Shown in pieces: positions 1-64,000 of a DNA stretch of 64,000 nucleotides. How positions within the stretch are numbered: the stretch's first letter is position 1; every line of letters starts with the position of its first letter. This stretch comes from Haloterrigena sp. KLK7 (GTDB lineage: Archaea; Halobacteriota; Halobacteria; Halobacteriales; Natrialbaceae): positions 1,364,001-1,428,000 of the forward strand of contig NZ_CP149787.1 in the NCBI RefSeq assembly GCF_037914945.1, given 5' to 3'. A program made the translations under genes and the position numbers. Below the pieces are notes generated by a model. It saw nothing but the letters and a program-made list of their open reading frames with translations, did not search any database and was not told the DNA's origin.

Positions 1-273
1 CGCCCCGTCGCCGCCACTGCGGTCGACGGCGGCGTCGACGCCGCTACCGGTATCCTCGGCGGCCGTCGAGTCCGCGTCGCGACGCCACAGCAGGCCGGCC
101 GCGGCGAGCGTCAGAATCGCGATTCCGCCGACGGCGACGCTCGAATCGACGAGCGACGTCACGAGGAACAGCAGCGACGATCCGAGCAGGGCGGCGAGGA
201 CGACAGCGGGGATCGCCGCCCACCTCGAGCGGGACCGATCCGTCGATTCGGGGTCGGCGTTGGAACTGCCCAT
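1..273 (-). CDS. Membrane protein, partial (3' end outside window)
   Basis: Only the first 91 residues are present; the gene reads leftwards off the window edge. The protein starts MGSSNADPEST, followed by a basic stretch and two hydrophobic segments at about residues 18-40 and 45-62. An acidic, Ser/Gly/Ala-rich region follows (residues 65-91). This looks like a small two-pass haloarchaeal membrane protein with a charged tail. I recognise no family. The ATG at 271-273 is the first in frame and lies head-to-tail with the next small membrane protein on the same strand. Confidence 0.6.
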   Translation of the reverse strand, partial: MGSSNADPESTDRSRSRWAAIPAVVLAALLGSSLLFLVTSLVDSSVAVGGIAILTLAAAGLLWRRDADSTAAEDTGSGVDAAVDRSGGDGA

Positions 274-315
274 AGTTTCTGTCAAACGGGAGTCGTGAAA
301 AGAATACCGCCGTCG

Positions 316-585
316 TCAGATCGCGCTTCCGGTATCGGCGTCCGTCTCGTCGTCGGCCTCGAGGCCGTCCTCGGGGTCGTTCAGGACGTACGCGAGGCCG
401 ATACCGACCGCGAGCATCAGGACGATGAAGCCGGTGATCGTACCGACGAGCAGTTCGCCGCCTTCGGGGGAGAGCGTACCGCTGGACCCGCCGTACTGGG
501 TCCCGATAGTGATCATGGCGCCGAGCATCAGCAGGACCATCGAGACGGAGACGCCAATTTCGATGATCTGTTCGCGGTCGAGCAT
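316..585 (-). CDS. Small two-helix membrane protein (haloarchaeal conserved)
   Basis: 89 residues beginning MLDREQIIEIG. Two hydrophobic helices (about 9-29 and 45-68) are separated by a Gly/Ser loop, and the tail is acidic (EDGLEADDETDAD), so the C-terminus is probably cytoplasmic. The frame stays open upstream, but that extension is Arg-rich and lacks halophilic composition, so the ATG at 583-585 is preferred. It resembles a haloarchaeal conserved family (DUF7472-like, from memory). Function unknown. It lies upstream of the partial membrane gene on the same strand. Confidence 0.7.
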   Translation of the reverse strand: MLDREQIIEIGVSVSMVLLMLGAMITIGTQYGGSSGTLSPEGGELLVGTITGFIVLMLAVGIGLAYVLNDPEDGLEADDETDADTGSAI

Positions 586-786
586 TGGTACGTTGCTTTC
601 GGCGGCCGAGGCAAAAGCGCTTCGAAGGGCGTGGGCCCGCTCGCGTCCGATGTGACAGCGGAGCGAGCGCGTCGAAACCCGCATAAAGCGCCGGCCTGCA
701 ACCGCCGGCGCGCCCGTTATATCGCTCGAGCCCCTACTCTCGTCGAATAGCCAGCCGACCGACCCAGCGATCACTCTGACGCACCC

Positions 787-1410
787 ATGAACACAACAGC
801 GTCACCGAAAACAGCCCTGCCAGTACCGTCAAGCGACCACCTCGAGGAGCGCTCGCGCCGCGCCCGCACCGAACCGATGTCGGTGCTGGCGCTGGGCGAC
901 GGCCTCTACGAGGTCGAGTCGGCCAGCGATCACACCTACCTCGTCGACCTCGAGTCGGGTCGCTGTACCTGTCCGGATTACGTCTTCCGAGAGGCCCGCT
1001 GCAAGCACATCCGCCGCGTGGCGATCGAGATCACCCACGGCCGCACGCCGCCGCCGGGCGAGATCGCCATCGCGTGTCACGACTGCAGCGCGACGACCTT
1101 CGTCGACGAGGACGAGACCGAGCCGTTCTACTGCGAGGACCACGAGATCCGCCCGGGCGAGACCGTCGTCGACCGCGAGACCGGCGATCGGCTCACCGTC
1201 GTCGACGTCTCCGACCTGCGGGCCGACGCCGTGACGATCGGCGGGAGCGACACCACCGTCGCCGACTACGCGACCAACGAGGGCTACGACCCCGACGTTC
1301 CCGTCGTCGGCGCCGTCTATCCCCACGCGACCGTCGCGAAGAACGGCGTCGTCCCCGGCTCGCTGAAGGTCTACGTCTTCCCGCGGACCAGACTCGAGAA
1401 AGCGACGTAG
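787..1410 (+). CDS. SWIM zinc-finger domain protein
   Basis: 207 residues. A SWIM signature CxCx9CxH is seen at C60, C62, C72 and H74 (CTCPDY then CKH), preceded by a short beta-rich segment as usual for SWIM domains. A second possible metal site follows (CHDC near residue 96 and CEDH near 117), then a beta-rich C-terminal domain. SWIM domains bind DNA or protein partners; in archaea they occur in small stand-alone proteins of unknown role. It is divergent from the small membrane gene at 316-585. Family assignment is firm; function is not. Confidence 0.85.
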   Translation: MNTTASPKTALPVPSSDHLEERSRRARTEPMSVLALGDGLYEVESASDHTYLVDLESGRCTCPDYVFREARCKHIRRVAIEITHGRTPPPGEIAIACHDCSATTFVDEDETEPFYCEDHEIRPGETVVDRETGDRLTVVDVSDLRADAVTIGGSDTTVADYATNEGYDPDVPVVGAVYPHATVAKNGVVPGSLKVYVFPRTRLEKAT

Positions 1411-1458
1411 CTCGTTTCTCGATGTCGATCGGTTTGCAGCGCTGACTTATTGTGCTTG

Positions 1459-1474
1459 ACCACCAACCAGTGGT
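1459..1474. promoter_or_regulatory. Inverted repeat abutting the start of the HTH regulator
   Basis: ACCAC and GTGGT arms with a 6-nt loop end directly against the ATG at 1475. A site at the probable transcription/translation start could be an operator, for example for autoregulation. The arms are short, so this is weak. Confidence 0.3.
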
Positions 1475-2143
1475 ATGAGTATTATCGCCGAGTTTTCCGT
1501 CAAATCAGACGATCTCGCACTGAACCACGCACTCACAGCGGTTCCACAGATGATCGTCGAGATCGAGCAGGTCGTGGCGACGATGGAAGATCGGATTATG
1601 CCCTATTTCTGGGTGAGTGGCGGTGACCACGCGGAGTTTGAAGACGCGTTTCGGGACGATTCCTCCGTGACAAACGCCGCTGTTATCGACGAAGTAGAGG
1701 GGGCGAGATTGTATCGGGCCGAGTGGACGGAAAACGTCGAGACAATCATCTATGCATACGTTGAACTCGGCGCGACGCTCATGCAAGCAATCGGCAAAGC
1801 GGAAGACTGGGAATTGCGAATGCGATTCGACAGTCAGGACGCTCTCTCGGAATTTCAAAAATACTGTAATGAGAACGACATCTCATTTGAACTCAATCGA
1901 ACCCAAGAACAGGAACAGGCGATGGCGAGCGCCCAGTACGATCTCACGCCGACGCAACGGGAGACACTGGTAGCTGCGCTCGAAGCGGGCTACTACGAGG
2001 TTCCACGCGCAGTAACAATGAGGGAACTGGCGGAACAAATGGGGATCGCACAACAGACGCTTTCGAATCGATTTCGCGCTGCATACAACAATCTCATCAC
2101 CAGTACGTTGACGATCAGCCATCCAGACGAGGATAAAGACTAA
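1475..2143 (+). CDS. HTH_10 (bacterio-opsin activator-type) transcription regulator
   Basis: 222 residues. The C-terminal 55-60 residues (LTPTQRETLVAALEAGYYEVPRAV...) are a clear HTH_10 domain: the helix with GYYEVPR, then LAEQMGIAQQTLSNRFRAA. Residues 1-150 form an alpha/beta sensor-like domain of the kind found in stand-alone haloarchaeal Bat-like regulators. No receiver, PAS or GAF domain is recognisable. Base composition is visibly more AT-rich than in flanking genes, suggesting later acquisition. The ligand is unknown. The DUF7344-like gene follows 89 bp downstream on the same strand. Confidence 0.85.
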   Translation: MSIIAEFSVKSDDLALNHALTAVPQMIVEIEQVVATMEDRIMPYFWVSGGDHAEFEDAFRDDSSVTNAAVIDEVEGARLYRAEWTENVETIIYAYVELGATLMQAIGKAEDWELRMRFDSQDALSEFQKYCNENDISFELNRTQEQEQAMASAQYDLTPTQRETLVAALEAGYYEVPRAVTMRELAEQMGIAQQTLSNRFRAAYNNLITSTLTISHPDEDKD

Positions 2144-2199
2144 TTCACCAACTACAGGTGGCTGGACGCCACTCTCGGAAGTAGTACTATACAGCCCTT

Positions 2200-2217
2200 C
2201 CCCTCTTCCGCAAGGGG
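2200..2217. other. Short hairpin between regulator and DUF7344-like gene
   Basis: CCCCT and AGGGG arms around an 8-nt loop, in the 89-bp spacer. No T-run follows directly, so it is not a convincing terminator. It could be a processing or attenuation element. Confidence 0.3.
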
Positions 2218-2232
2218 CCTATCTATCTGTTT

Positions 2233-2592
2233 ATGGTTGGGACTTCTACCGAGTTCGATACGCTTCTCGAATTGTGTCGAGAGCAACACCGTCGCATCGT
2301 CCTTGCAGTACTCGCGAGCGAGAAGCGGTCGCTAACGGTGAACGATCTCACGAAGACGATCATTAAACACAATCATCACACACCGCTGAGAGAGATTTCC
2401 GGCGAAGAATCGATGCAGATCCGGATGGAACTGCACCACGTGCATATCCCGATGTTAGAAGAGCAATCGCTCGTTGAATACGATCAGAAACGCCAACTGG
2501 TGGAACCAACTCCCGAGTTCGATCAGTTGCAACCCCAGCTGTCAGCCATTATCGACGCGGATCCCGTTCTTCACCCGCTAGTTGCGCTGTGA
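2233..2592 (+). CDS. DUF7344-like winged-helix protein
   Basis: 119 residues. The opening (FDTLLELCREQHRRIVLAVLA) is the typical entry helix of the haloarchaeal DUF7344-type winged helix. It is followed by a basic/His-containing turn (IIKHNHHTPL) and by ELHHVHIPMLEEQSLVEYD, which matches the recognition-helix and wing arrangement (compare the protein at 27207-27647, with LCRTHLPLLENYRVLAYD). It probably binds DNA and acts as a small regulator. It lies in the same AT-richer patch as the HTH_10 gene before it. Confidence 0.75.
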   Translation: MVGTSTEFDTLLELCREQHRRIVLAVLASEKRSLTVNDLTKTIIKHNHHTPLREISGEESMQIRMELHHVHIPMLEEQSLVEYDQKRQLVEPTPEFDQLQPQLSAIIDADPVLHPLVAL

Positions 2593-2604
2593 GATCGTTC
2601 ACAG

Positions 2605-3102
2605 TCATCCGCAAATGACGAGGTACTTCGATTGTGCTGTTCGACTATTCCCCTCTGCATCTCGCTCAGTGACCGTGATAGCCCGAACGTCGTCCTCGAC
2701 AGAGATCTCGATCTGGTAACCGTCAGCGCTCATCGCCTCATCGCAGGAACCACCGAGAAGTCGAGTATCGGGATGTTCATTCGATTTCCCAGGGCCGACA
2801 CGAAGCGCTATGGAATCGTCCGTCCCGTCGAAGGAGACGTCAGTAAGTATCGCTTCAGTACAGTTCTCTGATCCAACCCAGATCGCTCCCTCGACCGTTG
2901 CTTCGCTGGGTCCCTCGGTGAATGAGATCACGGGATCGTCCCTCGGATCGAAACCGGTATCGGTGATCTCGAATTCGAGTTCCGATACCGGATCGGGCAG
3001 TGATACGGAGTCCGAATCGGTAGCCGCTCGTCGTCCGAGGCACCCAGCTACCCCAACGGACGGAAGGATCGCTAGAGTAGAGAGGAGAACTCGACGGTTC
3101 AT
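2605..3102 (-). CDS. Predicted secreted lipoprotein
   Basis: 165 residues. The N-terminus MNRRVLLSTLAILPSVGVAGCLG has two Arg, a hydrophobic core and a lipobox (VAGC), so the protein should be lipid-anchored through Cys20 on the cell surface. The mature part is Ser/Thr/Asp-rich and beta-like, with further Cys residues (about 79, 120 and the penultimate residue). No family is recognised. It is convergent with the DUF7344-like gene, with only 12 bp between stops, and shares the AT-richer composition. Confidence 0.75.
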   Translation of the reverse strand: MNRRVLLSTLAILPSVGVAGCLGRRAATDSDSVSLPDPVSELEFEITDTGFDPRDDPVISFTEGPSEATVEGAIWVGSENCTEAILTDVSFDGTDDSIALRVGPGKSNEHPDTRLLGGSCDEAMSADGYQIEISVEDDVRAITVTERDAEGNSRTAQSKYLVICG

Positions 3103-3168
3103 GTCAGATAAGACGATGCAAGATCGGAAAGACCTTCCTCTGACTCAAACGTCTATTTGACCTACCGT

Positions 3169-3435
3169 TCAGCTCGCATCTGGAGTCGCCGAACCGGACG
3201 TTCCGATTCGAACCTGATTTCGGACAATGAGGCCGTCCAGCCCCGCTAGCGCCGCGATCACGAAGACGGCGGCCGTTCCGACTCGAACGACCGGCGAGAG
3301 CAACCCGGAGTTCGTCGCCAGACGCGCGAATTGCGGATAAGATCGATAAATGAAGCGATCGGAAGGAAGCGGCTCGCGGTGACGGCTCGAGCGGCGTCCG
3401 ATCGCGACTCGAGCGCAGCGGACGGCCCCGATCAC
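3169..3435 (-). CDS. Hypothetical protein with one membrane segment
   Basis: 88 residues from a GTG at 3433-3435 that overlaps the TGA of the zinc-ribbon gene upstream (GTGA overlap), suggesting translational coupling. The first 45 residues are Arg/Ser-rich; one clear hydrophobic helix (VVRVGTAAVFVIAALAGLDG) lies near residues 48-68. A later internal start is possible because the N-terminal composition is unlike a halophilic protein. No family recognised. Confidence 0.4.
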   Translation of the reverse strand: MIGAVRCARVAIGRRSSRHREPLPSDRFIYRSYPQFARLATNSGLLSPVVRVGTAAVFVIAALAGLDGLIVRNQVRIGTSGSATPDAS

Positions 3436-3587
3436 GAGACCCGGCGGAAGTCGGTCCCGCCGCAGGGACAGTTCCTCGGGGAGCCGATCGGCCGAATCCG
3501 TCCGTCCGGCCAGATCCGGACCGCGAACACCGAGCCGCAGTCCTCACAGACCGCCGTCCCGCGCGAGATCGCCGTCGAATCGGTCAT
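3432..3587 (-). CDS. Small zinc-ribbon protein
   Basis: 51 residues. CEDC near residues 14-17 and CPC near residues 40-42 form a candidate four-Cys zinc ribbon (C14, C17, C40, C42), with VFAVRIWPDGRIRPIGSP between them. Tiny zinc-ribbon proteins of this type are common in haloarchaea and often regulate or bridge other proteins. It lies 105 bp downstream of hjc on the same strand and overlaps the next gene by 4 bp. Function unknown. Confidence 0.65.
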   Translation of the reverse strand: MTDSTAISRGTAVCEDCGSVFAVRIWPDGRIRPIGSPRNCPCGGTDFRRVS

Positions 3588-3692
3588 CGGTCACTGAATT
3601 CAGGCCGGTCGAATGGAAATCAGTTGACCCCAACTAGTTGGGCGGGCGTCGACCGCTCGGCGGCTCGCGGTCGCGGGCCGATCGGCGCCCGC

Positions 3693-4214
3693 TCACTCGA
3701 GCAGCTCCGCGGCTTCCTCGACGTCCATCACGTCCTGCTTGACGGCGTTGAGTACGCGCAGAACGTCCTCGTCGGGACCGTCGTCGCCGTCCTCGCCGAC
3801 CTCCTCGAGGGTGACCTTCTCGGAGCGACCGACGAACTCGTCGAAGTCGGTGCCGTCGGCGATGGCGGTCTCCTTCTTGACGCGGTAGTTGCCGCCGTCG
3901 GTGACGTGGAGGTCGCCGGGGTGGAAGAAGTACCAGTCCTCGCGGTCGAAGCGGACGCCGATGCGGGGTTTCGCGCCGAAGTTCTGCGCGAAGAAGATCA
4001 GCGCCTCGACTTCCTCGCCGGTGAGATAGATGGGGTCGCCGGAACTGGACTTGGCCTCGATCGCGTAGAACACCTCGCCGTCGCCCGCGAGGACGTCGGG
4101 GAGTTCGCGTTCGGTCGCGGAGCCGCTGGCGGGCGCGCGCATCACCGCGAAGCCGGCCGCGTCGAGTTCGTTGACGAGTTCCCGCTCGCGGCGGTCGCCC
4201 TTCGCCTGAGACAT
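3693..4214 (-). CDS. hjc: Holliday junction resolvase Hjc
   Basis: 173 residues. Hjc cleaves four-way DNA junctions during recombination. The nuclease fold residues are visible: E12 in the first helix ([12 protein letters not shown]), the S30-G-S loop, D40 (LPDVLA), and the E53-x-K55 pair (AIEAKSS). The core matches archaeal Hjc up to about residue 120. An acidic C-terminal extension ([16 protein letters not shown]...) of some 50 residues is longer than in Pyrococcus or Sulfolobus Hjc and is probably a haloarchaeal feature. The start at MSQAKGDRR gives the usual N-terminus. Confidence 0.92.
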
Positions 4215-4277
4215 ACGGACCTCTCACCCGCGGGCGATAATAAAAGGACGGAGGGCGCGGCGAAAGTGATCGCTCGG

Positions 4278-5114
4278 CTACAGCGCCGGCGGCAGGGTCG
4301 CGACCGTCGCCACCAGGTCGACGAACGCCTCGGCGGTCGGCTCCGCGCCCTCGACGTCGTAGACGAGCACGATATAGATCAGTCCGAACTGGAAGCCGTT
4401 GTAGACGGCGTGAGAGAGGATCGGCACGAGCAGGTTCTCGCTCTTCGCGTAGAGGTAGCCGAAGATGAGTCCGCCGCCGAAGACGGTCGCGATCGGCACC
4501 ATCGTCGCGAGCAGCGAGTCCGAGAGGACGGCGTAGGACACGAAGTGGACGAGCGCGAAGATGACGCTGGCGATGACGATCGCCTGAGTGCGGCTGAACG
4601 CCTCGTAGAGGCGCTTCTGGACGACGTTCCGGAAGAGGAACTCCTCGGCGGGCGCGTTGAAGAAGAAGACGATGCCGATCATGATCAGGACCATCGTCGG
4701 GTCGTCGCCGATGTAGGTCATCACGTCGTTTTCGGCGGAGGGCAGCGAGAGCATGGAGACCACGACGGCCACGATGAAGTAGAACACGAGGATGCCGACG
4801 ACGCCCGCGATGGCGTATAGCCAGCCCCGTTTCGTCGGCACGCGGAGGTCGACGTACGACCAGCCGCGGTCGGTGACGGCGAGGTAAATGGCGCCGGCCA
4901 GGGCGATTCCGACGAAGTTGAGCGACAGCAACGCCGTTCTGGCGGTGATCGATGCCTCCGTCGGCGAACGGATCAGCGCGGGATCGAGCAGAAACGCCGG
5001 CAACGTCGTGAAGTTGGGGGCCACGAGGACGCCGAAGACGGTCAGTCCGATGGCCACGAGCGTCGAGCGGAGCGGTCCGTCCGTCCGCTCGCGGCGCCGT
5101 TGCGATGTTTCCAT
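4278..5114 (-). CDS. CPBP family intramembrane metalloprotease
   Basis: 278 residues, about seven or eight membrane helices. The CPBP (Abi/CAAX) signatures are present: EEFLFRN near residue 158 (the Glu-Glu-x3-Arg motif), then LVHFVSYAV and LSHAVYNGF, which give the metal-binding His residues. Family members cleave membrane substrates or process prenylated or bacteriocin-like peptides; the haloarchaeal substrates are unknown. It is head-to-tail with hjc (64 bp) and downstream of the giant sensor gene. Confidence 0.88.
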   Translation of the reverse strand: METSQRRRERTDGPLRSTLVAIGLTVFGVLVAPNFTTLPAFLLDPALIRSPTEASITARTALLSLNFVGIALAGAIYLAVTDRGWSYVDLRVPTKRGWLYAIAGVVGILVFYFIVAVVVSMLSLPSAENDVMTYIGDDPTMVLIMIGIVFFFNAPAEEFLFRNVVQKRLYEAFSRTQAIVIASVIFALVHFVSYAVLSDSLLATMVPIATVFGGGLIFGYLYAKSENLLVPILSHAVYNGFQFGLIYIVLVYDVEGAEPTAEAFVDLVATVATLPPAL

Positions 5115-5201
5115 ACCCGACTATATGCGGACCGGACCCTTGGGCGTTCCTCTCTCGAGCGGGATCGAGTCCGGCCGACGCGCCGTCGGAAGCCGAGGGG
5201 C

Positions 5202-8200
5202 TCACGAGCCGTCGGCGAGCGAGAGCGTCTCGTCGTCGAACAGTTGCGACAGCAGCCGCTGCTGGCCGATCCGGAGATGGCGGTTGACCGTCGGCTGGGT
5301 CACCTCGAGCATCTCGGCGATCTCCTCGCCGGTGCTCTCGCGGGGCCACTCGAAGAAGCCGGCCAGATACGCCGTCCGGAGCACCTCGAGTTGGCGGTCG
5401 GTCAGGTCCTCGAACAGCGACGTCACCAGTTCCTGTCGGGTGTGCATCGCTCGCTGAACGTGCCGGCGCGACCGCAGGTCGACGCGCTCGTACCGATCCC
5501 GCAGCATCTCGACGAACTCGCGGACGTCGGTCGTCACGGGGACGTCGACGGTGACCTCGGTCCGGCCGTCGTCGATCGCGATCGAGCGCGGACTCCCGCC
5601 GTGGCGGACCAGCCGCGAGGCGAGGACGTCGCCCGTGACGGTCGCCTCGAACAGACAGCCCTCCTCCCCGTCGCTGACGAGTCGGGACGCCGTCACGGAG
5701 ACGAGGTCGTCGAGCGCGTCGCGGACGGCGTCCGCCGACGCGCCCCGGGTCTCGAAGAACAGGACCGTCTCGGACTCGCCGTGGGTACCGAGTCCCTCGT
5801 AGGTGACCGCGGCGCCGGTCGCCGTCGCGATCCGCGACAGGACGTCGTCGGCCTCGAGGTCGAGAGTCAGTTCGACGAGCGTCTCGGCGTGGAGGGCCTC
5901 TCGGGTCTGTGCCGCGTTGATCGCGTTGGCGATCCCCTCGCCGAGTTCCGCGAACACCGACCGCTCTAAGTCGGTGAACGCGTCGGGCTCGTCGGCGTAG
6001 ACCGTCAGGACGCCGTACCCGTAGTCCTCGAAGGTGAGCGGCACGGCGATGACCGACTGGAAGCCCGCGTCGAGCGCGTCGGTTCGCCACGCCTCTCCCT
6101 GGAGCCCCTCGACGACGTTCTCGACGACCGTCGGCGCCTCCGACCGGGCGGCCCGGACCGCGGGCTCTCGCGACTCGCCCTCGAGACCGAGATCGACCGC
6201 GTCCAGATACTCCGGCTCGTCGCCCGCCCAGGCGCGCGGCTCGAGGGTCGAACCGCTCGCGTCGAGATCGCCGATCCAGGCGAAGGAGACGTTGTCGGCC
6301 GCGACGAGCCGTTCGGGGACGGTCCGTTCGATCTCGTCGCGGCCGTCGGCCCCGATGAGCGACCGGTCGATCCCTCGGATGATCTCCGTGATCTGGATCT
6401 GGCGGCGGAGGCGGCGGTTCTGGGCCGCCAGCTCCGCGTCGCGCTCCCGCAGGTTCGCCTCGCTCTCGAGGCGGTCGAACGCCGCTTCGGTGGTCGCGAC
6501 GAGCGTCTCGAACAGCCGGCGGGTCTCGTCGTCGATCGTCGCGGGCGAGGCCAGCAGGACGAAGACGCCGTAGTCGCCGATCGGAACGAGCAGCCCGCCG
6601 GGGGCGTCGCCGCCGAATATCGGCGACCGGTCGCCGATCTCGGCGGCGTCGACGACGGTCTGGGTGCCCGTCACGTAGGTCGTCCAGAGCACGGAATCGC
6701 CGTCACCGACCGCGATGGACGGCGGACCGTCGGAGCGGTCGGCGAAGCCGGGCGTCGACGAGACCGGTTCGAACCGATTGGTCTCGGAATCGAGCAGGTA
6801 GACGCCGGCGCCGACGTCCCCGGACTCGAGCAAGTCGGCGGCCGCGTCGACGACCAGATCGGCGGCCGTCGACTCCGTCTCGGCGTTGAGCAGTCCGCGA
6901 GCGGTCTCGTGGAGCGACTCGAGGGCCAGTTCCCGGCGCTTGCGGTCGGAGATGTCCTGGACCGTGCCGCGGTACTTGTGGAGGTCGCCGGCCTCGTCTC
7001 GGATCGGTTCGCTGATCGAGCGGACCCACCGGATCTCGCCCTCGCCGGTCCGGATGCGGGCCTCGAAATCGTACCCCGTCTCCGTCTCGATGGCCGTCTC
7101 GATTCGCTCGCGGACGAACGCCCGGTCGTCGGGATGGTAACACTCGATCGTCCGCTCGAGGTCGGGCGTGACGTCGGGCGAGAGGTCGTGGAGCCGATAC
7201 ATCTCGTCGGTCCAGGTCGCGGTCCGCGGCTCGGGCTCGAGGTCGAGCTCCCACCCGCCGACCTTCGCCATCCGCTGGACACGCTCGAGCAGATCCGTCG
7301 TCCGCTCGAGTTCGCGCTCGCGTCGCTTGCGGTCGGTGATGTCGCGAACGACCCCCGCCGTGCCGGCGAACTCGTCGTCGTCCGTCGGCAGCAACGCCAT
7401 GTGGTTTTCCGCCTCGATCACGCCGCCGTCCGCGGTCTCGAGGTCCATCTCGAAGGTCTCGTAGGGCTTTCCCTCCCGGAGCAGTTCCCGGACCAGTTCC
7501 CGGGCGGTCTCGAGGTTCTCCGGAGACATCACGGTCTCGATGTCCGAACCGATCAGCGTCTCGGGGTCGTACCCTGCGAGCGGTTCGATCGCGTCGTTGA
7601 CGAACCGGAACGTTCCGGACTCGTCGAGCGTGTAGACCGGGTCGCCGATCGCCTGAATGATCGTCTCGTAGCGCTCGAGTTCGCGCTCGCGTTCCTTGCG
7701 GTCGGTGATGTCGCGGACGACCCCCGCCGTACCGGCGAACTCGCCGTCGTCCATCGGCAACAGGGCGACGTGCGTTTCCGTCTCGATCACGTCGCCGTCG
7801 GCCGTGACGAAGTCCGTCTCGACGGTCCCGTACGGCTCGTCCTCCCGGAGCAGGTCTCGCACCTGCTCGCGGGCCCGCTCGAGGTCCGGGGGCGGCAGGA
7901 GCGCCGAGACGTCGTCGCCGATCAACGCGTCGGGATCGTATCCCGCGAGCGGTTCGATCGCGTCGTTGATGAACTGAACCGTCCCGGACTCGTCGAGCGT
8001 GTAGACCGGATCGCCGATCGACTGAATGATCGTCTCGTAGCGTTGCAGGTCCCGTTCGCGCTCCTTGCGGTCGGTGACGTCCTGCAGCGATCCGTAGAGT
8101 TTGACGACTCGCCCGTCCTCGGAGACGGGTTCGCCGATCGTCCGGACCCAGCGTTGATCGGCGCCGTCGGCCGGTTGGAGTCGGACCTCGAGGTCGTAGC

Positions 8201-9974
8201 TCTCGCCGTCCTCGATCGCGCGTTCGATGGCCGTCCGGACCGCGTCGCGATCCGCCGGGTGGTAGAATTCCATCGCCCGCTCGAAGTCGACGTCCGTCCC
8301 CGGCGGGAGCTCGTGGACCCGGGCCACCTCGTCGGTCCACCGGACGTCCGGCGGGTCCTCGCGGACGTCGAGCTCCCAGGCGCCGACGGTGGCCAGCTGC
8401 TGGGCCTGCTCGAGCAGGTCGGTCGTCCGCTCGAGGTCGCGCTCGTACCGCTTTCGCTCGGAGATATCGCGGCCGATCCCGGCCACGACGGTGTCGCCGT
8501 CGATATCTTCGATCCTGGTCGCGACGAACTCGTAGGGGATCGACTCGCCGTCGGCGGTCAGGATCGGTATCTCCACCCGGGCCGTCCCGGTCTCGAGGGC
8601 GTCTCGAACGGCTTCGGTGACGGCCGCGTGGTTCCGTTCGGCGAAGAACTCGAGGCCGCTCATCGATTCGATCTCGGCGGCGTCGTAGCCGGTCACCGCG
8701 GCGAGCGTCTCGTTCCACCGGAGGAGCGATCCGGTCTCGTCGAGCACGTAGAACACGTCGTCGATGGCGTCGAGGACGTCGTCGGTGTACGCCTTGTAGC
8801 GCTGTAGCTCTCGCTCTCGCTCGCGCAATCGCCGCTCGTCGGCCTTTCGATCGGTGACGTCGCGGCTGATCGCCACGACCCGATCGCCCTCCGGGAGTTC
8901 GATGCGGATCAGGTGGACCTCGATGGGGAACGTCGACCCGTCCCGACGGCGGAATCGACCCTCGAACTTGCGGCGCTCGCCGACCGCCAGTTCGTCGAGC
9001 AGCGTCGTGATCTCGTCGGCGTCGAGCAGCCGCTCGTGGTCCCAGATCTTCGTGCCGATCAGTTCCGATTCGGCGTAGCCGAGTTCCGTACAGAGCCGCC
9101 GGTTCACCTCGACGACTGTCCCCTCGAGGTCGACGACGTCGATCATATCGGGAGAGTGCTCGAACAGCGCTTCGAGGCGCGCGCTCGTCCGCTCCAGTCG
9201 GCGTTCCCGTTCCTTGCGTTCGGTGATATCCTCGAGCGCGCCCATCGTGCCGGCGATCTCGCCGTCGGCGTCGTAGATCGGAGCGGCGGAGACGCTCACG
9301 TCGATCCGATCGCCGGTTTTCGTCACGCGCTGGGTCTCGCGACCGGTGATCGACTCGCCGTCGAACAATCGCTCGAAGATCTCGCGGTGGTCCTCGGCCC
9401 GATCGTCGGGGACGAACGGAAGCGGTTCGCCGAGGACCTCGTCCTCGGTCCAGCCGAAGATGCGTTCGGCGGCGGGGTTCCACAGCGTCACCGTATCGTC
9501 GGTATCGAGCGCGACCACCGCCGTCGGTGAGGACTCGAGGATCGCCTCGAGGCGCTGGTTCGACTCCCGAAGCTCCCGTTCGTGCGCGTCGAATCGACGC
9601 TCCCGCTCCCGGACCGCCGTCGTCAGGTCGTCGATCGCCGTCGAGAGGCGGCCGAGGGCGTCGTCGCGCTCGAGTTCGAAGTCGGGGTCCCCGGCGTCCG
9701 CGTCGAGAGCGGCGGACGTCTCGTCGCCGTTCCGAATCTGTGAGACGAACGTCTCGAGTTCGCCGGCGAGGCGATCGAGCGTCGACTCGCGATCGGCGCC
9801 GCCGCGGGCGGCCAGACCGAGAACGAAGGGGACCGGGACGACCGACGGATCGCCGAGTCGCGAGCAGAGACCGAGGAGCACCGCACCGACGAGAACCGCT
9901 TCGAAGAGAGTCAATGGCGGCCACCGGCCGGTGGTGTCGTCGACGGCGCCGCCGCGAGACGAACGAATGTCCAT
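5202..9974 (-). CDS. Giant multi-PAS/GAF sensor with HTH_10 output (Bat-like)
   Basis: 1590 residues from the ATG at 9972-9974 (a TTG five codons upstream is possible). Order: membrane segment(s) about 18-55; coiled linker; seven PAS units beginning near 141, 265, 396, 528, 643, 764 and 900; a GAF domain from about 1016; a second GAF/Bat-type sensor from about 1198; a Bat-associated region; and HTH_10 near 1520-1575 (LTDRQLEVLRTAYLAGFFEWPR...). The PAS-linker motif DI[TS](D/E)RK recurs after most units. There is no histidine kinase or receiver, so it should act as a one-component, membrane-tethered regulator. PAS units 5 and 6 are near-identical tandem copies. It is divergent from the HalOD1 gene at 10239. 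Confidence 0.9.
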   Translation of the reverse strand: MDIRSSRGGAVDDTTGRWPPLTLFEAVLVGAVLLGLCSRLGDPSVVPVPFVLGLAARGGADRESTLDRLAGELETFVSQIRNGDETSAALDADAGDPDFELERDDALGRLSTAIDDLTTAVRERERRFDAHERELRESNQRLEAILESSPTAVVALDTDDTVTLWNPAAERIFGWTEDEVLGEPLPFVPDDRAEDHREIFERLFDGESITGRETQRVTKTGDRIDVSVSAAPIYDADGEIAGTMGALEDITERKERERRLERTSARLEALFEHSPDMIDVVDLEGTVVEVNRRLCTELGYAESELIGTKIWDHERLLDADEITTLLDELAVGERRKFEGRFRRRDGSTFPIEVHLIRIELPEGDRVVAISRDVTDRKADERRLRERERELQRYKAYTDDVLDAIDDVFYVLDETGSLLRWNETLAAVTGYDAAEIESMSGLEFFAERNHAAVTEAVRDALETGTARVEIPILTADGESIPYEFVATRIEDIDGDTVVAGIGRDISERKRYERDLERTTDLLEQAQQLATVGAWELDVREDPPDVRWTDEVARVHELPPGTDVDFERAMEFYHPADRDAVRTAIERAIEDGESYDLEVRLQPADGADQRWVRTIGEPVSEDGRVVKLYGSLQDVTDRKERERDLQRYETIIQSIGDPVYTLDESGTVQFINDAIEPLAGYDPDALIGDDVSALLPPPDLERAREQVRDLLREDEPYGTVETDFVTADGDVIETETHVALLPMDDGEFAGTAGVVRDITDRKERERELERYETIIQAIGDPVYTLDESGTFRFVNDAIEPLAGYDPETLIGSDIETVMSPENLETARELVRELLREGKPYETFEMDLETADGGVIEAENHMALLPTDDDEFAGTAGVVRDITDRKRRERELERTTDLLERVQRMAKVGGWELDLEPEPRTATWTDEMYRLHDLSPDVTPDLERTIECYHPDDRAFVRERIETAIETETGYDFEARIRTGEGEIRWVRSISEPIRDEAGDLHKYRGTVQDISDRKRRELALESLHETARGLLNAETESTAADLVVDAAADLLESGDVGAGVYLLDSETNRFEPVSSTPGFADRSDGPPSIAVGDGDSVLWTTYVTGTQTVVDAAEIGDRSPIFGGDAPGGLLVPIGDYGVFVLLASPATIDDETRRLFETLVATTEAAFDRLESEANLRERDAELAAQNRRLRRQIQITEIIRGIDRSLIGADGRDEIERTVPERLVAADNVSFAWIGDLDASGSTLEPRAWAGDEPEYLDAVDLGLEGESREPAVRAARSEAPTVVENVVEGLQGEAWRTDALDAGFQSVIAVPLTFEDYGYGVLTVYADEPDAFTDLERSVFAELGEGIANAINAAQTREALHAETLVELTLDLEADDVLSRIATATGAAVTYEGLGTHGESETVLFFETRGASADAVRDALDDLVSVTASRLVSDGEEGCLFEATVTGDVLASRLVRHGGSPRSIAIDDGRTEVTVDVPVTTDVREFVEMLRDRYERVDLRSRRHVQRAMHTRQELVTSLFEDLTDRQLEVLRTAYLAGFFEWPRESTGEEIAEMLEVTQPTVNRHLRIGQQRLLSQLFDDETLSLADGS
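7308..8043 (-). repeat. Tandem PAS-unit duplication inside the sensor gene
   Basis: Two consecutive units of about 122 codons, roughly 7675-8043 and 7308-7674. Both begin RYETIIQ[SA]IGDPVYTLDESGT, contain NDAIEPLAGYDP and end GTAGVVRDITDRK. They are much closer to each other than to the other PAS units in the protein, indicating a relatively recent in-frame duplication. Confidence 0.8.
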
Positions 9975-10215
9975 GGCCGACGTACGCAAGGGGCATACAT
10001 GATCTGTACGGTTATTATCGGTAGTCTTCGTCCGGAATTTATCGGTCGCGTTATATCGATAGTGGATGACTCGTGAACCGACCTCGACGAACGGTCGGGC
10101 CCGGGCCGATCAATCGATGAAGGGAGGCGCGAGCGGTTCGAATCGATCGGCCTTCTATACATGTAGTGTCTCGATCGCGACGGGATTACGTGTATAATGG
10201 ACAGCCGGATACCCG

Positions 10216-10233
10216 TCGTTCGCCTTTGAACGA
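10216..10233. promoter_or_regulatory. Inverted repeat upstream of HalOD1 gene
   Basis: TCGTTC and GAACGA arms with a 6-nt centre, ending 5 nt before the ATG at 10239. The TTTGAACGA half resembles one arm of the longer palindrome at 27729-27754. It could be an operator; this is inference. Confidence 0.3.
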
Positions 10234-10238
10234 ACATA

Positions 10239-10496
10239 ATGCCCGGAACGACGCTTGACTACCACAACGATTCGCTCAGTCTCTCAGTCATCGAGGCCCT
10301 CGCCGACGCGACCGACACCGACCCCGTCGAACTCGAGCCGCTGTACCACGTCGTCGATCCCGAGGCGCTCGATCAGCTCTTTCAGGAGACCACGCCGACG
10401 ACCGCGCGCGTCCAGTTCAACTACGGCGACCACACGGTCGAAGTCCGAGGCGACGGAACCATCTCGGTCGACGGGACGGTCCATGAGCAACCGTAA
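10239..10496 (+). CDS. Stand-alone HalOD1 output-domain protein
   Basis: 85 residues. HalOD1 hallmarks are clear: SLSVIEALADATDTDPVELEPLYHVVDPEALDQLF, then an aromatic beta-strand segment (VQFNYGDHTVEVRGDGTISV). HalOD1 is a halobacterial output domain normally found at the C-terminus of receiver or PAS proteins; here it stands alone. It is divergent from the giant PAS/GAF/HTH_10 sensor and is followed on its own strand by a PAS protein, so it is probably part of the same signalling module. Biochemical activity is unknown. Confidence 0.88.
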   Translation: MPGTTLDYHNDSLSLSVIEALADATDTDPVELEPLYHVVDPEALDQLFQETTPTTARVQFNYGDHTVEVRGDGTISVDGTVHEQP

Positions 10497-10574
10497 GCGG
10501 TGCGGTCGCGCGACGGGGGCGGCCGTTCCCTCCAGCGTCGAGCCCTCGCGCGCGGATCGACCGGGTGGGAACCG

Positions 10575-11360
10575 ATGACTCCGGCGGCGATCGCGCCCGA
10601 CCTCGAGAGACGGTCGCCGATCGCCGAGGAGATTACGGCCCTCGCCGTCGGCGATCGACGGCACATCGAGCGGGTCGAAGCGGCCGTCGCCGACGACGAT
10701 CGGCTCGCGGTTCGAACCGCGCCGTCGGTCGCGGACGCGCTCCCGGATCTCGACGACGCCGACTGTCTCGTCGCTTCCTACCCGTCCGAAAACGGGACCG
10801 AGCTCCTCGAGCGGGGGACCCGGCAGACGACCGACCGTCCGGTCGTCCTCCTCGTCGACGAGGGAACGACGGTCGGCGACGCGGTGCGGTCCCATCGCTG
10901 GATCGACTGGCTCGATCGCTCCGCGGCGACCGGTGACGGCGGGCAGTTGGGCCGCCAGATTCGGTCGCTCGTCGAGCGACGGCGACTCGCCGGTCTGACC
11001 CAGCGCTCGCTGGCCGGTATCGAACTCGCCGGGGACGCCATCGCCATCGTCGCGCCCGACGGCACCGTCCAGTTCGCGAATCGAGGGTTCGCGATGCAGT
11101 TCGGCTACAGTCGCGACGAGCTCTCCGGACGGTCGTGGCGGGCGCTGTTCACCGACGACAGCGTCGACCGGCTCGAGACGACCGCGGTACCGACGGTCGC
11201 GGACGGCTGGCGCTGGACCGGCAGCTGTACCGGCCGGCGAAAATCGGGGGTAACGTTTCCCGTCCAGGTCCGTCTGGGCGGTCCCGAGGACGGGAGTCTG
11301 GTATTCGTGGTGGAATCGCTCGACGCCGACCCCGAAGCGGCGGCGGACGACTCGGTGTAG
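10575..11360 (+). CDS. PAS-domain signalling protein
   Basis: 261 residues from the ATG at 10575, which has a GGTGG purine-rich stretch just upstream; the frame is open to 10500 but that part is Arg-rich. Residues 1-140 look receiver-like (beta/alpha, DADCLVASYP then RPVVLLVDEGTTVGDAV) without an obvious complete phosphorylation site. Residues 155-250 form a PAS domain (GIELAGDAIAIVAPDGTVQFANRGFAMQFGYSRDELSG). No output domain follows. It lies 78 bp after HalOD1 on the same strand, so sensor and output may be encoded as separate neighbours. Confidence 0.75.
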   Translation: MTPAAIAPDLERRSPIAEEITALAVGDRRHIERVEAAVADDDRLAVRTAPSVADALPDLDDADCLVASYPSENGTELLERGTRQTTDRPVVLLVDEGTTVGDAVRSHRWIDWLDRSAATGDGGQLGRQIRSLVERRRLAGLTQRSLAGIELAGDAIAIVAPDGTVQFANRGFAMQFGYSRDELSGRSWRALFTDDSVDRLETTAVPTVADGWRWTGSCTGRRKSGVTFPVQVRLGGPEDGSLVFVVESLDADPEAAADDSV

Positions 11361-11416
11361 TTTTCGGGAACTCGTATTCGGTTCCGTTCCGGACGACCGA
11401 ACGGTAGCTGCTGCGC

Positions 11417-12706
11417 TTACGTTCCGTGGTCCCAGGAGTCCATGTACTCGCGCTGGGTCTCCGTCAGCGAGTCGTGGTCGACGCCCTCGGCCTCGAGTTT
11501 GATCTCGGCGATTTCCTTGTCGAGCTCGTCCGGCACGTCGTGGACGCCCGCGTCGTAGGCGTCGCCGTTCTCCAGCATCTCGCGGACACAGACGGCCTGA
11601 ATACCGAAGCTCTGGTCCATGACCTCGACGGGGTGGCCCAGCGAGACGGGCGCGGCGAGGTTGACCAGGCGACCCTCGGCGATGACGTTCAGTTTGCGGC
11701 CGTCCTCGAGTTCGTAGGCCTCGACGCCGTCGCGGGCCTCGTAGCGGTCGACTGCGAGGTCGTCTAACGCCTCGAGGTCGATCTCGATGTCGAAGTGGCC
11801 GGCGTTCGCGAGCAGGACGCCGTCCTGCATCTTCTCGAAGTGCTCCTCGACGATGACGTCGCGGTTGCCGGTCGTCGTCAGGAAGACGTCGCCGACCTCG
11901 GCGGCCTCCGACATGGGCATCACGTCGTAGCCCTCCATGTGAGCCTCGAGGGCGCGTCGGGGCTCGACCTCGGTGACGATGACGTTCGCGTTCTGGCCCG
12001 CGGCCTTCTTCGCGACGCCCTTGCCGCAGTAGCCGTAGCCCGCGACGACGACGTTCTTGCCGGCCCACGAGAGGTTCGTGGTCATCGCGATGGAGGCCAG
12101 CGAGGACTCGCCGGTGCCGTGGACGTTGTCGAAGAGGCGCTTCATCGGCGTGTCGTTGACCGCGAAGACGGGGTAGTCAAGCGCCCCGTCACGGTCCATC
12201 GCGCGTAGGCGGTGGACCCCAGTGGTGGTCTCCTCGGCCCCGCCGACGATGCCGTCGATCAGTTCGGGGTAGTCCTCGTGGATCGCCGCGACGAGGTCCA
12301 TCCCGTCGTCGACCGTGATCGTCGGCTCGTGGGCGATGACGGCCTCGATGGCGGCGTAGTACTCCTCGTCGTCGACGCCGCGTTTCGCGTAGCTGGTGAT
12401 GTTCTCGTGAGTGTCGAGCGCGGCGGAGACGTCGTCGTGGGTCGACAGCGGGTTGCAGCCCGTGACCGCGACCTCGGCGCCGCCCTCTGCGAGCGTCTCG
12501 ACGAGCATCGCCGTCTTGGCCTCGACGTGCATCGCCATGCCGATGCGTTCGCCCTCGAAGGGCTGGTCGGCGACGAACTCCTCGCGGACGGACTCGAGGA
12601 TGGGCATGTGCTGGGCGGCCCAGTCCATCTTGCGACGGCCCTCCTCGCGTGCGGACTCGAGATCGTCGAGTTGCTCGCTGATCGGCGGATACGCAGTGTC
12701 GGTCAT
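11417..12706 (-). CDS. ahcY: Adenosylhomocysteinase (SAH hydrolase)
   Basis: 429 residues. The enzyme hydrolyses S-adenosylhomocysteine to adenosine and homocysteine with bound NAD, relieving product inhibition of methyltransferases. Visible: substrate-site segment [41 protein letters not shown], the NAD-binding loop [16 protein letters not shown], and the C-terminal dimer region ending DSWDHGT. The start [17 protein letters not shown] is the usual haloarchaeal one; an upstream in-frame extension is Arg-rich and rejected. An MTA/SAH deaminase gene lies about 1.2 kb upstream on the same strand. Confidence 0.95.
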
Positions 12707-12931
12707 GAGTGGACTGAGTGGGAGGGGCGCCAAAACGCTACCGAAGCGATGTCGAGCGTGGAACGGCTGTTCGAAGCGAAACGATCGGTGGACGAGCGAC
12801 TCCCCCACTGGAAACTGTCGCTCAGCCAGTATCGATCTCGGTCGAAAAAGGTCGTTCGAACGGCGACGACGGGGTTCGTTCCTCTGACGACTCGAACGCC
12901 GCACCGTCGACCGCCGTCCGCCAATCGGTCG

Positions 12932-13747
12932 TTAGTTGTTCGGACCGGCGTGAGACGGCGGACCGCCGCCGTCTTCCGCTTCGTCGTCGTCAGCGTCCTC
13001 TTCCTCCTCGTCTTCGACATCGTCGTCGGTATCGTCATCCTCGTCCGGCGGACCGGCGTGGGCCGGCGGACCCTGGCGCTTCTCGTCGTCGTCATCGTCG
13101 ACGTCGTCACCGCCCGACGGACCGGCGTGGGCCGGCGGACCCGCGTGATCCGGCGCGTTACCCGGGTTGTGGTCGACGACGAAGCCGGCCAGTGCGAGAC
13201 CGAACGGCTCGTCGCTCTCGTTGTCGGACGCGTTCTCGTGTTCCTCCATGAACTGGCCGACGAGCGAGCCGAAGTTCGGCGCGGTATCGTCGTCCTCCTC
13301 GGCCGGCTCGAGCGTCGCCGTCGTCTCGGCAGTCTCGCCGTCGAACGCCGCCGTGACGGTCACGTTGATGCTCTCGTTGCCCTCGGGCGCCGGAAGCGAG
13401 AACGTGCCGTTCTCGTCGGTCGTCCCGCTGGCCTCGTAGGAAACGTTCTCGCCGTCGGCCGACGCCGAGACGCTCGCGTTCGCGACGGCCTCGCCGTCGG
13501 CGGTGACAGTCACGACCCCATCGGTGACGTCGATCGAGAGCGTCACGTTCTCCTCGATCGAGTCGTTCTCATCGACCGTCTCGTTATCAGACGTATCAGT
13601 TTCGTTGGTCGGTTCTACCGTCTCGTCCCCGTCGGAGAGCGAGGCGGCCTCCGTGGTTGCGCTCGCTGCTGCCGCGGCCGGCAGTGCGAACAGCGATACC
13701 AGCATCGCGACGGCCAGGGCCGTCGCAAACAGTTTTCGTCTACTCAT
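12932..13747 (-). CDS. Secreted protein with HAGP repeats and acidic tail
   Basis: 271 residues from ATG 13745-13747. Residues 1-30 form a signal peptide (MSRRKLFATALAVAMLVSLFALPAAAAA). A Thr/Asn/Asp-rich stretch with many possible N-glycosylation sequons follows, then an Ig- or carboxypeptidase-regulatory-like beta domain (VTLSIDVTDGVVTVTADGEAVANASVS...). The C-terminal 90 residues alternate GPPAHAGP-type motifs (four copies, variants DHAGPP, PAHAGP, PSHAGP) with poly-Asp/Glu runs. No C-terminal membrane anchor is seen. Probably secreted or loosely surface-bound; function unknown. Confidence 0.8.
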   Translation of the reverse strand: MSRRKLFATALAVAMLVSLFALPAAAAASATTEAASLSDGDETVEPTNETDTSDNETVDENDSIEENVTLSIDVTDGVVTVTADGEAVANASVSASADGENVSYEASGTTDENGTFSLPAPEGNESINVTVTAAFDGETAETTATLEPAEEDDDTAPNFGSLVGQFMEEHENASDNESDEPFGLALAGFVVDHNPGNAPDHAGPPAHAGPSGGDDVDDDDDEKRQGPPAHAGPPDEDDDTDDDVEDEEEEDADDDEAEDGGGPPSHAGPNN

Positions 13748-13906
13748 TCCGCTCGAGACATTCAGCAATTCGTGAATAAACCCCCCGGGTGGTTCTCGGT
13801 GTTTCTTGCACACCGAGACGGATTGAGAGACGTTTTGAACGTTTATAATTAGTTCTGAGTGTTCAGATTTCGGTGCGGACGGCGGCCACAGACGGTCCGA
13901 TCGAGG

Positions 13907-15205
13907 TCACTCTTCGGCCGCGGTGACCAGCGTTTCGGCCGCCTCGCTCGCTCGCGACCGGACTGCCCCCTCGTCGAGGGTCGTGACCTCGCGGTCGCGC
14001 ATGAGGACCTGTCCGTCGCAGACGGTGTGGCGGACGTCCGCAGCCGCCGCGGCGTAGGCGAGGTGACTCACGGGATCGTGACGCGGCGTGAGATGTGGCT
14101 TTTCGAGGTCGATCACTGCGAGATCGGCGGGCGAGCCTTCCTCGAGGCGACCCGTGTCGAGCCCGATCGCGTCCGCGCTGCCCTGCGTCATCATCTCGAC
14201 GACCGCCTCCGCGGGGACGGCGCTGGCGTCCTCGGCCGCCAGTTTGCCGATCATGGCCGCGTCGCGGGCCTCGTCGAGCATCGAGAGGTCGTTGTTCGAG
14301 GCCGCGCCGTCGGTCCCGATGCCGACGGTGACGCCGGCCTCGCGCATGCGCTGGACGGGCGCCATGCCGCTGGCCAGTTTCATGTTCGAGGCCGGGCAGT
14401 GGATCACGCTCGTCCCGGCCTCCGCGAGCAGGCCGATCTCGCTCTCGTCGACGTGGACGCCGTGGGCGACGAAGTCCCCGTCTTCGACCATCCCGCGCTC
14501 GGCGGCGTAGGCCAGCGGCCGCACGCCGTGCTCCTCGACGATCGGCGCCACCTCGTCTTCGGTCTCGTTGGCGTGGTAGTGGATCGGGACGCCGAGCTCG
14601 CGGGCCTGCGGCACGAACTCCTCTAAGTACTCGCCGTCGACGGTCGTCAGCGAGTGGGGCATGAACGCCGACGAGATCCGGCCGTCGGCCAGCCCGTCGA
14701 TCTCCTCGGCGACCGCGAGGCCCTCGCGGGCGTCCTCGCGGGCCGCGTCCGCGTCCTTGGCGACGGAGATCACGCCGTGACCGAGGCGGGCCCGCAGCCC
14801 CGCGTCGGCGACCGTCTCGGCGATCGTCGGCACGAAGAAGTACATGTCCGCGAACGAGGTCGTCCCCGACTTGATCATCTCGAGGAGGCCGAGTTCGGTC
14901 CCCGCGCGGACGGTGTCGGCGGTCAGTTCGGCCTCGACGGGCCAGATGTCCTCCCGCAGCCAGGCGTCCAGCGGCTTGTCGTCGGCGTAGCCCCGGAGCA
15001 GGGTCATCGCGACGTGACAGTGGCCGTTGACGAACCCCGGCGTGACCAGCGAGTCCGCGGCGTCGAGGGTCTCGTCGGCCGCGCCCGCGAGATCGTCGCC
15101 GATCTCGAGGATTTCGCCGTCGTCCTGATCGATCAGTACGTCCGCTCGGGTCACCGTGATATCGGGCAACAGCACCTGCCCGCCGGTGATCGCCAGCGTC
15201 GTCAT
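13907..15205 (-). CDS. mtaD: 5-methylthioadenosine / S-adenosylhomocysteine deaminase
   Basis: 432 residues of the amidohydrolase superfamily. Metal and catalytic features: H62-x-H64 (FVNGHCHVAMTLLRG), HYHANETEDE, HGVHVDESE and GTDGAASNN. It deaminates MTA, SAH or 5'-deoxyadenosine to inosine products, so it is a second outlet for SAM-derived nucleosides beside adenosylhomocysteinase. The start at MTTLAITGGQVLLPD fits the family; the frame is open far upstream only as a shadow of the opposite-strand SpoIIM gene. Substrate preference cannot be set from sequence. Confidence 0.9.
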   Translation of the reverse strand: MTTLAITGGQVLLPDITVTRADVLIDQDDGEILEIGDDLAGAADETLDAADSLVTPGFVNGHCHVAMTLLRGYADDKPLDAWLREDIWPVEAELTADTVRAGTELGLLEMIKSGTTSFADMYFFVPTIAETVADAGLRARLGHGVISVAKDADAAREDAREGLAVAEEIDGLADGRISSAFMPHSLTTVDGEYLEEFVPQARELGVPIHYHANETEDEVAPIVEEHGVRPLAYAAERGMVEDGDFVAHGVHVDESEIGLLAEAGTSVIHCPASNMKLASGMAPVQRMREAGVTVGIGTDGAASNNDLSMLDEARDAAMIGKLAAEDASAVPAEAVVEMMTQGSADAIGLDTGRLEEGSPADLAVIDLEKPHLTPRHDPVSHLAYAAAAADVRHTVCDGQVLMRDREVTTLDEGAVRSRASEAAETLVTAAEE

Positions 15206-15307
15206 GGCTCGGCGTTTCGCGCGGAGGGGCCTTATACTGTCGACCCGACGGCGGTCCGAGCCCCTGGCGGGAGCCGTCCGGCGCCGAATCCCGCCGACCG
15301 ACCGGAG

Positions 15308-15314
15308 ATTTATC
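15308..15314 (+). promoter_or_regulatory. TATA-like box of the SpoIIM gene
   Basis: TTTATCC lies about 27 nt upstream of the ATG at 15338, the spacing expected for a leaderless haloarchaeal transcript. Confidence 0.5.
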
Positions 15315-15337
15315 CCCCATTTCGGTGAACTGCCACC

Positions 15338-16339
15338 ATGAGCGGGAGCGACGACGACCGGGCCGGGCGGACCGACGCGACGACCGACCGCGGCGAGCGG
15401 CCGCCGTCCGACCGCCGCGACGAACCGCGGACCGACCGGCCTCCCGTCGACCCGCAGGACGATCGGGAACGCGACGCCTCGAGTCCGGAGCCGAACCGCG
15501 GCGGCGGGACGGAGCCGCCCGACTCGCCTGCCGGTCCGGGCTCCCGGCGGAATCGGGTCTGGGCCGCGCTCCTGCTCTCGCTCGCGGTCGTCGCCGTCGG
15601 TACCGCGGGGACGATTTTCGTCGCTCACGACGCGCCGACGGCGGCCGCCGGCGCCGCCGTTCTCGGGGTCGGACTGGGCGCGGCCGGCCTCGTCGGCCGA
15701 ACGATCGCCCCGTCGCTGCTCGGCCGCCTCGACGACGCGTGGGCAGAGCACCGGCCGTACGTCTGGTTCTCGGCGGCGCTGTTCGCCCTCGGGATCGGCA
15801 TCGGCGTCGCGCTGTACGCCGCCGGCGTCGACCTGACCGAGCTGTTGCTCGAGGTGATCACGGAGGACCTCGGCGAGGGCGAACTGCCCGGAGGGGGCGT
15901 CGATCCCGGCGGTGGGATCCCGTTCGAGCCCACGGCGTCGTTTTTCATCGCGAACAACACGCCGGCGTTCCTGTTCGCGATCGGCGGCGCGCTCACGCTG
16001 GGGATCGCGACGCTGCTGATCATGGTCTTCAACGGGCTGCTCATCGGTAACGTCGCGGCCGTCCTCGGCGCCGAAACAGGTCCGCTGGTGATCCTCGCTC
16101 TGATCGGCCCGCACGGGATCTTCGAGCTTCCGGCGCTGTTTATCGCCGCCGGCGTGGGGTTCCGGTTCGTCCACCGGGTCGGCCAGCGCCTCGTCGGCTC
16201 CCGAGACGCGCTGTTCACGAAGGCGTATCTCCTGCGAACGACCGTGTTCGTCGTCTTCGGCTGGCTGCTGCTCGTCCTCGCCGCGTTCGTCGAGGCCTAC
16301 GTGACCTTGCTCATCGCGGACGCGCTCGTCCCGATGTAG
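15338..16339 (+). CDS. Stage II sporulation protein M-like (SpoIIM/DUF95) membrane protein
   Basis: 333 residues. Residues 1-70 are disordered (Asp/Arg/Pro-rich). A predicted membrane domain with about seven helices follows. The SpoIIM/DUF95 signature is clear: FFIANNTPAFLFAIGG, MVFNGLLIGNVAA and ALIGPHGIFELPALF. Archaeal members of this family are thought to be membrane channel or transport-associated proteins; no sporulation role applies. It is divergent from mtaD with about 130 bp between starts. Confidence 0.88.
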   Translation: MSGSDDDRAGRTDATTDRGERPPSDRRDEPRTDRPPVDPQDDRERDASSPEPNRGGGTEPPDSPAGPGSRRNRVWAALLLSLAVVAVGTAGTIFVAHDAPTAAAGAAVLGVGLGAAGLVGRTIAPSLLGRLDDAWAEHRPYVWFSAALFALGIGIGVALYAAGVDLTELLLEVITEDLGEGELPGGGVDPGGGIPFEPTASFFIANNTPAFLFAIGGALTLGIATLLIMVFNGLLIGNVAAVLGAETGPLVILALIGPHGIFELPALFIAAGVGFRFVHRVGQRLVGSRDALFTKAYLLRTTVFVVFGWLLLVLAAFVEAYVTLLIADALVPM

Positions 16340-16668
16340 CGTGGAACTCGACACCCGGCGTTCGATGGACTGACCGAACTCCGCCGTGCGGTGGCGCGCG
16401 CTGTCGGCTGGTCGAGCGAAGCGAGGTGCGACCGACGGGAGCACCTCGGATGCGAACGGGGAACGGAGTGACCCGTGAGCGATAGCGAGACCAGCCGACG
16501 AACCCGTGCGAGGGATGAGCGAGTGAACAGCGTGAACGAGCGAATCGGTTGGGGAGGGTGTGGCATTCTCCGTTGCCACGGTATGCGGAAAGTCAGCTGC
16601 GTCCGTCGATTACTCACCGAAACAAGGGAAATCCGTCGAAAACCGGAGTCCGCAGATACCGCACGCGA
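16340..16668. other. Intergenic region with repeat element, no gene
   Basis: Between the convergent SpoIIM and copA genes. Most of it is the repeat element at 16386-16562. Reading frames here are Arg/Ser-rich and not protein-like. No tRNA or terminator with a T-run was seen. Confidence 0.6.
16386..16562 (+). repeat. Dispersed repeat element, copy 1
   Basis: It begins GTGCGGTGGCGCGCGCTGT and ends GCGAATCGGTTGGGGAGGG plus TGTGG. Both ends recur, inverted, at 55607-55711, with related internal GAGCGAAGCGAGG and GATGAGCGA patches. It has no coding capacity. Probably a non-autonomous or intergenic dispersed element of this genome. Confidence 0.75.
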
Positions 16669-19278
16669 CTAGCGTCGCAGTCGGCCGAGCAGTTCGTAGT
16701 CGTGATCGGGCGTGTACCGCCGGAACAGCAGGCTGTTCGAGAGCACCGACACCGACGACAGCGCCATCGCGCCGGCCGCGAGCACCGGCTGGAGCAGCCC
16801 CAGCGAGGCCAGCGGGATCATCGCGGTGTTGTACCCCAGCGCCCAGACGAGGTTCTGCTTGATCTTCGCCAGCGTGGCCTCCGAGATCCGGATCGCCTTC
16901 ACCACGTCGAGCGGATCGTCGCGCATCAGGGTCACGTCCGCGGCCTCGATGGCCACGTCGGTCCCCGAGCCGATGGCGGTGCCGACGTGGGCGACCGCCA
17001 GGGCCGGCGCGTCGTTGACCCCGTCGCCGACCATCATCGCCTTGCGACCCGACGACTGGATGTCCTCGAGGGCGTCGGCCTTGTCCTCGGGCAACACGCC
17101 GGCGCGGACGTTGTCGGGGTCGATCCCGACCCGCTCGGCGACCGCACGGGCCGTCCGCTCGTTGTCGCCGGTGATCAGCATGACGTCCAGCCCGCGCTCG
17201 CGCAGGTCGGCGACCGCGTCGGCCGAACTCTCTTTGACCGTGTCGGCGTCCGCGACCACGCCCGCGACCGCGCCGTCGACCGCGACCAGCATCGCCGTCT
17301 TCCCCTCGCGCTCGAGGCGTTCCATCGCCGCTTCGGCGGGCGCGGGGTCGACGCCCCCGCTCTCGAGCAGCCGCCGGTTGCCGACCAGCACCTCGCGGCC
17401 GCCGACGGTCGCCCGGACGCCCTGCCCGGGGACGTTCTCGAAGTCTTCGGCGTCGACCAGTTCGAGGCCGCGCTCTTCCGCGCCCTCGACGATGGCCTGC
17501 GCGAGCGGGTGTTCGCTGTCGCGCTCGGCGCTGGCGGCGAGGCGGAGCACCTCGTCCTGGTCGAGCGTGTCGCGGGTTTCCACTACGCCGCCGTCGGCCG
17601 CCGTTTCGCCGCCGTCAGCGGCCGCTCGGGCGCCCTCTCCCTCGTCCTCGAGGGCGACCACGTCGGTCAGCGTCATCTCGCCGGTGGTCAGCGTCCCGGT
17701 CTTGTCGAAGACGACGGTGTCGACGTCCTTCGCGCGCTCTAAGACGTCGCCGCCCTTGAACAGGACGCCGTTTTGCGCGCCCAGCGTGGAGCCGACCATC
17801 GTCGCGGCGGGCGTCGCCAGCCCGAGCGCGCAGGGACAGGCGATCAGCACTGCGGAGGCGAAGACGACGACGGCGAACTCGAACGTCGAGAGGGCGGCCG
17901 GGCCGCCGCCGACTAGTCCCAGCGCCGGAACGACGTCGACGATCCCGACCAGCGTCTCGGGGAAGAGGAACCAGACCAGCCCCCAGAAGGTCGCGTTGAG
18001 GATGACCGCGGGGACGAAGTACGCCGAGATGCGGTCCGCGAGGTTCTGAATCTCCGGCTGGCGGGACTGGGCCTCCTTGACGGTCTGGACGATCCCCTGC
18101 AGGGCCGTGTCCTCGCCGACCTTGGTCGCCTCGACGACCAGCACGCCGTTCTCGTTGATCGTCGAGCCGATTACCTCGTCGCCCTCCTCCTTCTCGACGG
18201 GGACGGACTCGCCGGTGACCATCGACTCGTCGACCGCCGATTGGCCGTCCACGACGACGCCGTCGGTCGGGACCTTCTCGCCCGGCCGGACCTTCATCCG
18301 GTCGCCGACGTCGACGTCCTCGAGGGGCACTTCCTCCTCGTTGCCCTCGTCGTCGACCAGCGTGGCCGTCTCGGCCTCCATCTCGAGCAGTTTCCGCAGG
18401 GCGTCGCCGGCCTGGCCCTTCGAGCGGGCCTCGAGGTAGTTGCCGAGCGTGATGAACACGAGGATCATCGCGGCGGTGTCGAAGTAGAGGTTCCCCGCGA
18501 GCAGGCCCAGCAGGACGACGAGGCTGTAGACGTAGGCCGTCGAGGAGCCCAGCGCGATCAGCACGTCCATGTTGGCGGTCCGATTCTTCGCGAGCGCGGT
18601 GTAGGAGTTCTCGAGGAACTCACGGCCGAGCACGACGTAGACCGGCGTCGCGAGCAGGAACTCGACCCAGCCGAAGGAGACGCCGAAGACCGTCTCGGGC
18701 AGGACCGAGCCCCCGAGCAGGAACCTGTTGGCGAGGAAGAACAGGAACGGGGCCGAGAGCACGGCGCCGAAGATCGTCAGCCGGCGCTGCTTGCGGATCT
18801 CGGCCTGCCGGGCCGCGTCGCGACGGTCCTGGTCCGACTCGTCGCCCTCCCCCGTATCGTCGCGGACGGGCGTGTAGCCGGCGTCCTCGATCGCTCCGTA
18901 GAGGTCCGCGGGCGAGGCGTCGGCCGGGTTGTACGCGACGGACGCCTCGTCGGTCGCGTAGTTGACCTCCGCCTCGATGACGCCGGGGACGGACTCGAGG
19001 GCCGACTCGTTCGTTTCGGCGCAGTTCGCACAGGACATGTCCGTGATCCCGATCGACCGGCTCGAGCGGTCGGCCTCGTAGCCGGCCTCGTCGATCGCCG
19101 CGTATATCTCGGCGAGCGATACCGCTTCGGGGTCGTACTCGACGGTCCCCTCGTCGGTGGCGAAATTGATGGTCGCCTCGCGGACGCCGTCGAGGGACTC
19201 CAGGGCATCGCTGATCGTCTGCGAACAGTTCGCACAGCTCATGCCCCGGATGTCCAGGTGTGCGGTCCGGGTACTCAT
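16669..19278 (-). CDS. copA: Copper-exporting P1B-type ATPase CopA
   Basis: 869 residues. Two N-terminal HMA domains carry GMSCANC (about residue 13) and DMSCANC (about 81). A P1B core follows with MVTGES in the actuator domain, the metal-transport motif [11 protein letters not shown], phosphorylation site [10 protein letters not shown], an HPLA motif in the nucleotide domain ([10 protein letters not shown]) and [10 protein letters not shown]. The CPC motif fits Cu(I) export (P1B-1 class). An Ala/Gly/Asp-rich insert sits in the ATP-binding domain. It faces away from the repeat region and lies 84 bp downstream of the AsnC-TRASH regulator on the same strand. Confidence 0.95.
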
Positions 19279-19362
19279 TAGTAACTCATAGGGGACTCCG
19301 CCTTACCCACTTTACTGGTCGAAATCCAAAGTTCAGAGCGGTCCGAAGCTTCGCATCGAAAG

Positions 19363-19953
19363 TCAGACGCCCTCCTCGAGCCGATCGTATCGGCCTTCGA
19401 ACCGGCTCGAGCAGGACGGACAGCAGAAGTGGTACACCTCGCCGTCGATTCTCGTCGATTCCCCTTCGCTGTCGACGGTGTTGCCACACTCCGCGCAGGT
19501 GAGCGCGAACTGCGTGCCCTCGAGCGAGGGCGTCCACTCCGCGTCGTCGATCAGCGTCACGTCGTAGTCGACGCCGTCGCCGTCGGGGAGCAGCCCGTCG
19601 AGCCACTCGCGGACGCGCTGAACCTGCGCGCGGGCGTAGAACCAGAGCTCGCCGTCGGCGGTGACGAACACGTGCTCGACGGCGTCGGCGTCCGCGACGG
19701 CCGCTCGGCAGTCCTCGACCGTCCCCGCGGGGACGGTCGCCCGCACGAACACCGGGACGCCGGCCCGGAGCTGCGCCTGATCCACGTCGACGGTGAACCG
19801 CTCGATGACGCCCGCGTCCTCGAGGCGCTCGACGCGGTCGGAGACGGCCGGCCCGGAGAGCCCCACTCGCTCGGCGATCTCGCTGTAGGGTCGACGGGCG
19901 TTCTCGCCCAGCAGCCGCAGGATCGTCATGTCGGTCTCGTCGAGGTCGCGCAT
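19363..19953 (-). CDS. Lrp/AsnC-type regulator with C-terminal TRASH metal-binding domain
   Basis: 196 residues. Residues 1-60 are an AsnC helix-turn-helix (LDETDMTILRLLGENARRPYSEIAERVGLSGPAVSDRVERLE). Residues 65-145 are an AsnC ligand-binding-like domain. The end carries a TRASH/YHS-type metal site: CAECGNTV, then FCCPSCSSRFEGRYDRL. The Halobacterium salinarum protein VNG1179C has this architecture and is linked to copper-induced expression of a P1-type ATPase; the adjacency to copA here supports the same role. The ATG at 19951-19953 gives a normal N-terminus. Confidence 0.9.
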   Translation of the reverse strand: MRDLDETDMTILRLLGENARRPYSEIAERVGLSGPAVSDRVERLEDAGVIERFTVDVDQAQLRAGVPVFVRATVPAGTVEDCRAAVADADAVEHVFVTADGELWFYARAQVQRVREWLDGLLPDGDGVDYDVTLIDDAEWTPSLEGTQFALTCAECGNTVDSEGESTRIDGEVYHFCCPSCSSRFEGRYDRLEEGV

Positions 19954-20079
19954 ACGCCCCGTTCGGGCTCGAGTGAAAAGAGCGTGCCGCCCGTCACTTT
20001 GGAATCGAAACCCTCGAACCCGTTCGCGTTCGAATCGAAAGCAGAAACGCACAAAGTCCGGCGGCCCCTCTCTTCTCGT

Positions 20080-20277
20080 ATGAGCCAGACCATCACCGTC
20101 GAAGGCATGTCCTGCGAGCACTGCGAACAGACCGTCGAAGAGGCGCTCGAGGGCGTCGAAGGCGTGCAGTCGGTCGACGTCGACCGGGAGGCGGCGCAGG
20201 CCACCGTCGAGGGGGACGCGGAGAGCCGGGAACTCGTCAGCGCGGTCGACGAGGCCGGCTACGACGCGAGCGCGTGA
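20080..20277 (+). CDS. copZ: HMA-domain copper chaperone (CopZ-like)
   Basis: 65 residues, a single heavy-metal-associated domain with the copper-binding GMSCEHC motif at residues 9-15 (C12, C15) and the usual beta-alpha-beta-beta-alpha-beta pattern ending VDEAGYDA. It should bind Cu(I) in the cytoplasm and pass it to CopA. The gene is divergent from the TRASH regulator, so the 126-bp spacer may hold shared copper-responsive control. Confidence 0.92.
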   Translation: MSQTITVEGMSCEHCEQTVEEALEGVEGVQSVDVDREAAQATVEGDAESRELVSAVDEAGYDASA

Positions 20278-20321
20278 TCGGAATCGGGTGACGTCTCCCC
20301 GATATTCCGTCGGGTCGCTTC

Positions 20322-21218
20322 TCAGCCGAGATCTGCCCCCTCGAACAGGCGGTAGCCCGCGAGGACGGGAACGATCCCCCACGCGAGCAACACGACTACT
20401 GAGAACCAGTCCGCGAGGTAGAACGGCACCGCACCCGCGAGCCGGTTCGAGAGCTCGAGCGTCTCGGGCGAGACGGTAGCGGGGACGTCCTCGAGCGGGA
20501 ACTCGGGAACGGCGTCCACCCGCTCGTCGAGGACGGCACCGACGACGACGCGGTAGGCCTCGAGCGGGTTGAGCCGCTTCAGGAGGAAGTACCAGGGCTC
20601 GGCCTGAATCCCCGGGAGCGATCCCGTGACCGCATAATAGGTCCCGACGACGACCGGCTTCCAGAAGAACACCATCCCCACGAACGAGCCGATGGTGAGC
20701 GTCCGCGCCCGTCCCTGCGTCGAGGCGGCGGCCGAGCCGCCGACCGCGAGGGCCGTGAACGTCAGCCCGAGCAGGACGCCGGTCGCGACGAACCCGGCGA
20801 ACGTCGTCACGTCGGGAACGCCGTACAGCGCCACGACGAGACCGCTGGCCGCGGCGAACCCGATCAGTAGCGCCGCCCCGGTGACGAGCAGTCGACCGGC
20901 GAGTTTGCCGACCACGATCTCCCCCCTCGAGAACGGATAGCTCAGCAGCACCCGCAGGCTCCCGGATCGGCGCTCGCCGACCACGGCCATGTAGCCGACG
21001 GCCAGCGCGATGCCCGGGACGAACAGCTGTGCGAGCATCGCGACGCCCGACAGCGCCAGCGCGGCGTCGACGGTCACGGGCTCCGGAAAGAGCTGTTCGG
21101 CCGAGAGCAGCGACATCACCAGGAAGGCGACGAAGACGGCGATGAGCCCCCAGAGCAGCCGCGAGCGGACGGCGTCCTCGAAGTCCTTCCGGGCGACGTC
21201 CCGCCAGGTGGCCGTCAC
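20322..21218 (-). CDS. ABC transporter permease (NosY/ABC-2 type)
   Basis: 298 residues with six membrane helices. Features of ABC-2 permeases include RKDFEDAVRSRLLWGL at the N-terminus, VVGERRSGSLRVLLSYPFSRGEIVVGKL (the coupling-helix-like segment) and a large extracytoplasmic loop rich in Glu/Pro before the last helix. The GTG start at 21216-21218 overlaps the TGA of the ATPase gene by 4 bp (GTGA), implying coupled translation. Substrate unknown; related haloarchaeal pairs are annotated as NosFY-like or multidrug exporters. Confidence 0.85.
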   Translation of the reverse strand: MTATWRDVARKDFEDAVRSRLLWGLIAVFVAFLVMSLLSAEQLFPEPVTVDAALALSGVAMLAQLFVPGIALAVGYMAVVGERRSGSLRVLLSYPFSRGEIVVGKLAGRLLVTGAALLIGFAAASGLVVALYGVPDVTTFAGFVATGVLLGLTFTALAVGGSAAASTQGRARTLTIGSFVGMVFFWKPVVVGTYYAVTGSLPGIQAEPWYFLLKRLNPLEAYRVVVGAVLDERVDAVPEFPLEDVPATVSPETLELSNRLAGAVPFYLADWFSVVVLLAWGIVPVLAGYRLFEGADLG

Positions 21219-22171
21219 GGCGCCACCTCCTCGACGGGTACGGGGTCGTCCGTCTCCGCGTCGCGAACGTCGCCGTCGGTCGTGTACGCCGTGAACACGT
21301 CCTCGAGCGACGCTTCCGCGGAGTCGACGTCGAGGATATCGACGCCGGCGTCGGTCAGCCGGGTGACGACCCGCGCTTTCGCGCGCGAGTCCGAGCAGGC
21401 GACCCGGTAGATGCCGTCCGCCGACCGAACCGACTCGACGCCGTCGATATCGCCGATACCGACGTCGATACCGCCGGTCACGCGCAGGCGGAGTTCCGAG
21501 CCGGCGCCGACGGTTTTCCGCAGCCCCTCGACGGTGTCGACGGCCACCAACTCGCCGTCGGACAGGATGCCGACGCGGTCGCAGACCGCCTCGACCTGGC
21601 CGAGGACGTGACTCGAGAAGAACACCGTCGTCCCGTTTCGAGCCTCCTCGCGGACCAGATCCCGCATGCGGCGAATGCCGTGGGGATCGAGCCCCGAGGA
21701 GGGTTCGTCGAGGATCAGCAGGTCGGGATCGCCGACCAGCGCCATCCCCAGCGCGAGCCGCTGTTGCATGCCCTTCGAGTAGTCGCCGACCGACCGGGCC
21801 GCGTCGCGGTCGTCGAGTCCGACGCGGTCCAGTATCGCGTGAGGGTCGTCGTCGGCGTCGGCCCACTCGATCGCGAACTCGAGGTGACGCCGACCGGTCA
21901 ACCGGTCGTAGAGGTCGATCCCGTCGGGGAGCACGCCGATGCGCTCCCGGATCGCCGCCGACTCCTCGCGGACGTCCACGCCGAGGACCGTCGCGGTCCC
22001 CGCGGTCGGGCGGACGTAGTCCAACAGCACGTCGATGGTCGTGGACTTGCCGGCGCCGTTCGGGCCGAGGAAGCCGAACACTTCCCCCTCCCGAACGCGC
22101 AAGTCGAGGCCGTCGACGGCCACGACGTCGTCGAAGCGTTTGGTCAGGTCGTTCGTTTGGATCGCAGCCAT
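21215..22171 (-). CDS. ABC transporter ATP-binding protein
   Basis: 318 residues. Walker A GPNGAGKST near residue 39, signature-type segment VGDYSKGMQQRLALGMAL, Walker B LLILDEPSSGLDPHG, and H-loop FFSSHVLG. The C-terminal 100 residues form the regulatory extension common in CcmA/DrrA-like ATPases. It pairs with the permease it overlaps, forming an exporter. It lies within the copper island, but nothing in the sequence fixes its substrate as a metal. Confidence 0.92.
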   Translation of the reverse strand: MAAIQTNDLTKRFDDVVAVDGLDLRVREGEVFGFLGPNGAGKSTTIDVLLDYVRPTAGTATVLGVDVREESAAIRERIGVLPDGIDLYDRLTGRRHLEFAIEWADADDDPHAILDRVGLDDRDAARSVGDYSKGMQQRLALGMALVGDPDLLILDEPSSGLDPHGIRRMRDLVREEARNGTTVFFSSHVLGQVEAVCDRVGILSDGELVAVDTVEGLRKTVGAGSELRLRVTGGIDVGIGDIDGVESVRSADGIYRVACSDSRAKARVVTRLTDAGVDILDVDSAEASLEDVFTAYTTDGDVRDAETDDPVPVEEVAP

Positions 22172-22295
22172 CGCCCGCCGATACCGGCGCGAAACGCATT
22201 GGCCGTGCTCCGAGTATACTGGGACGGTTTATTCCGGCTCGAGCGGCGCGGCCGGTCGGTCGGAAACCGGTCAGGCGAGTGATCGGTGACCAACG

Positions 22296-22302
22296 CTTTA
22301 CC
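22296..22302 (+). promoter_or_regulatory. TATA-like box before HTH_10 gene
   Basis: CTTTACC lies about 27 nt upstream of the ATG at 22325. This supports that start rather than the in-frame upstream codon at 22286, which would precede the box. Confidence 0.5.
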
Positions 22303-22324
22303 CCGGTTCGTGGTACCTACGCGC

Positions 22325-22957
22325 ATGAGGGAAGCCCACGTGACGCTCACCGATCCGGCGTTCGATCGGATGGGAATCGCGGAGCTGGTCTCGCTCAGTC
22401 GCGAGGCGGGGGTACTGGGATTCGAGGAACTCGCGTGTCACGGGACCGGAGCCATCGTGCAGGTCGCGGTCGAGAGACCGATCGACGAAGAGCGGCTGTC
22501 CGACCTCGAGTACGTCGACTGGTGGGAGCGAGTCGCCGACGCGGACGACGACCACCGCTACGTGATCGCGTTTACCGCACCGGGGCTCCCCCAAGGGCTC
22601 GCGGAGCGAGCGGACGACCTGATCGGGACCTGCGAGCCGGACGTGACCGATCGGGGCGCGACCCTGTCACTGGTCGGCTCACGGGAGACGATCTCCGAAA
22701 CCGTCGCCGAGTACGAGGCCGCGGGCGTGTCGCCGGATCTCCGGAAGTTCGGGACCTACGACGGACGTGATCACCCGCTGGACGAACTGACCGACCGCCA
22801 GCGCGAGGCGATCGGAACCGCCTACGAGATGGGGTACTACGAGGTACCGCGGACGGTGACGAGCGAGGACGTCGCCGCCGAGCTCGAGGTCGATTCGTCG
22901 ACGGTCGCCGAACTGCTCCAGCGAGCCGAGCGGAACCTGCTGGAACAGCACCTGTAG
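22325..22957 (+). CDS. HTH_10 (bacterio-opsin activator-type) regulator
   Basis: 210 residues. The C-terminal HTH_10 domain (LTDRQREAIGTAYEMGYYEVPRTVTSEDVAAELEVDSSTVAELLQRAERNL) is unmistakable. The N-terminal 145 residues are an alpha/beta Bat-like sensor domain starting MREAHVTLTDPAFDRM. No phosphoacceptor is seen. It stands between the ABC exporter (divergent) and the MerB-like gene (convergent), in the metal island, but its signal is unknown. Confidence 0.85.
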   Translation: MREAHVTLTDPAFDRMGIAELVSLSREAGVLGFEELACHGTGAIVQVAVERPIDEERLSDLEYVDWWERVADADDDHRYVIAFTAPGLPQGLAERADDLIGTCEPDVTDRGATLSLVGSRETISETVAEYEAAGVSPDLRKFGTYDGRDHPLDELTDRQREAIGTAYEMGYYEVPRTVTSEDVAAELEVDSSTVAELLQRAERNLLEQHL

Positions 22958-23000
22958 CCCGGTGCGCGGGGAGGGCGGCGTCGTTCGAGCGCTCGAGCGG

Positions 23001-23639
23001 TCAGTCGGTGAGTGCGGCCGCCAGTTCCGTGGCGCCCTCGAGCGGCATCGCGACGGTCGCCGCCGAGACGGAGTCGGCCCACCGCTCGTACGCCTCGCGG
23101 TCCGGGAACGCCCTGACGTACGGACAGACCGCGGCGTAGACGTCCGCGTGCGACGGCTCGCCGTTCGACGGCGGTTCGACGCTATCGTCGACGCCGAACG
23201 AGAACACTGCCGTTTCGGGAGTGGTCGTCAGGCCCGTGGTCCCCGCGGCGCGCGCTTCGATCACCGTTCCGTCCGGGCTCTCGGTTCGAATCGCGACCGG
23301 CCGCTCGGCGAGCGCGGACAGCAGCACGGCGTCGTAGAAACACCGGAAGCGGTAGCGGGTGCCGTCGAGCTCGCCCCAGTGAGCCGTCTCCTCGCCGGCG
23401 TGGCACAGATCGTCGACCGCGATCGGTCCGCCGCCGGTCCGACGACGGACCGCGGCGATCCACTCCTCGAGCGTTTCGACGGGTTCCGCACCGAGGAGTC
23501 GTCCCAACGCCGTCTGCAGATCCGAGGGAAGCTGTGTCTCGAGAACCGGGACGTCGGATAGCCATCGATCGGTCGTCGAGTCCGGTTCGCGCGTCCGGTC
23601 GTCAGTGCCGCTCCCACGGGCACCAGAATCGTCCGTCAT
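23001..23639 (-). CDS. Alkylmercury lyase (MerB)-like protein
   Basis: 212 residues. The C-terminal two thirds match the MerB fold: RCFYDAVLLSAL carries C100 and D103, equivalent to the Cys96-x-x-Asp99 pair of MerB, and DVYAAVCPYVRAFPDREAYERWA carries C172, equivalent to Cys159. So all three catalytic positions seem retained. MerB cleaves the carbon-mercury bond of organomercurials. The first 30 residues are disordered. No merA or merR is nearby; the CopB-type ATPase lies 135 bp upstream on the same strand. The real substrate may differ. Confidence 0.75.
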   Translation of the reverse strand: MTDDSGARGSGTDDRTREPDSTTDRWLSDVPVLETQLPSDLQTALGRLLGAEPVETLEEWIAAVRRRTGGGPIAVDDLCHAGEETAHWGELDGTRYRFRCFYDAVLLSALAERPVAIRTESPDGTVIEARAAGTTGLTTTPETAVFSFGVDDSVEPPSNGEPSHADVYAAVCPYVRAFPDREAYERWADSVSAATVAMPLEGATELAAALTD

Positions 23640-23773
23640 ACTCGGTAGACGAGCGGTCAGGGCTATCGAGGTGACTCCCAATTTACTGGGACCGTTTAGA
23701 TGGTCGACGGAAGGTCGACGGAGAACGGTGCGCGAACGGCGTGCGAGGTGATCGGCACGGTTCGGTCACCGAG

Positions 23774-26092
23774 TCAGTCCGCCGGCCGCGGCTCCCGCGG
23801 CGCGGAAACGCCCGGCAGACCCGGTATCGAGAGGTCCGTCCGGCGGAGGAACTGCGCGTTGATCGCGACGATCACCGTGCTGAGCGACATGAGCAGTGCG
23901 CCGACGGCCGGCGAGAGGAGGATCCCGATCGGCGCGAGGACGCCCGCCGCCAACGGGATCGCGAAGACGTTGTAGCCCGCCGCCCAGACGAGGTTCTGCT
24001 GCATCTTCCGGTAGCTCGCGCGGCTGAGTTTGACGAGTCGGACCACGTCCATCGGATTGTTCTGGACGAGGACGATGTCCGCCGACTGGACCGCGACGTC
24101 CGTCCCGCTCCCGATCGCGATACCGATGTCGGCTCGCGCGAGCGCTGGCGCGTCGTTGACCCCGTCGCCGACCATCGCGACGGACTTGCCCTTCTTCTGG
24201 AGCTCCGTGATCTTCTCGTCCTTGTCCTCGGGCAACACCTCGGCGAAGACCGTGTCGATCCCGAGGTCGGCCGCGACCGCGCGGGCGACGTCCTCGGAGT
24301 CGCCGGTCAGCATCGCCACCTCGAGCCCCAACTCGTGGAGCGCGTCGACGACGCGGTAGCTCTCCGCGCGGATCACGTCCGCGAGCGCGAACGCGGCGAC
24401 GGGCTCGCCCTCTCGGACGAGATACACTACGGTTTGCGCGTTCTCGCCCGCTCGAGCGGCGAATCGCTCGAGTTCCGTCGGCACGTCGCCCTCGAGTTCC
24501 GAGAGGAGGTTCGGCCCGCCGACGTAGATCCGTTCCCCATCGACCGTCGCGCGGACGCCCTTGCCTTTCAGCGCCTCGAAATCGGTCGCGGTTCGGCGCT
24601 CGAGGCCCCGCTCGTCGGCCGCCTCGCGGACGGCCTGTGCGATCATGTGCTCCGAGTCGCCCTCGACAGTGGCGGCGAGCCGCAGGGCTTCCTCCTCGGA
24701 GGCGTCCTCGACGGTCGCGATGTCGACCACGCCCTGCTCGCCCTCGGTGAGCGTCCCGGTCTTGTCGAAGACGACGGTGTCGAGCGTACGGGCCTGCTCC
24801 ATGGCGATCCGGTCCCGGACGAGCATTCCGTTGCGCGCGGCCAGCGAGGTGTTGATCGCGATCACCAGCGGGATCGCCAGTCCGAGCGCGTGCGGGCAGG
24901 CGATGACGAGGACGGTCACGACCCGCTCGATCACTGCCGAGTCGAACCCGGTCGCGATCGTCCACGCGACGGCCGTGACGGCGGCCGCGCCGAGGGCGAC
25001 GTAGAACAGCCAGCCCGCGGCGCGGTCCGCGAGCGCCTGCGTCTTCGACTCGCTCGACTGGGCCTCCTCGACGAGGCGCATGATGCCCGCCAGCGTCGTC
25101 TCCTCGCCCGTCGCGCTGATCCGCACCCGGAGGCTCCCGTCGCCGTTGACCGTCCCGCCGATCACCTCGTCGCCGGGCTCCTTCGAGACGGTCGTCGACT
25201 CGCCGGTGATCATCGACTCGTCGACGTCCGACTCGCCCGTCTCGACGACGCCGTCGGCGGGCACGCTCGCGCCGGGCCGGACGAGCACGAGGTCACCCTC
25301 TGCGAGTTCGCTCGCCGGAACCTCCTCTATTTCACCGGGCTGTGCACGGTTATCCGCGGGACGTGGTCCCGCGCTCTCGCCGTCGTCCGTGATCCGCTCG
25401 GCGGTATCGGGCATCAGCTTCGCCAGTTCGTCCAGCGCGCTCGAGGCCCGCCGGACGCTACGCATCTCGATCCAGTGGCCCAGCAGCATGATGTCGATCA
25501 GCGTCACCAGTTCCCAGAAGAACGCCGACTCGGTCGGGACGACGAGGCTCGCGAGGCTGTAGACGAACGCGACCGCGATCGCCATCGAAATGAGCGTCAT
25601 CATCCCCGGCGCGCGATCCCGCAGTTCCGGGACGGCCATCTCGAGGAAGGGGACGCCCCCGTAGGCGAAGACGATCACCGCGAAGACGGGGACGATCCAC
25701 TCGCTGCCGGGGAACGCCGGCACCGAAAAGCCGAGCCACTCCTGGAGCATCTCGCTGTACAGCAGGACGGGGATCGAGAGCAGCGTCGAGACGAAGAATC
25801 GGCGGCGGAACATCGTTTCGTGGCCGGCGTGCATGCCGCCGTGGGCGCCGTGGCTGCCACCACCGTGCCCGCCACCGCGATCCTCGCCGTACCGGCCGTG
25901 ACTCCCGCCGCGCTCGTCGCCCGTGTGACCTCTCTCGCGCTCCCGTCGATCGCGGATCTCGTCTCGGCCGCGGGCGGCGTCGGCCTCGTCCTCGAGTAGC
26001 GACTCCTCGACGCGGTCCGATCGCTCGTCGGCGTCTCGAGCGCCCTCGGTCGGCACCGAATCGCTCCCGGTTCGGCGGTCGCGGTCGTCCAT
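23774..26092 (-). CDS. copB: CopB-type heavy-metal P1B ATPase
   Basis: 772 residues. Instead of HMA domains the N-terminus has an acidic/Arg stretch then a His/Gly-rich metal-binding region ([19 protein letters not shown], near residues 72-92). The core has MITGEST, the transport motif [30 protein letters not shown] and [24 protein letters not shown] motif with a His-rich N-terminus is the P1B-3/CopB pattern, usually linked to copper (or silver) export. It is separate from copA (CPC) and sits upstream of the MerB-like gene. Confidence 0.92.
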
Positions 26093-26228
26093 GAGCCGTT
26101 CCTCGGGTCACCGAAACGGTATCGCGAACCAAGGAACCGGGGCTGGCGACTCCCGGGGAAGGGGTTCGGGCGCCGACGGGTCGTCCGGATGAAAAGACAA
26201 TTCCCCGCCGGCGACCAACGGAGGCCAT

Positions 26229-27131
26229 ATGCGAATCGCCGTTCCCAACAAGGGCCGCCTGCACGAGCCGACGATCGACCTCTTAGAGCGGGCGGGGCTC
26301 CATCTCGAGAACGGTGCCGACCGGAAACTGTACGCCGACACCGTCGATCCGGAGGTCTCCGTCCTCTTCGCCCGCGCGGCGGACATCCCGGAGTACGTCG
26401 CCGACGGCGCGGCCGACCTCGGAATCACGGGGTACGATCAGGTGCAGGAAGCGCGCGTCGACACCGTCTCGGAACTGCTGGATCTCGAGTTCGGGCGCTG
26501 TCGGCTCGTCCTCGCGGCGCCGGAGGACGGCGACATCGACGGCGTCGACGACCTCGAGGGCGGCACCGTCGCCACCGAGTTCCCGAACATCACTGAAGAC
26601 TTCTTCGCGGACACCGGCGTCGAGCCCGACATCGTCGAGGTCACGGGCGCGACGGAGCTGACCCCGCACGTCGAGATGGCCGACGCCATCGTCGACATCA
26701 CCAGCACGGGGACGACGCTGAAGATGAACCGGCTGGCCGTCGTCGAGGAGGTGCTCTCGAGTTCGGTCCGGCTGTTCGGTCGCGAGGACGTCCTCGACGA
26801 CCCGAAGGTCGAGGAGGTCCGGACGGCGCTCTCGTCGGTCAAGCAGGCCGAGGGCAAGCGCTACCTGATGATGAACGTGCCCCGGGAGCGACTCGACGAC
26901 GTCCGCGACGTCATCCCCGGCATGGGCGGACCGACGGTGATGGACATCGCCGGCGGGGAGACGCCAACGGGGTCTCCGGACGGGGAGACGCGAGCGGAGG
27001 CCGAAGGCGACGGGATGGTGGCCGTCCACGCGGTCGTCGACGAACGACGGGTCTTCGAGACGATCACGGAGGTCAAGAACGCCGGCGCGAGCGACATTCT
27101 GGTGACCGAGATCGAACGGCTGGTGGAGTAA
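26229..27131 (+). CDS. hisG: ATP phosphoribosyltransferase, long form (HisG)
   Basis: 300 residues. First step of histidine synthesis: PRPP plus ATP to phosphoribosyl-ATP. Visible: [14 protein letters not shown], the substrate segment [12 protein letters not shown], the PRPP loop [18 protein letters not shown], and a C-terminal ACT-like regulatory domain ([38 protein letters not shown]), so it is the long, His-feedback-regulated form that needs no HisZ. A GGAGG ribosome-binding site lies 5 nt before the ATG. hisB and hisA lie 19 and 22 kb away. Confidence 0.95.
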
Positions 27132-27206
27132 TCGCGGCCGCGCGGCGCCCGGTTCGCGCGGAGCGACAGCGGGCCCGAATCCTCCGAGCTACGGCCGCGA
27201 CGACAG

Positions 27207-27647
27207 TCACGCGCGATCCGAGTTGCTGAGCGCCTCGAGATCGAGGACCGATTCGAACGCCGAGAGCCGCGCTCCGGGGGCGACGCAGCCGCACCCTTCG
27301 TCGTAGGCCAGCACGCGGTAGTTCTCGAGCAGCGGCAGGTGGGTTCGACACAGCGAGACGTGGACGCGCTGGCGCAGTTCCAGCAGTGAGGTGACGGCCG
27401 TCGCGTCGTGTTCGGCGTCGGCGATCCGGGCGACCAGCGCCGGCAACTCGAGCGTCTCCTCCGCGTCGAGCAGACAGCGCAGCAGTTCGCGGCGGCGATC
27501 GCTGTCCAGGACGCGGCGGACGGCCGCCTGCGGGATGGAGTCGTCGGCGGCGACGGCAGTCCCGTCCGCACGGTCGTCGCCGTCGTCCGCGCGCCGACGG
27601 CGGCTGGCAGGTGACGCGGTCGTCGGCCGGTCTGTGTGGATCGTCAT
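27207..27647 (-). CDS. DUF7344-like winged-helix protein
   Basis: 146 residues from ATG 27645-27647. Residues 1-40 are Asp/Arg-rich and disordered. The remainder carries the DUF7344-type helices: VRRVLDSDRRRELLRCLLD, then LRQRVHVSLCRTHLPLLENYRVLAYDE. Cysteines in LCRTH and EGCGCV could bind metal or sense redox. A TATA-like box 29-37 nt upstream supports this start over an in-frame ATG 24 codons earlier. It is convergent with hisG. Probably a DNA-binding regulator; target unknown. Confidence 0.7.
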   Translation of the reverse strand: MTIHTDRPTTASPASRRRRADDGDDRADGTAVAADDSIPQAAVRRVLDSDRRRELLRCLLDAEETLELPALVARIADAEHDATAVTSLLELRQRVHVSLCRTHLPLLENYRVLAYDEGCGCVAPGARLSAFESVLDLEALSNSDRA

Positions 27648-27675
27648 CGATACCAGACACTCAGCGTCGGCGAGT

Positions 27676-27684
27676 GGATAAACC
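27676..27684 (-). promoter_or_regulatory. TATA-like box of the DUF7344-like gene
   Basis: On the minus strand the sequence reads GGTTTATCC, 29-37 nt upstream of the start codon at 27647, consistent with leaderless transcription. Confidence 0.5.
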
Positions 27685-27728
27685 GGGTCAGTCGTTGGGC
27701 TGCTTGAGACCGAATTCAACCCACTATG

Positions 27729-27754
27729 GATCGTTCAACGGGGTTTGAACGATC
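27729..27754. promoter_or_regulatory. Perfect 10-bp inverted repeat (candidate operator)
   Basis: GATCGTTCAA and TTGAACGATC flank a 6-bp CGGGGT centre. It lies 45 bp upstream of the TATA-like box of the DUF7344-like gene, where an activator or repressor site would be expected. No T-run follows, so it is not a terminator. Confidence 0.5.
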
Positions 27755-28070
27755 GAAATTCGGCGGAAGAGCGGTGAAGTGACGGCGAAACGGTTTCCGG
27801 GCCGGTGATCGGCGAGAGTCGAAAAACCGCCTCGACTATCGACCGAAAGCGACCACTAATGCCAATGAGCAGAACAGTTATCGACCGAGATGGCGTCCGT
27901 CCGCGGTGGTTCGAACCCAGTCGGTGGCGGTGTCACGAGCGCGGCGCGGTGCGTTCGAGAATCGCACTGTGATTCTCGAGCCCACAGCACTGCGACACGC
28001 GGCTGTGGACGCCGCGGAAAACTATACGGCCCTTAACCGCGAGCCGATGAGGGGGCGAAAACGGGTGGCG

Positions 28071-28631
28071 CTACTCGAGCAGGCCCAGGTCCTCGAGGCG
28101 GGAGACGATCTTGTCGACCGCGTGTTCGGCGTCCTTGGGCTTCTTGCCGCCCGTGATGACGAGCTTGCCGGAGCCGAACAGCAAGGCGACGACCTCGGGC
28201 TCGTCGAGGCGGTAGACCAGACCGGGGAACTGCTCGGGCTCGTACTCGATGTTCTCGAGGCCCAGCCCGATCGCGATGGCGTTCAGGTTGAGGTTGCGGC
28301 CCAGATCGGCGCTGGTGACGATGTTCTGGACGACGATCTCGGGGTCCTCGTTGACCTGGATCTGGAGTTCGCGGAGCTTGTCGAAGACGATGCGGAGGCT
28401 CTCGTGGACGTCGTCGGTGCTCTTGGCACCGGTACAGACGATCTTGCCCGAGCGGAAGATCAGCGCGGCGGACTTGGGGTTCTGGGTGCGGTAGACGAGG
28501 CCCGGGAACTGCTCCGGATCGTAGTCGGCGCCCTCGAGGTCCATCGCGACGCTCTGAAGGTCGAGTTCCTGCCCGATACCGGTCGACGCCACCACGTTTT
28601 CGATGTTGATGGTGTCCTTGGGATCCGTCAT
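28071..28631 (-). CDS. tbp: TATA-box-binding protein (TBP)
   Basis: 186 residues. Two imperfect direct repeats form the saddle: IENVVASTGIGQELDLQSVAMDLEGADYDPEQFPGLVYR and VQNIVTSADLGRNLNLNAIAIGLGLENIEYEPEQFPGLVYR, each followed by a G(S/K)GK(I/L)V strand (RSGKIVCTGAKS; GSGKLVITGGKK). It nucleates the preinitiation complex with TFB at archaeal promoters. Length and acidity match haloarchaeal general TBP. It has its own AT-rich promoter. Confidence 0.97.
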   Translation of the reverse strand: MTDPKDTINIENVVASTGIGQELDLQSVAMDLEGADYDPEQFPGLVYRTQNPKSAALIFRSGKIVCTGAKSTDDVHESLRIVFDKLRELQIQVNEDPEIVVQNIVTSADLGRNLNLNAIAIGLGLENIEYEPEQFPGLVYRLDEPEVVALLFGSGKLVITGGKKPKDAEHAVDKIVSRLEDLGLLE

Positions 28632-28647
28632 AAGTCGCTTAAAAAGA

Positions 28648-28668
28648 CGTATTTAAGGTTTATAAAGG
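28648..28668 (-). promoter_or_regulatory. Promoter of tbp
   Basis: On the minus strand it reads CTTTATAAACC followed by CTTAAATACG, strongly AT-rich in this GC-rich genome. It lies about 18-37 nt upstream of the ATG at 28629-28631. The first box is the better-placed TATA element; the transcript is probably nearly leaderless. Confidence 0.65.
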
Positions 28669-28860
28669 TTAGTACCGCCACCTGATATATCCGGTATATT
28701 CGACGGCTCCGAAAGCGTGTTATATGCCAATTTAACCGGTGTCACTGGCTCGCAAGTGGGTTTAAGTCAGGACGAATTCGAAGCCGATCGGCGTTCGGAA
28801 CGGCGCGGCGACGACCGCGAAGCGGTAGGCTCATGGCCGCCGCCGCGGTGAGCTACGGGC

Positions 28861-29976
28861 GTGTACCTGCTCGAGCTCGGCGGCGAGGACGACGCGTTCG
28901 CGGCCCGCGAAGCGACCAGCGCCGCGACCGGCGTCCGGCGGATCGCCCCCGGCCTCGCCGTCGCGAACGCCGTCAGCTCCGAGCGCGTCCGCGGACTGGC
29001 GTACACCCACCGCGCGAGCGAGCTGATGGGTCGGACGGACGCCGACCTCGAGAGCGCGCGGGCGCTGCTCGAGACCGCGCCGATCGACCGCGAGGGGAGC
29101 GTCGCCGTGCGCGCGACCGACGTCCACGGCTCGACGGCCGTCAGCACCGAACGCGCGGAGCGCGAACTCGGGAGCGTGCTGGTCGAGCGGGGCTTTTCAG
29201 TCGACCTCGACGACCCGGACCACGTGCTGCGTGCGACGTTTTCCGAGGGGACGCTCGAGGGCGGCGGGAGCCTCGAGGCCGACGCGGAGACCGGCGACCT
29301 GTTCGCCTCGGAGGGGGCGGACGCGGACGCACTGAGCGAACGCGTCTCCGTCTGCGCGCTGGGCTGGCTCGCCGCCGAGAGCGTCCGCGACTTCGGGAGC
29401 CGCGCGCCGACGGACAAACCCTTCTTCCAGCCGGGGAGCATGGACCCCCTGCTGGCCCGCGCGGCGGCGAACATCGCGGGCGCCCGGCCCGGCGCGACGA
29501 TCCTCGATCCGATGTGCGGGACCGGCGGTGGCCTCGTCGAGGCCGGTCTCGTCGGCGCCGACGTCGTTGGAACGGACGCGCAGGAAAAGATGGTCCGTGG
29601 CGCGCGGGAGAACTTAGCACACTTCCTCGAGCCCGAGACGGCGTCGCCGACCGGCGTCGACCGCGGGGGCTGGGCCGTCGCGCGCGGCGACGCGACCCAC
29701 CTTCCGCTCGCGGACGACGGCGTCGACGGCGTCGTCTTCGACGCGCCCTACGGTCGCCAGTCGAAGATCGAGACCCACCGCCTCGAGGATCTGGTGTCCG
29801 GGGCGTTGGCCGAGGCGCGACGAGTCGCCCCGCGGGCCGTGATGATCGCCGATCGATCGTGGGCGAGCGAGGCCCGCGCGGCGGGATGGGAACTCGAGGC
29901 CGCGTTCGAACGCCGCGTCCATCGCTCGCTGACGCGGTACGTGCTCGTCCTCGAGCGACGGGAGCCGTCGACGTAG
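28861..29976 (+). CDS. trmG10: tRNA (guanine(10)-N2)-dimethyltransferase, TrmG10 type
   Basis: 371 residues from a GTG start. Residues 60-160 correspond to a THUMP-type RNA-binding region; the C-terminal half is a Rossmann methyltransferase with PFFQPGSMDPLLARAA, the SAM motif ATILDPMCGTGGGLVEAG, VVGTDAQEKM, and catalytic motif FDAPYGRQSKI (the D-[AP]-P-Y form of motif IV). The family methylates G10 of archaeal tRNAs using SAM. It is divergent from tbp. Its 5' leader may be long, since the nearest TATA-like sequence is about 100 nt upstream. Confidence 0.88.
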   Translation: MYLLELGGEDDAFAAREATSAATGVRRIAPGLAVANAVSSERVRGLAYTHRASELMGRTDADLESARALLETAPIDREGSVAVRATDVHGSTAVSTERAERELGSVLVERGFSVDLDDPDHVLRATFSEGTLEGGGSLEADAETGDLFASEGADADALSERVSVCALGWLAAESVRDFGSRAPTDKPFFQPGSMDPLLARAAANIAGARPGATILDPMCGTGGGLVEAGLVGADVVGTDAQEKMVRGARENLAHFLEPETASPTGVDRGGWAVARGDATHLPLADDGVDGVVFDAPYGRQSKIETHRLEDLVSGALAEARRVAPRAVMIADRSWASEARAAGWELEAAFERRVHRSLTRYVLVLERREPST

Positions 29977-30047
29977 GGGCGAGCGGACCGAGACTCGATC
30001 GGACGCGATCGGGTCGGGCCGCGGCACCGACCGGCGACGGCGGCGAG

Positions 30048-30194
30048 CTACTGCTCGACGTCGCAGGTGAACGTGGACGCGATCCACGCGCGATCGTTCT
30101 CCGGATCGACGATGACGCCGCCGACGCCGTCGTCGGACGTGAATTCGCGGAATTCCTCGCGGATCCGATCGTCCGCGGCGTCGGCGTCGGTCAT
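30048..30194 (-). CDS. Small conserved haloarchaeal protein
   Basis: 48 residues: MTDADAADDRIREEFREFT, then GVGGVIVDPENDRAWIAS and a C-terminal TCDVEQ. The pattern of an acidic helix followed by a short beta segment ending in a lone Cys looks like a small haloarchaeal conserved family (DUF7331-like, from memory). Composition is fully halophilic, which supports coding. It lies 71 bp downstream of the trmG10 stop (convergent) and directly downstream of the zinc-finger gene at 30222. Function unknown. Confidence 0.65.
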   Translation of the reverse strand: MTDADAADDRIREEFREFTSDDGVGGVIVDPENDRAWIASTFTCDVEQ

Positions 30195-30221
30195 CGGAGT
30201 CCCCGCGACCGTCGGTGACGG

Positions 30222-30422
30222 TTACGGGGTATCGGGTCCGTCGCGGGACGGGCGCCACTCGTCGCGGCACGCGTCGCTACAGAACCGAGCGAGACGGTAC
30301 GTGTCGTCCGCGTCCGTCCACCCGACAGTCGGATGCCAACTGCCTCGATCGAGGCTCGTCCCGCAGTTCGCACACCGATCGGGGGCGTCGGACGCGTTGG
30401 TGGTCGATGGGGAGTCATCCAT
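30222..30422 (-). CDS. Small zinc-binding protein (DUF7576-like)
   Basis: 66 residues. After a Ser/Thr/Asp leader it has CANCGTSLDRGSWHPTVGW, then RFCSDACRDEWR: two Cys pairs (CxxC and CxxxC) as in treble-clef or zinc-ribbon folds. It resembles a haloarchaeal family annotated DUF7576 (recalled). The start ATG at 30420-30422 gives the acidic leader; upstream extensions are Arg-rich. It sits between the 48-residue gene and a HalOD1 gene, all on the same strand. Confidence 0.7.
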   Translation of the reverse strand: MDDSPSTTNASDAPDRCANCGTSLDRGSWHPTVGWTDADDTYRLARFCSDACRDEWRPSRDGPDTP

Positions 30423-30451
30423 CGAACCCGTCGTGGCTGACGATGCGCATC

Positions 30452-30763
30452 TCAGTTCACGCGCGCAGGCATCGAGGTGGCCCGGTCGTCGGACGTCTCC
30501 GCGTCCGGGAAGACGGTAACGGTGCCGTCGCGGACGCTGACGGTGCAGCCCGCGATCGAGAAGGAAACGTGCGTATCCGCCTGCGGACGATCGCCGTTGC
30601 GTGGCTGGAAGATACCGTTGAGGGCGTCGGGGTCGATCACCGAGTACAGCGGCGGTAGTTCGTCGACCGGCGTCTCCGTCGCGTCTGCGACCGCCAGCGC
30701 TACCGTGGTACACACTTCATCGGATCGAGAGAGACGTCGGGTCGTTGGCTCAGTTGCGCTCAT
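30452..30763 (-). CDS. Stand-alone HalOD1 output-domain protein
   Basis: 103 residues. HalOD1 motif VCTTVALAVADATETPVDELPPLYSVIDPDALNGIFQ, then the beta segment THVSFSIAGCTVSVRDGTVTVF. It closely parallels the protein at 10239-10496 and again lies beside a large GAF/HTH_10 regulator (30938-33124, 174 bp upstream, same strand). That suggests HalOD1 acts with such regulators even when not fused to them. The N-terminal 15 residues are probably flexible. Confidence 0.85.
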   Translation of the reverse strand: MSATEPTTRRLSRSDEVCTTVALAVADATETPVDELPPLYSVIDPDALNGIFQPRNGDRPQADTHVSFSIAGCTVSVRDGTVTVFPDAETSDDRATSMPARVN

Positions 30764-30817
30764 CTGTTATCTATTCGGAGAAACGAACCGTTCGGGGAAA
30801 GCAGTACTAGCTCAATT

Positions 30818-30833
30818 GAGAGGTACCCCTCTC
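30818..30833. promoter_or_regulatory. Inverted repeat upstream of HalOD1 gene
   Basis: GAGAGG and CCTCTC with a 4-nt TACC centre, about 55 nt upstream of the HalOD1 start and 105 nt after the upstream regulator's stop. Candidate operator or small hairpin; no T-run. Confidence 0.3.
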
Positions 30834-30937
30834 GAGCGGACGCTATCAGTTGAGATATCCCCGATAGATCGACTCGAACGACGGTCGAGCGCTGCAAATG
30901 GAGACCCCTCAGTGCGTTCGGTCGACTGACACGTCGA

Positions 30938-33124
30938 TCAGTCGGTGTAGAGCAGCGTCAATAGCTTGCGCAGGGCCGCTCGGAGGTGGTGGTTGAACGT
31001 CGGCTGCGTGATGTCGAGGGTCGCCGCCACGTCCCGCCCGCTGCTCGCGCGCGGCGATTCGAAGTAGCCGCTGAAGAAGGCCGTCCGAAGGACCTCCGCC
31101 TGCCGATCCGTCAGCCGGTCCGCCAGCGTCGTCTGGAACGCCTGTCGCGTCTGTACCGATCGCTCGTCCTCCCGACTCGCCACCAGCGATGTCCCGGGAT
31201 ACGTCGACTGAAACCGCTCTGCAAACCCTCGAACGTCCGCATCGCTGGAGAGTTCGACCGTCAAGTGGCCCGCTCCGTCGGCCGCCGTCAGCGTCTGCAC
31301 CGTCACTCCCTGCTTGAGACAGAACGAAACGACGTTCGGCTCTCGCAGCGTACACTCGAACACGCAGTCGGTCGCCCGCTCCGCGACGAGCGTGAACTCC
31401 TCGATGACGAGCGATCGTTCGGCGAATTCGACTACTTCGTCGACCGATGCGCCGCCGGTCGAGAAGAACACCCGGAGCCGATCGTCCATTCGCGGAACGA
31501 CGCTCTCGACGGTGCACTCGCAACCGATCTCTGCGGTCAGCTCGAGAAAGACGATATCCGCGTCCTGCACCTCGAACTTGAGTTCGACGATCCGGTCGCT
31601 GATCAGCGCTCGCTGGCTTTCGACCGCGTTGATCGCGTGGGCGATCGTCTCGCCGAGTTCGGTCAGCACGGACTGTACTCGCTCGGTGAAGATCCGCGGA
31701 CGGTCCGCGTAGATCGTGAGGACGCCGTACAGCGTCTCCGCGTAGACGAGAGGGATGCTGGCGATGGACCGATAACCGCGTTTCATCGCTTCCTCGCGCC
31801 GTGAGGCGGACGACAGCTTCTGGACCGCGTCCTCGACGACCCGGAGTTCACGCGTCCGCACGGCGGCCCCGACCGGGCCGCACTCGGCCGAATCCCCGTC
31901 GGTCTCGAACGGGACGCTGTCGAGGTAGCCGTTCTCGACACCCGACCGAGCGTTCGGCGTAACCGTCCCCGAGAGCGAGTCGTGGGCGCCGATCCAGGCG
32001 AAGCGAAACGAATCGACGGCCACCAGTCGATCGCAGACGGCCTGCTCGATCTCGGTTCGCGTCGTCGCGTGGACGACGCTCTGGACGACGTCACGGATCA
32101 TGGTGTTGATCCGGTTGAGTCGTTCGAGGGACTCGGTCTGCGACTCGAGCGCAGCCTCTCGCTCCTGCAGTCGCCGTTCGCGGCTGAGCCGATCGAGTGC
32201 CGCCTCCGTGTTCGTCGCCAGGATCGTCGCGTAGTCGACGCCGATAGACGGAATCGTCGGCGCGTTCGTCGAACCGACGAGGAACACACCGTGCGTATCG
32301 AGCGGGAAGGTGAGCCGACTTCGCAGCGGAGAGTCGGTGTCCGAGAGGGAGGACTGTGCGTCGTCGGCCGTAGCGACGTCGACCTGATTCGTGGCGAACA
32401 CGCGCTCTACGATCTCCGCACAGGACGCCGATAAGCAGGTCGAGACCTCGGCCGCGTCGTCGGTCGGTTCCTCGGTGAACAGTAGTTCTTCGGCCCGATC
32501 GGTGGCAGCGCGGAGCCGCAACTCGCCTCGATCGGTGTCGTAGAGACAGATCACGGCGACGGGAAAATCGAGGGATTCGGCCGCCGCCGTGACCGCCCGC
32601 TCCGCGATGTCGTCGAAGGAGGTCATGGACATCAGTTCCCGCGAGACCGTCGAGAGCGCGGTCAACTGCGTTTCGCGATGGTGGCGTTCGAGCGCGTGTC
32701 GGAGCGATCGGGTCAGTAGCCCGCTGGTGATCTCGTCTTTGACGAGGTACGCCTGTGCGCCCTGCTGGACGGCGCGGACGCCGACCCGTTCGTCGGAGAG
32801 GCCGGTCAGCACCACGATCGGCACGGCCGCGGAACGCTCGAGGACGGTCGTGAGCGTGTCCAGACCCGAACTGTCCGGCAGTCCCAGGTCGAGCAATACG
32901 ATGTCGACCGACGACGCCGCTAACCGCTCGAGTCCCGTCTCGAGGCGATCGGCACGAAGGATCTCCACCGCCTCGGCTCCGCGGTCGACGTCCGATCTAC
33001 GGTCTCTACCGCGTTCGATCGACGACAACGGGACGGTCGTCTCCCGAAGCATCTCTTCGATCAAGCGAGCGTCGCCCGGATTGTCCTCGACGAGCAGGAT
33101 CCGGAGACCGTCGTTCGCTATCAT
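30938..33124 (-). CDS. Receiver-GAF-HTH_10 regulator (Bat-like)
   Basis: 728 residues. An N-terminal receiver domain has the acidic pocket (E13, D14), phosphoacceptor D79 in DIVLLDLGLPDSSG and K129 in AYLVKDE, with an unusual insert near residues 30-60. A GAF domain follows (about 155-320), then a Bat-type GAF sensor (about 345-500; RLNRINTMIRDVVQSVVHA...) and a C-terminal HTH_10 (LTDRQAEVLRTAFFSGYFESPRASSGRDVAATLDITQPTFNHHLRAALRK). It should be a phosphorylation-controlled transcription factor, but no histidine kinase is in the window. The second half is homologous to the giant sensor at 5202-9974. Confidence 0.9.
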   Translation of the reverse strand: MIANDGLRILLVEDNPGDARLIEEMLRETTVPLSSIERGRDRRSDVDRGAEAVEILRADRLETGLERLAASSVDIVLLDLGLPDSSGLDTLTTVLERSAAVPIVVLTGLSDERVGVRAVQQGAQAYLVKDEITSGLLTRSLRHALERHHRETQLTALSTVSRELMSMTSFDDIAERAVTAAAESLDFPVAVICLYDTDRGELRLRAATDRAEELLFTEEPTDDAAEVSTCLSASCAEIVERVFATNQVDVATADDAQSSLSDTDSPLRSRLTFPLDTHGVFLVGSTNAPTIPSIGVDYATILATNTEAALDRLSRERRLQEREAALESQTESLERLNRINTMIRDVVQSVVHATTRTEIEQAVCDRLVAVDSFRFAWIGAHDSLSGTVTPNARSGVENGYLDSVPFETDGDSAECGPVGAAVRTRELRVVEDAVQKLSSASRREEAMKRGYRSIASIPLVYAETLYGVLTIYADRPRIFTERVQSVLTELGETIAHAINAVESQRALISDRIVELKFEVQDADIVFLELTAEIGCECTVESVVPRMDDRLRVFFSTGGASVDEVVEFAERSLVIEEFTLVAERATDCVFECTLREPNVVSFCLKQGVTVQTLTAADGAGHLTVELSSDADVRGFAERFQSTYPGTSLVASREDERSVQTRQAFQTTLADRLTDRQAEVLRTAFFSGYFESPRASSGRDVAATLDITQPTFNHHLRAALRKLLTLLYTD

Positions 33125-33747
33125 GTAAGAATATAGTTATCTATCATTCAGTTGCGGCCGTATACCAACCATAATTCAGAATACATTTACGGCCTATCTC
33201 TGATACGTCCACGTGGTCACTCATCGAATACATGATCTGATGACGAGGAAGCAAATAAATCCATAGGAGGCCGTGACCGGATGGTTATCCCCCAATGAAT
33301 TCGAGCGGCATCCCATTCGTCGTTTGTCATAACCGCCCGATTCGTCGGTCGGTGCGTTAGTGTACTCGGATCGACAAGACGGTTCGTCCGAGCGGACCGT
33401 CGCACGCCGTTCGCGTGTCGAGGTCCGAGGGCAGCACCCGATTTCGCTACTCGGTGTATCGCCGCGAGCGCGACGGCCGGCACCTCACGGATCCGTGTCC
33501 CGGTCGCGGAGCACGGCCGTCTTCGTCGAATCGTCCGGAGGAACGCGAGCGTTCCGCGGTTCCGCTCGCACCGACGCCTGCCCGAGCAGGCCGACGGCCG
33601 ACGCCGTTTCCAGCGATCGAAGCACGCGTCGGCGAACCGATTCGGTTTCGAGCCGCCGCTCTACGGGTTCGGGTCCTCCGATCGAGAGACTGTACCGTGT
33701 TCGTCAGTGGTGGGAACGCGACCGATCACCGCGTCCTCGAGCGCGGT
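33125..33747. other. Intergenic region, AT-rich then GC-rich, no clear gene
   Basis: About 620 bp. The first 170 bp are AT-rich and must hold the promoter of the regulator ending at 33124. On the minus strand, 33485-33703 is open for 73 codons and acidic/Arg-mixed (ending TKTAVLRDRDTDP), but its only start is an internal GTG, so it may be a gene remnant. A frame at 33217-33483 has non-halophilic composition and is not called. No tRNA was found. Confidence 0.4.
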
Positions 33748-34485
33748 TCACTGCGCCGACGCCCGCCGCTCGAGCAGCGACTCCACTTCCCGAGCGACCT
33801 CGGGGGGCATGACGATCCGCCGCGGGCCGGGAACGTACTGCCCGTCGGGCTGGGCGTACTCGAGCGTCACGATCGCCGCATCTCCGACGCGGCGACTCGA
33901 AGCGTCCCGAATGACCGCGAGATCGATCGCCTGATCGGGATCGTAGAGGTAGATCGTCCCCTCCTCGCGGTCGAGCGCGCCGACCGACCGCAGAAACGAG
34001 GCGAGCACGAGCGCGACGAGGGCCAGCGGGACCAGCAGCGCGGCCAGGCCGGTAAACGGTCCGGCGCCGACCGCCAGCAGCTCCCGCTGGGAGACGATCC
34101 GACCGACGGCCATCAGCGACCCCATGACCGCGAGCATCGCGATCGTTCCGAGGGCGGCGTCCACCGCCCGCTCGAGGCCCTGCCCCGAGGGCGCGTCGAC
34201 GGGCAGTCGGCGGGCGAGGGCCGAGAGGTGTCGTTCGGTGTCGCCGACGGTGGCGACGGCGAACACCGTCACGACGAGGGCGGCGAACACCGCGATGACG
34301 AGGCCACCGGCGCCGCCCTGTCTGGCGAGGTCGTACAGGCGCCAGAAGACGATGATGGAGACGGTCGCGAAGAACGTTCCGACGCCGAGCGACCACAGGA
34401 GCCGGACGGTTCGCGACGTCGAGGCGTCGCGTCGCCACTGGATCGTCTCGGCGTCGCTCGAGTCCGCGGACACGTCCTCGTCCAT
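33748..34485 (-). CDS. Membrane protein with cytoplasmic C-terminal domain
   Basis: 245 residues. Residues 1-25 are acidic; four hydrophobic helices follow (about 30-50, 60-80, 110-130 and 140-165). The C-terminal 80 residues are a beta-rich soluble domain (EGTIYLYDPDQAIDLAVIRDASSRRVGDAAIVTLEYAQPDGQYVPGPRRIVMP), PH-like in pattern. No known family. It is separated from the PiT-like gene upstream by 129 bp on the same strand. Compare the membrane/PH-like protein at 41829-42686. Confidence 0.7.
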   Translation of the reverse strand: MDEDVSADSSDAETIQWRRDASTSRTVRLLWSLGVGTFFATVSIIVFWRLYDLARQGGAGGLVIAVFAALVVTVFAVATVGDTERHLSALARRLPVDAPSGQGLERAVDAALGTIAMLAVMGSLMAVGRIVSQRELLAVGAGPFTGLAALLVPLALVALVLASFLRSVGALDREEGTIYLYDPDQAIDLAVIRDASSRRVGDAAIVTLEYAQPDGQYVPGPRRIVMPPEVAREVESLLERRASAQ

Positions 34486-34614
34486 ACGCTCACTCGCGAC
34501 CGGTCGTGTAAAGCCTGTTCGATGTCGACCGACTCATACGGTCTCCCGTCAGTCAGTGCCGGTGCACCCGCAGGCGGTCGCGGGTGCACCGGTACCCAGT
34601 GACAATAAACCGTA

Positions 34615-35808
34615 TCAGCCGAGAACGGCGGCGACCGCGGTGAAGGCGACGTAGGAGATGATGATCGACCCGGCCAGCGAGCCGATCCACGCGAGGACGG
34701 TGTACCCCATCTTCCGGGCGCTGACGCCGCCGCCGGCGCCCGCGGCGGCGTAGCCGCTCCCGATGATCGCGCTGACAATGATCTCGTTGAACGAGACGGG
34801 GATCCCGAAGAGCACCGCGCTCTGTGCGATCATGAACGAGGGGATGAGCGCGGCGATCGAGCGCCGCGGGCCCAGCGAGGAGTAGTCCTGCGAGATCGCC
34901 TTGATCATCCGCGGTGCGCCGGTCCACGAGCCGAGCAGGAGCCCGAACCCGCCGCCGACGAGCAGCGCGATCAGGGGGATCTCGAGGGTGCCCGACAGCG
35001 GGATCAACGGCCCGACCGCCAGTCCGACCTGACTGCCGCCCGCGGAGAACGCGACCAGCCCGCCGAGGACGAGCAGGAAGTGTCGCTCGCCGCTCTCGAG
35101 ATCGCTTCGCAGATCGAGGCCGACCACCACCGCCCAGAGGGTCGCGATTGCGGCCGTCATCGCGACGACGCCGGCGATTTCGGGACCGGGAATCCATCCG
35201 CTCGAGGCCTGCGCGATCGACGCCCCGCCGGCGCCCGCCGAGCCGAGGATCGCGAACTCGATGTTGGCGACGAGGACGCCGACGAACGCGGCCAGGACGG
35301 TGATCAGATACCGCTCGGCGATCAGTTCCGCACGGAGCACGCGCGCGATCGTGTACGCGATGCCGCCGCCGACGAACGGCACGAGAATCCACAGCGTCGC
35401 GATCTCTGTGTACTTCGCCCACGCGGGATCGCCGCCCATCGCGAGGCCGACGCCGATGACCGCCCCCGTCACCGTGAAGGCGGTCGCGATGGGATAGCCC
35501 GCGAAGACGCCGATCGCGACCAGTCCGGCCGCGATCGACAGCCCGATCGTCGCCGCCATCGGCGACAGCGTCACGCCGCGGATCAGCTCGGCGCCGACCG
35601 CCTCGGAGACGTTCGCTCCCTGTAACACCGCGCCGGCGAACCCGAGGAGGCCGACGAGAAAGCCCGCTCGCATCACTGAGATCGCGTTCGCGCCGACCGC
35701 CGGGGCGAACGGCGTCGATCCGCTCGAGCCGGCGCCGATCGCCCAGGCCATGAAGAGGCTGGCCAGTGCGGCAACCAGAAACGTCGCGATCGTCACGAGC
35801 TCGACCAT
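34615..35808 (-). CDS. PiT-family inorganic phosphate transporter homologue
   Basis: 397 residues, about ten to twelve helices in two inverted halves. Half-repeat signatures are AIGAGSSGSTPFAPAVGANA near residue 24 and FSAGGSQVGLAVGPLIPLSG near residue 235, where classical PiT proteins have GANDVANA. The Asp of that motif is missing from both halves, so substrate or coupling ion may differ from standard Na+ or H+/phosphate transport. Gly-rich loops and GSGYAAAGAGGG near the C-terminus fit the family. A related tandem pair lies at 50259-53310. Confidence 0.82.
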   Translation of the reverse strand: MVELVTIATFLVAALASLFMAWAIGAGSSGSTPFAPAVGANAISVMRAGFLVGLLGFAGAVLQGANVSEAVGAELIRGVTLSPMAATIGLSIAAGLVAIGVFAGYPIATAFTVTGAVIGVGLAMGGDPAWAKYTEIATLWILVPFVGGGIAYTIARVLRAELIAERYLITVLAAFVGVLVANIEFAILGSAGAGGASIAQASSGWIPGPEIAGVVAMTAAIATLWAVVVGLDLRSDLESGERHFLLVLGGLVAFSAGGSQVGLAVGPLIPLSGTLEIPLIALLVGGGFGLLLGSWTGAPRMIKAISQDYSSLGPRRSIAALIPSFMIAQSAVLFGIPVSFNEIIVSAIIGSGYAAAGAGGGVSARKMGYTVLAWIGSLAGSIIISYVAFTAVAAVLG

Positions 35809-35912
35809 CTATTCCGGCTTACCAGCTAGCCCTACAAGTGTGTGCCGACCTCCGACTCCCGCGCGAGCGCTGGCGGTGCCGTCAGGGCGCCGTCGTGTCG
35901 TCGGATCAGCGC

Positions 35913-36653
35913 TCAGTTCGTCGTCGACCGCGAGTCGTCGTCCGGCTCCGGCGGCGGCTCGGCCCCTTCGATCGCCTCGGCCGCGTCGGTGTCCTTCTCG
36001 ACGCCGACGTGCCAGCGGTCGACCTCGTCCTCGTACTCGGCCAGCAGGTCGGAGACGTCGTCCTTGAGGACGTCGTCGTTGACGTTGACCTCGAAGACGA
36101 ACTGCTCGCCGTTCCCGCCGTTGCGCGTCGACTGCTGGATGTTGGCGCTGATCAGCTCGTTGTCGAAGTAGTACGGCGCCAGCTGGGTCATCACGTTCTG
36201 GTAGACCGTGTCCTCGACGCGACGGAGCGCCTTGCGGCTCGCCGAGTCGGCCGCGCGCGCGACGTAATCGATCGACTCCCGCCAGTTGCCGACCGCGCCC
36301 TCGGCGTCGTCGTCCTCGAGTCGCTCGTACGACTCCGAGAGCTTCTCACCGGCGGTCTTGATGTCCTCATCGGGATCCTTGCCGGCCTTCTCGCCCTTGC
36401 CCTCCTCGACGCTGGCCTGGTCGGACGTCTTCTCGCTGACGTCGGTCTCGAGGGTCTCGTGGGCCTTGGGACGCCACTCCTCCCACTCCTCGAAGGCGTC
36501 GGCGAAGCGGGCACTGTCGGCCTCCTCGACCCCGTCGGAATCGGCGGGATCGTGGACGCCGGCGTCCCGGAGCGCGCGGGTGATGCGCTCGCCGTGCTCG
36601 ACGACGTCGCCCCAGTCACCGCGAACCTTGAAGCCCGAGATGCTCTCTTCCAT
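35913..36653 (-). CDS. Conserved haloarchaeal protein (DUF5828-like)
   Basis: 246 residues, soluble and highly acidic. It starts MEESISGFKVRGDWGDVVEHGERITRALRD; the middle is Lys/Glu/Asp-rich (KTSDQASVEEGKGEKAGKDPDEDI); the second half is helical (ARAADSASRKALRRVEDTVYQNVMTQLAPYYFDNELISANIQ) followed by a beta segment and an acidic Pro tail. I recall this as DUF5828, found throughout haloarchaea. Function unknown. It is downstream of the Q/G-rich Cys protein on the same strand. Confidence 0.75.
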   Translation of the reverse strand: MEESISGFKVRGDWGDVVEHGERITRALRDAGVHDPADSDGVEEADSARFADAFEEWEEWRPKAHETLETDVSEKTSDQASVEEGKGEKAGKDPDEDIKTAGEKLSESYERLEDDDAEGAVGNWRESIDYVARAADSASRKALRRVEDTVYQNVMTQLAPYYFDNELISANIQQSTRNGGNGEQFVFEVNVNDDVLKDDVSDLLAEYEDEVDRWHVGVEKDTDAAEAIEGAEPPPEPDDDSRSTTN

Positions 36654-36723
36654 TCGGTTGCCCCGGCATAGGAGATGGATCGCTATAAACTTCGTTACTG
36701 CGCAATACTGGCCGCGGTCGCGA

Positions 36724-37665
36724 TCAGTATCGCTGGCCGGTCATCTCGGAGCCGCTCCGCGGCTGGCCGCTCATTCCCTGCCCGTACTGCCCCTGTTCGC
36801 GCATCCCCTGCATTCCTCGAGCCCGGGACTCTCCGGTACCGGTCCCGGACCCCTGAGGTCCCTGAGAACCCCCGTCGACCTGCCGGAGGAGACTCTCGCA
36901 GGCGTTCATCGTTCGCTCGATCGTCGCCACCGTCTCGAGGACGTGCGGGTGGCGCTGCTGGAACCGTCGGAGCGTCGGCAGCCCCTCGTCCGCGACCCGC
37001 AGGAACATGTCCGCGACCTCCGGTCCGAACATCGAGTCGCGAGCGATCAGCAACTCGTTGAGCGCGGCGATCTCGGCGATGTCCTGGCAGATCCGGGCGC
37101 AGCGTCCGAGCTCCGGTCCCCCGCTCGCACACCGCGTGGCGCACCAGGCGGCGACGTGCGAGAGTTCGCCGAAGTCCTCGAGGGCGATCCACAGTTCGTC
37201 GGTCATGTGGTCCTCGAAGAAGGCGGCCTGCGTTTCCGCCGAACCGCCCTGCAGTCCCCGTGACGACTGCATCCCCCGTGTCGACTGCAGTGTCCCCTGC
37301 ATCTCGGGTTGGGAGCCACTCGTCCGCTGGCCGCCTTGCCGACCGCTCGTCCGCTGGTCGCCCTGCTGACCGCTCGGTTGCTGGCCGCCTGGGTGGCGGC
37401 CGCGCATCGACCCGGACCCTCGCTCGGCCATCGATCGATCATCCCCCTGACTGGGACGCTGTCGAGTACTCCGCTGTCGGCTGTTCGTCGACCGATTCGC
37501 GTCCGCCTCTTGATCCCTCGAGTCGGTCCGGTGGGACGAGCCGCCGAACTGCGGCTGGTGGTCCATGCCGGTCCCCGTTCGCGTTCCCGTCCCCGTTTCG
37601 CCGGGCTGCTGGCCGTACTGTTCGCCGCTTCGGTCGTGCTGGCGCTGATCCGAGTGGTGAGTCAC
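36724..37665 (-). CDS. Q/G/R-rich protein with Csp-like four-Cys helical domain
   Basis: 313 residues from a GTG start. Residues 1-145 and 265-313 are low-complexity Gln/Gly/Ser/Arg/Met (repeats such as QQSGQQGDQRTSGRQGGQRTSG-like units). The ordered middle (146-262) is all-helical with C175-x3-C179 and C189-x3-C193, plus C256, resembling the four-helix-bundle copper-storage (Csp/DUF326-type) arrangement, though with fewer Cys. The overall composition is basic and not acidic, which is unusual for a cytoplasmic halophilic protein. A metal-storage or matrix role is inference. Confidence 0.65.
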   Translation of the reverse strand: MTHHSDQRQHDRSGEQYGQQPGETGTGTRTGTGMDHQPQFGGSSHRTDSRDQEADANRSTNSRQRSTRQRPSQGDDRSMAERGSGSMRGRHPGGQQPSGQQGDQRTSGRQGGQRTSGSQPEMQGTLQSTRGMQSSRGLQGGSAETQAAFFEDHMTDELWIALEDFGELSHVAAWCATRCASGGPELGRCARICQDIAEIAALNELLIARDSMFGPEVADMFLRVADEGLPTLRRFQQRHPHVLETVATIERTMNACESLLRQVDGGSQGPQGSGTGTGESRARGMQGMREQGQYGQGMSGQPRSGSEMTGQRY

Positions 37666-37935
37666 GAATAGTGCACCTCGAGTGCTGCCAGCGGCTACGC
37701 CGATCGGTCGATTAAACCGACGCTACCGTTTCGGCCGCTTGCGGCGACGAACGGTGGGCTTTCGCGGTCCCAGCGGTCGATAACGACCGAAACCGCTCGG
37801 ACGCGAGCGAGTAATAGCGGATTGAACGCCACCGTCGGGTGGCGATTCGCGGGCCAGCGGCCGGAACTGCGGGAACGCTCGCCCCGCCCACGGCTGATCG
37901 ACAACGTGAACTATCCGGCGACAGGCTGTACGGGT

Positions 37936-38613
37936 ATGACGATCGAAGACCGGGAAAACGCCTATCTCGTCACGCACGCACTGGCGAAGGACACGCTCTC
38001 GCGGATTCGCGACGTCGAGACCGAGCAGGTCAGCTTCCGGAAGGGCCTGGTGAAGCTCGGCCGGATCTGTGGCTACGAGATCATCGACGGCCGGATGGAG
38101 ACGGAGTACGTCGAGATCGAGACGCCCCTCGAGCAGACCATGGGCGAGCGCGTCCGCGGGCTCGACGACGTTGTGATCATCAACGTCTTGCGCGCGGCGA
38201 CGCCGTTCGTCGAGGGGCTGTTGAAGGCCTTCCCGCGCGCGCGTCAGGGCGTCATCAGCGCGAGCCGCGACGAGGAGGCCGGCCGCGACGAGGACGGCTC
38301 GTTCCCGATCACCGTCGACTACGTGAAACTGCCCGAGATCACCGAGGAGGACACGGTGATCATCGCCGATCCGATGCTCGCGACCGGGAGCACGATGTGT
38401 ACCGTCCTCGACCACGTCATCGAGAACTCGCCGGAGCCGGAGAACCTGATCGTCCTCTCGGCGGTCTCGGCCCCCGAGGGGCTGCTCCGCGTCGACGAGG
38501 CGTTCCCCGAGGCCGACCTGCTGACGGTCTCGATCGACGACCGCCTCGACGACGACGGCTTCATCGTGCCCGGACTGGGCGACGCGGGCGACCGAGCGTT
38601 CCGCACCACGTAA
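37936..38613 (+). CDS. upp: Uracil phosphoribosyltransferase
   Basis: 225 residues. Uracil salvage: uracil plus PRPP to UMP. Conserved segments: [46 protein letters not shown], the PRPP-binding loop [12 protein letters not shown], and the uracil-binding C-terminus [15 protein letters not shown]. The ATG at 37936 is preferred to in-frame codons upstream, which give an Arg-rich extension. A gene for a cupin protein follows after 65 bp on the same strand. Confidence 0.95.
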
Positions 38614-38678
38614 CCGTCCGTCGCCGACTCGCCGCTGGCCGCCGTCGACTTTTTGTGAGCGAGCCGTAATCGGTTCGT

Positions 38679-39053
38679 ATGGACTATGCCGTTATCGATC
38701 CGGACGACCTCGAGCGCGTCGAAGGCCGTCCCTGCGATCTGCGCCGCTTGAGCGACGCCGCGGGGATGGACAACGTCGCGATCAATCGCTTCGACGCGGA
38801 GCCGGGCGAACAGCTGCCGCTGGCCTATCACGTCCACGATACACAGGAGGAGGCCTTCCTCGTCCTCTCGGGAACCCTCCACGTCGAAACGCCCGAGGGC
38901 GACCACGTGGTCCCCGAAGGGTCGATGTTCGCGGCCCAGCCCGAGTCGCCGCACCGAGCGTACAACCCCGAGGACGCCGACGAACGGGTGTCGGTCGTCG
39001 CGGTCGGTGCGCCGTCGGTCGACGACGTCGCGCCCTACGAGGCCGACGAGTAG
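38679..39053 (+). CDS. Single-domain cupin protein
   Basis: 124 residues. Cupin motif 1 is HVHDTQEEAFLVLSGTLHVE (two His and Glu metal ligands) and motif 2 is PEGSMFAAQPESPHRAYNP (His). A small beta-barrel that could bind a metal and be an enzyme or sensor; the substrate is not evident. It directly follows upp, but the functional link is uncertain. Confidence 0.88.
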   Translation: MDYAVIDPDDLERVEGRPCDLRRLSDAAGMDNVAINRFDAEPGEQLPLAYHVHDTQEEAFLVLSGTLHVETPEGDHVVPEGSMFAAQPESPHRAYNPEDADERVSVVAVGAPSVDDVAPYEADE

Positions 39054-39103
39054 CGTTTCGGCCGCGGTTCACGCACTCGAGTCGCATCTCCCACCGACGG
39101 CCG

Positions 39104-39153
39104 GAGGGGATTACTTACCCGTCGGCTGGAGGGGATCACTTACCCGTCGGCCG
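39104..39153. repeat. 25-bp tandem duplication over a stop codon
   Basis: Two 25-bp units (39104-39128 and 39129-39153) with 23 matches, the second including the last codons and TAA of the YgaP-like gene. The duplication repeats the stop codon downstream, so it does not alter the protein. Confidence 0.7.
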
Positions 39154-39343
39154 AACAGGTATCGATCCCGAAGACGGCGTTGACCGGACACCGCTGGATG
39201 ACCGCCGTCGCGACGACGTCGCTGCCGGCGACGAACGCGAGCGTGCCGGCCGTTCGGTCCCGGTTCCGGTAGCCGATCAACAACAGGATCGCACCGAGAA
39301 CGACCCGCAGAAGGCGGTCCGATCCGCCGACGTTCTTGTCCAT
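39140..39343 (-). CDS. YgaP/DUF2892-type membrane protein
   Basis: 67 residues. MDKNVGGSDRLLRVVLGAILLLIGY gives the N-terminal amphipathic part and first helix; a second helix is TLAFVAGSDVVATAVIQ; then RCPVNAVFGIDTC, the CPxxxxxGxxTC ending typical of DUF2892. E. coli YgaP carries this domain fused to a rhodanese; free-standing forms are common. A role in sulfur or thiol handling at the membrane is only suggested by that association. Confidence 0.85.
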   Translation of the reverse strand: MDKNVGGSDRLLRVVLGAILLLIGYRNRDRTAGTLAFVAGSDVVATAVIQRCPVNAVFGIDTCSADG

Positions 39344-39515
39344 ACCTGACCGAACGATCGAGACGACCGTAGTAGTGATCCCTGCACGCCGCGACGAACC
39401 CCTTCATTTCCGGTCGAACCGACTCGAGCGCCCGTTTCCGGGCGGCTCGACGGTCGCCGATCCAGACGAAACGGTGCTCCGGTCGCTCGAGGCTCGCGCC
39501 GCGACGCCGCAGGGC

Positions 39516-41654
39516 TCACGCTTCGTCCCGGTCGTCCTCGCCCCCGCTCGAGAGCCCCGCACCGCGCTCGCGCTCGAGCGCCGGCGGGGCGTCGCGGTGG
39601 GCGGAGTAGCCGTCGAACCAGCGGGCGATGCGCTCGAGTCGGTCGACGACGTGGGCGGGTTCGCCCGAGCGGGAGAGTTCGTGGCCCTCGCGGGGATACC
39701 GGACCAGTCGCGTATCGACGCCGTGTTTCTGCAGCCCGCGGACGAACAGTTCGGCCGTGTTGGCGGGCGTCCGATAGTCGCGGTCGGCGTGCATCACGAG
39801 CGTCGGCGCGTCGACGTCGGCGACGCCGGCCGCGGGCGACTGGTTCCAGAGGAACTCGGGGTCCGTCCAGGGGGTCGCCCCGAAATCGTCCTCGACGAGT
39901 TTGAACGCGTCGCTCGAGCCGTAGAACCCGGTGAGATCGTAGACGCCCCGCTGGGCGACGGCCGCCTCGAAGCGGTCGCTCCGGGCGACCGCCCACGCGG
40001 TCATGAACCCGCCGAAGCTGCCGCCGGTGACGAACACCTCGTCCTCGTCGACGAATTCGCGCTCGCAGACCGTCTCGACGCCGGCGAGCACGTCGGTCAG
40101 CGTGACCTCGCCCCAGTCGGCCTCGATGGCCGTCGCGCGGTCCTCGCCGTACCCCGTCGATCCGCGCGGGTTGCACCAGAAGACGACGTACCCCCGCGCC
40201 GCGAGCGTCTGGAACTCGTGCCACATCGTCCCCGCGGTCGTCCAGTGGGCGTGGGGACCGCCGTGGATCTCGAGGACGAGGGGGTAGCGCTCGCCCGGCG
40301 AGGCGTCGGCGTCGAACTCCGGTGGCGTCAGGAGCCAGCCCTGGATCGACTCGCCGTCGCTCCCGTCGTCGGCTTCCTCCCTACCGTCGTCGACCTCGAA
40401 CCACACTTCCTCGGGCCGGCGCACCGGCCGATCGCCGAGGTAGTCGTCGTTGACCCGCGTCAGTCGGTGGACCTCGTTACCGCCCCGCGTCGTCACGAAG
40501 ACGTCGCCGGGATGGTCCCACTCGCTGTAGACGTAGGCGACGGCGTTCGCGCCGACGGAGAAGTCTTCGATCGTGACGCCGTCGCCGTAGACTCGCGTCG
40601 GTTCTTCGCTCGCGTCGCCGGGCACCGACCAGCAGACTCGAGACCCCTCGTCTGGCGTCGTGAAGTACAGCGTCTCGCCGTCCGGCGCCCACTCGAACGC
40701 ACAGCGGTGGCCGACGGTCCGATCGAGCGGTTCCGTCGGCGTTCGCACCTCGCCGGTGTCGCGGTCGTGTACCCGAATCTCGGTCTGGCGCATCGAGGTT
40801 CGGTCCTCGGGCGTGAACTCGACGGCGACGCGGCCGTCCGCAGTGGCGTCGATCGATCCGGACTCGAGCCAGCCCGTGGTTTGCGCGAACGTCTCGACCT
40901 CGTCAGATTCCGTCTCGTGCTCGTACAGGTCGTAGGTCAGCGTGTCGTCGGGTTCCTCGCCGGCCGCGGCGGCCTTGGCGGCGTAGTAGACCGTCTCGCC
41001 GTCTCCCCACGTGGGTGAGACGTAGTCGACGCGCGCGTCGGCCGGCCCGTCTCCGGTGAGTCTGGTGATCGCGTCGCCGTCCAACTCGTCTTCGGGATCC
41101 CTCGAGAGCGCTTCGGCCACGTCGAGGACGTAGACGTGGCGCCGCCGGCCGTCGAAATACTCGGTTCCCGCTCGGTAGATCATCCGGTCGATCACCCGGG
41201 GATCGGGGGCCGCTCGCTCGTAATCTGGATCGACCGCGCGGTCCCGGTCGGCCTCGCGGTCCTCGGACGTGACGCGCTGGGAGAAGCAGAGTCTGGAGCC
41301 GTCCGGACTCCACTCGAGGTCGTCGACCCCGCCGACGACCGACGTGAGCCGGCGCGCTTCGCCGCCGTCGGTCGGGACGAGCCAGAGCTGCTCGCGGTCG
41401 CCCGCGCCGCGGGTGCTGGCAAACGCCAGTCGATCGCCGCCGGGGCTCCAGCGGGGCTGGGAGTCGACGCCGTCGCCGGCGGTGAACTGCGTGGCTTCGT
41501 CGCCGCCGACGGGAACGGTGTAGACCGACGCCGTGTACGACGCGTCGCCTGCGGGCGTCCGCCGGACGAACGCCACGCGCTCGTCGTCCGGCGAGAGCCG
41601 CGGCTCCTCGGCGTGGACGAGATCGTGATAATCGCTCGCCGCGATCCTGTTCAT
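39516..41654 (-). CDS. S9 family (acylaminoacyl/prolyl oligopeptidase-type) peptidase
   Basis: 712 residues. The N-terminal part is a beta-propeller of TolB/WD-type repeats (PRWSPGGDRLAFAS, DLEWSPDGSRLCFS, AFEWAPDGETLYF). The C-terminal alpha/beta-hydrolase has the catalytic triad S546 (GGSFGGF), D626 (HADRDYRTP) and H658 (PREGHEL). Such enzymes remove acylated residues or cleave short peptides in the cytoplasm. The last 25 residues are an acidic tail. The start at MNRIAASDYHDLVHAEEP is standard for the family. Confidence 0.92.
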   Translation of the reverse strand: MNRIAASDYHDLVHAEEPRLSPDDERVAFVRRTPAGDASYTASVYTVPVGGDEATQFTAGDGVDSQPRWSPGGDRLAFASTRGAGDREQLWLVPTDGGEARRLTSVVGGVDDLEWSPDGSRLCFSQRVTSEDREADRDRAVDPDYERAAPDPRVIDRMIYRAGTEYFDGRRRHVYVLDVAEALSRDPEDELDGDAITRLTGDGPADARVDYVSPTWGDGETVYYAAKAAAAGEEPDDTLTYDLYEHETESDEVETFAQTTGWLESGSIDATADGRVAVEFTPEDRTSMRQTEIRVHDRDTGEVRTPTEPLDRTVGHRCAFEWAPDGETLYFTTPDEGSRVCWSVPGDASEEPTRVYGDGVTIEDFSVGANAVAYVYSEWDHPGDVFVTTRGGNEVHRLTRVNDDYLGDRPVRRPEEVWFEVDDGREEADDGSDGESIQGWLLTPPEFDADASPGERYPLVLEIHGGPHAHWTTAGTMWHEFQTLAARGYVVFWCNPRGSTGYGEDRATAIEADWGEVTLTDVLAGVETVCEREFVDEDEVFVTGGSFGGFMTAWAVARSDRFEAAVAQRGVYDLTGFYGSSDAFKLVEDDFGATPWTDPEFLWNQSPAAGVADVDAPTLVMHADRDYRTPANTAELFVRGLQKHGVDTRLVRYPREGHELSRSGEPAHVVDRLERIARWFDGYSAHRDAPPALERERGAGLSSGGEDDRDEA

Positions 41655-41828
41655 ACTCGAGGTCGGACCCGCCGGCCCATATATCTCGGCGAGGCGGCAG
41701 GCGGACGCATCCGCGGTCGTGCTCCTCGAGCACCGATCGACGTCGTCCGTCGCCGATCCGCGGGTCGACCGACCGTCAGCGCCGTCGGGTCCGGTAGGAT
41801 TTTGTCAGTTCGCCGTCGTCTCTCGAGT

Positions 41829-42686
41829 ATGGCAACGCGAAACTCGACCGAGCGCGTCTCGCTCGGCGACGGCGACGACGAGCCGTCCGACGGGCGCTTC
41901 CGGCTCGCCGTCGCCGTCTACGCGGGTGCCCTCGTCGCCGGCGTCGTCTCGATCGCGGCCGTCCTGACCGCGCTCGTCCCGGGCGATCTCCCCGTCGTCT
42001 ACGCGGTCGGATTCGCCGGCGGTTTCGTCGGCGGACTGGCGCTGGCGAGCGTCGATCCCCGCCTCCCCTCGCGCCTCGGCCGTTCGCTCGTCCGCCGCGT
42101 GGCGCTCGTCGCGCCGGCGTTTCCGGTGCTATTCGGGTGGTTCGTCCTGCTCGAGTCGACCGTCGGGTTCGTCGTCCTCTGGTCGGCGCTGGCCGTCTTC
42201 AGTTCGGGCTACGTCCTCTCGCAACTGGCCGGAAATCGGTACGTCGACGCGATCACCGCCGGTGAACCCGACGAGCGATGGCGCTGGGAACCCGCCAGTT
42301 CCGCGGTTCTCGACGGAGTCATTGCCGGACTGTGGGCGCTGCTCGCGGTCGGCAACGTCGCCGTCGGCAACTCCCTGGAAGCCCTCGTCTGGCTGTTGAT
42401 GGCCGTCGGCTGGATCGCGTCCGGACTCGCGGAGGGGCGCTGGTCGTTCGGCCCGGGACGAGAGCGCTGCGAGGTTCAGCTCTACGAGCGCGGACTCGTC
42501 AAACGACGCCCGTACACGAAGGAGTTCGTACCGTGGCGCGAGATCGGTCACGTTCGCCTGCGCGAAGACGAACTCGTCCTCGATCGCGGGCTGCGCGACG
42601 TGCGGTTCGACCGCGAGGAACTCGAGGACGCCGACGCGCTCCTCGAGGCGCTCGACCGACACCTCGAGACGGCCGGCGGACGATAG
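41829..42686 (+). CDS. Membrane protein with C-terminal PH-like domain
   Basis: 285 residues from ATG 41829, which lies about 27 nt after a TTTTGTC box. The N-terminal 25 residues are acidic; five to six helices follow (for example AVYAGALVAGVVSIAAVLTAL and AAVLDGVIAGLWALLAVGNVAVG). From about residue 215 a soluble beta-rich region (CEVQLYERGLVKRRPYTKEFVPWREIGHVRLREDELVLDRG) resembles bacterial PH domains. No specific family. It is convergent with the YigZ-like gene. Confidence 0.75.
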   Translation: MATRNSTERVSLGDGDDEPSDGRFRLAVAVYAGALVAGVVSIAAVLTALVPGDLPVVYAVGFAGGFVGGLALASVDPRLPSRLGRSLVRRVALVAPAFPVLFGWFVLLESTVGFVVLWSALAVFSSGYVLSQLAGNRYVDAITAGEPDERWRWEPASSAVLDGVIAGLWALLAVGNVAVGNSLEALVWLLMAVGWIASGLAEGRWSFGPGRERCEVQLYERGLVKRRPYTKEFVPWREIGHVRLREDELVLDRGLRDVRFDREELEDADALLEALDRHLETAGGR

Positions 42687-42702
42687 CTCCGGCTACCCCG
42701 TG

Positions 42703-43353
42703 TCACTCGAGGTCCGCCCGCCCGCTCGTCGCGCTCCGCAGTCGGTCCCGGAACGCGTCGGCCTCCTCGAGGGGGACTCGCACGTCGAAGGAGACGTCCT
42801 CCTGATAGTCGGCCTCGAACTCGTAGCCCTCGCTCTCGAGAATGCCGCGGACCGTCCCGGAGTCGTCGTACTCGACGGTGATTGAGACCTGTTCGTGGGG
42901 CCGTTCCTCGACGACACCGGCCGCCTCGACGGCCTCCTTCACCGCGCGGGAGTAGGCCCGGACGAGGCCGCCGACGCCGAGGTTCGTCCCGCCGTAGTAG
43001 CGCGTAACGACGACCGCGCAGTTCTCGATCTCCTGCTGGGTGAGGACGTTCAGCGCCGGCTTCCCCGCCGAGCCGGAGGGCTCGCCGTCGTCGCTCGAGT
43101 ACTCCCGGAGGAATCGGCCCGCTCCCGGGGCGTCCTCACCGCCCCCGCCGTTCTCGCCGCTCTCGTCGCCGACCCGCACCCGGTAGGCGGGAACGTTGTG
43201 GGTGGCGTCGGCGTACTCCTCGCTCACGGCGTCGACGAACGCCTCGGCGGCGTCGACGGAGTCGACCGGACGAACGCGGCCGATGAACTCCGAGCCCTGC
43301 ACGACGAAGTCGGCGGTGGCCGCCTGTGCGACGGTCCGGTACGATCGACTCAC
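42703..43353 (-). CDS. YigZ/IMPACT family protein
   Basis: 216 residues from a GTG start. N-terminal UPF0029/IMPACT domain: SEFIGRVRPVDSVDAAEAFVDAV, then ATHNVPAYRV, DDGEPSGSAGKPALNVL and VVVTRYYGGTNLGVGGLVRAYS, which are diagnostic. A C-terminal DUF1949-like ferredoxin fold follows. A Gly/Glu insert (GENGGGGEDAPGAG) is present. The family is linked to translation control in eukaryotes; its prokaryotic role is unclear. The long in-frame extension upstream is a shadow of the gene at 43486. Confidence 0.92.
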   Translation of the reverse strand: MSRSYRTVAQAATADFVVQGSEFIGRVRPVDSVDAAEAFVDAVSEEYADATHNVPAYRVRVGDESGENGGGGEDAPGAGRFLREYSSDDGEPSGSAGKPALNVLTQQEIENCAVVVTRYYGGTNLGVGGLVRAYSRAVKEAVEAAGVVEERPHEQVSITVEYDDSGTVRGILESEGYEFEADYQEDVSFDVRVPLEEADAFRDRLRSATSGRADLE

Positions 43354-43485
43354 GGCGACTTCCCTCGCACGATACTCGGCGGTACGCCCGGTAGCGAAAA
43401 GAGCGCGTCGGTCCGTTCGGCCGTCCGAATTGTCATATTCCCGATGTTCAATACGCTCTTGTCCCCCGCTGTGGTGGATGCGGGT

Positions 43486-43911
43486 ATGAGCGACGAAACC
43501 GAGCTCGAGACCGAAACCATCGACCGGACGCTCGCGGAGGAACTGCTCAGCGTCAGCCGAACCGCCGTCGGCGACGAACTGCGGAGCATCACCTACTTCA
43601 CCGAGGACGAGGTCGAGCAGATCTACCTCCGCTCGGACCTCGAACAGACGGCCGACCTCGTCGGCTTCGCCGATCACGAACGGCTCGGCTTTCGCTCCCA
43701 GTCGGCCTACCGAAACACGCAGCTCGGCGAGTATCAGGCGACGGTTCGAATGTTCGAGAACGGCTACCTCTCGCGGGTGATCCGGGGCCCCCACGGCGTC
43801 TGGGTGACGACCGACAGTATGTCCATGGACCGGTTCAAGGAACTGACGACGGCGACCAAGTCGGTCTTAGACGAGCACGCCGACACGGTGTCGACCGATC
43901 GCGACGACTGA
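43486..43911 (+). CDS. Conserved haloarchaeal protein (DUF7522-like)
   Basis: 141 residues, acidic. It begins MSDETELETETIDRTLAEELLSVSRTAVGDELRSITYFTEDEVEQIYLRSDL and continues with mixed alpha/beta elements (TVRMFENGYLSRVIRGPHGVWVTTD). I recall it as a haloarchaeal conserved family (DUF7522-like) of unknown function. Its TGA is immediately adjacent to the convergent stop of the ACT-domain gene, with no intergenic base. Confidence 0.75.
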   Translation: MSDETELETETIDRTLAEELLSVSRTAVGDELRSITYFTEDEVEQIYLRSDLEQTADLVGFADHERLGFRSQSAYRNTQLGEYQATVRMFENGYLSRVIRGPHGVWVTTDSMSMDRFKELTTATKSVLDEHADTVSTDRDD

Positions 43912-44415
43912 TCACTGGAGTTCGATCTTCCGGACGAACTCGAGGTCGCGGATCTCGGTGATCGTCTCGCCCGGCAGGTCCTGGTCGGTGATCAGGTAGA
44001 GCTTCGGCTCGTCGGTGAACTCGGGGTCCTCGCTGATCGTCTGGCGGATCGAGATACCGTGCTCGGCGAGCGTCCCCGTGACGTCGGCGACGATCCCCTC
44101 CTGTTCGGCGTCGTGGACCGCGATCGACAGCACCGTCAGGTCGAGCACCGGCGCCAGGTCCATCAGGCTCGGCACCTGCGAGATGTTCTGGAAGATCCGT
44201 CGTAACTCGGGATCGTCGAGGATGACGTCCGTCGTCGAATCGACGACGCGCCGGTCGACGCCGATCTCGCGAGCGATACCCGTGTTCGGAATCTCGATCC
44301 CGCCGGAGACGACGCGACCGTCGTCGTTGACCGAGAACCCCCGCTCTAGCAGTAAGCGAATCACCGCCTGCTGGCTGGGCGAGCCCTCGAACTTCTCCAT
44401 GATCTCGTCGAACAT
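43912..44415 (-). CDS. HTH-ACT domain protein (amino-acid-responsive regulator)
   Basis: 167 residues. Residues 1-75 are a winged-helix-like region (FEGSPSQQAVIRLLLERGFSVNDDGRVVSGGIEIPNTGIAREIGVDRRVVDSTTDVIL). Residues 90-167 are an ACT domain (LTVLSIAVHDAEQEGIVADVTGTLAEHGISIRQTISEDPEF). ACT domains bind amino acids, so this probably adjusts amino-acid metabolism in response to pools. hisB lies about 1 kb away, but no direct operon link exists. Confidence 0.88.
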   Translation of the reverse strand: MFDEIMEKFEGSPSQQAVIRLLLERGFSVNDDGRVVSGGIEIPNTGIAREIGVDRRVVDSTTDVILDDPELRRIFQNISQVPSLMDLAPVLDLTVLSIAVHDAEQEGIVADVTGTLAEHGISIRQTISEDPEFTDEPKLYLITDQDLPGETITEIRDLEFVRKIELQ

Positions 44416-44540
44416 TCGTTGGCGGGTATACGCGGGCCGAGGTATAAGGCCCGGTGATCGCTCCGGCGGCCGATCGGTGCCACCCAGCGGACGTCGCGTC
44501 TGACGGGCGATTTTTGAGAGTCCGGGCGGAACGGCACAGC

Positions 44541-45476
44541 ATGCGCGAACTCCGACGCTGTGACTTCTGCGGCGGCGACGCCGCCGGGGCCTTCGAGATC
44601 GTCCCGCCCGAACTCGAGCCGAGCGAGGGCGAACAGCGACGCGTCGTCCTCTGTCCCGACTGCAAGGACCGCCTGCAGACGCTCATCGAACCGCTACTCG
44701 CCCGTGTGAGCGCCGCCGCCGACGACGAGCCGTCGGCAGCGGCCACGGAGGGCGCGGGCGGGACCGACCGGCGCGCCGACGAGACCGACTCGAGAGACGA
44801 CGGCGACAGTGACCGTCCGGACGCCAGCGAGAGCGAGGCCGAAACCGTCGTGGCGTCGGCCGACCAGGCGACCCGAGAGCGGTCGGCGGACTCGAGTCCC
44901 GATCCCGACGCGACGGTCTCGGACGGCACCGCCGAGGAAAGCGAGGCGCGCAGCGCCTCGGAACGGAGCGACGAAGTCGCGAAGAAGGACGCCGACGGCG
45001 ACAGCGCCGAAACCGGCGACAGCGCCGAAACCGGCGACAGCGCCGAAACCGACGACAGCGCCGCCGAGGCCGGCGCCGGCGACGCGGAAGCGGCGTCCGG
45101 TTCGATCCTCGAGGACGGAATCACCGTCGAACGGACCGCGTCCGCGGAGGCGGAGCCAGAGGCGGAATCAGAATCGGAATCGGAACCGCGAGAGGAGCCC
45201 GACGAACCGACTGACTCGGACGACGAGCGCTCGAGCGGCGAAGAGACCAGCGGGTCGGCCGGTCGAGACGCCGCGAATCGGCCGCCGGCCGCGTACGGCA
45301 AGGTGTTGCGACTGCTGCGGAACCGCGAGTTCCCCATGCAACGCAGCGCCGTCGAAAGCCTGGCCAGCGGCGCCTACGACCTCGAGTCCCGCGAGGTCGA
45401 CGCGATCATCGACCACGCGATCGAACGGGGCGAGTTCGTCGAGAAGCGCGGCGAACTGCGGCGACCCGAGCGCTAG
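44541..45476 (+). CDS. Zinc-ribbon protein with acidic repeat linker and C-terminal helical domain
   Basis: 311 residues. N-terminal zinc ribbon CDFCGG...CPDCKD (residues 7-10 and about 39-42); then about 180 residues of low-complexity Asp/Glu/Ser/Ala, including three GDSAET-type units from an 18-bp tandem repeat; then an ordered C-terminal domain ([61 protein letters not shown]) that looks winged-helix-like. Probably a nucleic-acid-binding protein. Its TAG overlaps the convergent hisB stop (CTAG). Confidence 0.8.
45000..45053 (+). repeat. 18-bp tandem repeat, three units
   Basis: GACAGCGCCGAAACCGGC three times in a row (last unit GAC at the end), in frame and encoding the GDSAET-type linker units. 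Copy number could vary between strains by slippage without breaking the frame. Confidence 0.85.
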
Positions 45477-46063
45477 AGCGTTCCCTTCGTACTCGGGGTT
45501 CCCTCGCGGTGCTCGTCGAGCCGCGTCGCGTCGTCGAGCGTCCGCGCGAGCGCCTTGAACAGCGCCTCGACCTCGTGGTGGGCGTTCTCGCCGGAGACCA
45601 CCTCGAGGTGGACGGTCAGACCGCCGTTCATCGCCAGCGACTCGCCGAAGTGACGCGCCATATCGCTCGTGAAGCCGCCGATCGCGGCCTGCGAGAACGT
45701 GCCGTCGAAGTAGAACCGGGGCCGTCCGCTGACGTCGACGACGGCGCCGGCGACGGCCTCGTCCAGGGGCACCTTCCGGTCGGCGTAGCGGACGATCCCC
45801 GAGCGGTCGCCCAGCGCCTCGTCGAAGGCCTCACCGAGGACGATCGCGACGTCCTCGACGGTGTGGTGATCGTCGACCTCGAGGTCGCCGTCGCAGTCGA
45901 CGGTCAGGTCGAACAGGCCGTGTTTGGCGAACGACGTCAGCATGTGATCGAAGAAACCGATTCCGGTGTCGACGTCGGCCTCGCCGTCCCCGTCGATCGC
46001 GAGCGTGAGTTCGATCGACGTCTCGGCCGTCTCCCGCGTGCGGGTCGCCGTTCGCTCGCTCAT
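45473..46063 (-). CDS. hisB: Imidazoleglycerol-phosphate dehydratase (HisB)
   Basis: 196 residues, the monofunctional form. Two half-repeats carry the Mn-binding His motifs: [51 protein letters not shown] and [24 protein letters not shown]. It dehydrates imidazole-glycerol phosphate in histidine synthesis. The start [19 protein letters not shown] is typical. hisG and hisA are elsewhere in the window, so the pathway is dispersed. Confidence 0.95.
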
Positions 46064-46377
46064 GCCGTCCCGAACGGACCGCCGGTACAAGGGAATTGCG
46101 CTCGGTCGGTCCCGTCGAGGGGCCGCTTCCGACGGCGTCTATAGACCGCTACTGTCGGCCACGTTTCACTCCCGAGCGGTCCAGATCCGAGAATCCGGTA
46201 GAAACGGAGTTATCGTCTTAGAATGACGTATGAAAATTCTAAACATATCTAAGAGAGTTTCGAAGTATCGTAGTGACTCGTTATCAGCGATGAAATGAAG
46301 CGAAACGACGGCAATATTCAGCCCGTTATATCACAGGTGGAGAGAATGTCGTGTATACGAAGAGGTGACCCGAATCG
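46064..46377. other. Intergenic AT-rich promoter region
   Basis: About 314 bp between hisB (leftward) and a small membrane gene (rightward). The central part, about 46200-46345, is markedly AT-rich with several TATA-like stretches (for example AAAATTCTAAACATATCTAA and GTTATATC), so it probably holds both divergent promoters. No coding frame or RNA gene seen. Confidence 0.5.
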
Positions 46378-46647
46378 ATGTCCAACCCCTCCCCGCTATC
46401 GAACGAATCGATCGGTCCGTCCGGCCCTGAATCGGACCGACAACGCGAGCGACGCGTCTACAGGCTCGTCCACTCGCTCAAAGGTCCGACGCAGTTCCTG
46501 TCGTTTTGGATCGCAATCGCCCTCCCGTTCGTCCATCTCCCGCTGCTCGCGCAGGGACTGGGCGATCCACAGATCACCTCCACGTTTCTCGTGCTCCTCC
46601 TCGTCAACGTCCTCGCACTCTACGCCGGCCACGGCTACAAGCAGTAG
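46378..46647 (+). CDS. Small membrane protein
   Basis: 89 residues. Residues 1-28 are Ser/Pro/Asp-rich and polar; then two hydrophobic helices (FLSFWIAIALPFVHLPLLAQ and ITSTFLVLLLVNVLALYAG) and a short HGYKQ end. An AGGTG motif lies 12 nt upstream. No family recognised. It precedes trkH by 100 bp on the same strand and could be co-transcribed with it. Confidence 0.65.
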   Translation: MSNPSPLSNESIGPSGPESDRQRERRVYRLVHSLKGPTQFLSFWIAIALPFVHLPLLAQGLGDPQITSTFLVLLLVNVLALYAGHGYKQ

Positions 46648-46747
46648 CGCACCGGCACCGCCCGCCCTGACGTCGCGCCGTTCCCGGTATCGGTCCCGTA
46701 TCGTCCAAATCTGTTAATGGTCTCCACCGCCCAGGAGTATCCATCCA

Positions 46748-48277
46748 ATGCGGATCCGCGTCGACTGGCGCTCGAGTTGTAGCCTCACCGGGACCGTCCT
46801 GAAGTGGCTGTCCGTGCCGCTGGCCGCGCCGCTCGTGCTGGCGCTCCTGGACAGACACGACCCGGTCCCGTTCGTCGTCGCGATCGTCGCGACGGTCGCG
46901 ATCGGGATCGCCCTCGAGACCCTGCGCGGCGATCCGACGTTAGGGCAGCGCGAGGCGTTTCTCATGGTCTCGCTGACGTGGCTGATCGTCGCCCTCGTCG
47001 GCACGATTCCGTTCGTGCTCGTCGGCGTCGGCGCGCCGCCGGCCTCCGCGTTCGCCTTCTCGGTCGACGGCGTCGTCAACGCCGCCTTCGAAGGGATGAG
47101 CGGGCTCACGACGACCGGCGCGACGGTGATGAGCGGCTGGGACTTCAACAACCAGTCCCGGGCGATCCTCCTCTGGCGCCAGATCCTCCAGTGGCTCGGT
47201 GGCCTGGGAATCCTGATCGTCGCCATCGGGCTGCTCTCGAACCTGCTCGTCGGGGGCGCACAGCTCATGGAGACCGAAACGCAGACGAAAAACGTCACGA
47301 AGCTCCGCCCCCGAATCGGCGAGACCGCCCGCCTCATTTGGGGGCTGTACGTCGGTCTCACGGCGCTGGCCGCGGGGACCTTCTACGGGCTCCACCTGCT
47401 CGGTCTGGCCCCGAACATGGACCTCTTCAACGCCGTCTCCCACGCGTTAACCAGCGTCGCCACCGCCGGCTTCTCGCCGGAGGGCGGGAGCGTCGGCGCG
47501 TTCGAACCGATCGTTCAGTGGGCCGTCATCCCCTTCATGATCCTCGGCGCGACCAACTTCGTCCTCCTGTACGCCCTCACGCAGGGGGCGTGGCGGCGCC
47601 CCCTCGAGTCCGAGGAGTTCCGGTTCTACATCGGCCTGCTGGCGGGGATCGGCGCGCTCGTCGCGGCGATCCTCTGGCTCGATCCGGAAATCGACGCGGG
47701 CCTCGAGGCGACGGTCCGACACGGACTGTTCAACGTGGTCTCGATGCTGACGACGACCGGGTACGCGTCGACGGACTTCAACTACTGGTCGGCCGGCGCG
47801 ACCCAGCTCCTGTTCTTCTGTATGTTCCTCGGCGGGATGGCCGGCTCGACGACCTGCTCGATCAAGACGCTGCGCTGGCTCGTCGCGCTCAAGGCGTTTC
47901 GGCGCTCCCTGTTCACCGCGATCCACCCGCAGGCGATCCGCCCGATCCGGCTGAGCGACGACGTCGTCGACGAGGAGACGATCGGCGACATCTTCGCCTA
48001 CCTCATGCTGGCGATCGGCATCTTCGCCCTGCTGACCGTCTTCGTCGTCGTCGACGCGGTCCGCGCCGGGACGGCCGTCTCCGAGTTCGAGGCCTTGAGC
48101 GCGTCGGCCTCGATCTTCCTCAACATCGGTCCCGCGTTCGGGATGGCCGGTCCCATGGACAACTACGCCGGCTTCCCCACCACCACGCGGGTCGTCATGA
48201 TCGGTATGATGTGGATCGGCCGCATCGAGATCGTCCCCGTGCTCGTGTTGCTGACGCCGGCGTTCTGGCGATCGTGA
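46748..48277 (+). CDS. trkH: TrkH-family potassium uptake protein
   Basis: 509 residues, with the four M1-P-M2 pore repeats of the KtrB/TrkH family. Selectivity-filter segments are SGLTTTGATVM, TSVATAGFSP, SMLTTTGYAS and LNIGPAFGM. Conserved WRQILQWLGGLGILIVAIGL and GGMAGSTTCSIKTLRW are present. It imports K+ (or Na+-coupled K+), central to a salt-in haloarchaeon. A TrkA/KtrA regulatory subunit is not in the window. The third base of its TGA abuts the repeat-rich intergenic block. Confidence 0.95.
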   Translation: MRIRVDWRSSCSLTGTVLKWLSVPLAAPLVLALLDRHDPVPFVVAIVATVAIGIALETLRGDPTLGQREAFLMVSLTWLIVALVGTIPFVLVGVGAPPASAFAFSVDGVVNAAFEGMSGLTTTGATVMSGWDFNNQSRAILLWRQILQWLGGLGILIVAIGLLSNLLVGGAQLMETETQTKNVTKLRPRIGETARLIWGLYVGLTALAAGTFYGLHLLGLAPNMDLFNAVSHALTSVATAGFSPEGGSVGAFEPIVQWAVIPFMILGATNFVLLYALTQGAWRRPLESEEFRFYIGLLAGIGALVAAILWLDPEIDAGLEATVRHGLFNVVSMLTTTGYASTDFNYWSAGATQLLFFCMFLGGMAGSTTCSIKTLRWLVALKAFRRSLFTAIHPQAIRPIRLSDDVVDEETIGDIFAYLMLAIGIFALLTVFVVVDAVRAGTAVSEFEALSASASIFLNIGPAFGMAGPMDNYAGFPTTTRVVMIGMMWIGRIEIVPVLVLLTPAFWRS

Positions 48278-48666
48278 CCAACCTTTTGCTCTGCGTGCGG
48301 TCGCTTCGCGACCGCACTCGGCAAAACGTTGATGAAAAGCACTCCTCCCTCCGTTCCGGCTCGCACAGCGAGTCTGGCTCACGGCTTCGCCGTTCGCCAT
48401 ACGCGGCGCGTAGCGCCGCGCTCTCCACATCGGTCGTCGGCCCGCTCGCTCGGCCTGCGGCCTCGCTCGCGGTCGGTGGCAGGGTGGCAGCCTGCCCTTC
48501 CCCGGGTCGCACGGCTCTCGCGGTGCTCGAGCCGTACTCCCGGCCGCGGAGACCTCGAGTGTGGGAGCCGAGCCCCTCGCCGCGGCGGTCGACAGCGACG
48601 GTCCGGTCTCCCGTCTCGGGCAATTCGTTTGCGGTGGCGAGCGAACGAGCGGCAGGAAATCGCGCG
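48278..48666. repeat. Palindrome-rich intergenic block
   Basis: About 390 bp between convergent trkH and hisA, packed with short inverted repeats: GTGCGGTCGC/GCGACCGCAC (48295-48317), ACGGC-TTCG-CCGT near 48382 and CGGCGC-GTA-GCGCCG near 48402, plus CGGCCTGCGGCC. Frames through it encode Arg/Glu/Ser-rich peptides that are best explained as non-coding. Similar blocks occur in other haloarchaeal genomes in my recollection. Confidence 0.65.
48295..48317. other. Perfect 10-bp hairpin after trkH
   Basis: GTGCGGTCGC and GCGACCGCAC with a TTC loop, 18 bp after the trkH stop. Placed to act as an RNA 3'-end structure for either convergent gene. Confidence 0.6.
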
Positions 48667-49401
48667 TTACGATTCGTCGACCGCGGCTCGGGCCTCCGCG
48701 AGCGTGAACTGCCCCTCGTACAGCGCGCTCCCGACCACGACCGCGGCCGCGCCGGCCGCTTTCAGGTCCCGCACGTCCTCGAGCGTGGCCACGCCGCCGC
48801 TGGCGATTACAGGAATATCGGTCGCCTCGACGAGCTCCCGAACCGGCTCGGTGGCGACCCCCTCGAGCTGTCCCTCGACGTCGACGTTCGTGAACAGGAT
48901 CGCCGCGGCGCCCAGTTTCTCGTAGCGCTCGGCCGCCTCGACCGGCGAGACCCCGGCGCCCTCGGTCCAGCCCTCGACGACGACCTCGCCGTCCTTCGCG
49001 TCGAGGCTGACGACCACGCTGTCGGGATGGTCGGCGCTGATCTCGGCGACGATCTCGGGGTTCTCGACGGCCGCCGTCCCGAGAATGACCCGGTCGACGC
49101 CGCGCTCGAGCAGGTCGACAGCGTCCGCGACGGTTCGAATGCCCCCGCCCAGTTGGGTCGGGACGTCGACGGTCTCGAGGACGTCGTCGATGGCGTCGCC
49201 GTTCGCCCGCTGGCCCTCGAAGGCCCCGTCCAGATCGACGAGGTGCAACGCCTCGGCGCCCTCGTCGAGCCACCGTCGGGCGGCGTCGACGGGGTCGCCG
49301 TAGGTCTTCTCGGTGCCGCGCTCGCCCTGGACGAGCTGGACGACCTCGCCGTCCTGAACGTCGACGGCGGGAATCACCTGAAACTCCGGAAACGCGCTCA
49401 T
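48667..49401 (-). CDS. hisA: Phosphoribosylformimino-AICAR ribotide isomerase (HisA)
   Basis: 244 residues, a TIM barrel. FQVIPAVDVQDGEVVQLVQG carries the N-terminal catalytic Asp; LHLVDLDGAFEGQ, VPTQLGGGIRT, RVILGTAAVENPEI, LFTNVDVEGQLEGV (second Asp) and PVIASGGVATLEDVRDL provide the two phosphate-binding half sites. It isomerises ProFAR to PRFAR in histidine synthesis. The ATG at 49399-49401 is the family start; in-frame upstream sequence is Arg/Pro-rich and rejected. Confidence 0.95.
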   Translation of the reverse strand: MSAFPEFQVIPAVDVQDGEVVQLVQGERGTEKTYGDPVDAARRWLDEGAEALHLVDLDGAFEGQRANGDAIDDVLETVDVPTQLGGGIRTVADAVDLLERGVDRVILGTAAVENPEIVAEISADHPDSVVVSLDAKDGEVVVEGWTEGAGVSPVEAAERYEKLGAAAILFTNVDVEGQLEGVATEPVRELVEATDIPVIASGGVATLEDVRDLKAAGAAAVVVGSALYEGQFTLAEARAAVDES

Positions 49402-49752
49402 ACGATGGCGCAGGCCGGGCGCGGGCCTAAAGCCACCGACTTCGGGGCCGCGGTATCGACGACGGGTCCGGTGGGACTCGAGGCGGGGCGACTCGGGCGG
49501 CGGGACGACTCGGGCGGCGGGACGACTCGAGCGGTGACTCGGTCGCGGCGGTCGCGGCAGCGGGAATCGGTGCGGACCCGTTCGCGTTCGTCCTCGCGGG
49601 ACCGTCGCCGGTATCGCCGTCTTCCGGGGCGTGTGATGCAGTTTCCCCAAAGTAATTTCACACGCTACCCTGAAATGACACTACGTTATGAGCGTCCGTG
49701 TGGATCGAGTCCGAAATCGACCCGTGACTACGCTGGAGAGGCCGACCGAACG
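49402..49752. other. Intergenic region with a 17-bp tandem repeat
   Basis: About 350 bp between divergent hisA and a small membrane gene. It contains two exact copies of GACTCGGGCGGCGGGAC (49490-49506 and 49507-49523) with a degenerate third. No gene or RNA recognised. Promoters for both genes should lie here. Confidence 0.5.
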
Positions 49753-50136
49753 ATGAATCCACGCCGCATCGACGCGCTCGTCGATCTCGCTTACGGAGTA
49801 CTGATCTTCCTCTCGGTCGTGCTGATCGTCGTCGAGGGAACGCGGGTCGGGTTAGCGCTCGGGCTCGGCGTCCTCGTATCGTACGCATTACACGTCATCT
49901 GGAAGATGGCCCGTTTCGATCCGGAGTGGATGACGCGGGAAGTCGAAGAGACGGTCGAAGAGGCCGTCGAACAGTCGATCGGCGAACAGGTCGATGCGGT
50001 TCAGCAACAGATCGAAACCGTCGACGAGCGCCTCGACCGTCGTCCGCGCGAAGACGAGATCGAAGACCTCCTCGAGGAGACGGTCGCCGACGAAGCGGCG
50101 GACGGCGGGGACGAGACCGGAGACACGACGCGGTAA
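49753..50136 (+). CDS. Membrane-anchored coiled-coil protein
   Basis: 127 residues from ATG 49753. Two close hydrophobic helices (about 9-27 and 31-48), then an acidic, heptad-rich region (WMTREVEETVEEAVEQSIGEQVDAVQQQIETVDERLDRR) likely to form a coiled coil, and an acidic tail. An in-frame ATG at 49676 would add a polar, basic leader; I prefer the later start. It precedes the PiT-like pair on the same strand by 122 bp. Function unknown. Confidence 0.65.
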   Translation: MNPRRIDALVDLAYGVLIFLSVVLIVVEGTRVGLALGLGVLVSYALHVIWKMARFDPEWMTREVEETVEEAVEQSIGEQVDAVQQQIETVDERLDRRPREDEIEDLLEETVADEAADGGDETGDTTR

Positions 50137-50258
50137 CCCCTCGCAGTCTCATCGGGTCACCGACGTGGGCACCACCCGCACCCGACGGCTCGTCGATTCT
50201 CTCAGCGTACACGACGGCACAACGAATATCCGAATCGACGTGAAAGCCGTATATCAGT

Positions 50259-51437
50259 ATGGTGTCCGTGCTGCTGGTCGTGGGAGTTCTCGTGGCCGTC
50301 TTCGTTGGCTACAACATCGGTGGTGCGACGACGGGGCCGGCGTTCGGTCCGGCCGTCGGTGCCGACGCCATCTCGAAGACGATGGCCGGCGTACTGATGA
50401 CGGTGTTTTTCTTCGTCGGCGCGTGGACGATCGGCCGTCGCGTCGTCGAGACTCTCGGCGGTGATCTCGTGTACGATTCCGCCGTCTTCACGCTCGAGGC
50501 GAGCGTCGGCGTCCTCTTTTTCATCGGCGTCGCGCTGTTCATCGGTAACTTCTTCGGCGTCCCCGCTTCGACGTCGATGACCGCCGTCGGCTCGATCGCG
50601 GGACTCGCACTCGCCGCCGGGGAACTCAACTGGGTCGTGATGGGGCAGATCGCCATCTGGTGGATCGTCTCCCCGTTTATCGGCTTCTGGGTCTCGCTGA
50701 TCATCGGCCGCTACTTCTACTCGTCGCTCAATCGACGGCTCGCGATGGCGCGCAGCGAAGGCCCCCTCGTCCGGATCGATCGGTCCCGCCGCGTTCCGAT
50801 TCCGGTCCCGACCGACACCACGAACCGACGCGAGCTGGGAGGCGTAGCGATGGTGATCGTCATCGGCTGTCTGATGGCCTTTTCCTCCGGCACCTCGAAC
50901 ATCGCGAACGCGATCGCTCCGCTCGTCGGCAGCGGCGAACTCGAGATGAATCCCGCCATCCTCATCGGCTGTGTGGCGGTCGGGATCGGGACGGTCACCA
51001 TCGCGCGGCGCACCCTCGAGACGATGGGGAACGAGCTCACGGAACTGCCGCTGACGGCGGCGATCGTGACCGCGACGGTGAGCGCCTCGCTCGTTATCTT
51101 CCTCTCCGCCATCGGCATTCCCGCGAGTTTCGTCATCATCGCGACGATGTGTATCATCGGTCTCGGCTGGGGGCGGGCGACGCGCCCAGTGACGGTCGCC
51201 GACGCTGTCCGGGGCGAGGAGTCAGCCCCGGTCTCGGTCGACGCACTGACCACCGATCGGGAGGGCGAAGAACTGCCACCGATCGGCGACGAGGAACCCG
51301 AACGGGTCCCCAGTGCGGCCGACCTCTTCGATCCGGCGACGACGGCCCGCGTGGTTCTCATGCAGAACGTCGTCCCGATGATCGCGACGCTCGGCGCGTA
51401 CGCCACGTTCCGGTTCGTCCCGCTCTTCGGACTCTGA
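50259..51437 (+). CDS. PiT-family transporter homologue, first of a tandem pair
   Basis: 392 residues, about ten helices. N-half signature GYNIGGATTGPAFGPAVGA near residue 18; C-half FSSGTSNIANAIAPLVGSG near residue 210, the counterpart of GANDVANA with Asp replaced by Asn and no Asp in the N-half. ASTSMTAVGSIAGLALAAGE and IGLGWGRATRP match the family. An acidic cytoplasmic loop (REGEELPPIGDEEPERVPSAADL) precedes the last helix. Together with UspA and the paralogue downstream it looks like one unit. Substrate presumed anionic (phosphate or related), unproven. Confidence 0.82.
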   Translation: MVSVLLVVGVLVAVFVGYNIGGATTGPAFGPAVGADAISKTMAGVLMTVFFFVGAWTIGRRVVETLGGDLVYDSAVFTLEASVGVLFFIGVALFIGNFFGVPASTSMTAVGSIAGLALAAGELNWVVMGQIAIWWIVSPFIGFWVSLIIGRYFYSSLNRRLAMARSEGPLVRIDRSRRVPIPVPTDTTNRRELGGVAMVIVIGCLMAFSSGTSNIANAIAPLVGSGELEMNPAILIGCVAVGIGTVTIARRTLETMGNELTELPLTAAIVTATVSASLVIFLSAIGIPASFVIIATMCIIGLGWGRATRPVTVADAVRGEESAPVSVDALTTDREGEELPPIGDEEPERVPSAADLFDPATTARVVLMQNVVPMIATLGAYATFRFVPLFGL

Positions 51438-51485
51438 CTCGACGGCACCACCTGCGCTTATTTCCGTCGGCGTGGGAGGGCACGT

Positions 51486-51911
51486 ATGATCACGCGCGTC
51501 CTCGTTCCGATGGACGGATCCGAGATGAGCGAACACGCCCTCGAGTACGTCCTCGAGGCCCATCCCGACGCCGAAATCACGGTGCTGACCGTCGTCGGAG
51601 AACCGTCGGCTCTGTGGGGCGAAGCGACGGGACTAGCGCTGGCCGACGACCTCGAGGAGATGGCCGACGACCACGCGGAAGCAGTGTTCGACCGTGCGCG
51701 CGAACTCGTCGACGCGGCAGACGGTGATGCGACCCTCGAGACGACGGTGGAGCTGGGACATCCGGTTCGGGCGATCCTCGAACGGGCCGACGAGTACGAT
51801 ACGATCGTCGTCGGCAGTCACGGCGGTACCATCGCGGACCGGCTGTTCGTCGGTAACGTCGCGGAGAAGGTGGTCCGTCAGTCGCCGGTCCCGGTGACGG
51901 TCGTCCGGTGA
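51486..51911 (+). CDS. Universal stress protein (UspA family)
   Basis: 141 residues. Starts MITRVLVPMDGSEMSEHALEYVLE; the ATP-binding-type motif is VVGSHGGTIADRLFVGNVAEKVVRQSPVPVTVV, a G-x2-G-x9-G pattern with Asn replacing the usual Ser/Thr after the last Gly. UspA domains often sit beside transporters in haloarchaea and may gate them through nucleotide binding. It lies between the two PiT paralogues on the same strand, 48 bp after the first. Confidence 0.92.
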   Translation: MITRVLVPMDGSEMSEHALEYVLEAHPDAEITVLTVVGEPSALWGEATGLALADDLEEMADDHAEAVFDRARELVDAADGDATLETTVELGHPVRAILERADEYDTIVVGSHGGTIADRLFVGNVAEKVVRQSPVPVTVVR

Positions 51912-52125
51912 GCGCCGCGGTCGGTCCGACAGTACGTCAGTGAATGCGTACCGGTCACCGATCGACGGCGACTGTCAGTCTCCGGAGCTCCGCCGTCGAC
52001 GGCTTCCGCGATTGGATCTCGGACCACGTCCTCGCGGGGCCGGCGGATCCGCGCGGACCGCTGTCGCCTGCAACCACGGAGACGAATGGGCGCGTTTTTA
52101 GTATCGGATCGCGTGATTACAGGAC

Positions 52126-53310
52126 GTGAACGCGGAACCGCTGCTTATCGTCGGAATTCTCACCGCGGTCTTCGTCGGCTACAACATCGGCGGCTCGACG
52201 ACCGGCCCAGCGTTCGGGCCCGCCGTCGGTGCCAACGTCATCACGAAGTTGATGGCCGCCGGCCTGATGTCGGTGTTCTTCTTCATCGGCGCCATCACGA
52301 TCGGACCGCAGGTCGTCGACACGCTGGGGAACGACCTCGTTACCGACACCGCGATCTTTACGATGCGGTCTAACGTCGCCGTCCTCTTCTTCATCGGGGG
52401 CGCGCTGTTCGTCGGCAACTACGCCGGCGTCCCGGCGTCGACGTCGATGACCGCCGTCGGCGCCATCGCCGCGCTCGGCCTGGCGACCGGCGAACTCGAC
52501 TGGTCGGTGCTGGGCGAGATCGTCGTCTGGTGGATCGTCGCCCCGATCATCGGCTTCTGGGTCGCCGGCGTCGTCGGCCGGTACTTCTACCCGCGGATCA
52601 ACGCCTGGGTCGCCATCGAGGGGAGCACGGACGGCGAGCCGATGATCTCGGTCGACCGGTCCGGTGCCGTGCCGCGGCTCCAGTTCGGGGCCGACGGCGA
52701 CCGACGGGAGGTCACCGGTGCGTTCGTCGTCGTCGGGATCGGTTGTCTGATGGGCTTTTCCTCGGGGACGAGCAACATCGCCAACGCGATCGCCCCGATC
52801 TACGGGACCGGCGCCGTCGACATGGTGACGCTGATTCTGATCGGGTCGGTGGCCGTCACCGTCGGGTGTTTCACCATCGCCCGCCGGACGTTGGACACGC
52901 TGGGCAACGACATCACGAACCTCCCGCTGACGGCCGCGATCGTCGTCGCGGTCATCAGTTCGGGGATCGTCATCACCCTCTCCTGGATCGGGATTCCGGC
53001 CAGTTTCGTCGTCATCGCGACGATGAGCATCATCGGCCTCGGCTGGGGGCGGGCCACCCGAACGACCACGCTCTCGGACGCCGCCCGCGGCGAGGAGACC
53101 CGCGTCTCCGTCGGCGCACTGACCGCCGAAGAGGAAGGGGAACGCTCGCCGAAGATCGGCGAAGAGGAACCCCAAGACATCCCGAAGGCGTCTGACCTCT
53201 TCGACCCCTCGACGACCGCCCGCGTGATCCTCATGCAGAACGTCGTCCCGATGATCTCGACGGTCAGCGCGTTCCTCACGTTCCGGTTCGTTCCGATATT
53301 CGGCTTCTAG
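52126..53310 (+). CDS. PiT-family transporter homologue, second of the tandem pair
   Basis: 394 residues from a GTG start. It is very similar along its length to the protein at 50259-51437: GYNIGGSTTGPAFGPAVGA, ASTSMTAVGAIAALGLATGE, FSSGTSNIANAIAPIYGTG, IGLGWGRATRT, and a matching acidic loop before the final helix (AEEEGERSPKIGEEEPQDIPKASDL). The same Asp-to-Asn change is present. A tandem duplication with UspA retained between copies is the simplest origin. Heteromer formation is possible but unproven. Confidence 0.82.
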   Translation: MNAEPLLIVGILTAVFVGYNIGGSTTGPAFGPAVGANVITKLMAAGLMSVFFFIGAITIGPQVVDTLGNDLVTDTAIFTMRSNVAVLFFIGGALFVGNYAGVPASTSMTAVGAIAALGLATGELDWSVLGEIVVWWIVAPIIGFWVAGVVGRYFYPRINAWVAIEGSTDGEPMISVDRSGAVPRLQFGADGDRREVTGAFVVVGIGCLMGFSSGTSNIANAIAPIYGTGAVDMVTLILIGSVAVTVGCFTIARRTLDTLGNDITNLPLTAAIVVAVISSGIVITLSWIGIPASFVVIATMSIIGLGWGRATRTTTLSDAARGEETRVSVGALTAEEEGERSPKIGEEEPQDIPKASDLFDPSTTARVILMQNVVPMISTVSAFLTFRFVPIFGF

Positions 53311-53630
53311 CCGAGCCGGCAACGGCCGGTCTCGAGGGCATCTCGATGACGTCAGTTCGACGGCATCCCTCGAGTCGGCGACGAGCCGTCGGCCGGCGGC
53401 GTCGCCGCCGTCACCCCTCGAGCGCGGTCAGTATGGTAGCAGCCGGGGAAAGCGGCAAGTGATACGGGAACTCGGCAAGTTCGTTGAAACATTTCTTTTT
53501 CTCTCCTGTTTTGTGGACCCCCAGTTGACGGATAGTGACATTCTTGCGTTCGAACTTCCAAATTCCGAGTCAAAGACAATTTAGGACTGAACAGCAAGCT
53601 ATACCAGTGCGGGACGTGAATCGTTGAGTG
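53311..53630. other. Intergenic region upstream of ferredoxin
   Basis: About 320 bp. The second half is AT-rich, with a pyrimidine tract (CATTTCTTTTTCTCTCCTG near 53490) after GGCAAGT repeats and a CTATACC box at 53599-53605, about 26-32 nt before the ferredoxin ATG. No gene seen. Confidence 0.45.
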
Positions 53631-54020
53631 ATGCCCACGGTAGAATACCTCAACTACGAAGTACTGGACGACCAGGGCTGGGATATGGACGACGACGACC
53701 TCTTCGAGCAGGCCGCCGACGCCGGTCTCGACGACGAGGACTACGGTACCCTCGATGTCGCCGAGGGCGAGTATATCCTCGAGGCCGCCGAGGCCCAGGG
53801 CTACGACTGGCCCTTCTCCTGCCGTGCAGGCGCCTGTGCGAACTGCGCGGCCATCGTCTTCGAGGGCGAGATCGACATGGACATGCAGCAGATCCTCTCG
53901 GACGAGGAAGTCGAGGAGAAGAACGTCCGACTGACCTGCATCGGTTCCGCCGAGACCGACGAGGTCAAGATCGTTTACAACGCCAAGCACCTCGACTACC
54001 TGCAGAACCGCGTCATCTAA
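53631..54020 (+). CDS. fer: Halophilic [2Fe-2S] ferredoxin
   Basis: 129 residues. After Met the protein reads [27 protein letters not shown], the acidic N-terminal insertion known from Halobacterium and Haloarcula ferredoxins. Cluster ligands are C64, C69, C72 ([12 protein letters not shown]) and C103 (LTCIG). It accepts electrons from the 2-oxoacid:ferredoxin oxidoreductases. A GTG one codon upstream is possible, but the mature proteins begin at Pro, which fits this ATG. A candidate terminator follows. Confidence 0.97.
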
Positions 54021-54058
54021 GCTAGCCGCTGGGCCCGAACGGGCCGGCTTGCAGAGAC

Positions 54059-54089
54059 GCAGGTTGTCACCACCTGCAGACGAATTTTT
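54059..54089 (+). terminator. Candidate terminator after ferredoxin
   Basis: GCAGGT/ACCTGC hairpin (54059-54077) followed by GAATTTTTA with a run of five T at 54085-54089. A second GC hairpin (GGCCC-GAAC-GGGCC, 54032-54045) precedes it. A hairpin plus T-run is a credible 3' end for a highly expressed gene. Confidence 0.6.
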
Positions 54090-54257
54090 AGTGTGCGCGA
54101 CCGCTCCGCCCTCCGAGAGTCATCGACGGTCGAGAGCGTCTGTCACCCCGTCCGTCCGGCGTCCGCAGCATCGGAGTCTCCACGGGGATCGATCTCGAGT
54201 CGCGACGCCGGTGACCGGCCGAAAGGATAACACTCCCCCGCTTCGAGAGGGGCACCT

Positions 54258-55319
54258 GTGACTCTCGCCGACGTCGCGACGATTCCCGATCTCCTGCGGC
54301 TCGTTGCCGTCCCCGTCTTCGCCTGGGTCGCCGTCCGCGACATTAAGACCAGGCGCGTCTCGAGCGCCGTCTGGATTCCCCTCTCCCTGCTCGGCGCCGT
54401 CCTGCTCGTCTGGGACGGCTGGCTCGCCTGGACGGCGGGCGGCTACGCCTGGACCTACGACTTCCTCCTGCCGACGGCGGTGAGCCTGGGGTTCGTCGTC
54501 CCCATCGCCTACCTGTTCTGGTGGGTCGGCGGGATCGGCGGCGCGGACGCGAAGGCGTTGCTCGTGTTGGCCCTGCTCTTCCCGGTCTATCCGGAGTACG
54601 CGGTCGGCTCGTGGACGTTTCCCCTGACGACCATGCCCGTCGCGGCGTTCGCGTTCACCGTCCTGGTCAACACCGTCTTCATCGGCCTCGCCGCCCCGAT
54701 CTTCCTCGCCGTCCGCAACGCCGTCGCCGGCCGGTTCACCGGCGTCATGTTCATCGGCTGGCCCGTCTCGTGGGACGCGGTTCCCGAGACCCACGGCCGG
54801 CTCCTCGAGACGCCGGACGGTCCCTCCCGCGGCGGCCTCGACCTCGACGCCTTACGGATGTACCTCCGCTGGCGCGGCCTGACGCTGGTCGACGTCCGCG
54901 ACGATCCCGACCGCTACCGCGATCCGGCGACCCTGCCCGACGAGCCCAATCCACCGACCGACGGCGCCGTTACCGCCGCCGTTCGCGGCGACGGCGGGAC
55001 CGCGTTCGAGGCGGAATCGGCTGATAACGGAGCTGATTCCGCAGGCGACGACGTCGAGACCGACGCGGACGCTCGAGCGAGCGACGGCGAGGACGAACCG
55101 CCGGCGTTCGACGACCCGTGGGGCGCCGCGGCCTTCCTCGAGGATATCGACGGCTCGGCCTACGGAACCCGCCCCGCCGAACTGCGGGAGGGCCTCGAGG
55201 TGCTCGCGACGACGGAGACGGTCTGGATCTCGCCGGGGACGCCGTTTCTCGTGCCGACGTTCCTCGGGCTGCTGGTCGCGCTGGGCTACGGCAACCTGTT
55301 CATCGGACCGCTGCTCTGA
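54258..55319 (+). CDS. pibD: Preflagellin/prepilin peptidase (A24, FlaK/PibD type)
   Basis: 353 residues from a GTG start. Membrane aspartyl protease that cleaves class III signal peptides of archaellins and pilins. Catalytic D28 (WVAVRDIKTRRVSS) and D97 (GGIGGADAKALL, the GxGD-like site) are visible. Helices are about 10-28, 38-58, 68-90, 97-113 and 125-152. A long acidic Asp/Glu/Ala cytoplasmic insert (about 225-295) precedes a C-terminal helix, as in other haloarchaeal PibD. No pilin genes are nearby. Confidence 0.9.
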   Translation: MTLADVATIPDLLRLVAVPVFAWVAVRDIKTRRVSSAVWIPLSLLGAVLLVWDGWLAWTAGGYAWTYDFLLPTAVSLGFVVPIAYLFWWVGGIGGADAKALLVLALLFPVYPEYAVGSWTFPLTTMPVAAFAFTVLVNTVFIGLAAPIFLAVRNAVAGRFTGVMFIGWPVSWDAVPETHGRLLETPDGPSRGGLDLDALRMYLRWRGLTLVDVRDDPDRYRDPATLPDEPNPPTDGAVTAAVRGDGGTAFEAESADNGADSAGDDVETDADARASDGEDEPPAFDDPWGAAAFLEDIDGSAYGTRPAELREGLEVLATTETVWISPGTPFLVPTFLGLLVALGYGNLFIGPLL

Positions 55320-55783
55320 GCGTCTCGAACGCGACCTTCGGCGTTCGTTTCGCCAGTCAACGACTGACGTGGACGGGCTCTCGATAGATCCGTTCTGAGC
55401 AATTGCCGTGCGGTGGCGCGCCGTCGATCGTGACCGAGCGAAGCGAGGGACGATGATTCGCTGTTGTCAGCGCGAGTAGTGTGCTCACTGCGCTGCTCAA
55501 GTAGTGCTTTCGGGTAACCGATCGGTCGAGAGAGAACTGAGACGGTGAACTCGAGGAAACCGAGTGCGAAACGAACCGTCCCGCTACTCGTGGCGGCTAG
55601 GGACCGCCACACCCTCCCCAACCGATTCGCTCACGTCGTTCGCTCATCCCTCGCGCAACTTCGTGTCGTGGTTCGCCGTTCGCTCACCACGATACAGCGC
55701 GCGCCACCGCACATCAATTCCGCAGTCCGGAGTGGAAGGGAAGTGCGATCCACCGAGAACGGATCAGTGACACTGACTGCGAC
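55320..55783. other. Intergenic region with repeat element, no gene
   Basis: Between the pibD stop and a convergent small membrane gene. It is largely the second repeat element (55408-55711). Frames through it have Arg/Ser-rich, non-halophilic composition. Confidence 0.6.
55408..55711. repeat. Dispersed repeat element, copy 2, with terminal inverted repeats
   Basis: Left end GTGCGGTGGCGCGC (55408-55421) and right end GCGCGCCACCGCAC (55698-55711) are exact 14-bp inverted repeats. The right part (55607-55711) matches the 16386-16562 element in reverse orientation, including CCACACCCTCCCCAACCGAT and the 19-bp end. An inserted central portion distinguishes it from copy 1. No transposase is inside. 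Confidence 0.75.
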
Positions 55784-56017
55784 TCACTGCTCGTACACGA
55801 ATCGCTCGTACAACGGCACCAGGGCCGTCCAGAAGACGACGAAGACCGCGCCGACGCCGATGAGGACGAGCCACGGATCGCCCCGACCCGTCGGAAGACC
55901 GGTGGCGAACAGCGCGAGCGTCCCCAGAAACAGGAACAGACAGACGACCACGCTCCCCATCTCGAGGATCGTGGCGACGGGACGGGCCCGGAAGCTAGCG
56001 GCGATATCGGCGAGCAT
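55784..56017 (-). CDS. Small two-helix membrane protein
   Basis: 77 residues from ATG 56015-56017: MLADIAASFRARPVATI, helix 1 (MGSVVVCLFLFLGTLALFATGL), a GRGDP loop, helix 2 (LVLIGVGAVFVVFWTALVPLYERF) and a short VYEQ end. A longer in-frame start adds an Arg/Ser-rich leader and is less likely. No family recognised. The HIT-family gene is 90 bp upstream on the same strand. Confidence 0.65.
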   Translation of the reverse strand: MLADIAASFRARPVATILEMGSVVVCLFLFLGTLALFATGLPTGRGDPWLVLIGVGAVFVVFWTALVPLYERFVYEQ

Positions 56018-56107
56018 ACGCGAGAGTGACGGGCGACTATCAAAAGCGTCACGGCACGCTTTCCGCCGGGCTCGTGTATCGCCCACCCGCGGGAACGGAC
56101 CGCGAAA

Positions 56108-56527
56108 TCAGGCTCGAGACTCGATTCCGTCGGCGATCTCGTCGAGTCGGTCGTCGTCGAGATCCTCCTGACCGCCGAACATGGCGTGGATCGGCCCGCC
56201 GCCGTCGCCCTCGAACCGCGGGACGATGTGACAGTGGACGTGGGGCACCTCTTGTCCGGCCGCCTCGCCGTTGTTGAACGCGACCGTCGAGGCGTCGGCG
56301 TCGACGCTCTCCTCGACGGCGGGCACCAGCCGGTGGACCGTCGCGTAGAGGTCCTCGGCGACGTCGTCGGGGACGTCGTTCAGCCGCTCGTACTCGTCTT
56401 TCGGGATGACCAGCGTGTGCCCCGGCGCCAGCGGATTGGCGTCGAGGAAGGCGATCGTCGTCTCGTCTTCGTACACGACTCGAGCGGGGATCTCCCCCTC
56501 GACGATCTGGCTGAAGATCGTACTCAT
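56108..56527 (-). CDS. HIT family hydrolase
   Basis: 139 residues. The HIT motif HVHCHIVPR provides H96, H98 and catalytic H100, and the N-terminus MSTIFSQIVEGEIPARVVYEDETTIAFLDANPLAPGHTLVIPK is typical of HinT/Fhit-like proteins. Such enzymes hydrolyse nucleoside phosphoramidates or dinucleotide polyphosphates; the exact substrate cannot be read from sequence. The acidic C-terminus (EDLDDDRLDEIADGIE) is a halophilic feature. Confidence 0.93.
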   Translation of the reverse strand: MSTIFSQIVEGEIPARVVYEDETTIAFLDANPLAPGHTLVIPKDEYERLNDVPDDVAEDLYATVHRLVPAVEESVDADASTVAFNNGEAAGQEVPHVHCHIVPRFEGDGGGPIHAMFGGQEDLDDDRLDEIADGIESRA

Positions 56528-57144
56528 ACGCGAGTGTGTGTCGGCCGGCTGTAAGAAGCTTACTCGCCGGCCTCGCTGGCGAAACTGCTATCGACCGGCG
56601 ACTGTCGCTGCTCGAGAACGGTGTAAATTGGCGTGAAATTCGGCTAACTGCGCTTACGTGTCGGAAATCGTGATGGACGATCGGTCCCGTTCAATACGTC
56701 TCTCCGCATCGATACGAGCGCCCAGCGGGGGCTGTCGTATCGCGCCGATAGGAACCTCGTGTCATCACGCACGCCCGTATCGGACCGACGCTGTCACCGA
56801 CCGCTGGTATCGAACCACCGCGTCACGCACCCTGACACACCACCGCCAGCGGTTTTTCGCCGCTACTCGACGCGAACGGCGAGCGACGGCGCCGCGCTCG
56901 ACCGCGAGACACCGCGAGGGCGCCCCGAAATCGGAATGGGTCGTTAGATCCGATCGACTGTACGATCGGTCGAAATATTCACGTGCGATTGACGTTCGTG
57001 CTTTTCACCCCCGTTTGAGTGCAAGTATTATTACTCTCACTGACCTACTCGGGGTATCGACCGACCGGTACCCCGGGGAGACGTCGTATCGGCTCGCGGA
57101 CCGAGACGAAACGTCCGACGACCCGGTTTTCGGGTGACTGTGAG
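56528..57144. other. Long intergenic region, no supported gene
   Basis: About 617 bp between the HIT gene (leftward) and the glycerol-phosphate locus (rightward). One long frame (56658-57137) is rich in Arg, His and Ser and lacks acidic character, so it is not called. AT-rich stretches near 56630-56650 and 57000-57045 (AAGTATTATTACTC) are likely promoter material for the two flanking genes. No RNA gene recognised. Confidence 0.45.
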
Positions 57145-58131
57145 ATGGTAGAGATACTGTACGCTATCGAACGACCGTTCATGCGAAAGACGTTCGAAGC
57201 GATCGACCGCCACGTAGCCGTCGAGTCGGCGTTCGTGGCGGTCCGAGCGGACGCGCGCGGCTGTAGCGACCGCATCGAGGAAATCGAGGTCCGCGATCCC
57301 GGCGCGGTCGACGAGAACGTGCGAGCGATCGATCCGTCCGTCGTCGTCTACAATCACCGGTTCGGAATCGAGCGGTTCAGCTTCTACGAGGAGTACCCGC
57401 TCGTCCACGTGCGCCACGGCGCGTCGATCGGTCGCGGGGAGATCGCCGTCACGGCGGAGACGATGCTCGAGCGCGTCGCCGCCGCGCTGGCTCCCGGCGA
57501 GCGGTGGGCGCGGGCCTACCGGGCCGCCGCGCCGCCCGACGTGACCGTGGCCGTCGTCGGCCTCCCGGAGGCCGACGCGCTGGTCGGCGCGCCGCCGCCC
57601 CGCGAGCGCCGGGTGCTGTACGCCCCGACCAACTACCTGGTCGGCCGCGGCGCGTACGCGAACACCGCCCGCTCGGTCGTCGAGTGCTTCGCCGACACCG
57701 AGTACGAACTGCTCTTTCGCCCCCATCCGACCGACAGGCGCGAGGGTCCGGGGCTGGCCGTCACTCGCGAGTGCAGGGCCCGAATCGCCGAGCTACCGAA
57801 CGTCGTCTTCGACACGGCGGCGACGCCCACCGAGAGCATGCTCCGGTCGGACGTCCTCGTCTCGGACTACTCCGGCTCGATCGCCGAGTGGCTCCACACC
57901 GGACGGCCGCTCGTCCAGCTGACGGACGTCGACGCACCGGACCGCACGGTTCCGGAGATCGGCGTCACGACGGACGCGCTCGATCTCGAGCTCGTCGACG
58001 ACCTCTATCGGAACGGCGAGCCCACACCTATCGCGCGCCGACGCGAGTCGTGGCTCGCGGCGCTCGGAATTCCGATGGACGGCCGGGCCGGCGAACGCGC
58101 CGCCAGCGAGGTGCTGCGATGCGGGGCGTGA
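57145..58131 (+). CDS. CDP-glycerol glycerophosphotransferase-like protein
   Basis: 328 residues from ATG 57145. The C-terminal half carries the TagF/TagB-type pattern: RRVLYAPTNYLVGRG, YELLFRPHPTDRRE (the RPHP catalytic His), LPNVVFDTAATPTESMLRSDVLVSDYSGSIAEWLHTGRPLVQL and TDALDLELVDDLYR. Bacterial relatives transfer glycerol-phosphate from CDP-glycerol in teichoic acid synthesis. The N-terminal half is a divergent Rossmann-like domain. It overlaps the nucleotidyltransferase gene by 13 bp, implying one operon. Acceptor and product in this archaeon are unknown. Confidence 0.78.
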   Translation: MVEILYAIERPFMRKTFEAIDRHVAVESAFVAVRADARGCSDRIEEIEVRDPGAVDENVRAIDPSVVVYNHRFGIERFSFYEEYPLVHVRHGASIGRGEIAVTAETMLERVAAALAPGERWARAYRAAAPPDVTVAVVGLPEADALVGAPPPRERRVLYAPTNYLVGRGAYANTARSVVECFADTEYELLFRPHPTDRREGPGLAVTRECRARIAELPNVVFDTAATPTESMLRSDVLVSDYSGSIAEWLHTGRPLVQLTDVDAPDRTVPEIGVTTDALDLELVDDLYRNGEPTPIARRRESWLAALGIPMDGRAGERAASEVLRCGA

Positions 58132-58799
58132 TCCTCGCCGCGGGCCGGGGCCGGCGAATGCGACCCTACACCGACGACGTTCCGAAGGCCTTCCTCGAGT
58201 TCGACGGGCGGACGCTGTACGATCGACAGCGCGCCCTGCTCGAGCCGTACGTCGACGGGACGAGCGTCGTCCTGGGATATCGCCACGAGACCGTTCTCGA
58301 GCGGTACGATCCCGTCGATCCGATCGTCCTCGAGGGATGGGACCGGTACGAGAACGCCGCGTCGCTGCTCCTCGCGCTCGAGCGGATCGACGACGATCTG
58401 CTGGTGATAAACGGCGACGTGCTCGCCGACGAGCGGGAGGTCGGGCGGCTGTCCGGCCAGTTCGACGCCTTCGGCGGTCGCCTCAACCTCGTCGGGTGCA
58501 TTCCGGGGCTCCAGAGCGCGGAGACGGCGATCCGGTGGGACGAAACGGGACGCGTCTCGGCCTACGGTCTCATCGAGGGCCATCAGCACGCCGGACTCGG
58601 CGTCGTGAGCCGCGAGTATCGGACGGCCGCGATGCGAATCCTGCGCGAACGGCTTCAGGACTGGTACCCGTGCGTCTATCCGCGGACGCCGACGCGGCCG
58701 CTGTTGATCCCGGCCGAACGTCACGTGGAGCTCAACCGACCGGTCGATCTCGACCGACTGCGAGCGTGGCTCGCCTCCGACCGGATCCGGTGTGCGTGA
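58119..58799 (+). CDS. Sugar/polyol-phosphate nucleotidyltransferase (LicC-like)
   Basis: 226 residues. MRGVILAAGRGRRMRPYTDDVPKAFLEFDGRTLYDRQ is the nucleotide-binding Gly-rich loop of the GlmU/RmlA/LicC fold; DDDLLVINGDVLAD gives the metal-binding Asp. It is short, with no acyltransferase tail, as in choline- or glycerol-phosphate cytidylyltransferases. It overlaps the glycerophosphotransferase-like gene, so it may supply its CDP-activated donor. Substrate specificity is inferred from context only. Confidence 0.82.
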   Translation: MRGVILAAGRGRRMRPYTDDVPKAFLEFDGRTLYDRQRALLEPYVDGTSVVLGYRHETVLERYDPVDPIVLEGWDRYENAASLLLALERIDDDLLVINGDVLADEREVGRLSGQFDAFGGRLNLVGCIPGLQSAETAIRWDETGRVSAYGLIEGHQHAGLGVVSREYRTAAMRILRERLQDWYPCVYPRTPTRPLLIPAERHVELNRPVDLDRLRAWLASDRIRCA

Positions 58800-58960
58800 T
58801 CAGTGACCGGGAGAAGCCGTTTGAGATCGCGCTCCCGCGAGGCGGTCCCCCGCCGACCGACAGCTACGCCGGTCAGCGTTCGATACATTCTGGACGATTG
58901 TCCGAACTAGTAGCGCGGAACCAAAATGTTGATTGTCGGTGGCTACTGGGACCCGGATAG

Positions 58961-59662
58961 ATGGAGATAATCGGCCATCGTGGCTGTGCCGCTCAGTTTC
59001 CGGAGAATACCCTCGTAGCTATCCGCGAAGCCGCCCGTCGCCTGCCCGCGGTGGAAGTCGACGTCCGGCGCTGTGCTACGGGTGAACTGGTCGCGTTTCA
59101 CGACGAGACCCTCGAGCGCGTCACCGACGCGTCCGGCCGGGTCGCGGAGACGCCGTGGACCGACCTCCGCGACCTGACCGTCCTCGAGTCGGACGAATCG
59201 ATTCCGCGCCTCGAGACGGTCCTGCGGGCCGTCCCGGACGACGTGACCCTGCAACTCGAGCTCAAGGAGCGAGGGATCGCCTCGGACGCGTTGCAGTTGG
59301 CGATGGCGGCCGGCGCCGACGTCCGCGTCTCGTCGTTTCTCCCCGAGGCGCTTGCTGAGATCGGGGACGCGTATCTAGACGTCCCGAACGGGCTGCTCTT
59401 CGGCGACGAACCCGACGAGAACCTCTCTCGAGCGGTCGACCTCGACTGTACGCACGTCTTCCCGCACTACGATCTCTGCGTCGAAACCGACGTCGTGTCC
59501 GCCGCCCGCGATCGCGGGTTCGACGTCATCGCGTGGAAGGCCGCGCGGACGGCCGACGACGTCCGCGCGCTGCACGAGGCCGGCGTCGACGGCGTCACCG
59601 CGGATCGGTGGGACGTCGCGCCCGCTTCGCTCCGAGCGAGCGCCGAATCACAGCGGTCGTAG
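58961..59662 (+). CDS. Glycerophosphodiester phosphodiesterase
   Basis: 233 residues. GDPD signature IGHRGCAAQFPENT (H6, R7, E15), then VEVDVRRCATGELVAFHDETLERVT (metal ligands and second catalytic His), LQLELKERG, and the C-terminal FDVIAWKAARTADDVRALHEAGVDGVTADRWD. It cleaves glycerophosphodiesters to glycerol-phosphate plus an alcohol. It follows the nucleotidyltransferase by 161 bp on the same strand and could recycle or trim the product of that pair. No signal peptide, so it acts in the cytoplasm. Confidence 0.92.
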   Translation: MEIIGHRGCAAQFPENTLVAIREAARRLPAVEVDVRRCATGELVAFHDETLERVTDASGRVAETPWTDLRDLTVLESDESIPRLETVLRAVPDDVTLQLELKERGIASDALQLAMAAGADVRVSSFLPEALAEIGDAYLDVPNGLLFGDEPDENLSRAVDLDCTHVFPHYDLCVETDVVSAARDRGFDVIAWKAARTADDVRALHEAGVDGVTADRWDVAPASLRASAESQRS

Positions 59663-59717
59663 CGGGGCGACGACCGTTCGGCGTCTCCGGTAGCGATGCG
59701 AGACCGCAGTCGGAGCG

Positions 59718-60413
59718 CTACTCCCCGACCGGATCACACAGCTCCGCGAGCGCCTCCCCGATCGCCGCGAGGTACTCGTCGGGCTCGTACCCCAGCCGCC
59801 CGATCCAGACGTCCTGATAGGAGGGGTGGAGGATCGGCAGGAGCGTCGTCTCGAGGCGCTCACAATCTACGGGCTCGAGGACCGTGTCGATGAAGCCCTC
59901 GAGGTCGCGGTCTTCGGCCGCGAGGACGCTCGCCGTCGCGTGTTTGCCGGTCGCGAGGACGACGTCTGGGGCGACGGTCTCGATCTCGGTCAGCAGGTGG
60001 CCGCGACAGTTCGTCCGTTCCTCGGGGGTCGGTTCGCGGTTACTGGTGGGGTCTTCGGGATCGGCGGGGAAGCACTTCACGGCGTTCGTGTAGTACGCGT
60101 CGTCGTCGTAGCCGACCCGCGCGAGCATCCGGCGGATGCGCCGACCGGAGTGACGGGAGGTGTAGGCCTTGCCGGTCCAGTTGCCGCCCTTCCAGCGGTC
60201 GGCGTCGGGATTGCCGGGGCCGGGCGCCTCGCCGATGACGAGCACGCTGGCGTCGAGCGGGCCAGTCCCCCACGAGATGCACTCGCGGTGTTCGGCGAGC
60301 GCCGGACAGCGGTCGCAGCCGGGTTCGATGACGTTGCGCGTCGTCGGGTAGGCCGGATCGGTGTCGGTGCCGGCCTCGGCGTCGGAGGGAGGGGATGGAG
60401 ACACGTTCGTCAC
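59718..60413 (-). CDS. Fe-S uracil-DNA glycosylase family protein (UDG family 4/5)
   Basis: 231 residues from a GTG start at 60413 (another GTG lies three codons downstream). [4Fe-4S] ligands are likely C33, C36 (PGCDRCPAL), C114 (NAVKC) and C136 (TNCRGHL). The glycosylase motif is VIGEAPGPGNPDADR and the second motif LPILHPSYQDVW (HPS). The enzyme excises uracil from DNA. The GEAPG form with Ala-Pro-Gly is like families 4 and 5; exact family needs a tree. Divergent from the small membrane gene at 60500. Confidence 0.88.
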   Translation of the reverse strand: MTNVSPSPPSDAEAGTDTDPAYPTTRNVIEPGCDRCPALAEHRECISWGTGPLDASVLVIGEAPGPGNPDADRWKGGNWTGKAYTSRHSGRRIRRMLARVGYDDDAYYTNAVKCFPADPEDPTSNREPTPEERTNCRGHLLTEIETVAPDVVLATGKHATASVLAAEDRDLEGFIDTVLEPVDCERLETTLLPILHPSYQDVWIGRLGYEPDEYLAAIGEALAELCDPVGE

Positions 60414-60467
60414 GTGGGCCGGCGGCGGGTTAGGCGTCTCGGATTCGCGTCCCGCTCGAGCAGACAG

Positions 60468-60474
60468 ATTTACC
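60468..60474 (+). promoter_or_regulatory. TATA-like box of the small membrane gene
   Basis: ATTTACC lies 26-32 nt before the ATG at 60500, spacing typical of a leaderless transcript. Confidence 0.5.
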
Positions 60475-60499
60475 TTTCCCCGGAAACTCTCGACAGGTA

Positions 60500-60742
60500 A
60501 TGGGAACGGCAATTCCGGAACTCCTCACAGAACTGCTTCCGATGGTGGCCTACACGATCGCCGCGGGCGCCCTGACGGTCGGCGGCTTCGCCGCCGAATA
60601 CGCGAGCATGCAACACGTCGGCGCGGGCGAGACGACGGTCGCGTTCTGGCTCGCCGCGATCGGCTGTGTCATGCTCTACGCCGGCGTCTACGGCCTCGGC
60701 TATCAGAAGGTGCTCGCGCGGCTGTTCGGCGTCGAAGCGTAG
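60500..60742 (+). CDS. Small two-helix membrane protein
   Basis: 80 residues. Helix 1 about 12-32 (LPMVAYTIAAGALTVGGFAAEY), helix 2 about 48-68 (FWLAAIGCVMLYAGVYGLGY), with a short loop between (ASMQHVGAGETTVA) and a Lys/Arg-containing end. It resembles small conserved haloarchaeal membrane proteins; no function known. It is divergent from the uracil-DNA glycosylase gene and upstream of ileS on the same strand. Confidence 0.75.
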   Translation: MGTAIPELLTELLPMVAYTIAAGALTVGGFAAEYASMQHVGAGETTVAFWLAAIGCVMLYAGVYGLGYQKVLARLFGVEA

Positions 60743-60828
60743 CGGTTCTCCGACTCCCGCTTTTCCCACCGATCCCGATCGAGCGACCGCCGCCTCGAGG
60801 CGCGCGGCCGCCCGCGGGACCGATTCCC

Positions 60829-60835
60829 CTTTACT
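60829..60835 (+). promoter_or_regulatory. TATA-like box of ileS
   Basis: CTTTACT lies about 29 nt upstream of the ileS ATG (60858). Confidence 0.45.
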
Positions 60836-60857
60836 CTCGGAGTGAGATTGCTCCCGT

Positions 60858-63800
60858 ATGAGCAGATTCGGCGAGGTCGACGACCAGTACGATCCGCACG
60901 AACTCGAGGGGCGGATCTTCGACTACTGGGACGACGTCGACGCCTACGAGCAGACGGTCGAGCACCGGTCGGACGGTGAATCCTTCTTCTTCGTCGACGG
61001 GCCGCCGTACACGTCGGGGTCGGCGCACATGGGAACGACCTGGAACAAGTCCCTGAAGGACGTCTACCTGCGCTTCCTGCGGATGCAGGGGTACGACGTC
61101 ACCGACCGGCCGGGCTACGACATGCACGGCCTACCCATCGAGACCCGCGTCGAGGAGCGACTGGGCTTCGAGAACAAGAAGGACATCGAGGAGTTCGGCG
61201 AGGAGAACTTCATCCAGGAGTGCAAGGACTACGCCGACGAGCAACTCGAGGGCCTCCAGGAGGACTTCCAGGACTTCGGCGTCTGGATGGACTGGGACGA
61301 CCCCTACCGGACGGTCGAACCCGAGTACATGGAGGCCGCCTGGTGGGGCTTCTCGAAGGCCGCCGACCGCGGCTTAGTCGAGAAGGGCCACCGCTCGATC
61401 TCGCAGTGTCCGCGCTGTGAGACCGCGATCGCGAACAACGAGGTCGAGTACGAGGACGTCGAGGACCCCTCGATCTACGTCAAGTTCGACCTCGAGGACC
61501 GCGAGGGGAAGCTCGTCATCTGGACGACGACCCCGTGGACGGTCCCGGCGAACACCTTCGTCGCCGTCGACGAGGAGGGCGACTACGTCGGCGTTCGCGC
61601 GGAGAGAGACGGCGAGGAAGAGTTGTTGTACGTCGCCGAAGCCAAACACGAGGAAGTCCTGCGGGAAGGCCGGTACGACGACTACGAGGTCGTCGAGGAG
61701 CGCTCCGGCGAGGAGCTGATCGGCTGGTCGTACGAGCACCCGCTCGCCGAGGAGGTCCCCGACCGTCCCGACCACGAGGGCGCACGCGAGGTCTACGCCG
61801 CCGACTACGTCGACACGGACGGGGACGGGACGGGACTCGTCCACTCCGCGCCCGGTCACGGTGAGGTGGACTTCGAGCGCGGCCGCGAGCTCGGCTTCCC
61901 GATCTTCTGTCCCGTCGGCGGCGACGGCGTCTACACCGAGGAAGCGGGCAAGTACGAGGGGCAGTTCGTCAAGGACGCCGATCCGGAGATCACCGCCGAC
62001 CTCGAGGACAACGGCGCGCTGCTCGCCTCGGGCACCGTCCAGCACAGTTACGGCCACTGCTGGCGCTGTGACACGGGCATTCTCCAGATCGTCACCGACC
62101 AGTGGTTCATCACGATCACCGACGTCAAGGACGAGCTCCTCGAGAACATCGAGGACAGCGAGTGGCACCCCGACTGGGCCCGCGACAACCGCTTCCGGGA
62201 CTTCGTCGAGGAGGCCCCCGACTGGAACGTCTCCCGCCAGCGCTACTGGGGTATTCCGCTCCCCGTCTGGACGCCGGAGGACCGCGACGACGACGAGGAC
62301 ATGATCGTCGTCGCCGATCGCGAGGAACTCGCCGAGCGCGTCGATCAGGATATCGATCCCGAGGACGTCGACCTCCACAAGGACACCGTCGACGATCTGA
62401 CGATCACCGAGGGAGACACCACCTACACGCGCGTGCAGGACGTGTTCGACGTCTGGCTCGACTCCTCGGTCGCCTCCTGGGGCACGCTAAACTATCCCGC
62501 GGACGACAGCCAGTTCGACGAGCTCTGGCCCGCCGACTTCATCCTCGAGGCCCACGACCAGACGCGGGGCTGGTTCTGGTCCCAGCTGGGGATGGGCACC
62601 GCCGCGCTCGGCGAGAGCCCGTATCAGGAGGTGCTGATGCACGGCCACGCGCTGATGCCCGACGGCCGCGCGATGAGCAAGTCCAAGGACATCCTGATCG
62701 ACCCCCACGAGGCCATCGACCGCCACGGCCGGGACGTCATGCGCATGTTCCTGCTCTCTAATAACCCGCAGGGCGACGACATGCGCTTCTCCTGGGACGG
62801 GATGCAGACGATGGAGAACCACCTCCGGACGCTGTGGAACGTCTTCCGGTTCCCGCTGCCGTACATGCGGTTAGACGAGTTCGATCCGCAGGAGACGACC
62901 CTCGAGGACGTCGATTCGGACCTCGAGCTGATCGACGAGTGGGTACTCGCCCGCCTCCAGTCCACGAAGGACGAGATGACCGAGGCATTCGAGGACCGAC
63001 GACAGGACCGCGCGCTCGACGCGCTCATCGAGTTCGTCGTCGAGGACGTCTCGCGCTTTTACGTCCAGGCCGTCCGCGAGCGCATGTGGGCCGAGGAGGA
63101 CAGCGGCTCGAAGCGGGCCGCCTACGCGACGATCTACCGCGTGCTCCGGGAGAGCGTCGCCCTGCTCGCGCCGTACGCGCCGTTCATCAGCGAGGAGATC
63201 TACGGGACGCTGACCGGTGACGACGGGTTCGACACCGTCCACATGGAGGACTGGCCCGAGGTCGACGAGTACTGGCAGGACGAACAGCTCGAGGACGACG
63301 TCGCCATCCTGCGGGCCATCGAGGAGGCCGGCGCGAACGCCCGCCAGCAGGCCGGCCGCAAGCTGCGCTGGCCCGTCCCGCGGGTGGTCGTCGCCGCCGA
63401 CGACCAGCGCGTCGTCGAGGCCGTCGAACGCCACACGCCGCTGCTCGAGGACCGGCTCAACGCCCGCGAGATTGAGCTCGTCTCGCCCGACGACCGCTGG
63501 GGCGAACTGCAGTACAGCGCCGAAGCGGACATGAGCGAACTCGGGCCGGCCTTCGGCGACCGCGCCGGGCAGGTCATGAACGCGCTCAACGAGGCCCGCA
63601 TCGACGAGCCGAGCCTCGAGGCGATCGAGGACGCCGTCGCGGACGTCCTCGAGGACGGCGAGGAGATCACCGACGAGATGGTCTCGTTCGTCACCCAGAC
63701 GCCCGACGGCATCGCCGGCACCGCGTTCGGACTGAACGGCGACGACCGCGGCGTCGCCTACGTCGACGCCTCGCTGACCGACGACATCGAGAGCGAGGGC

Positions 63801-64000
63801 TACGCCCGCGAGGTCATCCGCCGCGTCCAGGAGATGCGCAAGGACCTCGATCTCGACGTCGAGGAGCGCATCGCGCTCGACCTCGCGATCGACGACGACC
63901 GCATCGCCGACCTCGTCGCCGAGCGCGAGGACCTGATCCGCGAGGAGGTCCGCGCCGACGAGATCGGCGAGATCGACGACGGCCACCGCAAGGAGTGGGA
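60858..64000 (+). CDS. ileS: Isoleucyl-tRNA synthetase, 3' end outside window
   Basis: 1047 codons are visible and the frame is open to the edge; the family length in haloarchaea is only slightly greater, so nearly all of it is here. The enzyme charges tRNA-Ile. The class I HIGH-type signature is PPYTSGSAHMGTTWNKSLKD near residue 49, with HMGT replacing HIGH as in related archaea. An editing (CP1) domain follows (IWTTTPWTVPANTF, VHSAPGHGEVDFERG). The KMSKS motif is AMSKSKD at residue 605. A C-terminal anticodon-binding region with DALIEFVVEDVSRFYVQAVRERM is present. Confidence 0.96.
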   Translation, partial: MSRFGEVDDQYDPHELEGRIFDYWDDVDAYEQTVEHRSDGESFFFVDGPPYTSGSAHMGTTWNKSLKDVYLRFLRMQGYDVTDRPGYDMHGLPIETRVEERLGFENKKDIEEFGEENFIQECKDYADEQLEGLQEDFQDFGVWMDWDDPYRTVEPEYMEAAWWGFSKAADRGLVEKGHRSISQCPRCETAIANNEVEYEDVEDPSIYVKFDLEDREGKLVIWTTTPWTVPANTFVAVDEEGDYVGVRAERDGEEELLYVAEAKHEEVLREGRYDDYEVVEERSGEELIGWSYEHPLAEEVPDRPDHEGAREVYAADYVDTDGDGTGLVHSAPGHGEVDFERGRELGFPIFCPVGGDGVYTEEAGKYEGQFVKDADPEITADLEDNGALLASGTVQHSYGHCWRCDTGILQIVTDQWFITITDVKDELLENIEDSEWHPDWARDNRFRDFVEEAPDWNVSRQRYWGIPLPVWTPEDRDDDEDMIVVADREELAERVDQDIDPEDVDLHKDTVDDLTITEGDTTYTRVQDVFDVWLDSSVASWGTLNYPADDSQFDELWPADFILEAHDQTRGWFWSQLGMGTAALGESPYQEVLMHGHALMPDGRAMSKSKDILIDPHEAIDRHGRDVMRMFLLSNNPQGDDMRFSWDGMQTMENHLRTLWNVFRFPLPYMRLDEFDPQETTLEDVDSDLELIDEWVLARLQSTKDEMTEAFEDRRQDRALDALIEFVVEDVSRFYVQAVRERMWAEEDSGSKRAAYATIYRVLRESVALLAPYAPFISEEIYGTLTGDDGFDTVHMEDWPEVDEYWQDEQLEDDVAILRAIEEAGANARQQAGRKLRWPVPRVVVAADDQRVVEAVERHTPLLEDRLNAREIELVSPDDRWGELQYSAEADMSELGPAFGDRAGQVMNALNEARIDEPSLEAIEDAVADVLEDGEEITDEMVSFVTQTPDGIAGTAFGLNGDDRGVAYVDASLTDDIESEGYAREVIRRVQEMRKDLDLDVEERIALDLAIDDDRIADLVAEREDLIREEVRADEIGEIDDGHRKEW

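Follow-up and report, generated by a model that had tools for sequence, protein, structure and literature searches.

TagD, the usual maker of CDP-glycerol, belongs with TarD to the PF01467 family. Known TagF-family enzymes have lipid-linked or glycan acceptors, and bacterial phosphodiesterases of the GDPD family trim teichoic acids. In archaea, the glycerol phosphate isomer is sn-glycerol-1-phosphate. A logic common to the literature on PntC, LicC and TagF is that a cytidylyltransferase feeds a phosphotransferase (PMC6697681, PMC5974469, PMC8262930). The catalytic histidines of TagF are H444 and H584, and hexose phosphate transfer is also possible for TagF-like domains (PMC5974469); LicC/PntC cytidylyltransferases carry the loop GXG(T/S)RX4-8PK, and the catalytic lysine of PntC is K153 (PMC6697681). 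PMC8262930 discusses AQ185, an enzyme of the FAD-synthase family reported to make CDP-glycerol, and cites the use of CDP-1-glycerol by Archaeoglobus in glycerophosphoinositol synthesis. TagF-family genes are common in haloarchaea, and public annotation already gives the relatives of gene A described below the name 'CDP-glycerol glycerophosphotransferase family protein'. A search of the open-access literature on haloarchaeal teichoic acid and CDP-glycerol found no paper on the three-gene system reported here, and the new part appears to be this compact and mobile unit of A, B and C, together with its restricted clade.

The window, that is the whole stretch of DNA that was analysed, is 64,000 nucleotides long and comes from a member of the Natrialbaceae. 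The features of the cassette are as follows.

57145..58131, + strand: gene A, TagF-fold (GT-B) transferase; ORF starting at ATG 57145, 328 aa
58119..58799, + strand: gene B, LicC/PntC-like (MobA-fold, PF12804) nucleotidyltransferase; ORF starting at ATG 58119, 226 aa
58961..59662, + strand: gene C, GDPD-family phosphodiesterase; ORF starting at ATG 58961, 233 aa
58119..58131, + strand: A/B overlap of 13 bp, exact from the ORF ends
58874..58960, + strand: conserved block directly 5' of C (TCGATACATTCTGGACGATTGTCC...GGAACCAAAATGTTGATTG); candidate C promoter, from conservation
57021..57034, + strand: short conserved AT-rich element TGCAAGTATTAnTA 5' of A; candidate promoter, from conservation

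A first-pass annotation of this DNA had described three same-strand genes, the first two overlapping by 13 bp. The three frames are indeed open at these positions and on this strand, and the overlap is exactly 13 bp. With one exception, it measures 13 or 7 bp in relatives; nearly all cassette loci retain gene order and overlap, and the maintenance of the overlap suggests translational coupling. Gene C is separated from B by a gap of 161 bp, and the ~90-bp block that precedes it is highly conserved in the window's genus, so that C may have its own promoter, A-B being the tightly coupled part. The same block (58874-58960) holds a partial palindrome, GGACGATTGTCC, a possible regulator site. In related genera the three frames recur in the same order, still overlapping, at 77-94% identity; together with the co-occurrence over 391 genomes reported below, this argues that the ORFs are not due to chance. 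None of the three products has a likely membrane segment (top 19-residue hydropathy 1.18).

Compared to the neighbouring HIT protein, A and B are unusually basic and have few acidic residues: K+R amount to 12-14% and acidic residues to 16% (57145-58799), versus 5% and 22%. Elsewhere in the window, two similar predicted phosphate-permease-like genes, ~45% identical to each other (50259-51437 and 52126-53310), lie on either side of a universal-stress-like gene (51486-51911), and relatives show synteny for this pair (names given by eye).

Gene A had been proposed to encode a TagF/TagB-like CDP-glycerol glycerophosphotransferase. Against PF04464, the window protein scores 22.0 bits, for a Pfam gathering cut-off of 22.1; six relatives exceed the cut-off (23-38 bits), L054 scores 26.7, and others fall below. 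No TagF was found in the PDB by sequence, whether the query was A itself or an A profile; the sole weak matches, to PaaA phenylacetate enzymes, were judged to be chance. An AlphaFold2 model of A, made with 21 homologues (pLDDT 86.9), has TagF as its nearest solved structure (Z 22.0, 3.1 Å over 299 residues). Next come App3, the capsule enzyme of Actinobacillus, at Z 21.2, and UDP-GlcNAc 2-epimerases and TarL at Z about 19.1; this fold also occurs in other GT-B enzymes, with Z no higher than 19. A profile of six canonical haloarchaeal PF04464 proteins matched that of A with a 96% probability (E 2e-9), and aligned H91 of A with their HG histidine, H194 with their HP histidine, and SDYSG (240-244) with TDYSS. 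H91 (in RHG) and H194 (in RPHP) are invariant in 21 A homologues, and correspond by alignment to the catalytic H444 and H584 of TagF (PMC5974469). The RPHP and SDYSGSIAEW motifs noticed earlier are both present, and the C-terminal end carries GIPMDGRAGER. The TagF-like fold and catalytic histidines of the proposed enzyme are thus supported, TagF being first in the structure prediction that had been recommended as a check, and both histidines aligned and invariant. We conclude that A very probably performs TagF-type chemistry, and that it is a short, divergent haloarchaeal branch. Outside Halobacteria, in the sampled phylum, no match to A rose above about 26 bits. A viral relative (L123) turned out to be an out-of-frame artefact inside a glycosyltransferase-like gene.

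The product of gene B matches PF12804 with 52.5 bits. Its model (pLDDT 94.1) is nearest to the phosphonate cytidylyltransferase PntC (Z 25.5), with GlmU at Z 23.5 and LicC at Z 23.1; sugar-1-phosphate uridylyl- and thymidylyltransferases (GlmU, GalU, RmlA) fit the fold at Z 22-23.5. By sequence, the best PDB match to the B profile is LicC (5e-13), a Sulfolobus sugar-1-phosphate enzyme and PntC being the other top matches, and the A. fulgidus CTP:inositol-1-phosphate cytidylyltransferase matches over profile positions 1-172 (6e-10). The best NCBIfam match is AglF, at 59 bits for a cut-off of 400. The earlier description of B as LicC-like therefore holds, with LicC best by sequence and PntC first by structure, whereas the comparison with TarD that accompanied it does not, B belonging to PF12804 and TarD/TagD to PF01467. 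Recognisable motifs are GxGxR..PK at 9-23, NGD at 98-100, YGLIEGHQHAG and E-x-N-R-P-x-D. In the B family GxGxR and PK are invariant, and the T/S position of the cytidylyltransferase loop is S, R, K, E or G (R in the window). The position of PntC K153 is occupied by L, M, K, E or A in an alignment through IPCT; as this lysine is not conserved, the second-substrate site differs, and we call B LicC/PntC-like rather than a member. A PEP mutase (TIGR02320) above the cut-off of 319.6 was found in none of the 31 genomes containing A, and weaker matches, up to 131 bits, are probably isocitrate-lyase-superfamily relatives. Phosphonate was rejected on this ground as the group activated by B.

Gene C, annotated earlier as a glycerophosphodiesterase, is confirmed in the GDPD family: it scores 98.2 bits against PF03009 (cut-off 23.6), and all the metal-site residues are present, HRG 6-8, ExD 32-34, HD 47-48 and ExK 100-102 being invariant in 9 homologues. 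It is predicted to have neither signal peptide nor membrane segment. Given this lack of an export signal, C is probably intracellular, with a glycerophosphodiester as substrate, and would be unable to trim an outer polymer unless it were exported by an unseen route.

Co-occurrence of the three genes was then scored in 391 haloarchaeal (Halobacteria) genomes, 31 of which contain a strong A. A B orthologue is found in 30 of these 31 (256-456 bits, compared to at most 188 in the other genomes), and a C orthologue in 27 (292-452 bits, at most 255 elsewhere); no orthologue of either was found in the A-less genomes of this sample. Fisher p values over the 391 genomes, uncorrected for relatedness, are about 4e-44 for A with B and 9e-38 for A with C. 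The link between the genes, initially deduced from order and overlap, is therefore well supported, and the suggested check on co-occurrence across haloarchaea came out in its favour. In the first 13 genomes retrieved with A, B and C were present in identical order in all 13, and pairwise distances track each other (r of 0.97 for A-B, 0.91 for A-C and 0.93 for B-C). Three genomes (G077, G155, G303) have A-B without a C orthologue, one (G395) has A alone, and in G327 the C orthologue lies far from A-B. The intact A-B of this last genome is on a plasmid-sized contig, and a remnant of A, covering about residues 171-325 at 40% identity, is found on the chromosome (contig 1, L057 9038-9841). Across 19 loci, no further conserved neighbour was detected beyond A-B-C; other genes common to loci near the cassette are explained by synteny of close relatives.

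The distribution of the cassette is sporadic, with 6 of 61 genomes positive in the closest-relative sample (Haloterrigena salina and Natrinema ejinorense are among the named close relatives of the window). At most Natrialbaceae loci it has a HIT-family gene on one side and a uracil-DNA-glycosylase-like (UDG) gene on the other. These two genes are close together without A-B-C in 19 of 20 cassette-negative Natrialbaceae, the UDG-like gene not being found in the remaining one, and the gap between them was 1.5-2.7 kb in three cassette-negative relatives. The surroundings are unrelated to those of the window in Haloarcula rara, where the cassette adjoins DNA-methyltransferase-like genes, and in Haladaptatus, where it is carried on an 816-kb plasmid; the search for plasmid copies returned Haladaptatus and Halobaculum only. 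The window's copy shares 80% identity with Haloarcula-type copies (L013, L043), versus 52-59% with other members of their family label (f4), which points to transfer. We conclude that A-B-C has been transferred between species as one unit. The left flank of the H. rara cassette (L013 114-7378) holds, by eye, two DNA-cytosine-methyltransferase-like genes, a MutY-like glycosylase, an ATPase-like gene and an HNH-like nuclease, and resembles a restriction or defence island.

The pairing of A with B can be compared to what is found at canonical PF04464 loci. About 30 of 194 haloarchaeal genomes have such genes (100 bits or more), and the relatives of A are already named in public annotation, so that the initial premise of rarity does not hold. 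A B-family gene was found in a 15-kb interval around 17 of 20 canonical PF04464 loci, often directly adjacent. With at least about 5 B-family genes per average genome of ~4 Mb, roughly 0.02-0.03 are expected by chance per interval, a value that would be raised by taking glycan clusters as a fairer background; at an assumed 0.3 per interval, the binomial tail for 17 of 20 is 5e-7. Conversely, in the six A-less genomes with a B relative (144-189 bits), a PF04464 gene was adjacent or within ~2 kb in all six. The PF04464/B-family pairing independently backs the A-B partner logic. Distant B relatives sit in loci resembling surface-glycan clusters. In several haloarchaeal genera, a LicC-like NTP-transferase carrying a fused NagD-type HAD phosphatase domain lies ~1 kb downstream of canonical PF04464 genes (L080 9451-10971, L089 9907-11601, L091 9440-11071). 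Divergent proteins of sulfatase/alkaline-phosphatase fold, possible tailoring enzymes, also recur beside B-like and canonical PF04464 genes (L067 8165-9082 and 13031-14005, L068 9769-10704, L058 10981-11865); PF00884 was below cut-off in the three that were scanned.

From the families, folds, conserved active-site residues, linkage, mobility and partner logic computed above, and with no TagD found among the PF01467 genes scanned (see below), we consider it rather probable that A-B-C works as a single, horizontally mobile unit for making and cleaving a phosphodiester derived from a CDP-alcohol, the alcohol X being most likely glycerol. In the direction of flow that we infer, B would use CTP, the presumed nucleotide, to activate a small phosphorylated alcohol into CDP-X, where X may be glycerol or another polyol. 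A would then move X-phosphate from CDP-X to an acceptor hydroxyl on a glycan, a protein, a lipid head group or a soluble alcohol. Because A is devoid of the N-terminal membrane-associating half of TagF, it would probably add single units at a time. Finally, C would hydrolyse, in the cytosol, the phosphodiester made by A or one akin to it, serving turnover or editing, or the recovery of X-phosphate. Some results go against a CDP-alcohol module: A is at or just under the Pfam cut-off and shares its fold with epimerases (Z 19 or less), the PntC lysine is not conserved in B, and the fold of B is common to sugar-1-phosphate enzymes. Against a three-gene unit stand the three A-B genomes and the A-only genome devoid of a C orthologue, and the remote C of G327.

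The teichoic-acid-like label of the first-pass annotation, under which A would build a glycerol phosphate polymer on a surface carrier, to be trimmed by C, was suggested by bacterial relatives, and the TagF fold and histidines of A, the CDP-activating partner gene B and the trimming of teichoic acids by bacterial GDPDs agree with it. Other parts of such a pathway were looked for. TagD (TIGR01518) was not found: of the six PF01467 genes in the genome, five were scanned, with a best score of 42.8 bits for a cut-off of 165.4; these five are CoaD-, NadM- and FAD-synthase-like, and the sixth reads as a kinase fusion. The precedent of AQ185 is a caveat on equating this result with the lack of a CDP-glycerol maker. 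WecG/TagA (PF03808) has no match in the genome, compared to matches in 7 control genomes. In the 19 neighbourhoods compared, the cassette has no conserved neighbour for export (TagGH included), priming (TagO) or linkage, nor a conserved lipid-carrier or glycosyltransferase gene. Since TagD and WecG/TagA were not found and A does not have the membrane-associating half of TagF, this reading fails; with C moreover predicted to be cytosolic, we regard a polymer as very improbable. The cassette resembles one step of bacterial teichoic-acid making, not the whole pathway, and a surface decoration is possible.

Two other schemes keep part of the proposed chemistry. In one, the acceptor is itself a small alcohol: A and B make a free phosphodiester, for instance a glycerophospho-compound serving as solute or phosphate store, C degrades it, and the envelope is not involved. 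Three products without membrane segments or signal peptides, a predicted cytosolic GDPD among them, and neighbourhoods without conserved transport, lipid-carrier or glycosyltransferase genes are what would be expected of it. Archaeoglobus offers a precedent, in that its CTP:inositol-1-phosphate cytidylyltransferase is a relative of B and, as cited in PMC8262930, CDP-1-glycerol is used there to make glycerophosphoinositol. Nevertheless, distant relatives of B are housed in surface-glycan-like clusters. The acceptors of known TagF-family enzymes are of another kind, lipid-linked or glycan, and most haloarchaea are not known to use such solutes; we find a purely soluble product rather unlikely. 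In the other scheme B is a sugar-1-phosphate nucleotidyltransferase, A a hexose-phosphate transferase or plain glycosyltransferase, and C a passenger. The fit of GlmU, GalU and RmlA to B, the AglF match (well below its cut-off, 59 bits versus 400), the resemblance of A to epimerases and the transfer of hexose phosphate by TagF-like domains (PMC5974469) go in this direction. Yet cytidylyltransferases come top for B by both structure and sequence, and the near-constant presence of C fits a glycerol-type phosphodiester better; a sugar-phosphate module is in our opinion quite improbable.

Coming back to the CDP-alcohol unit, its most specific formulation, which we put forward tentatively, is a hitherto undescribed, horizontally mobile archaeal pathway, complete with its three cytosolic enzymes, making and unmaking a phosphodiester of glycerol-1-phosphate (or of another polyol-phosphate) via a CDP-alcohol, with a TagF-fold transferase working outside a polymer pathway. 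If true, this would mean that haloarchaea use TagF transfer chemistry as a portable single-step modification, and that a LicC-type activating enzyme, instead of TagD, feeds it. The known surface or solute chemistry of archaea would gain a phosphodiester, and the place where CDP-alcohols enter this chemistry would be revealed. With three small soluble proteins, and clear presence or absence among close relatives, the substrate should be findable by assay and strain comparison.

Relative to known systems, A shares with TagF, TarL and TagF-like capsule polymerases its overall fold, the HG and HP histidine motifs and the SDYS motif. It differs from TagF by its size (328 aa versus about 730, the N-terminal membrane-associating half being absent), by a sequence identity of about 13%, and by the absence of polymer-pathway neighbours. 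B has in common with LicC and PntC the fold, the GxGxR..PK loop, the acidic NGD motif and a phosphotransferase partner gene; it departs from PntC by the non-conserved catalytic lysine and the lack of a PEP mutase above cut-off in the 31 A genomes, and from both by its own signatures, YG.I.GHQHAG and E-x-N-R-P-x-D. C is, like PF03009 enzymes of the GlpQ/UgpQ type, full-length with every expected metal-site residue, but it is short and predicted to be cytosolic, and its clade is specific to the cassette and goes with A-B. Canonical PF04464 loci of haloarchaea likewise pair a TagF-family enzyme with a LicC-like nucleotidyltransferase, often HAD-fused; their surroundings are different and often glycan-like, their transferases are full-length TagF-like proteins of about 400 aa, and C was not noticed there. 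Finally, Archaeoglobus IPCT/DIPPS resembles the cassette in combining archaeal CTP activation of a polyol phosphate with subsequent phosphodiester formation, this second step being carried out there by a membrane CDP-alcohol phosphatidyltransferase, and in the cassette by a TagF-fold enzyme.
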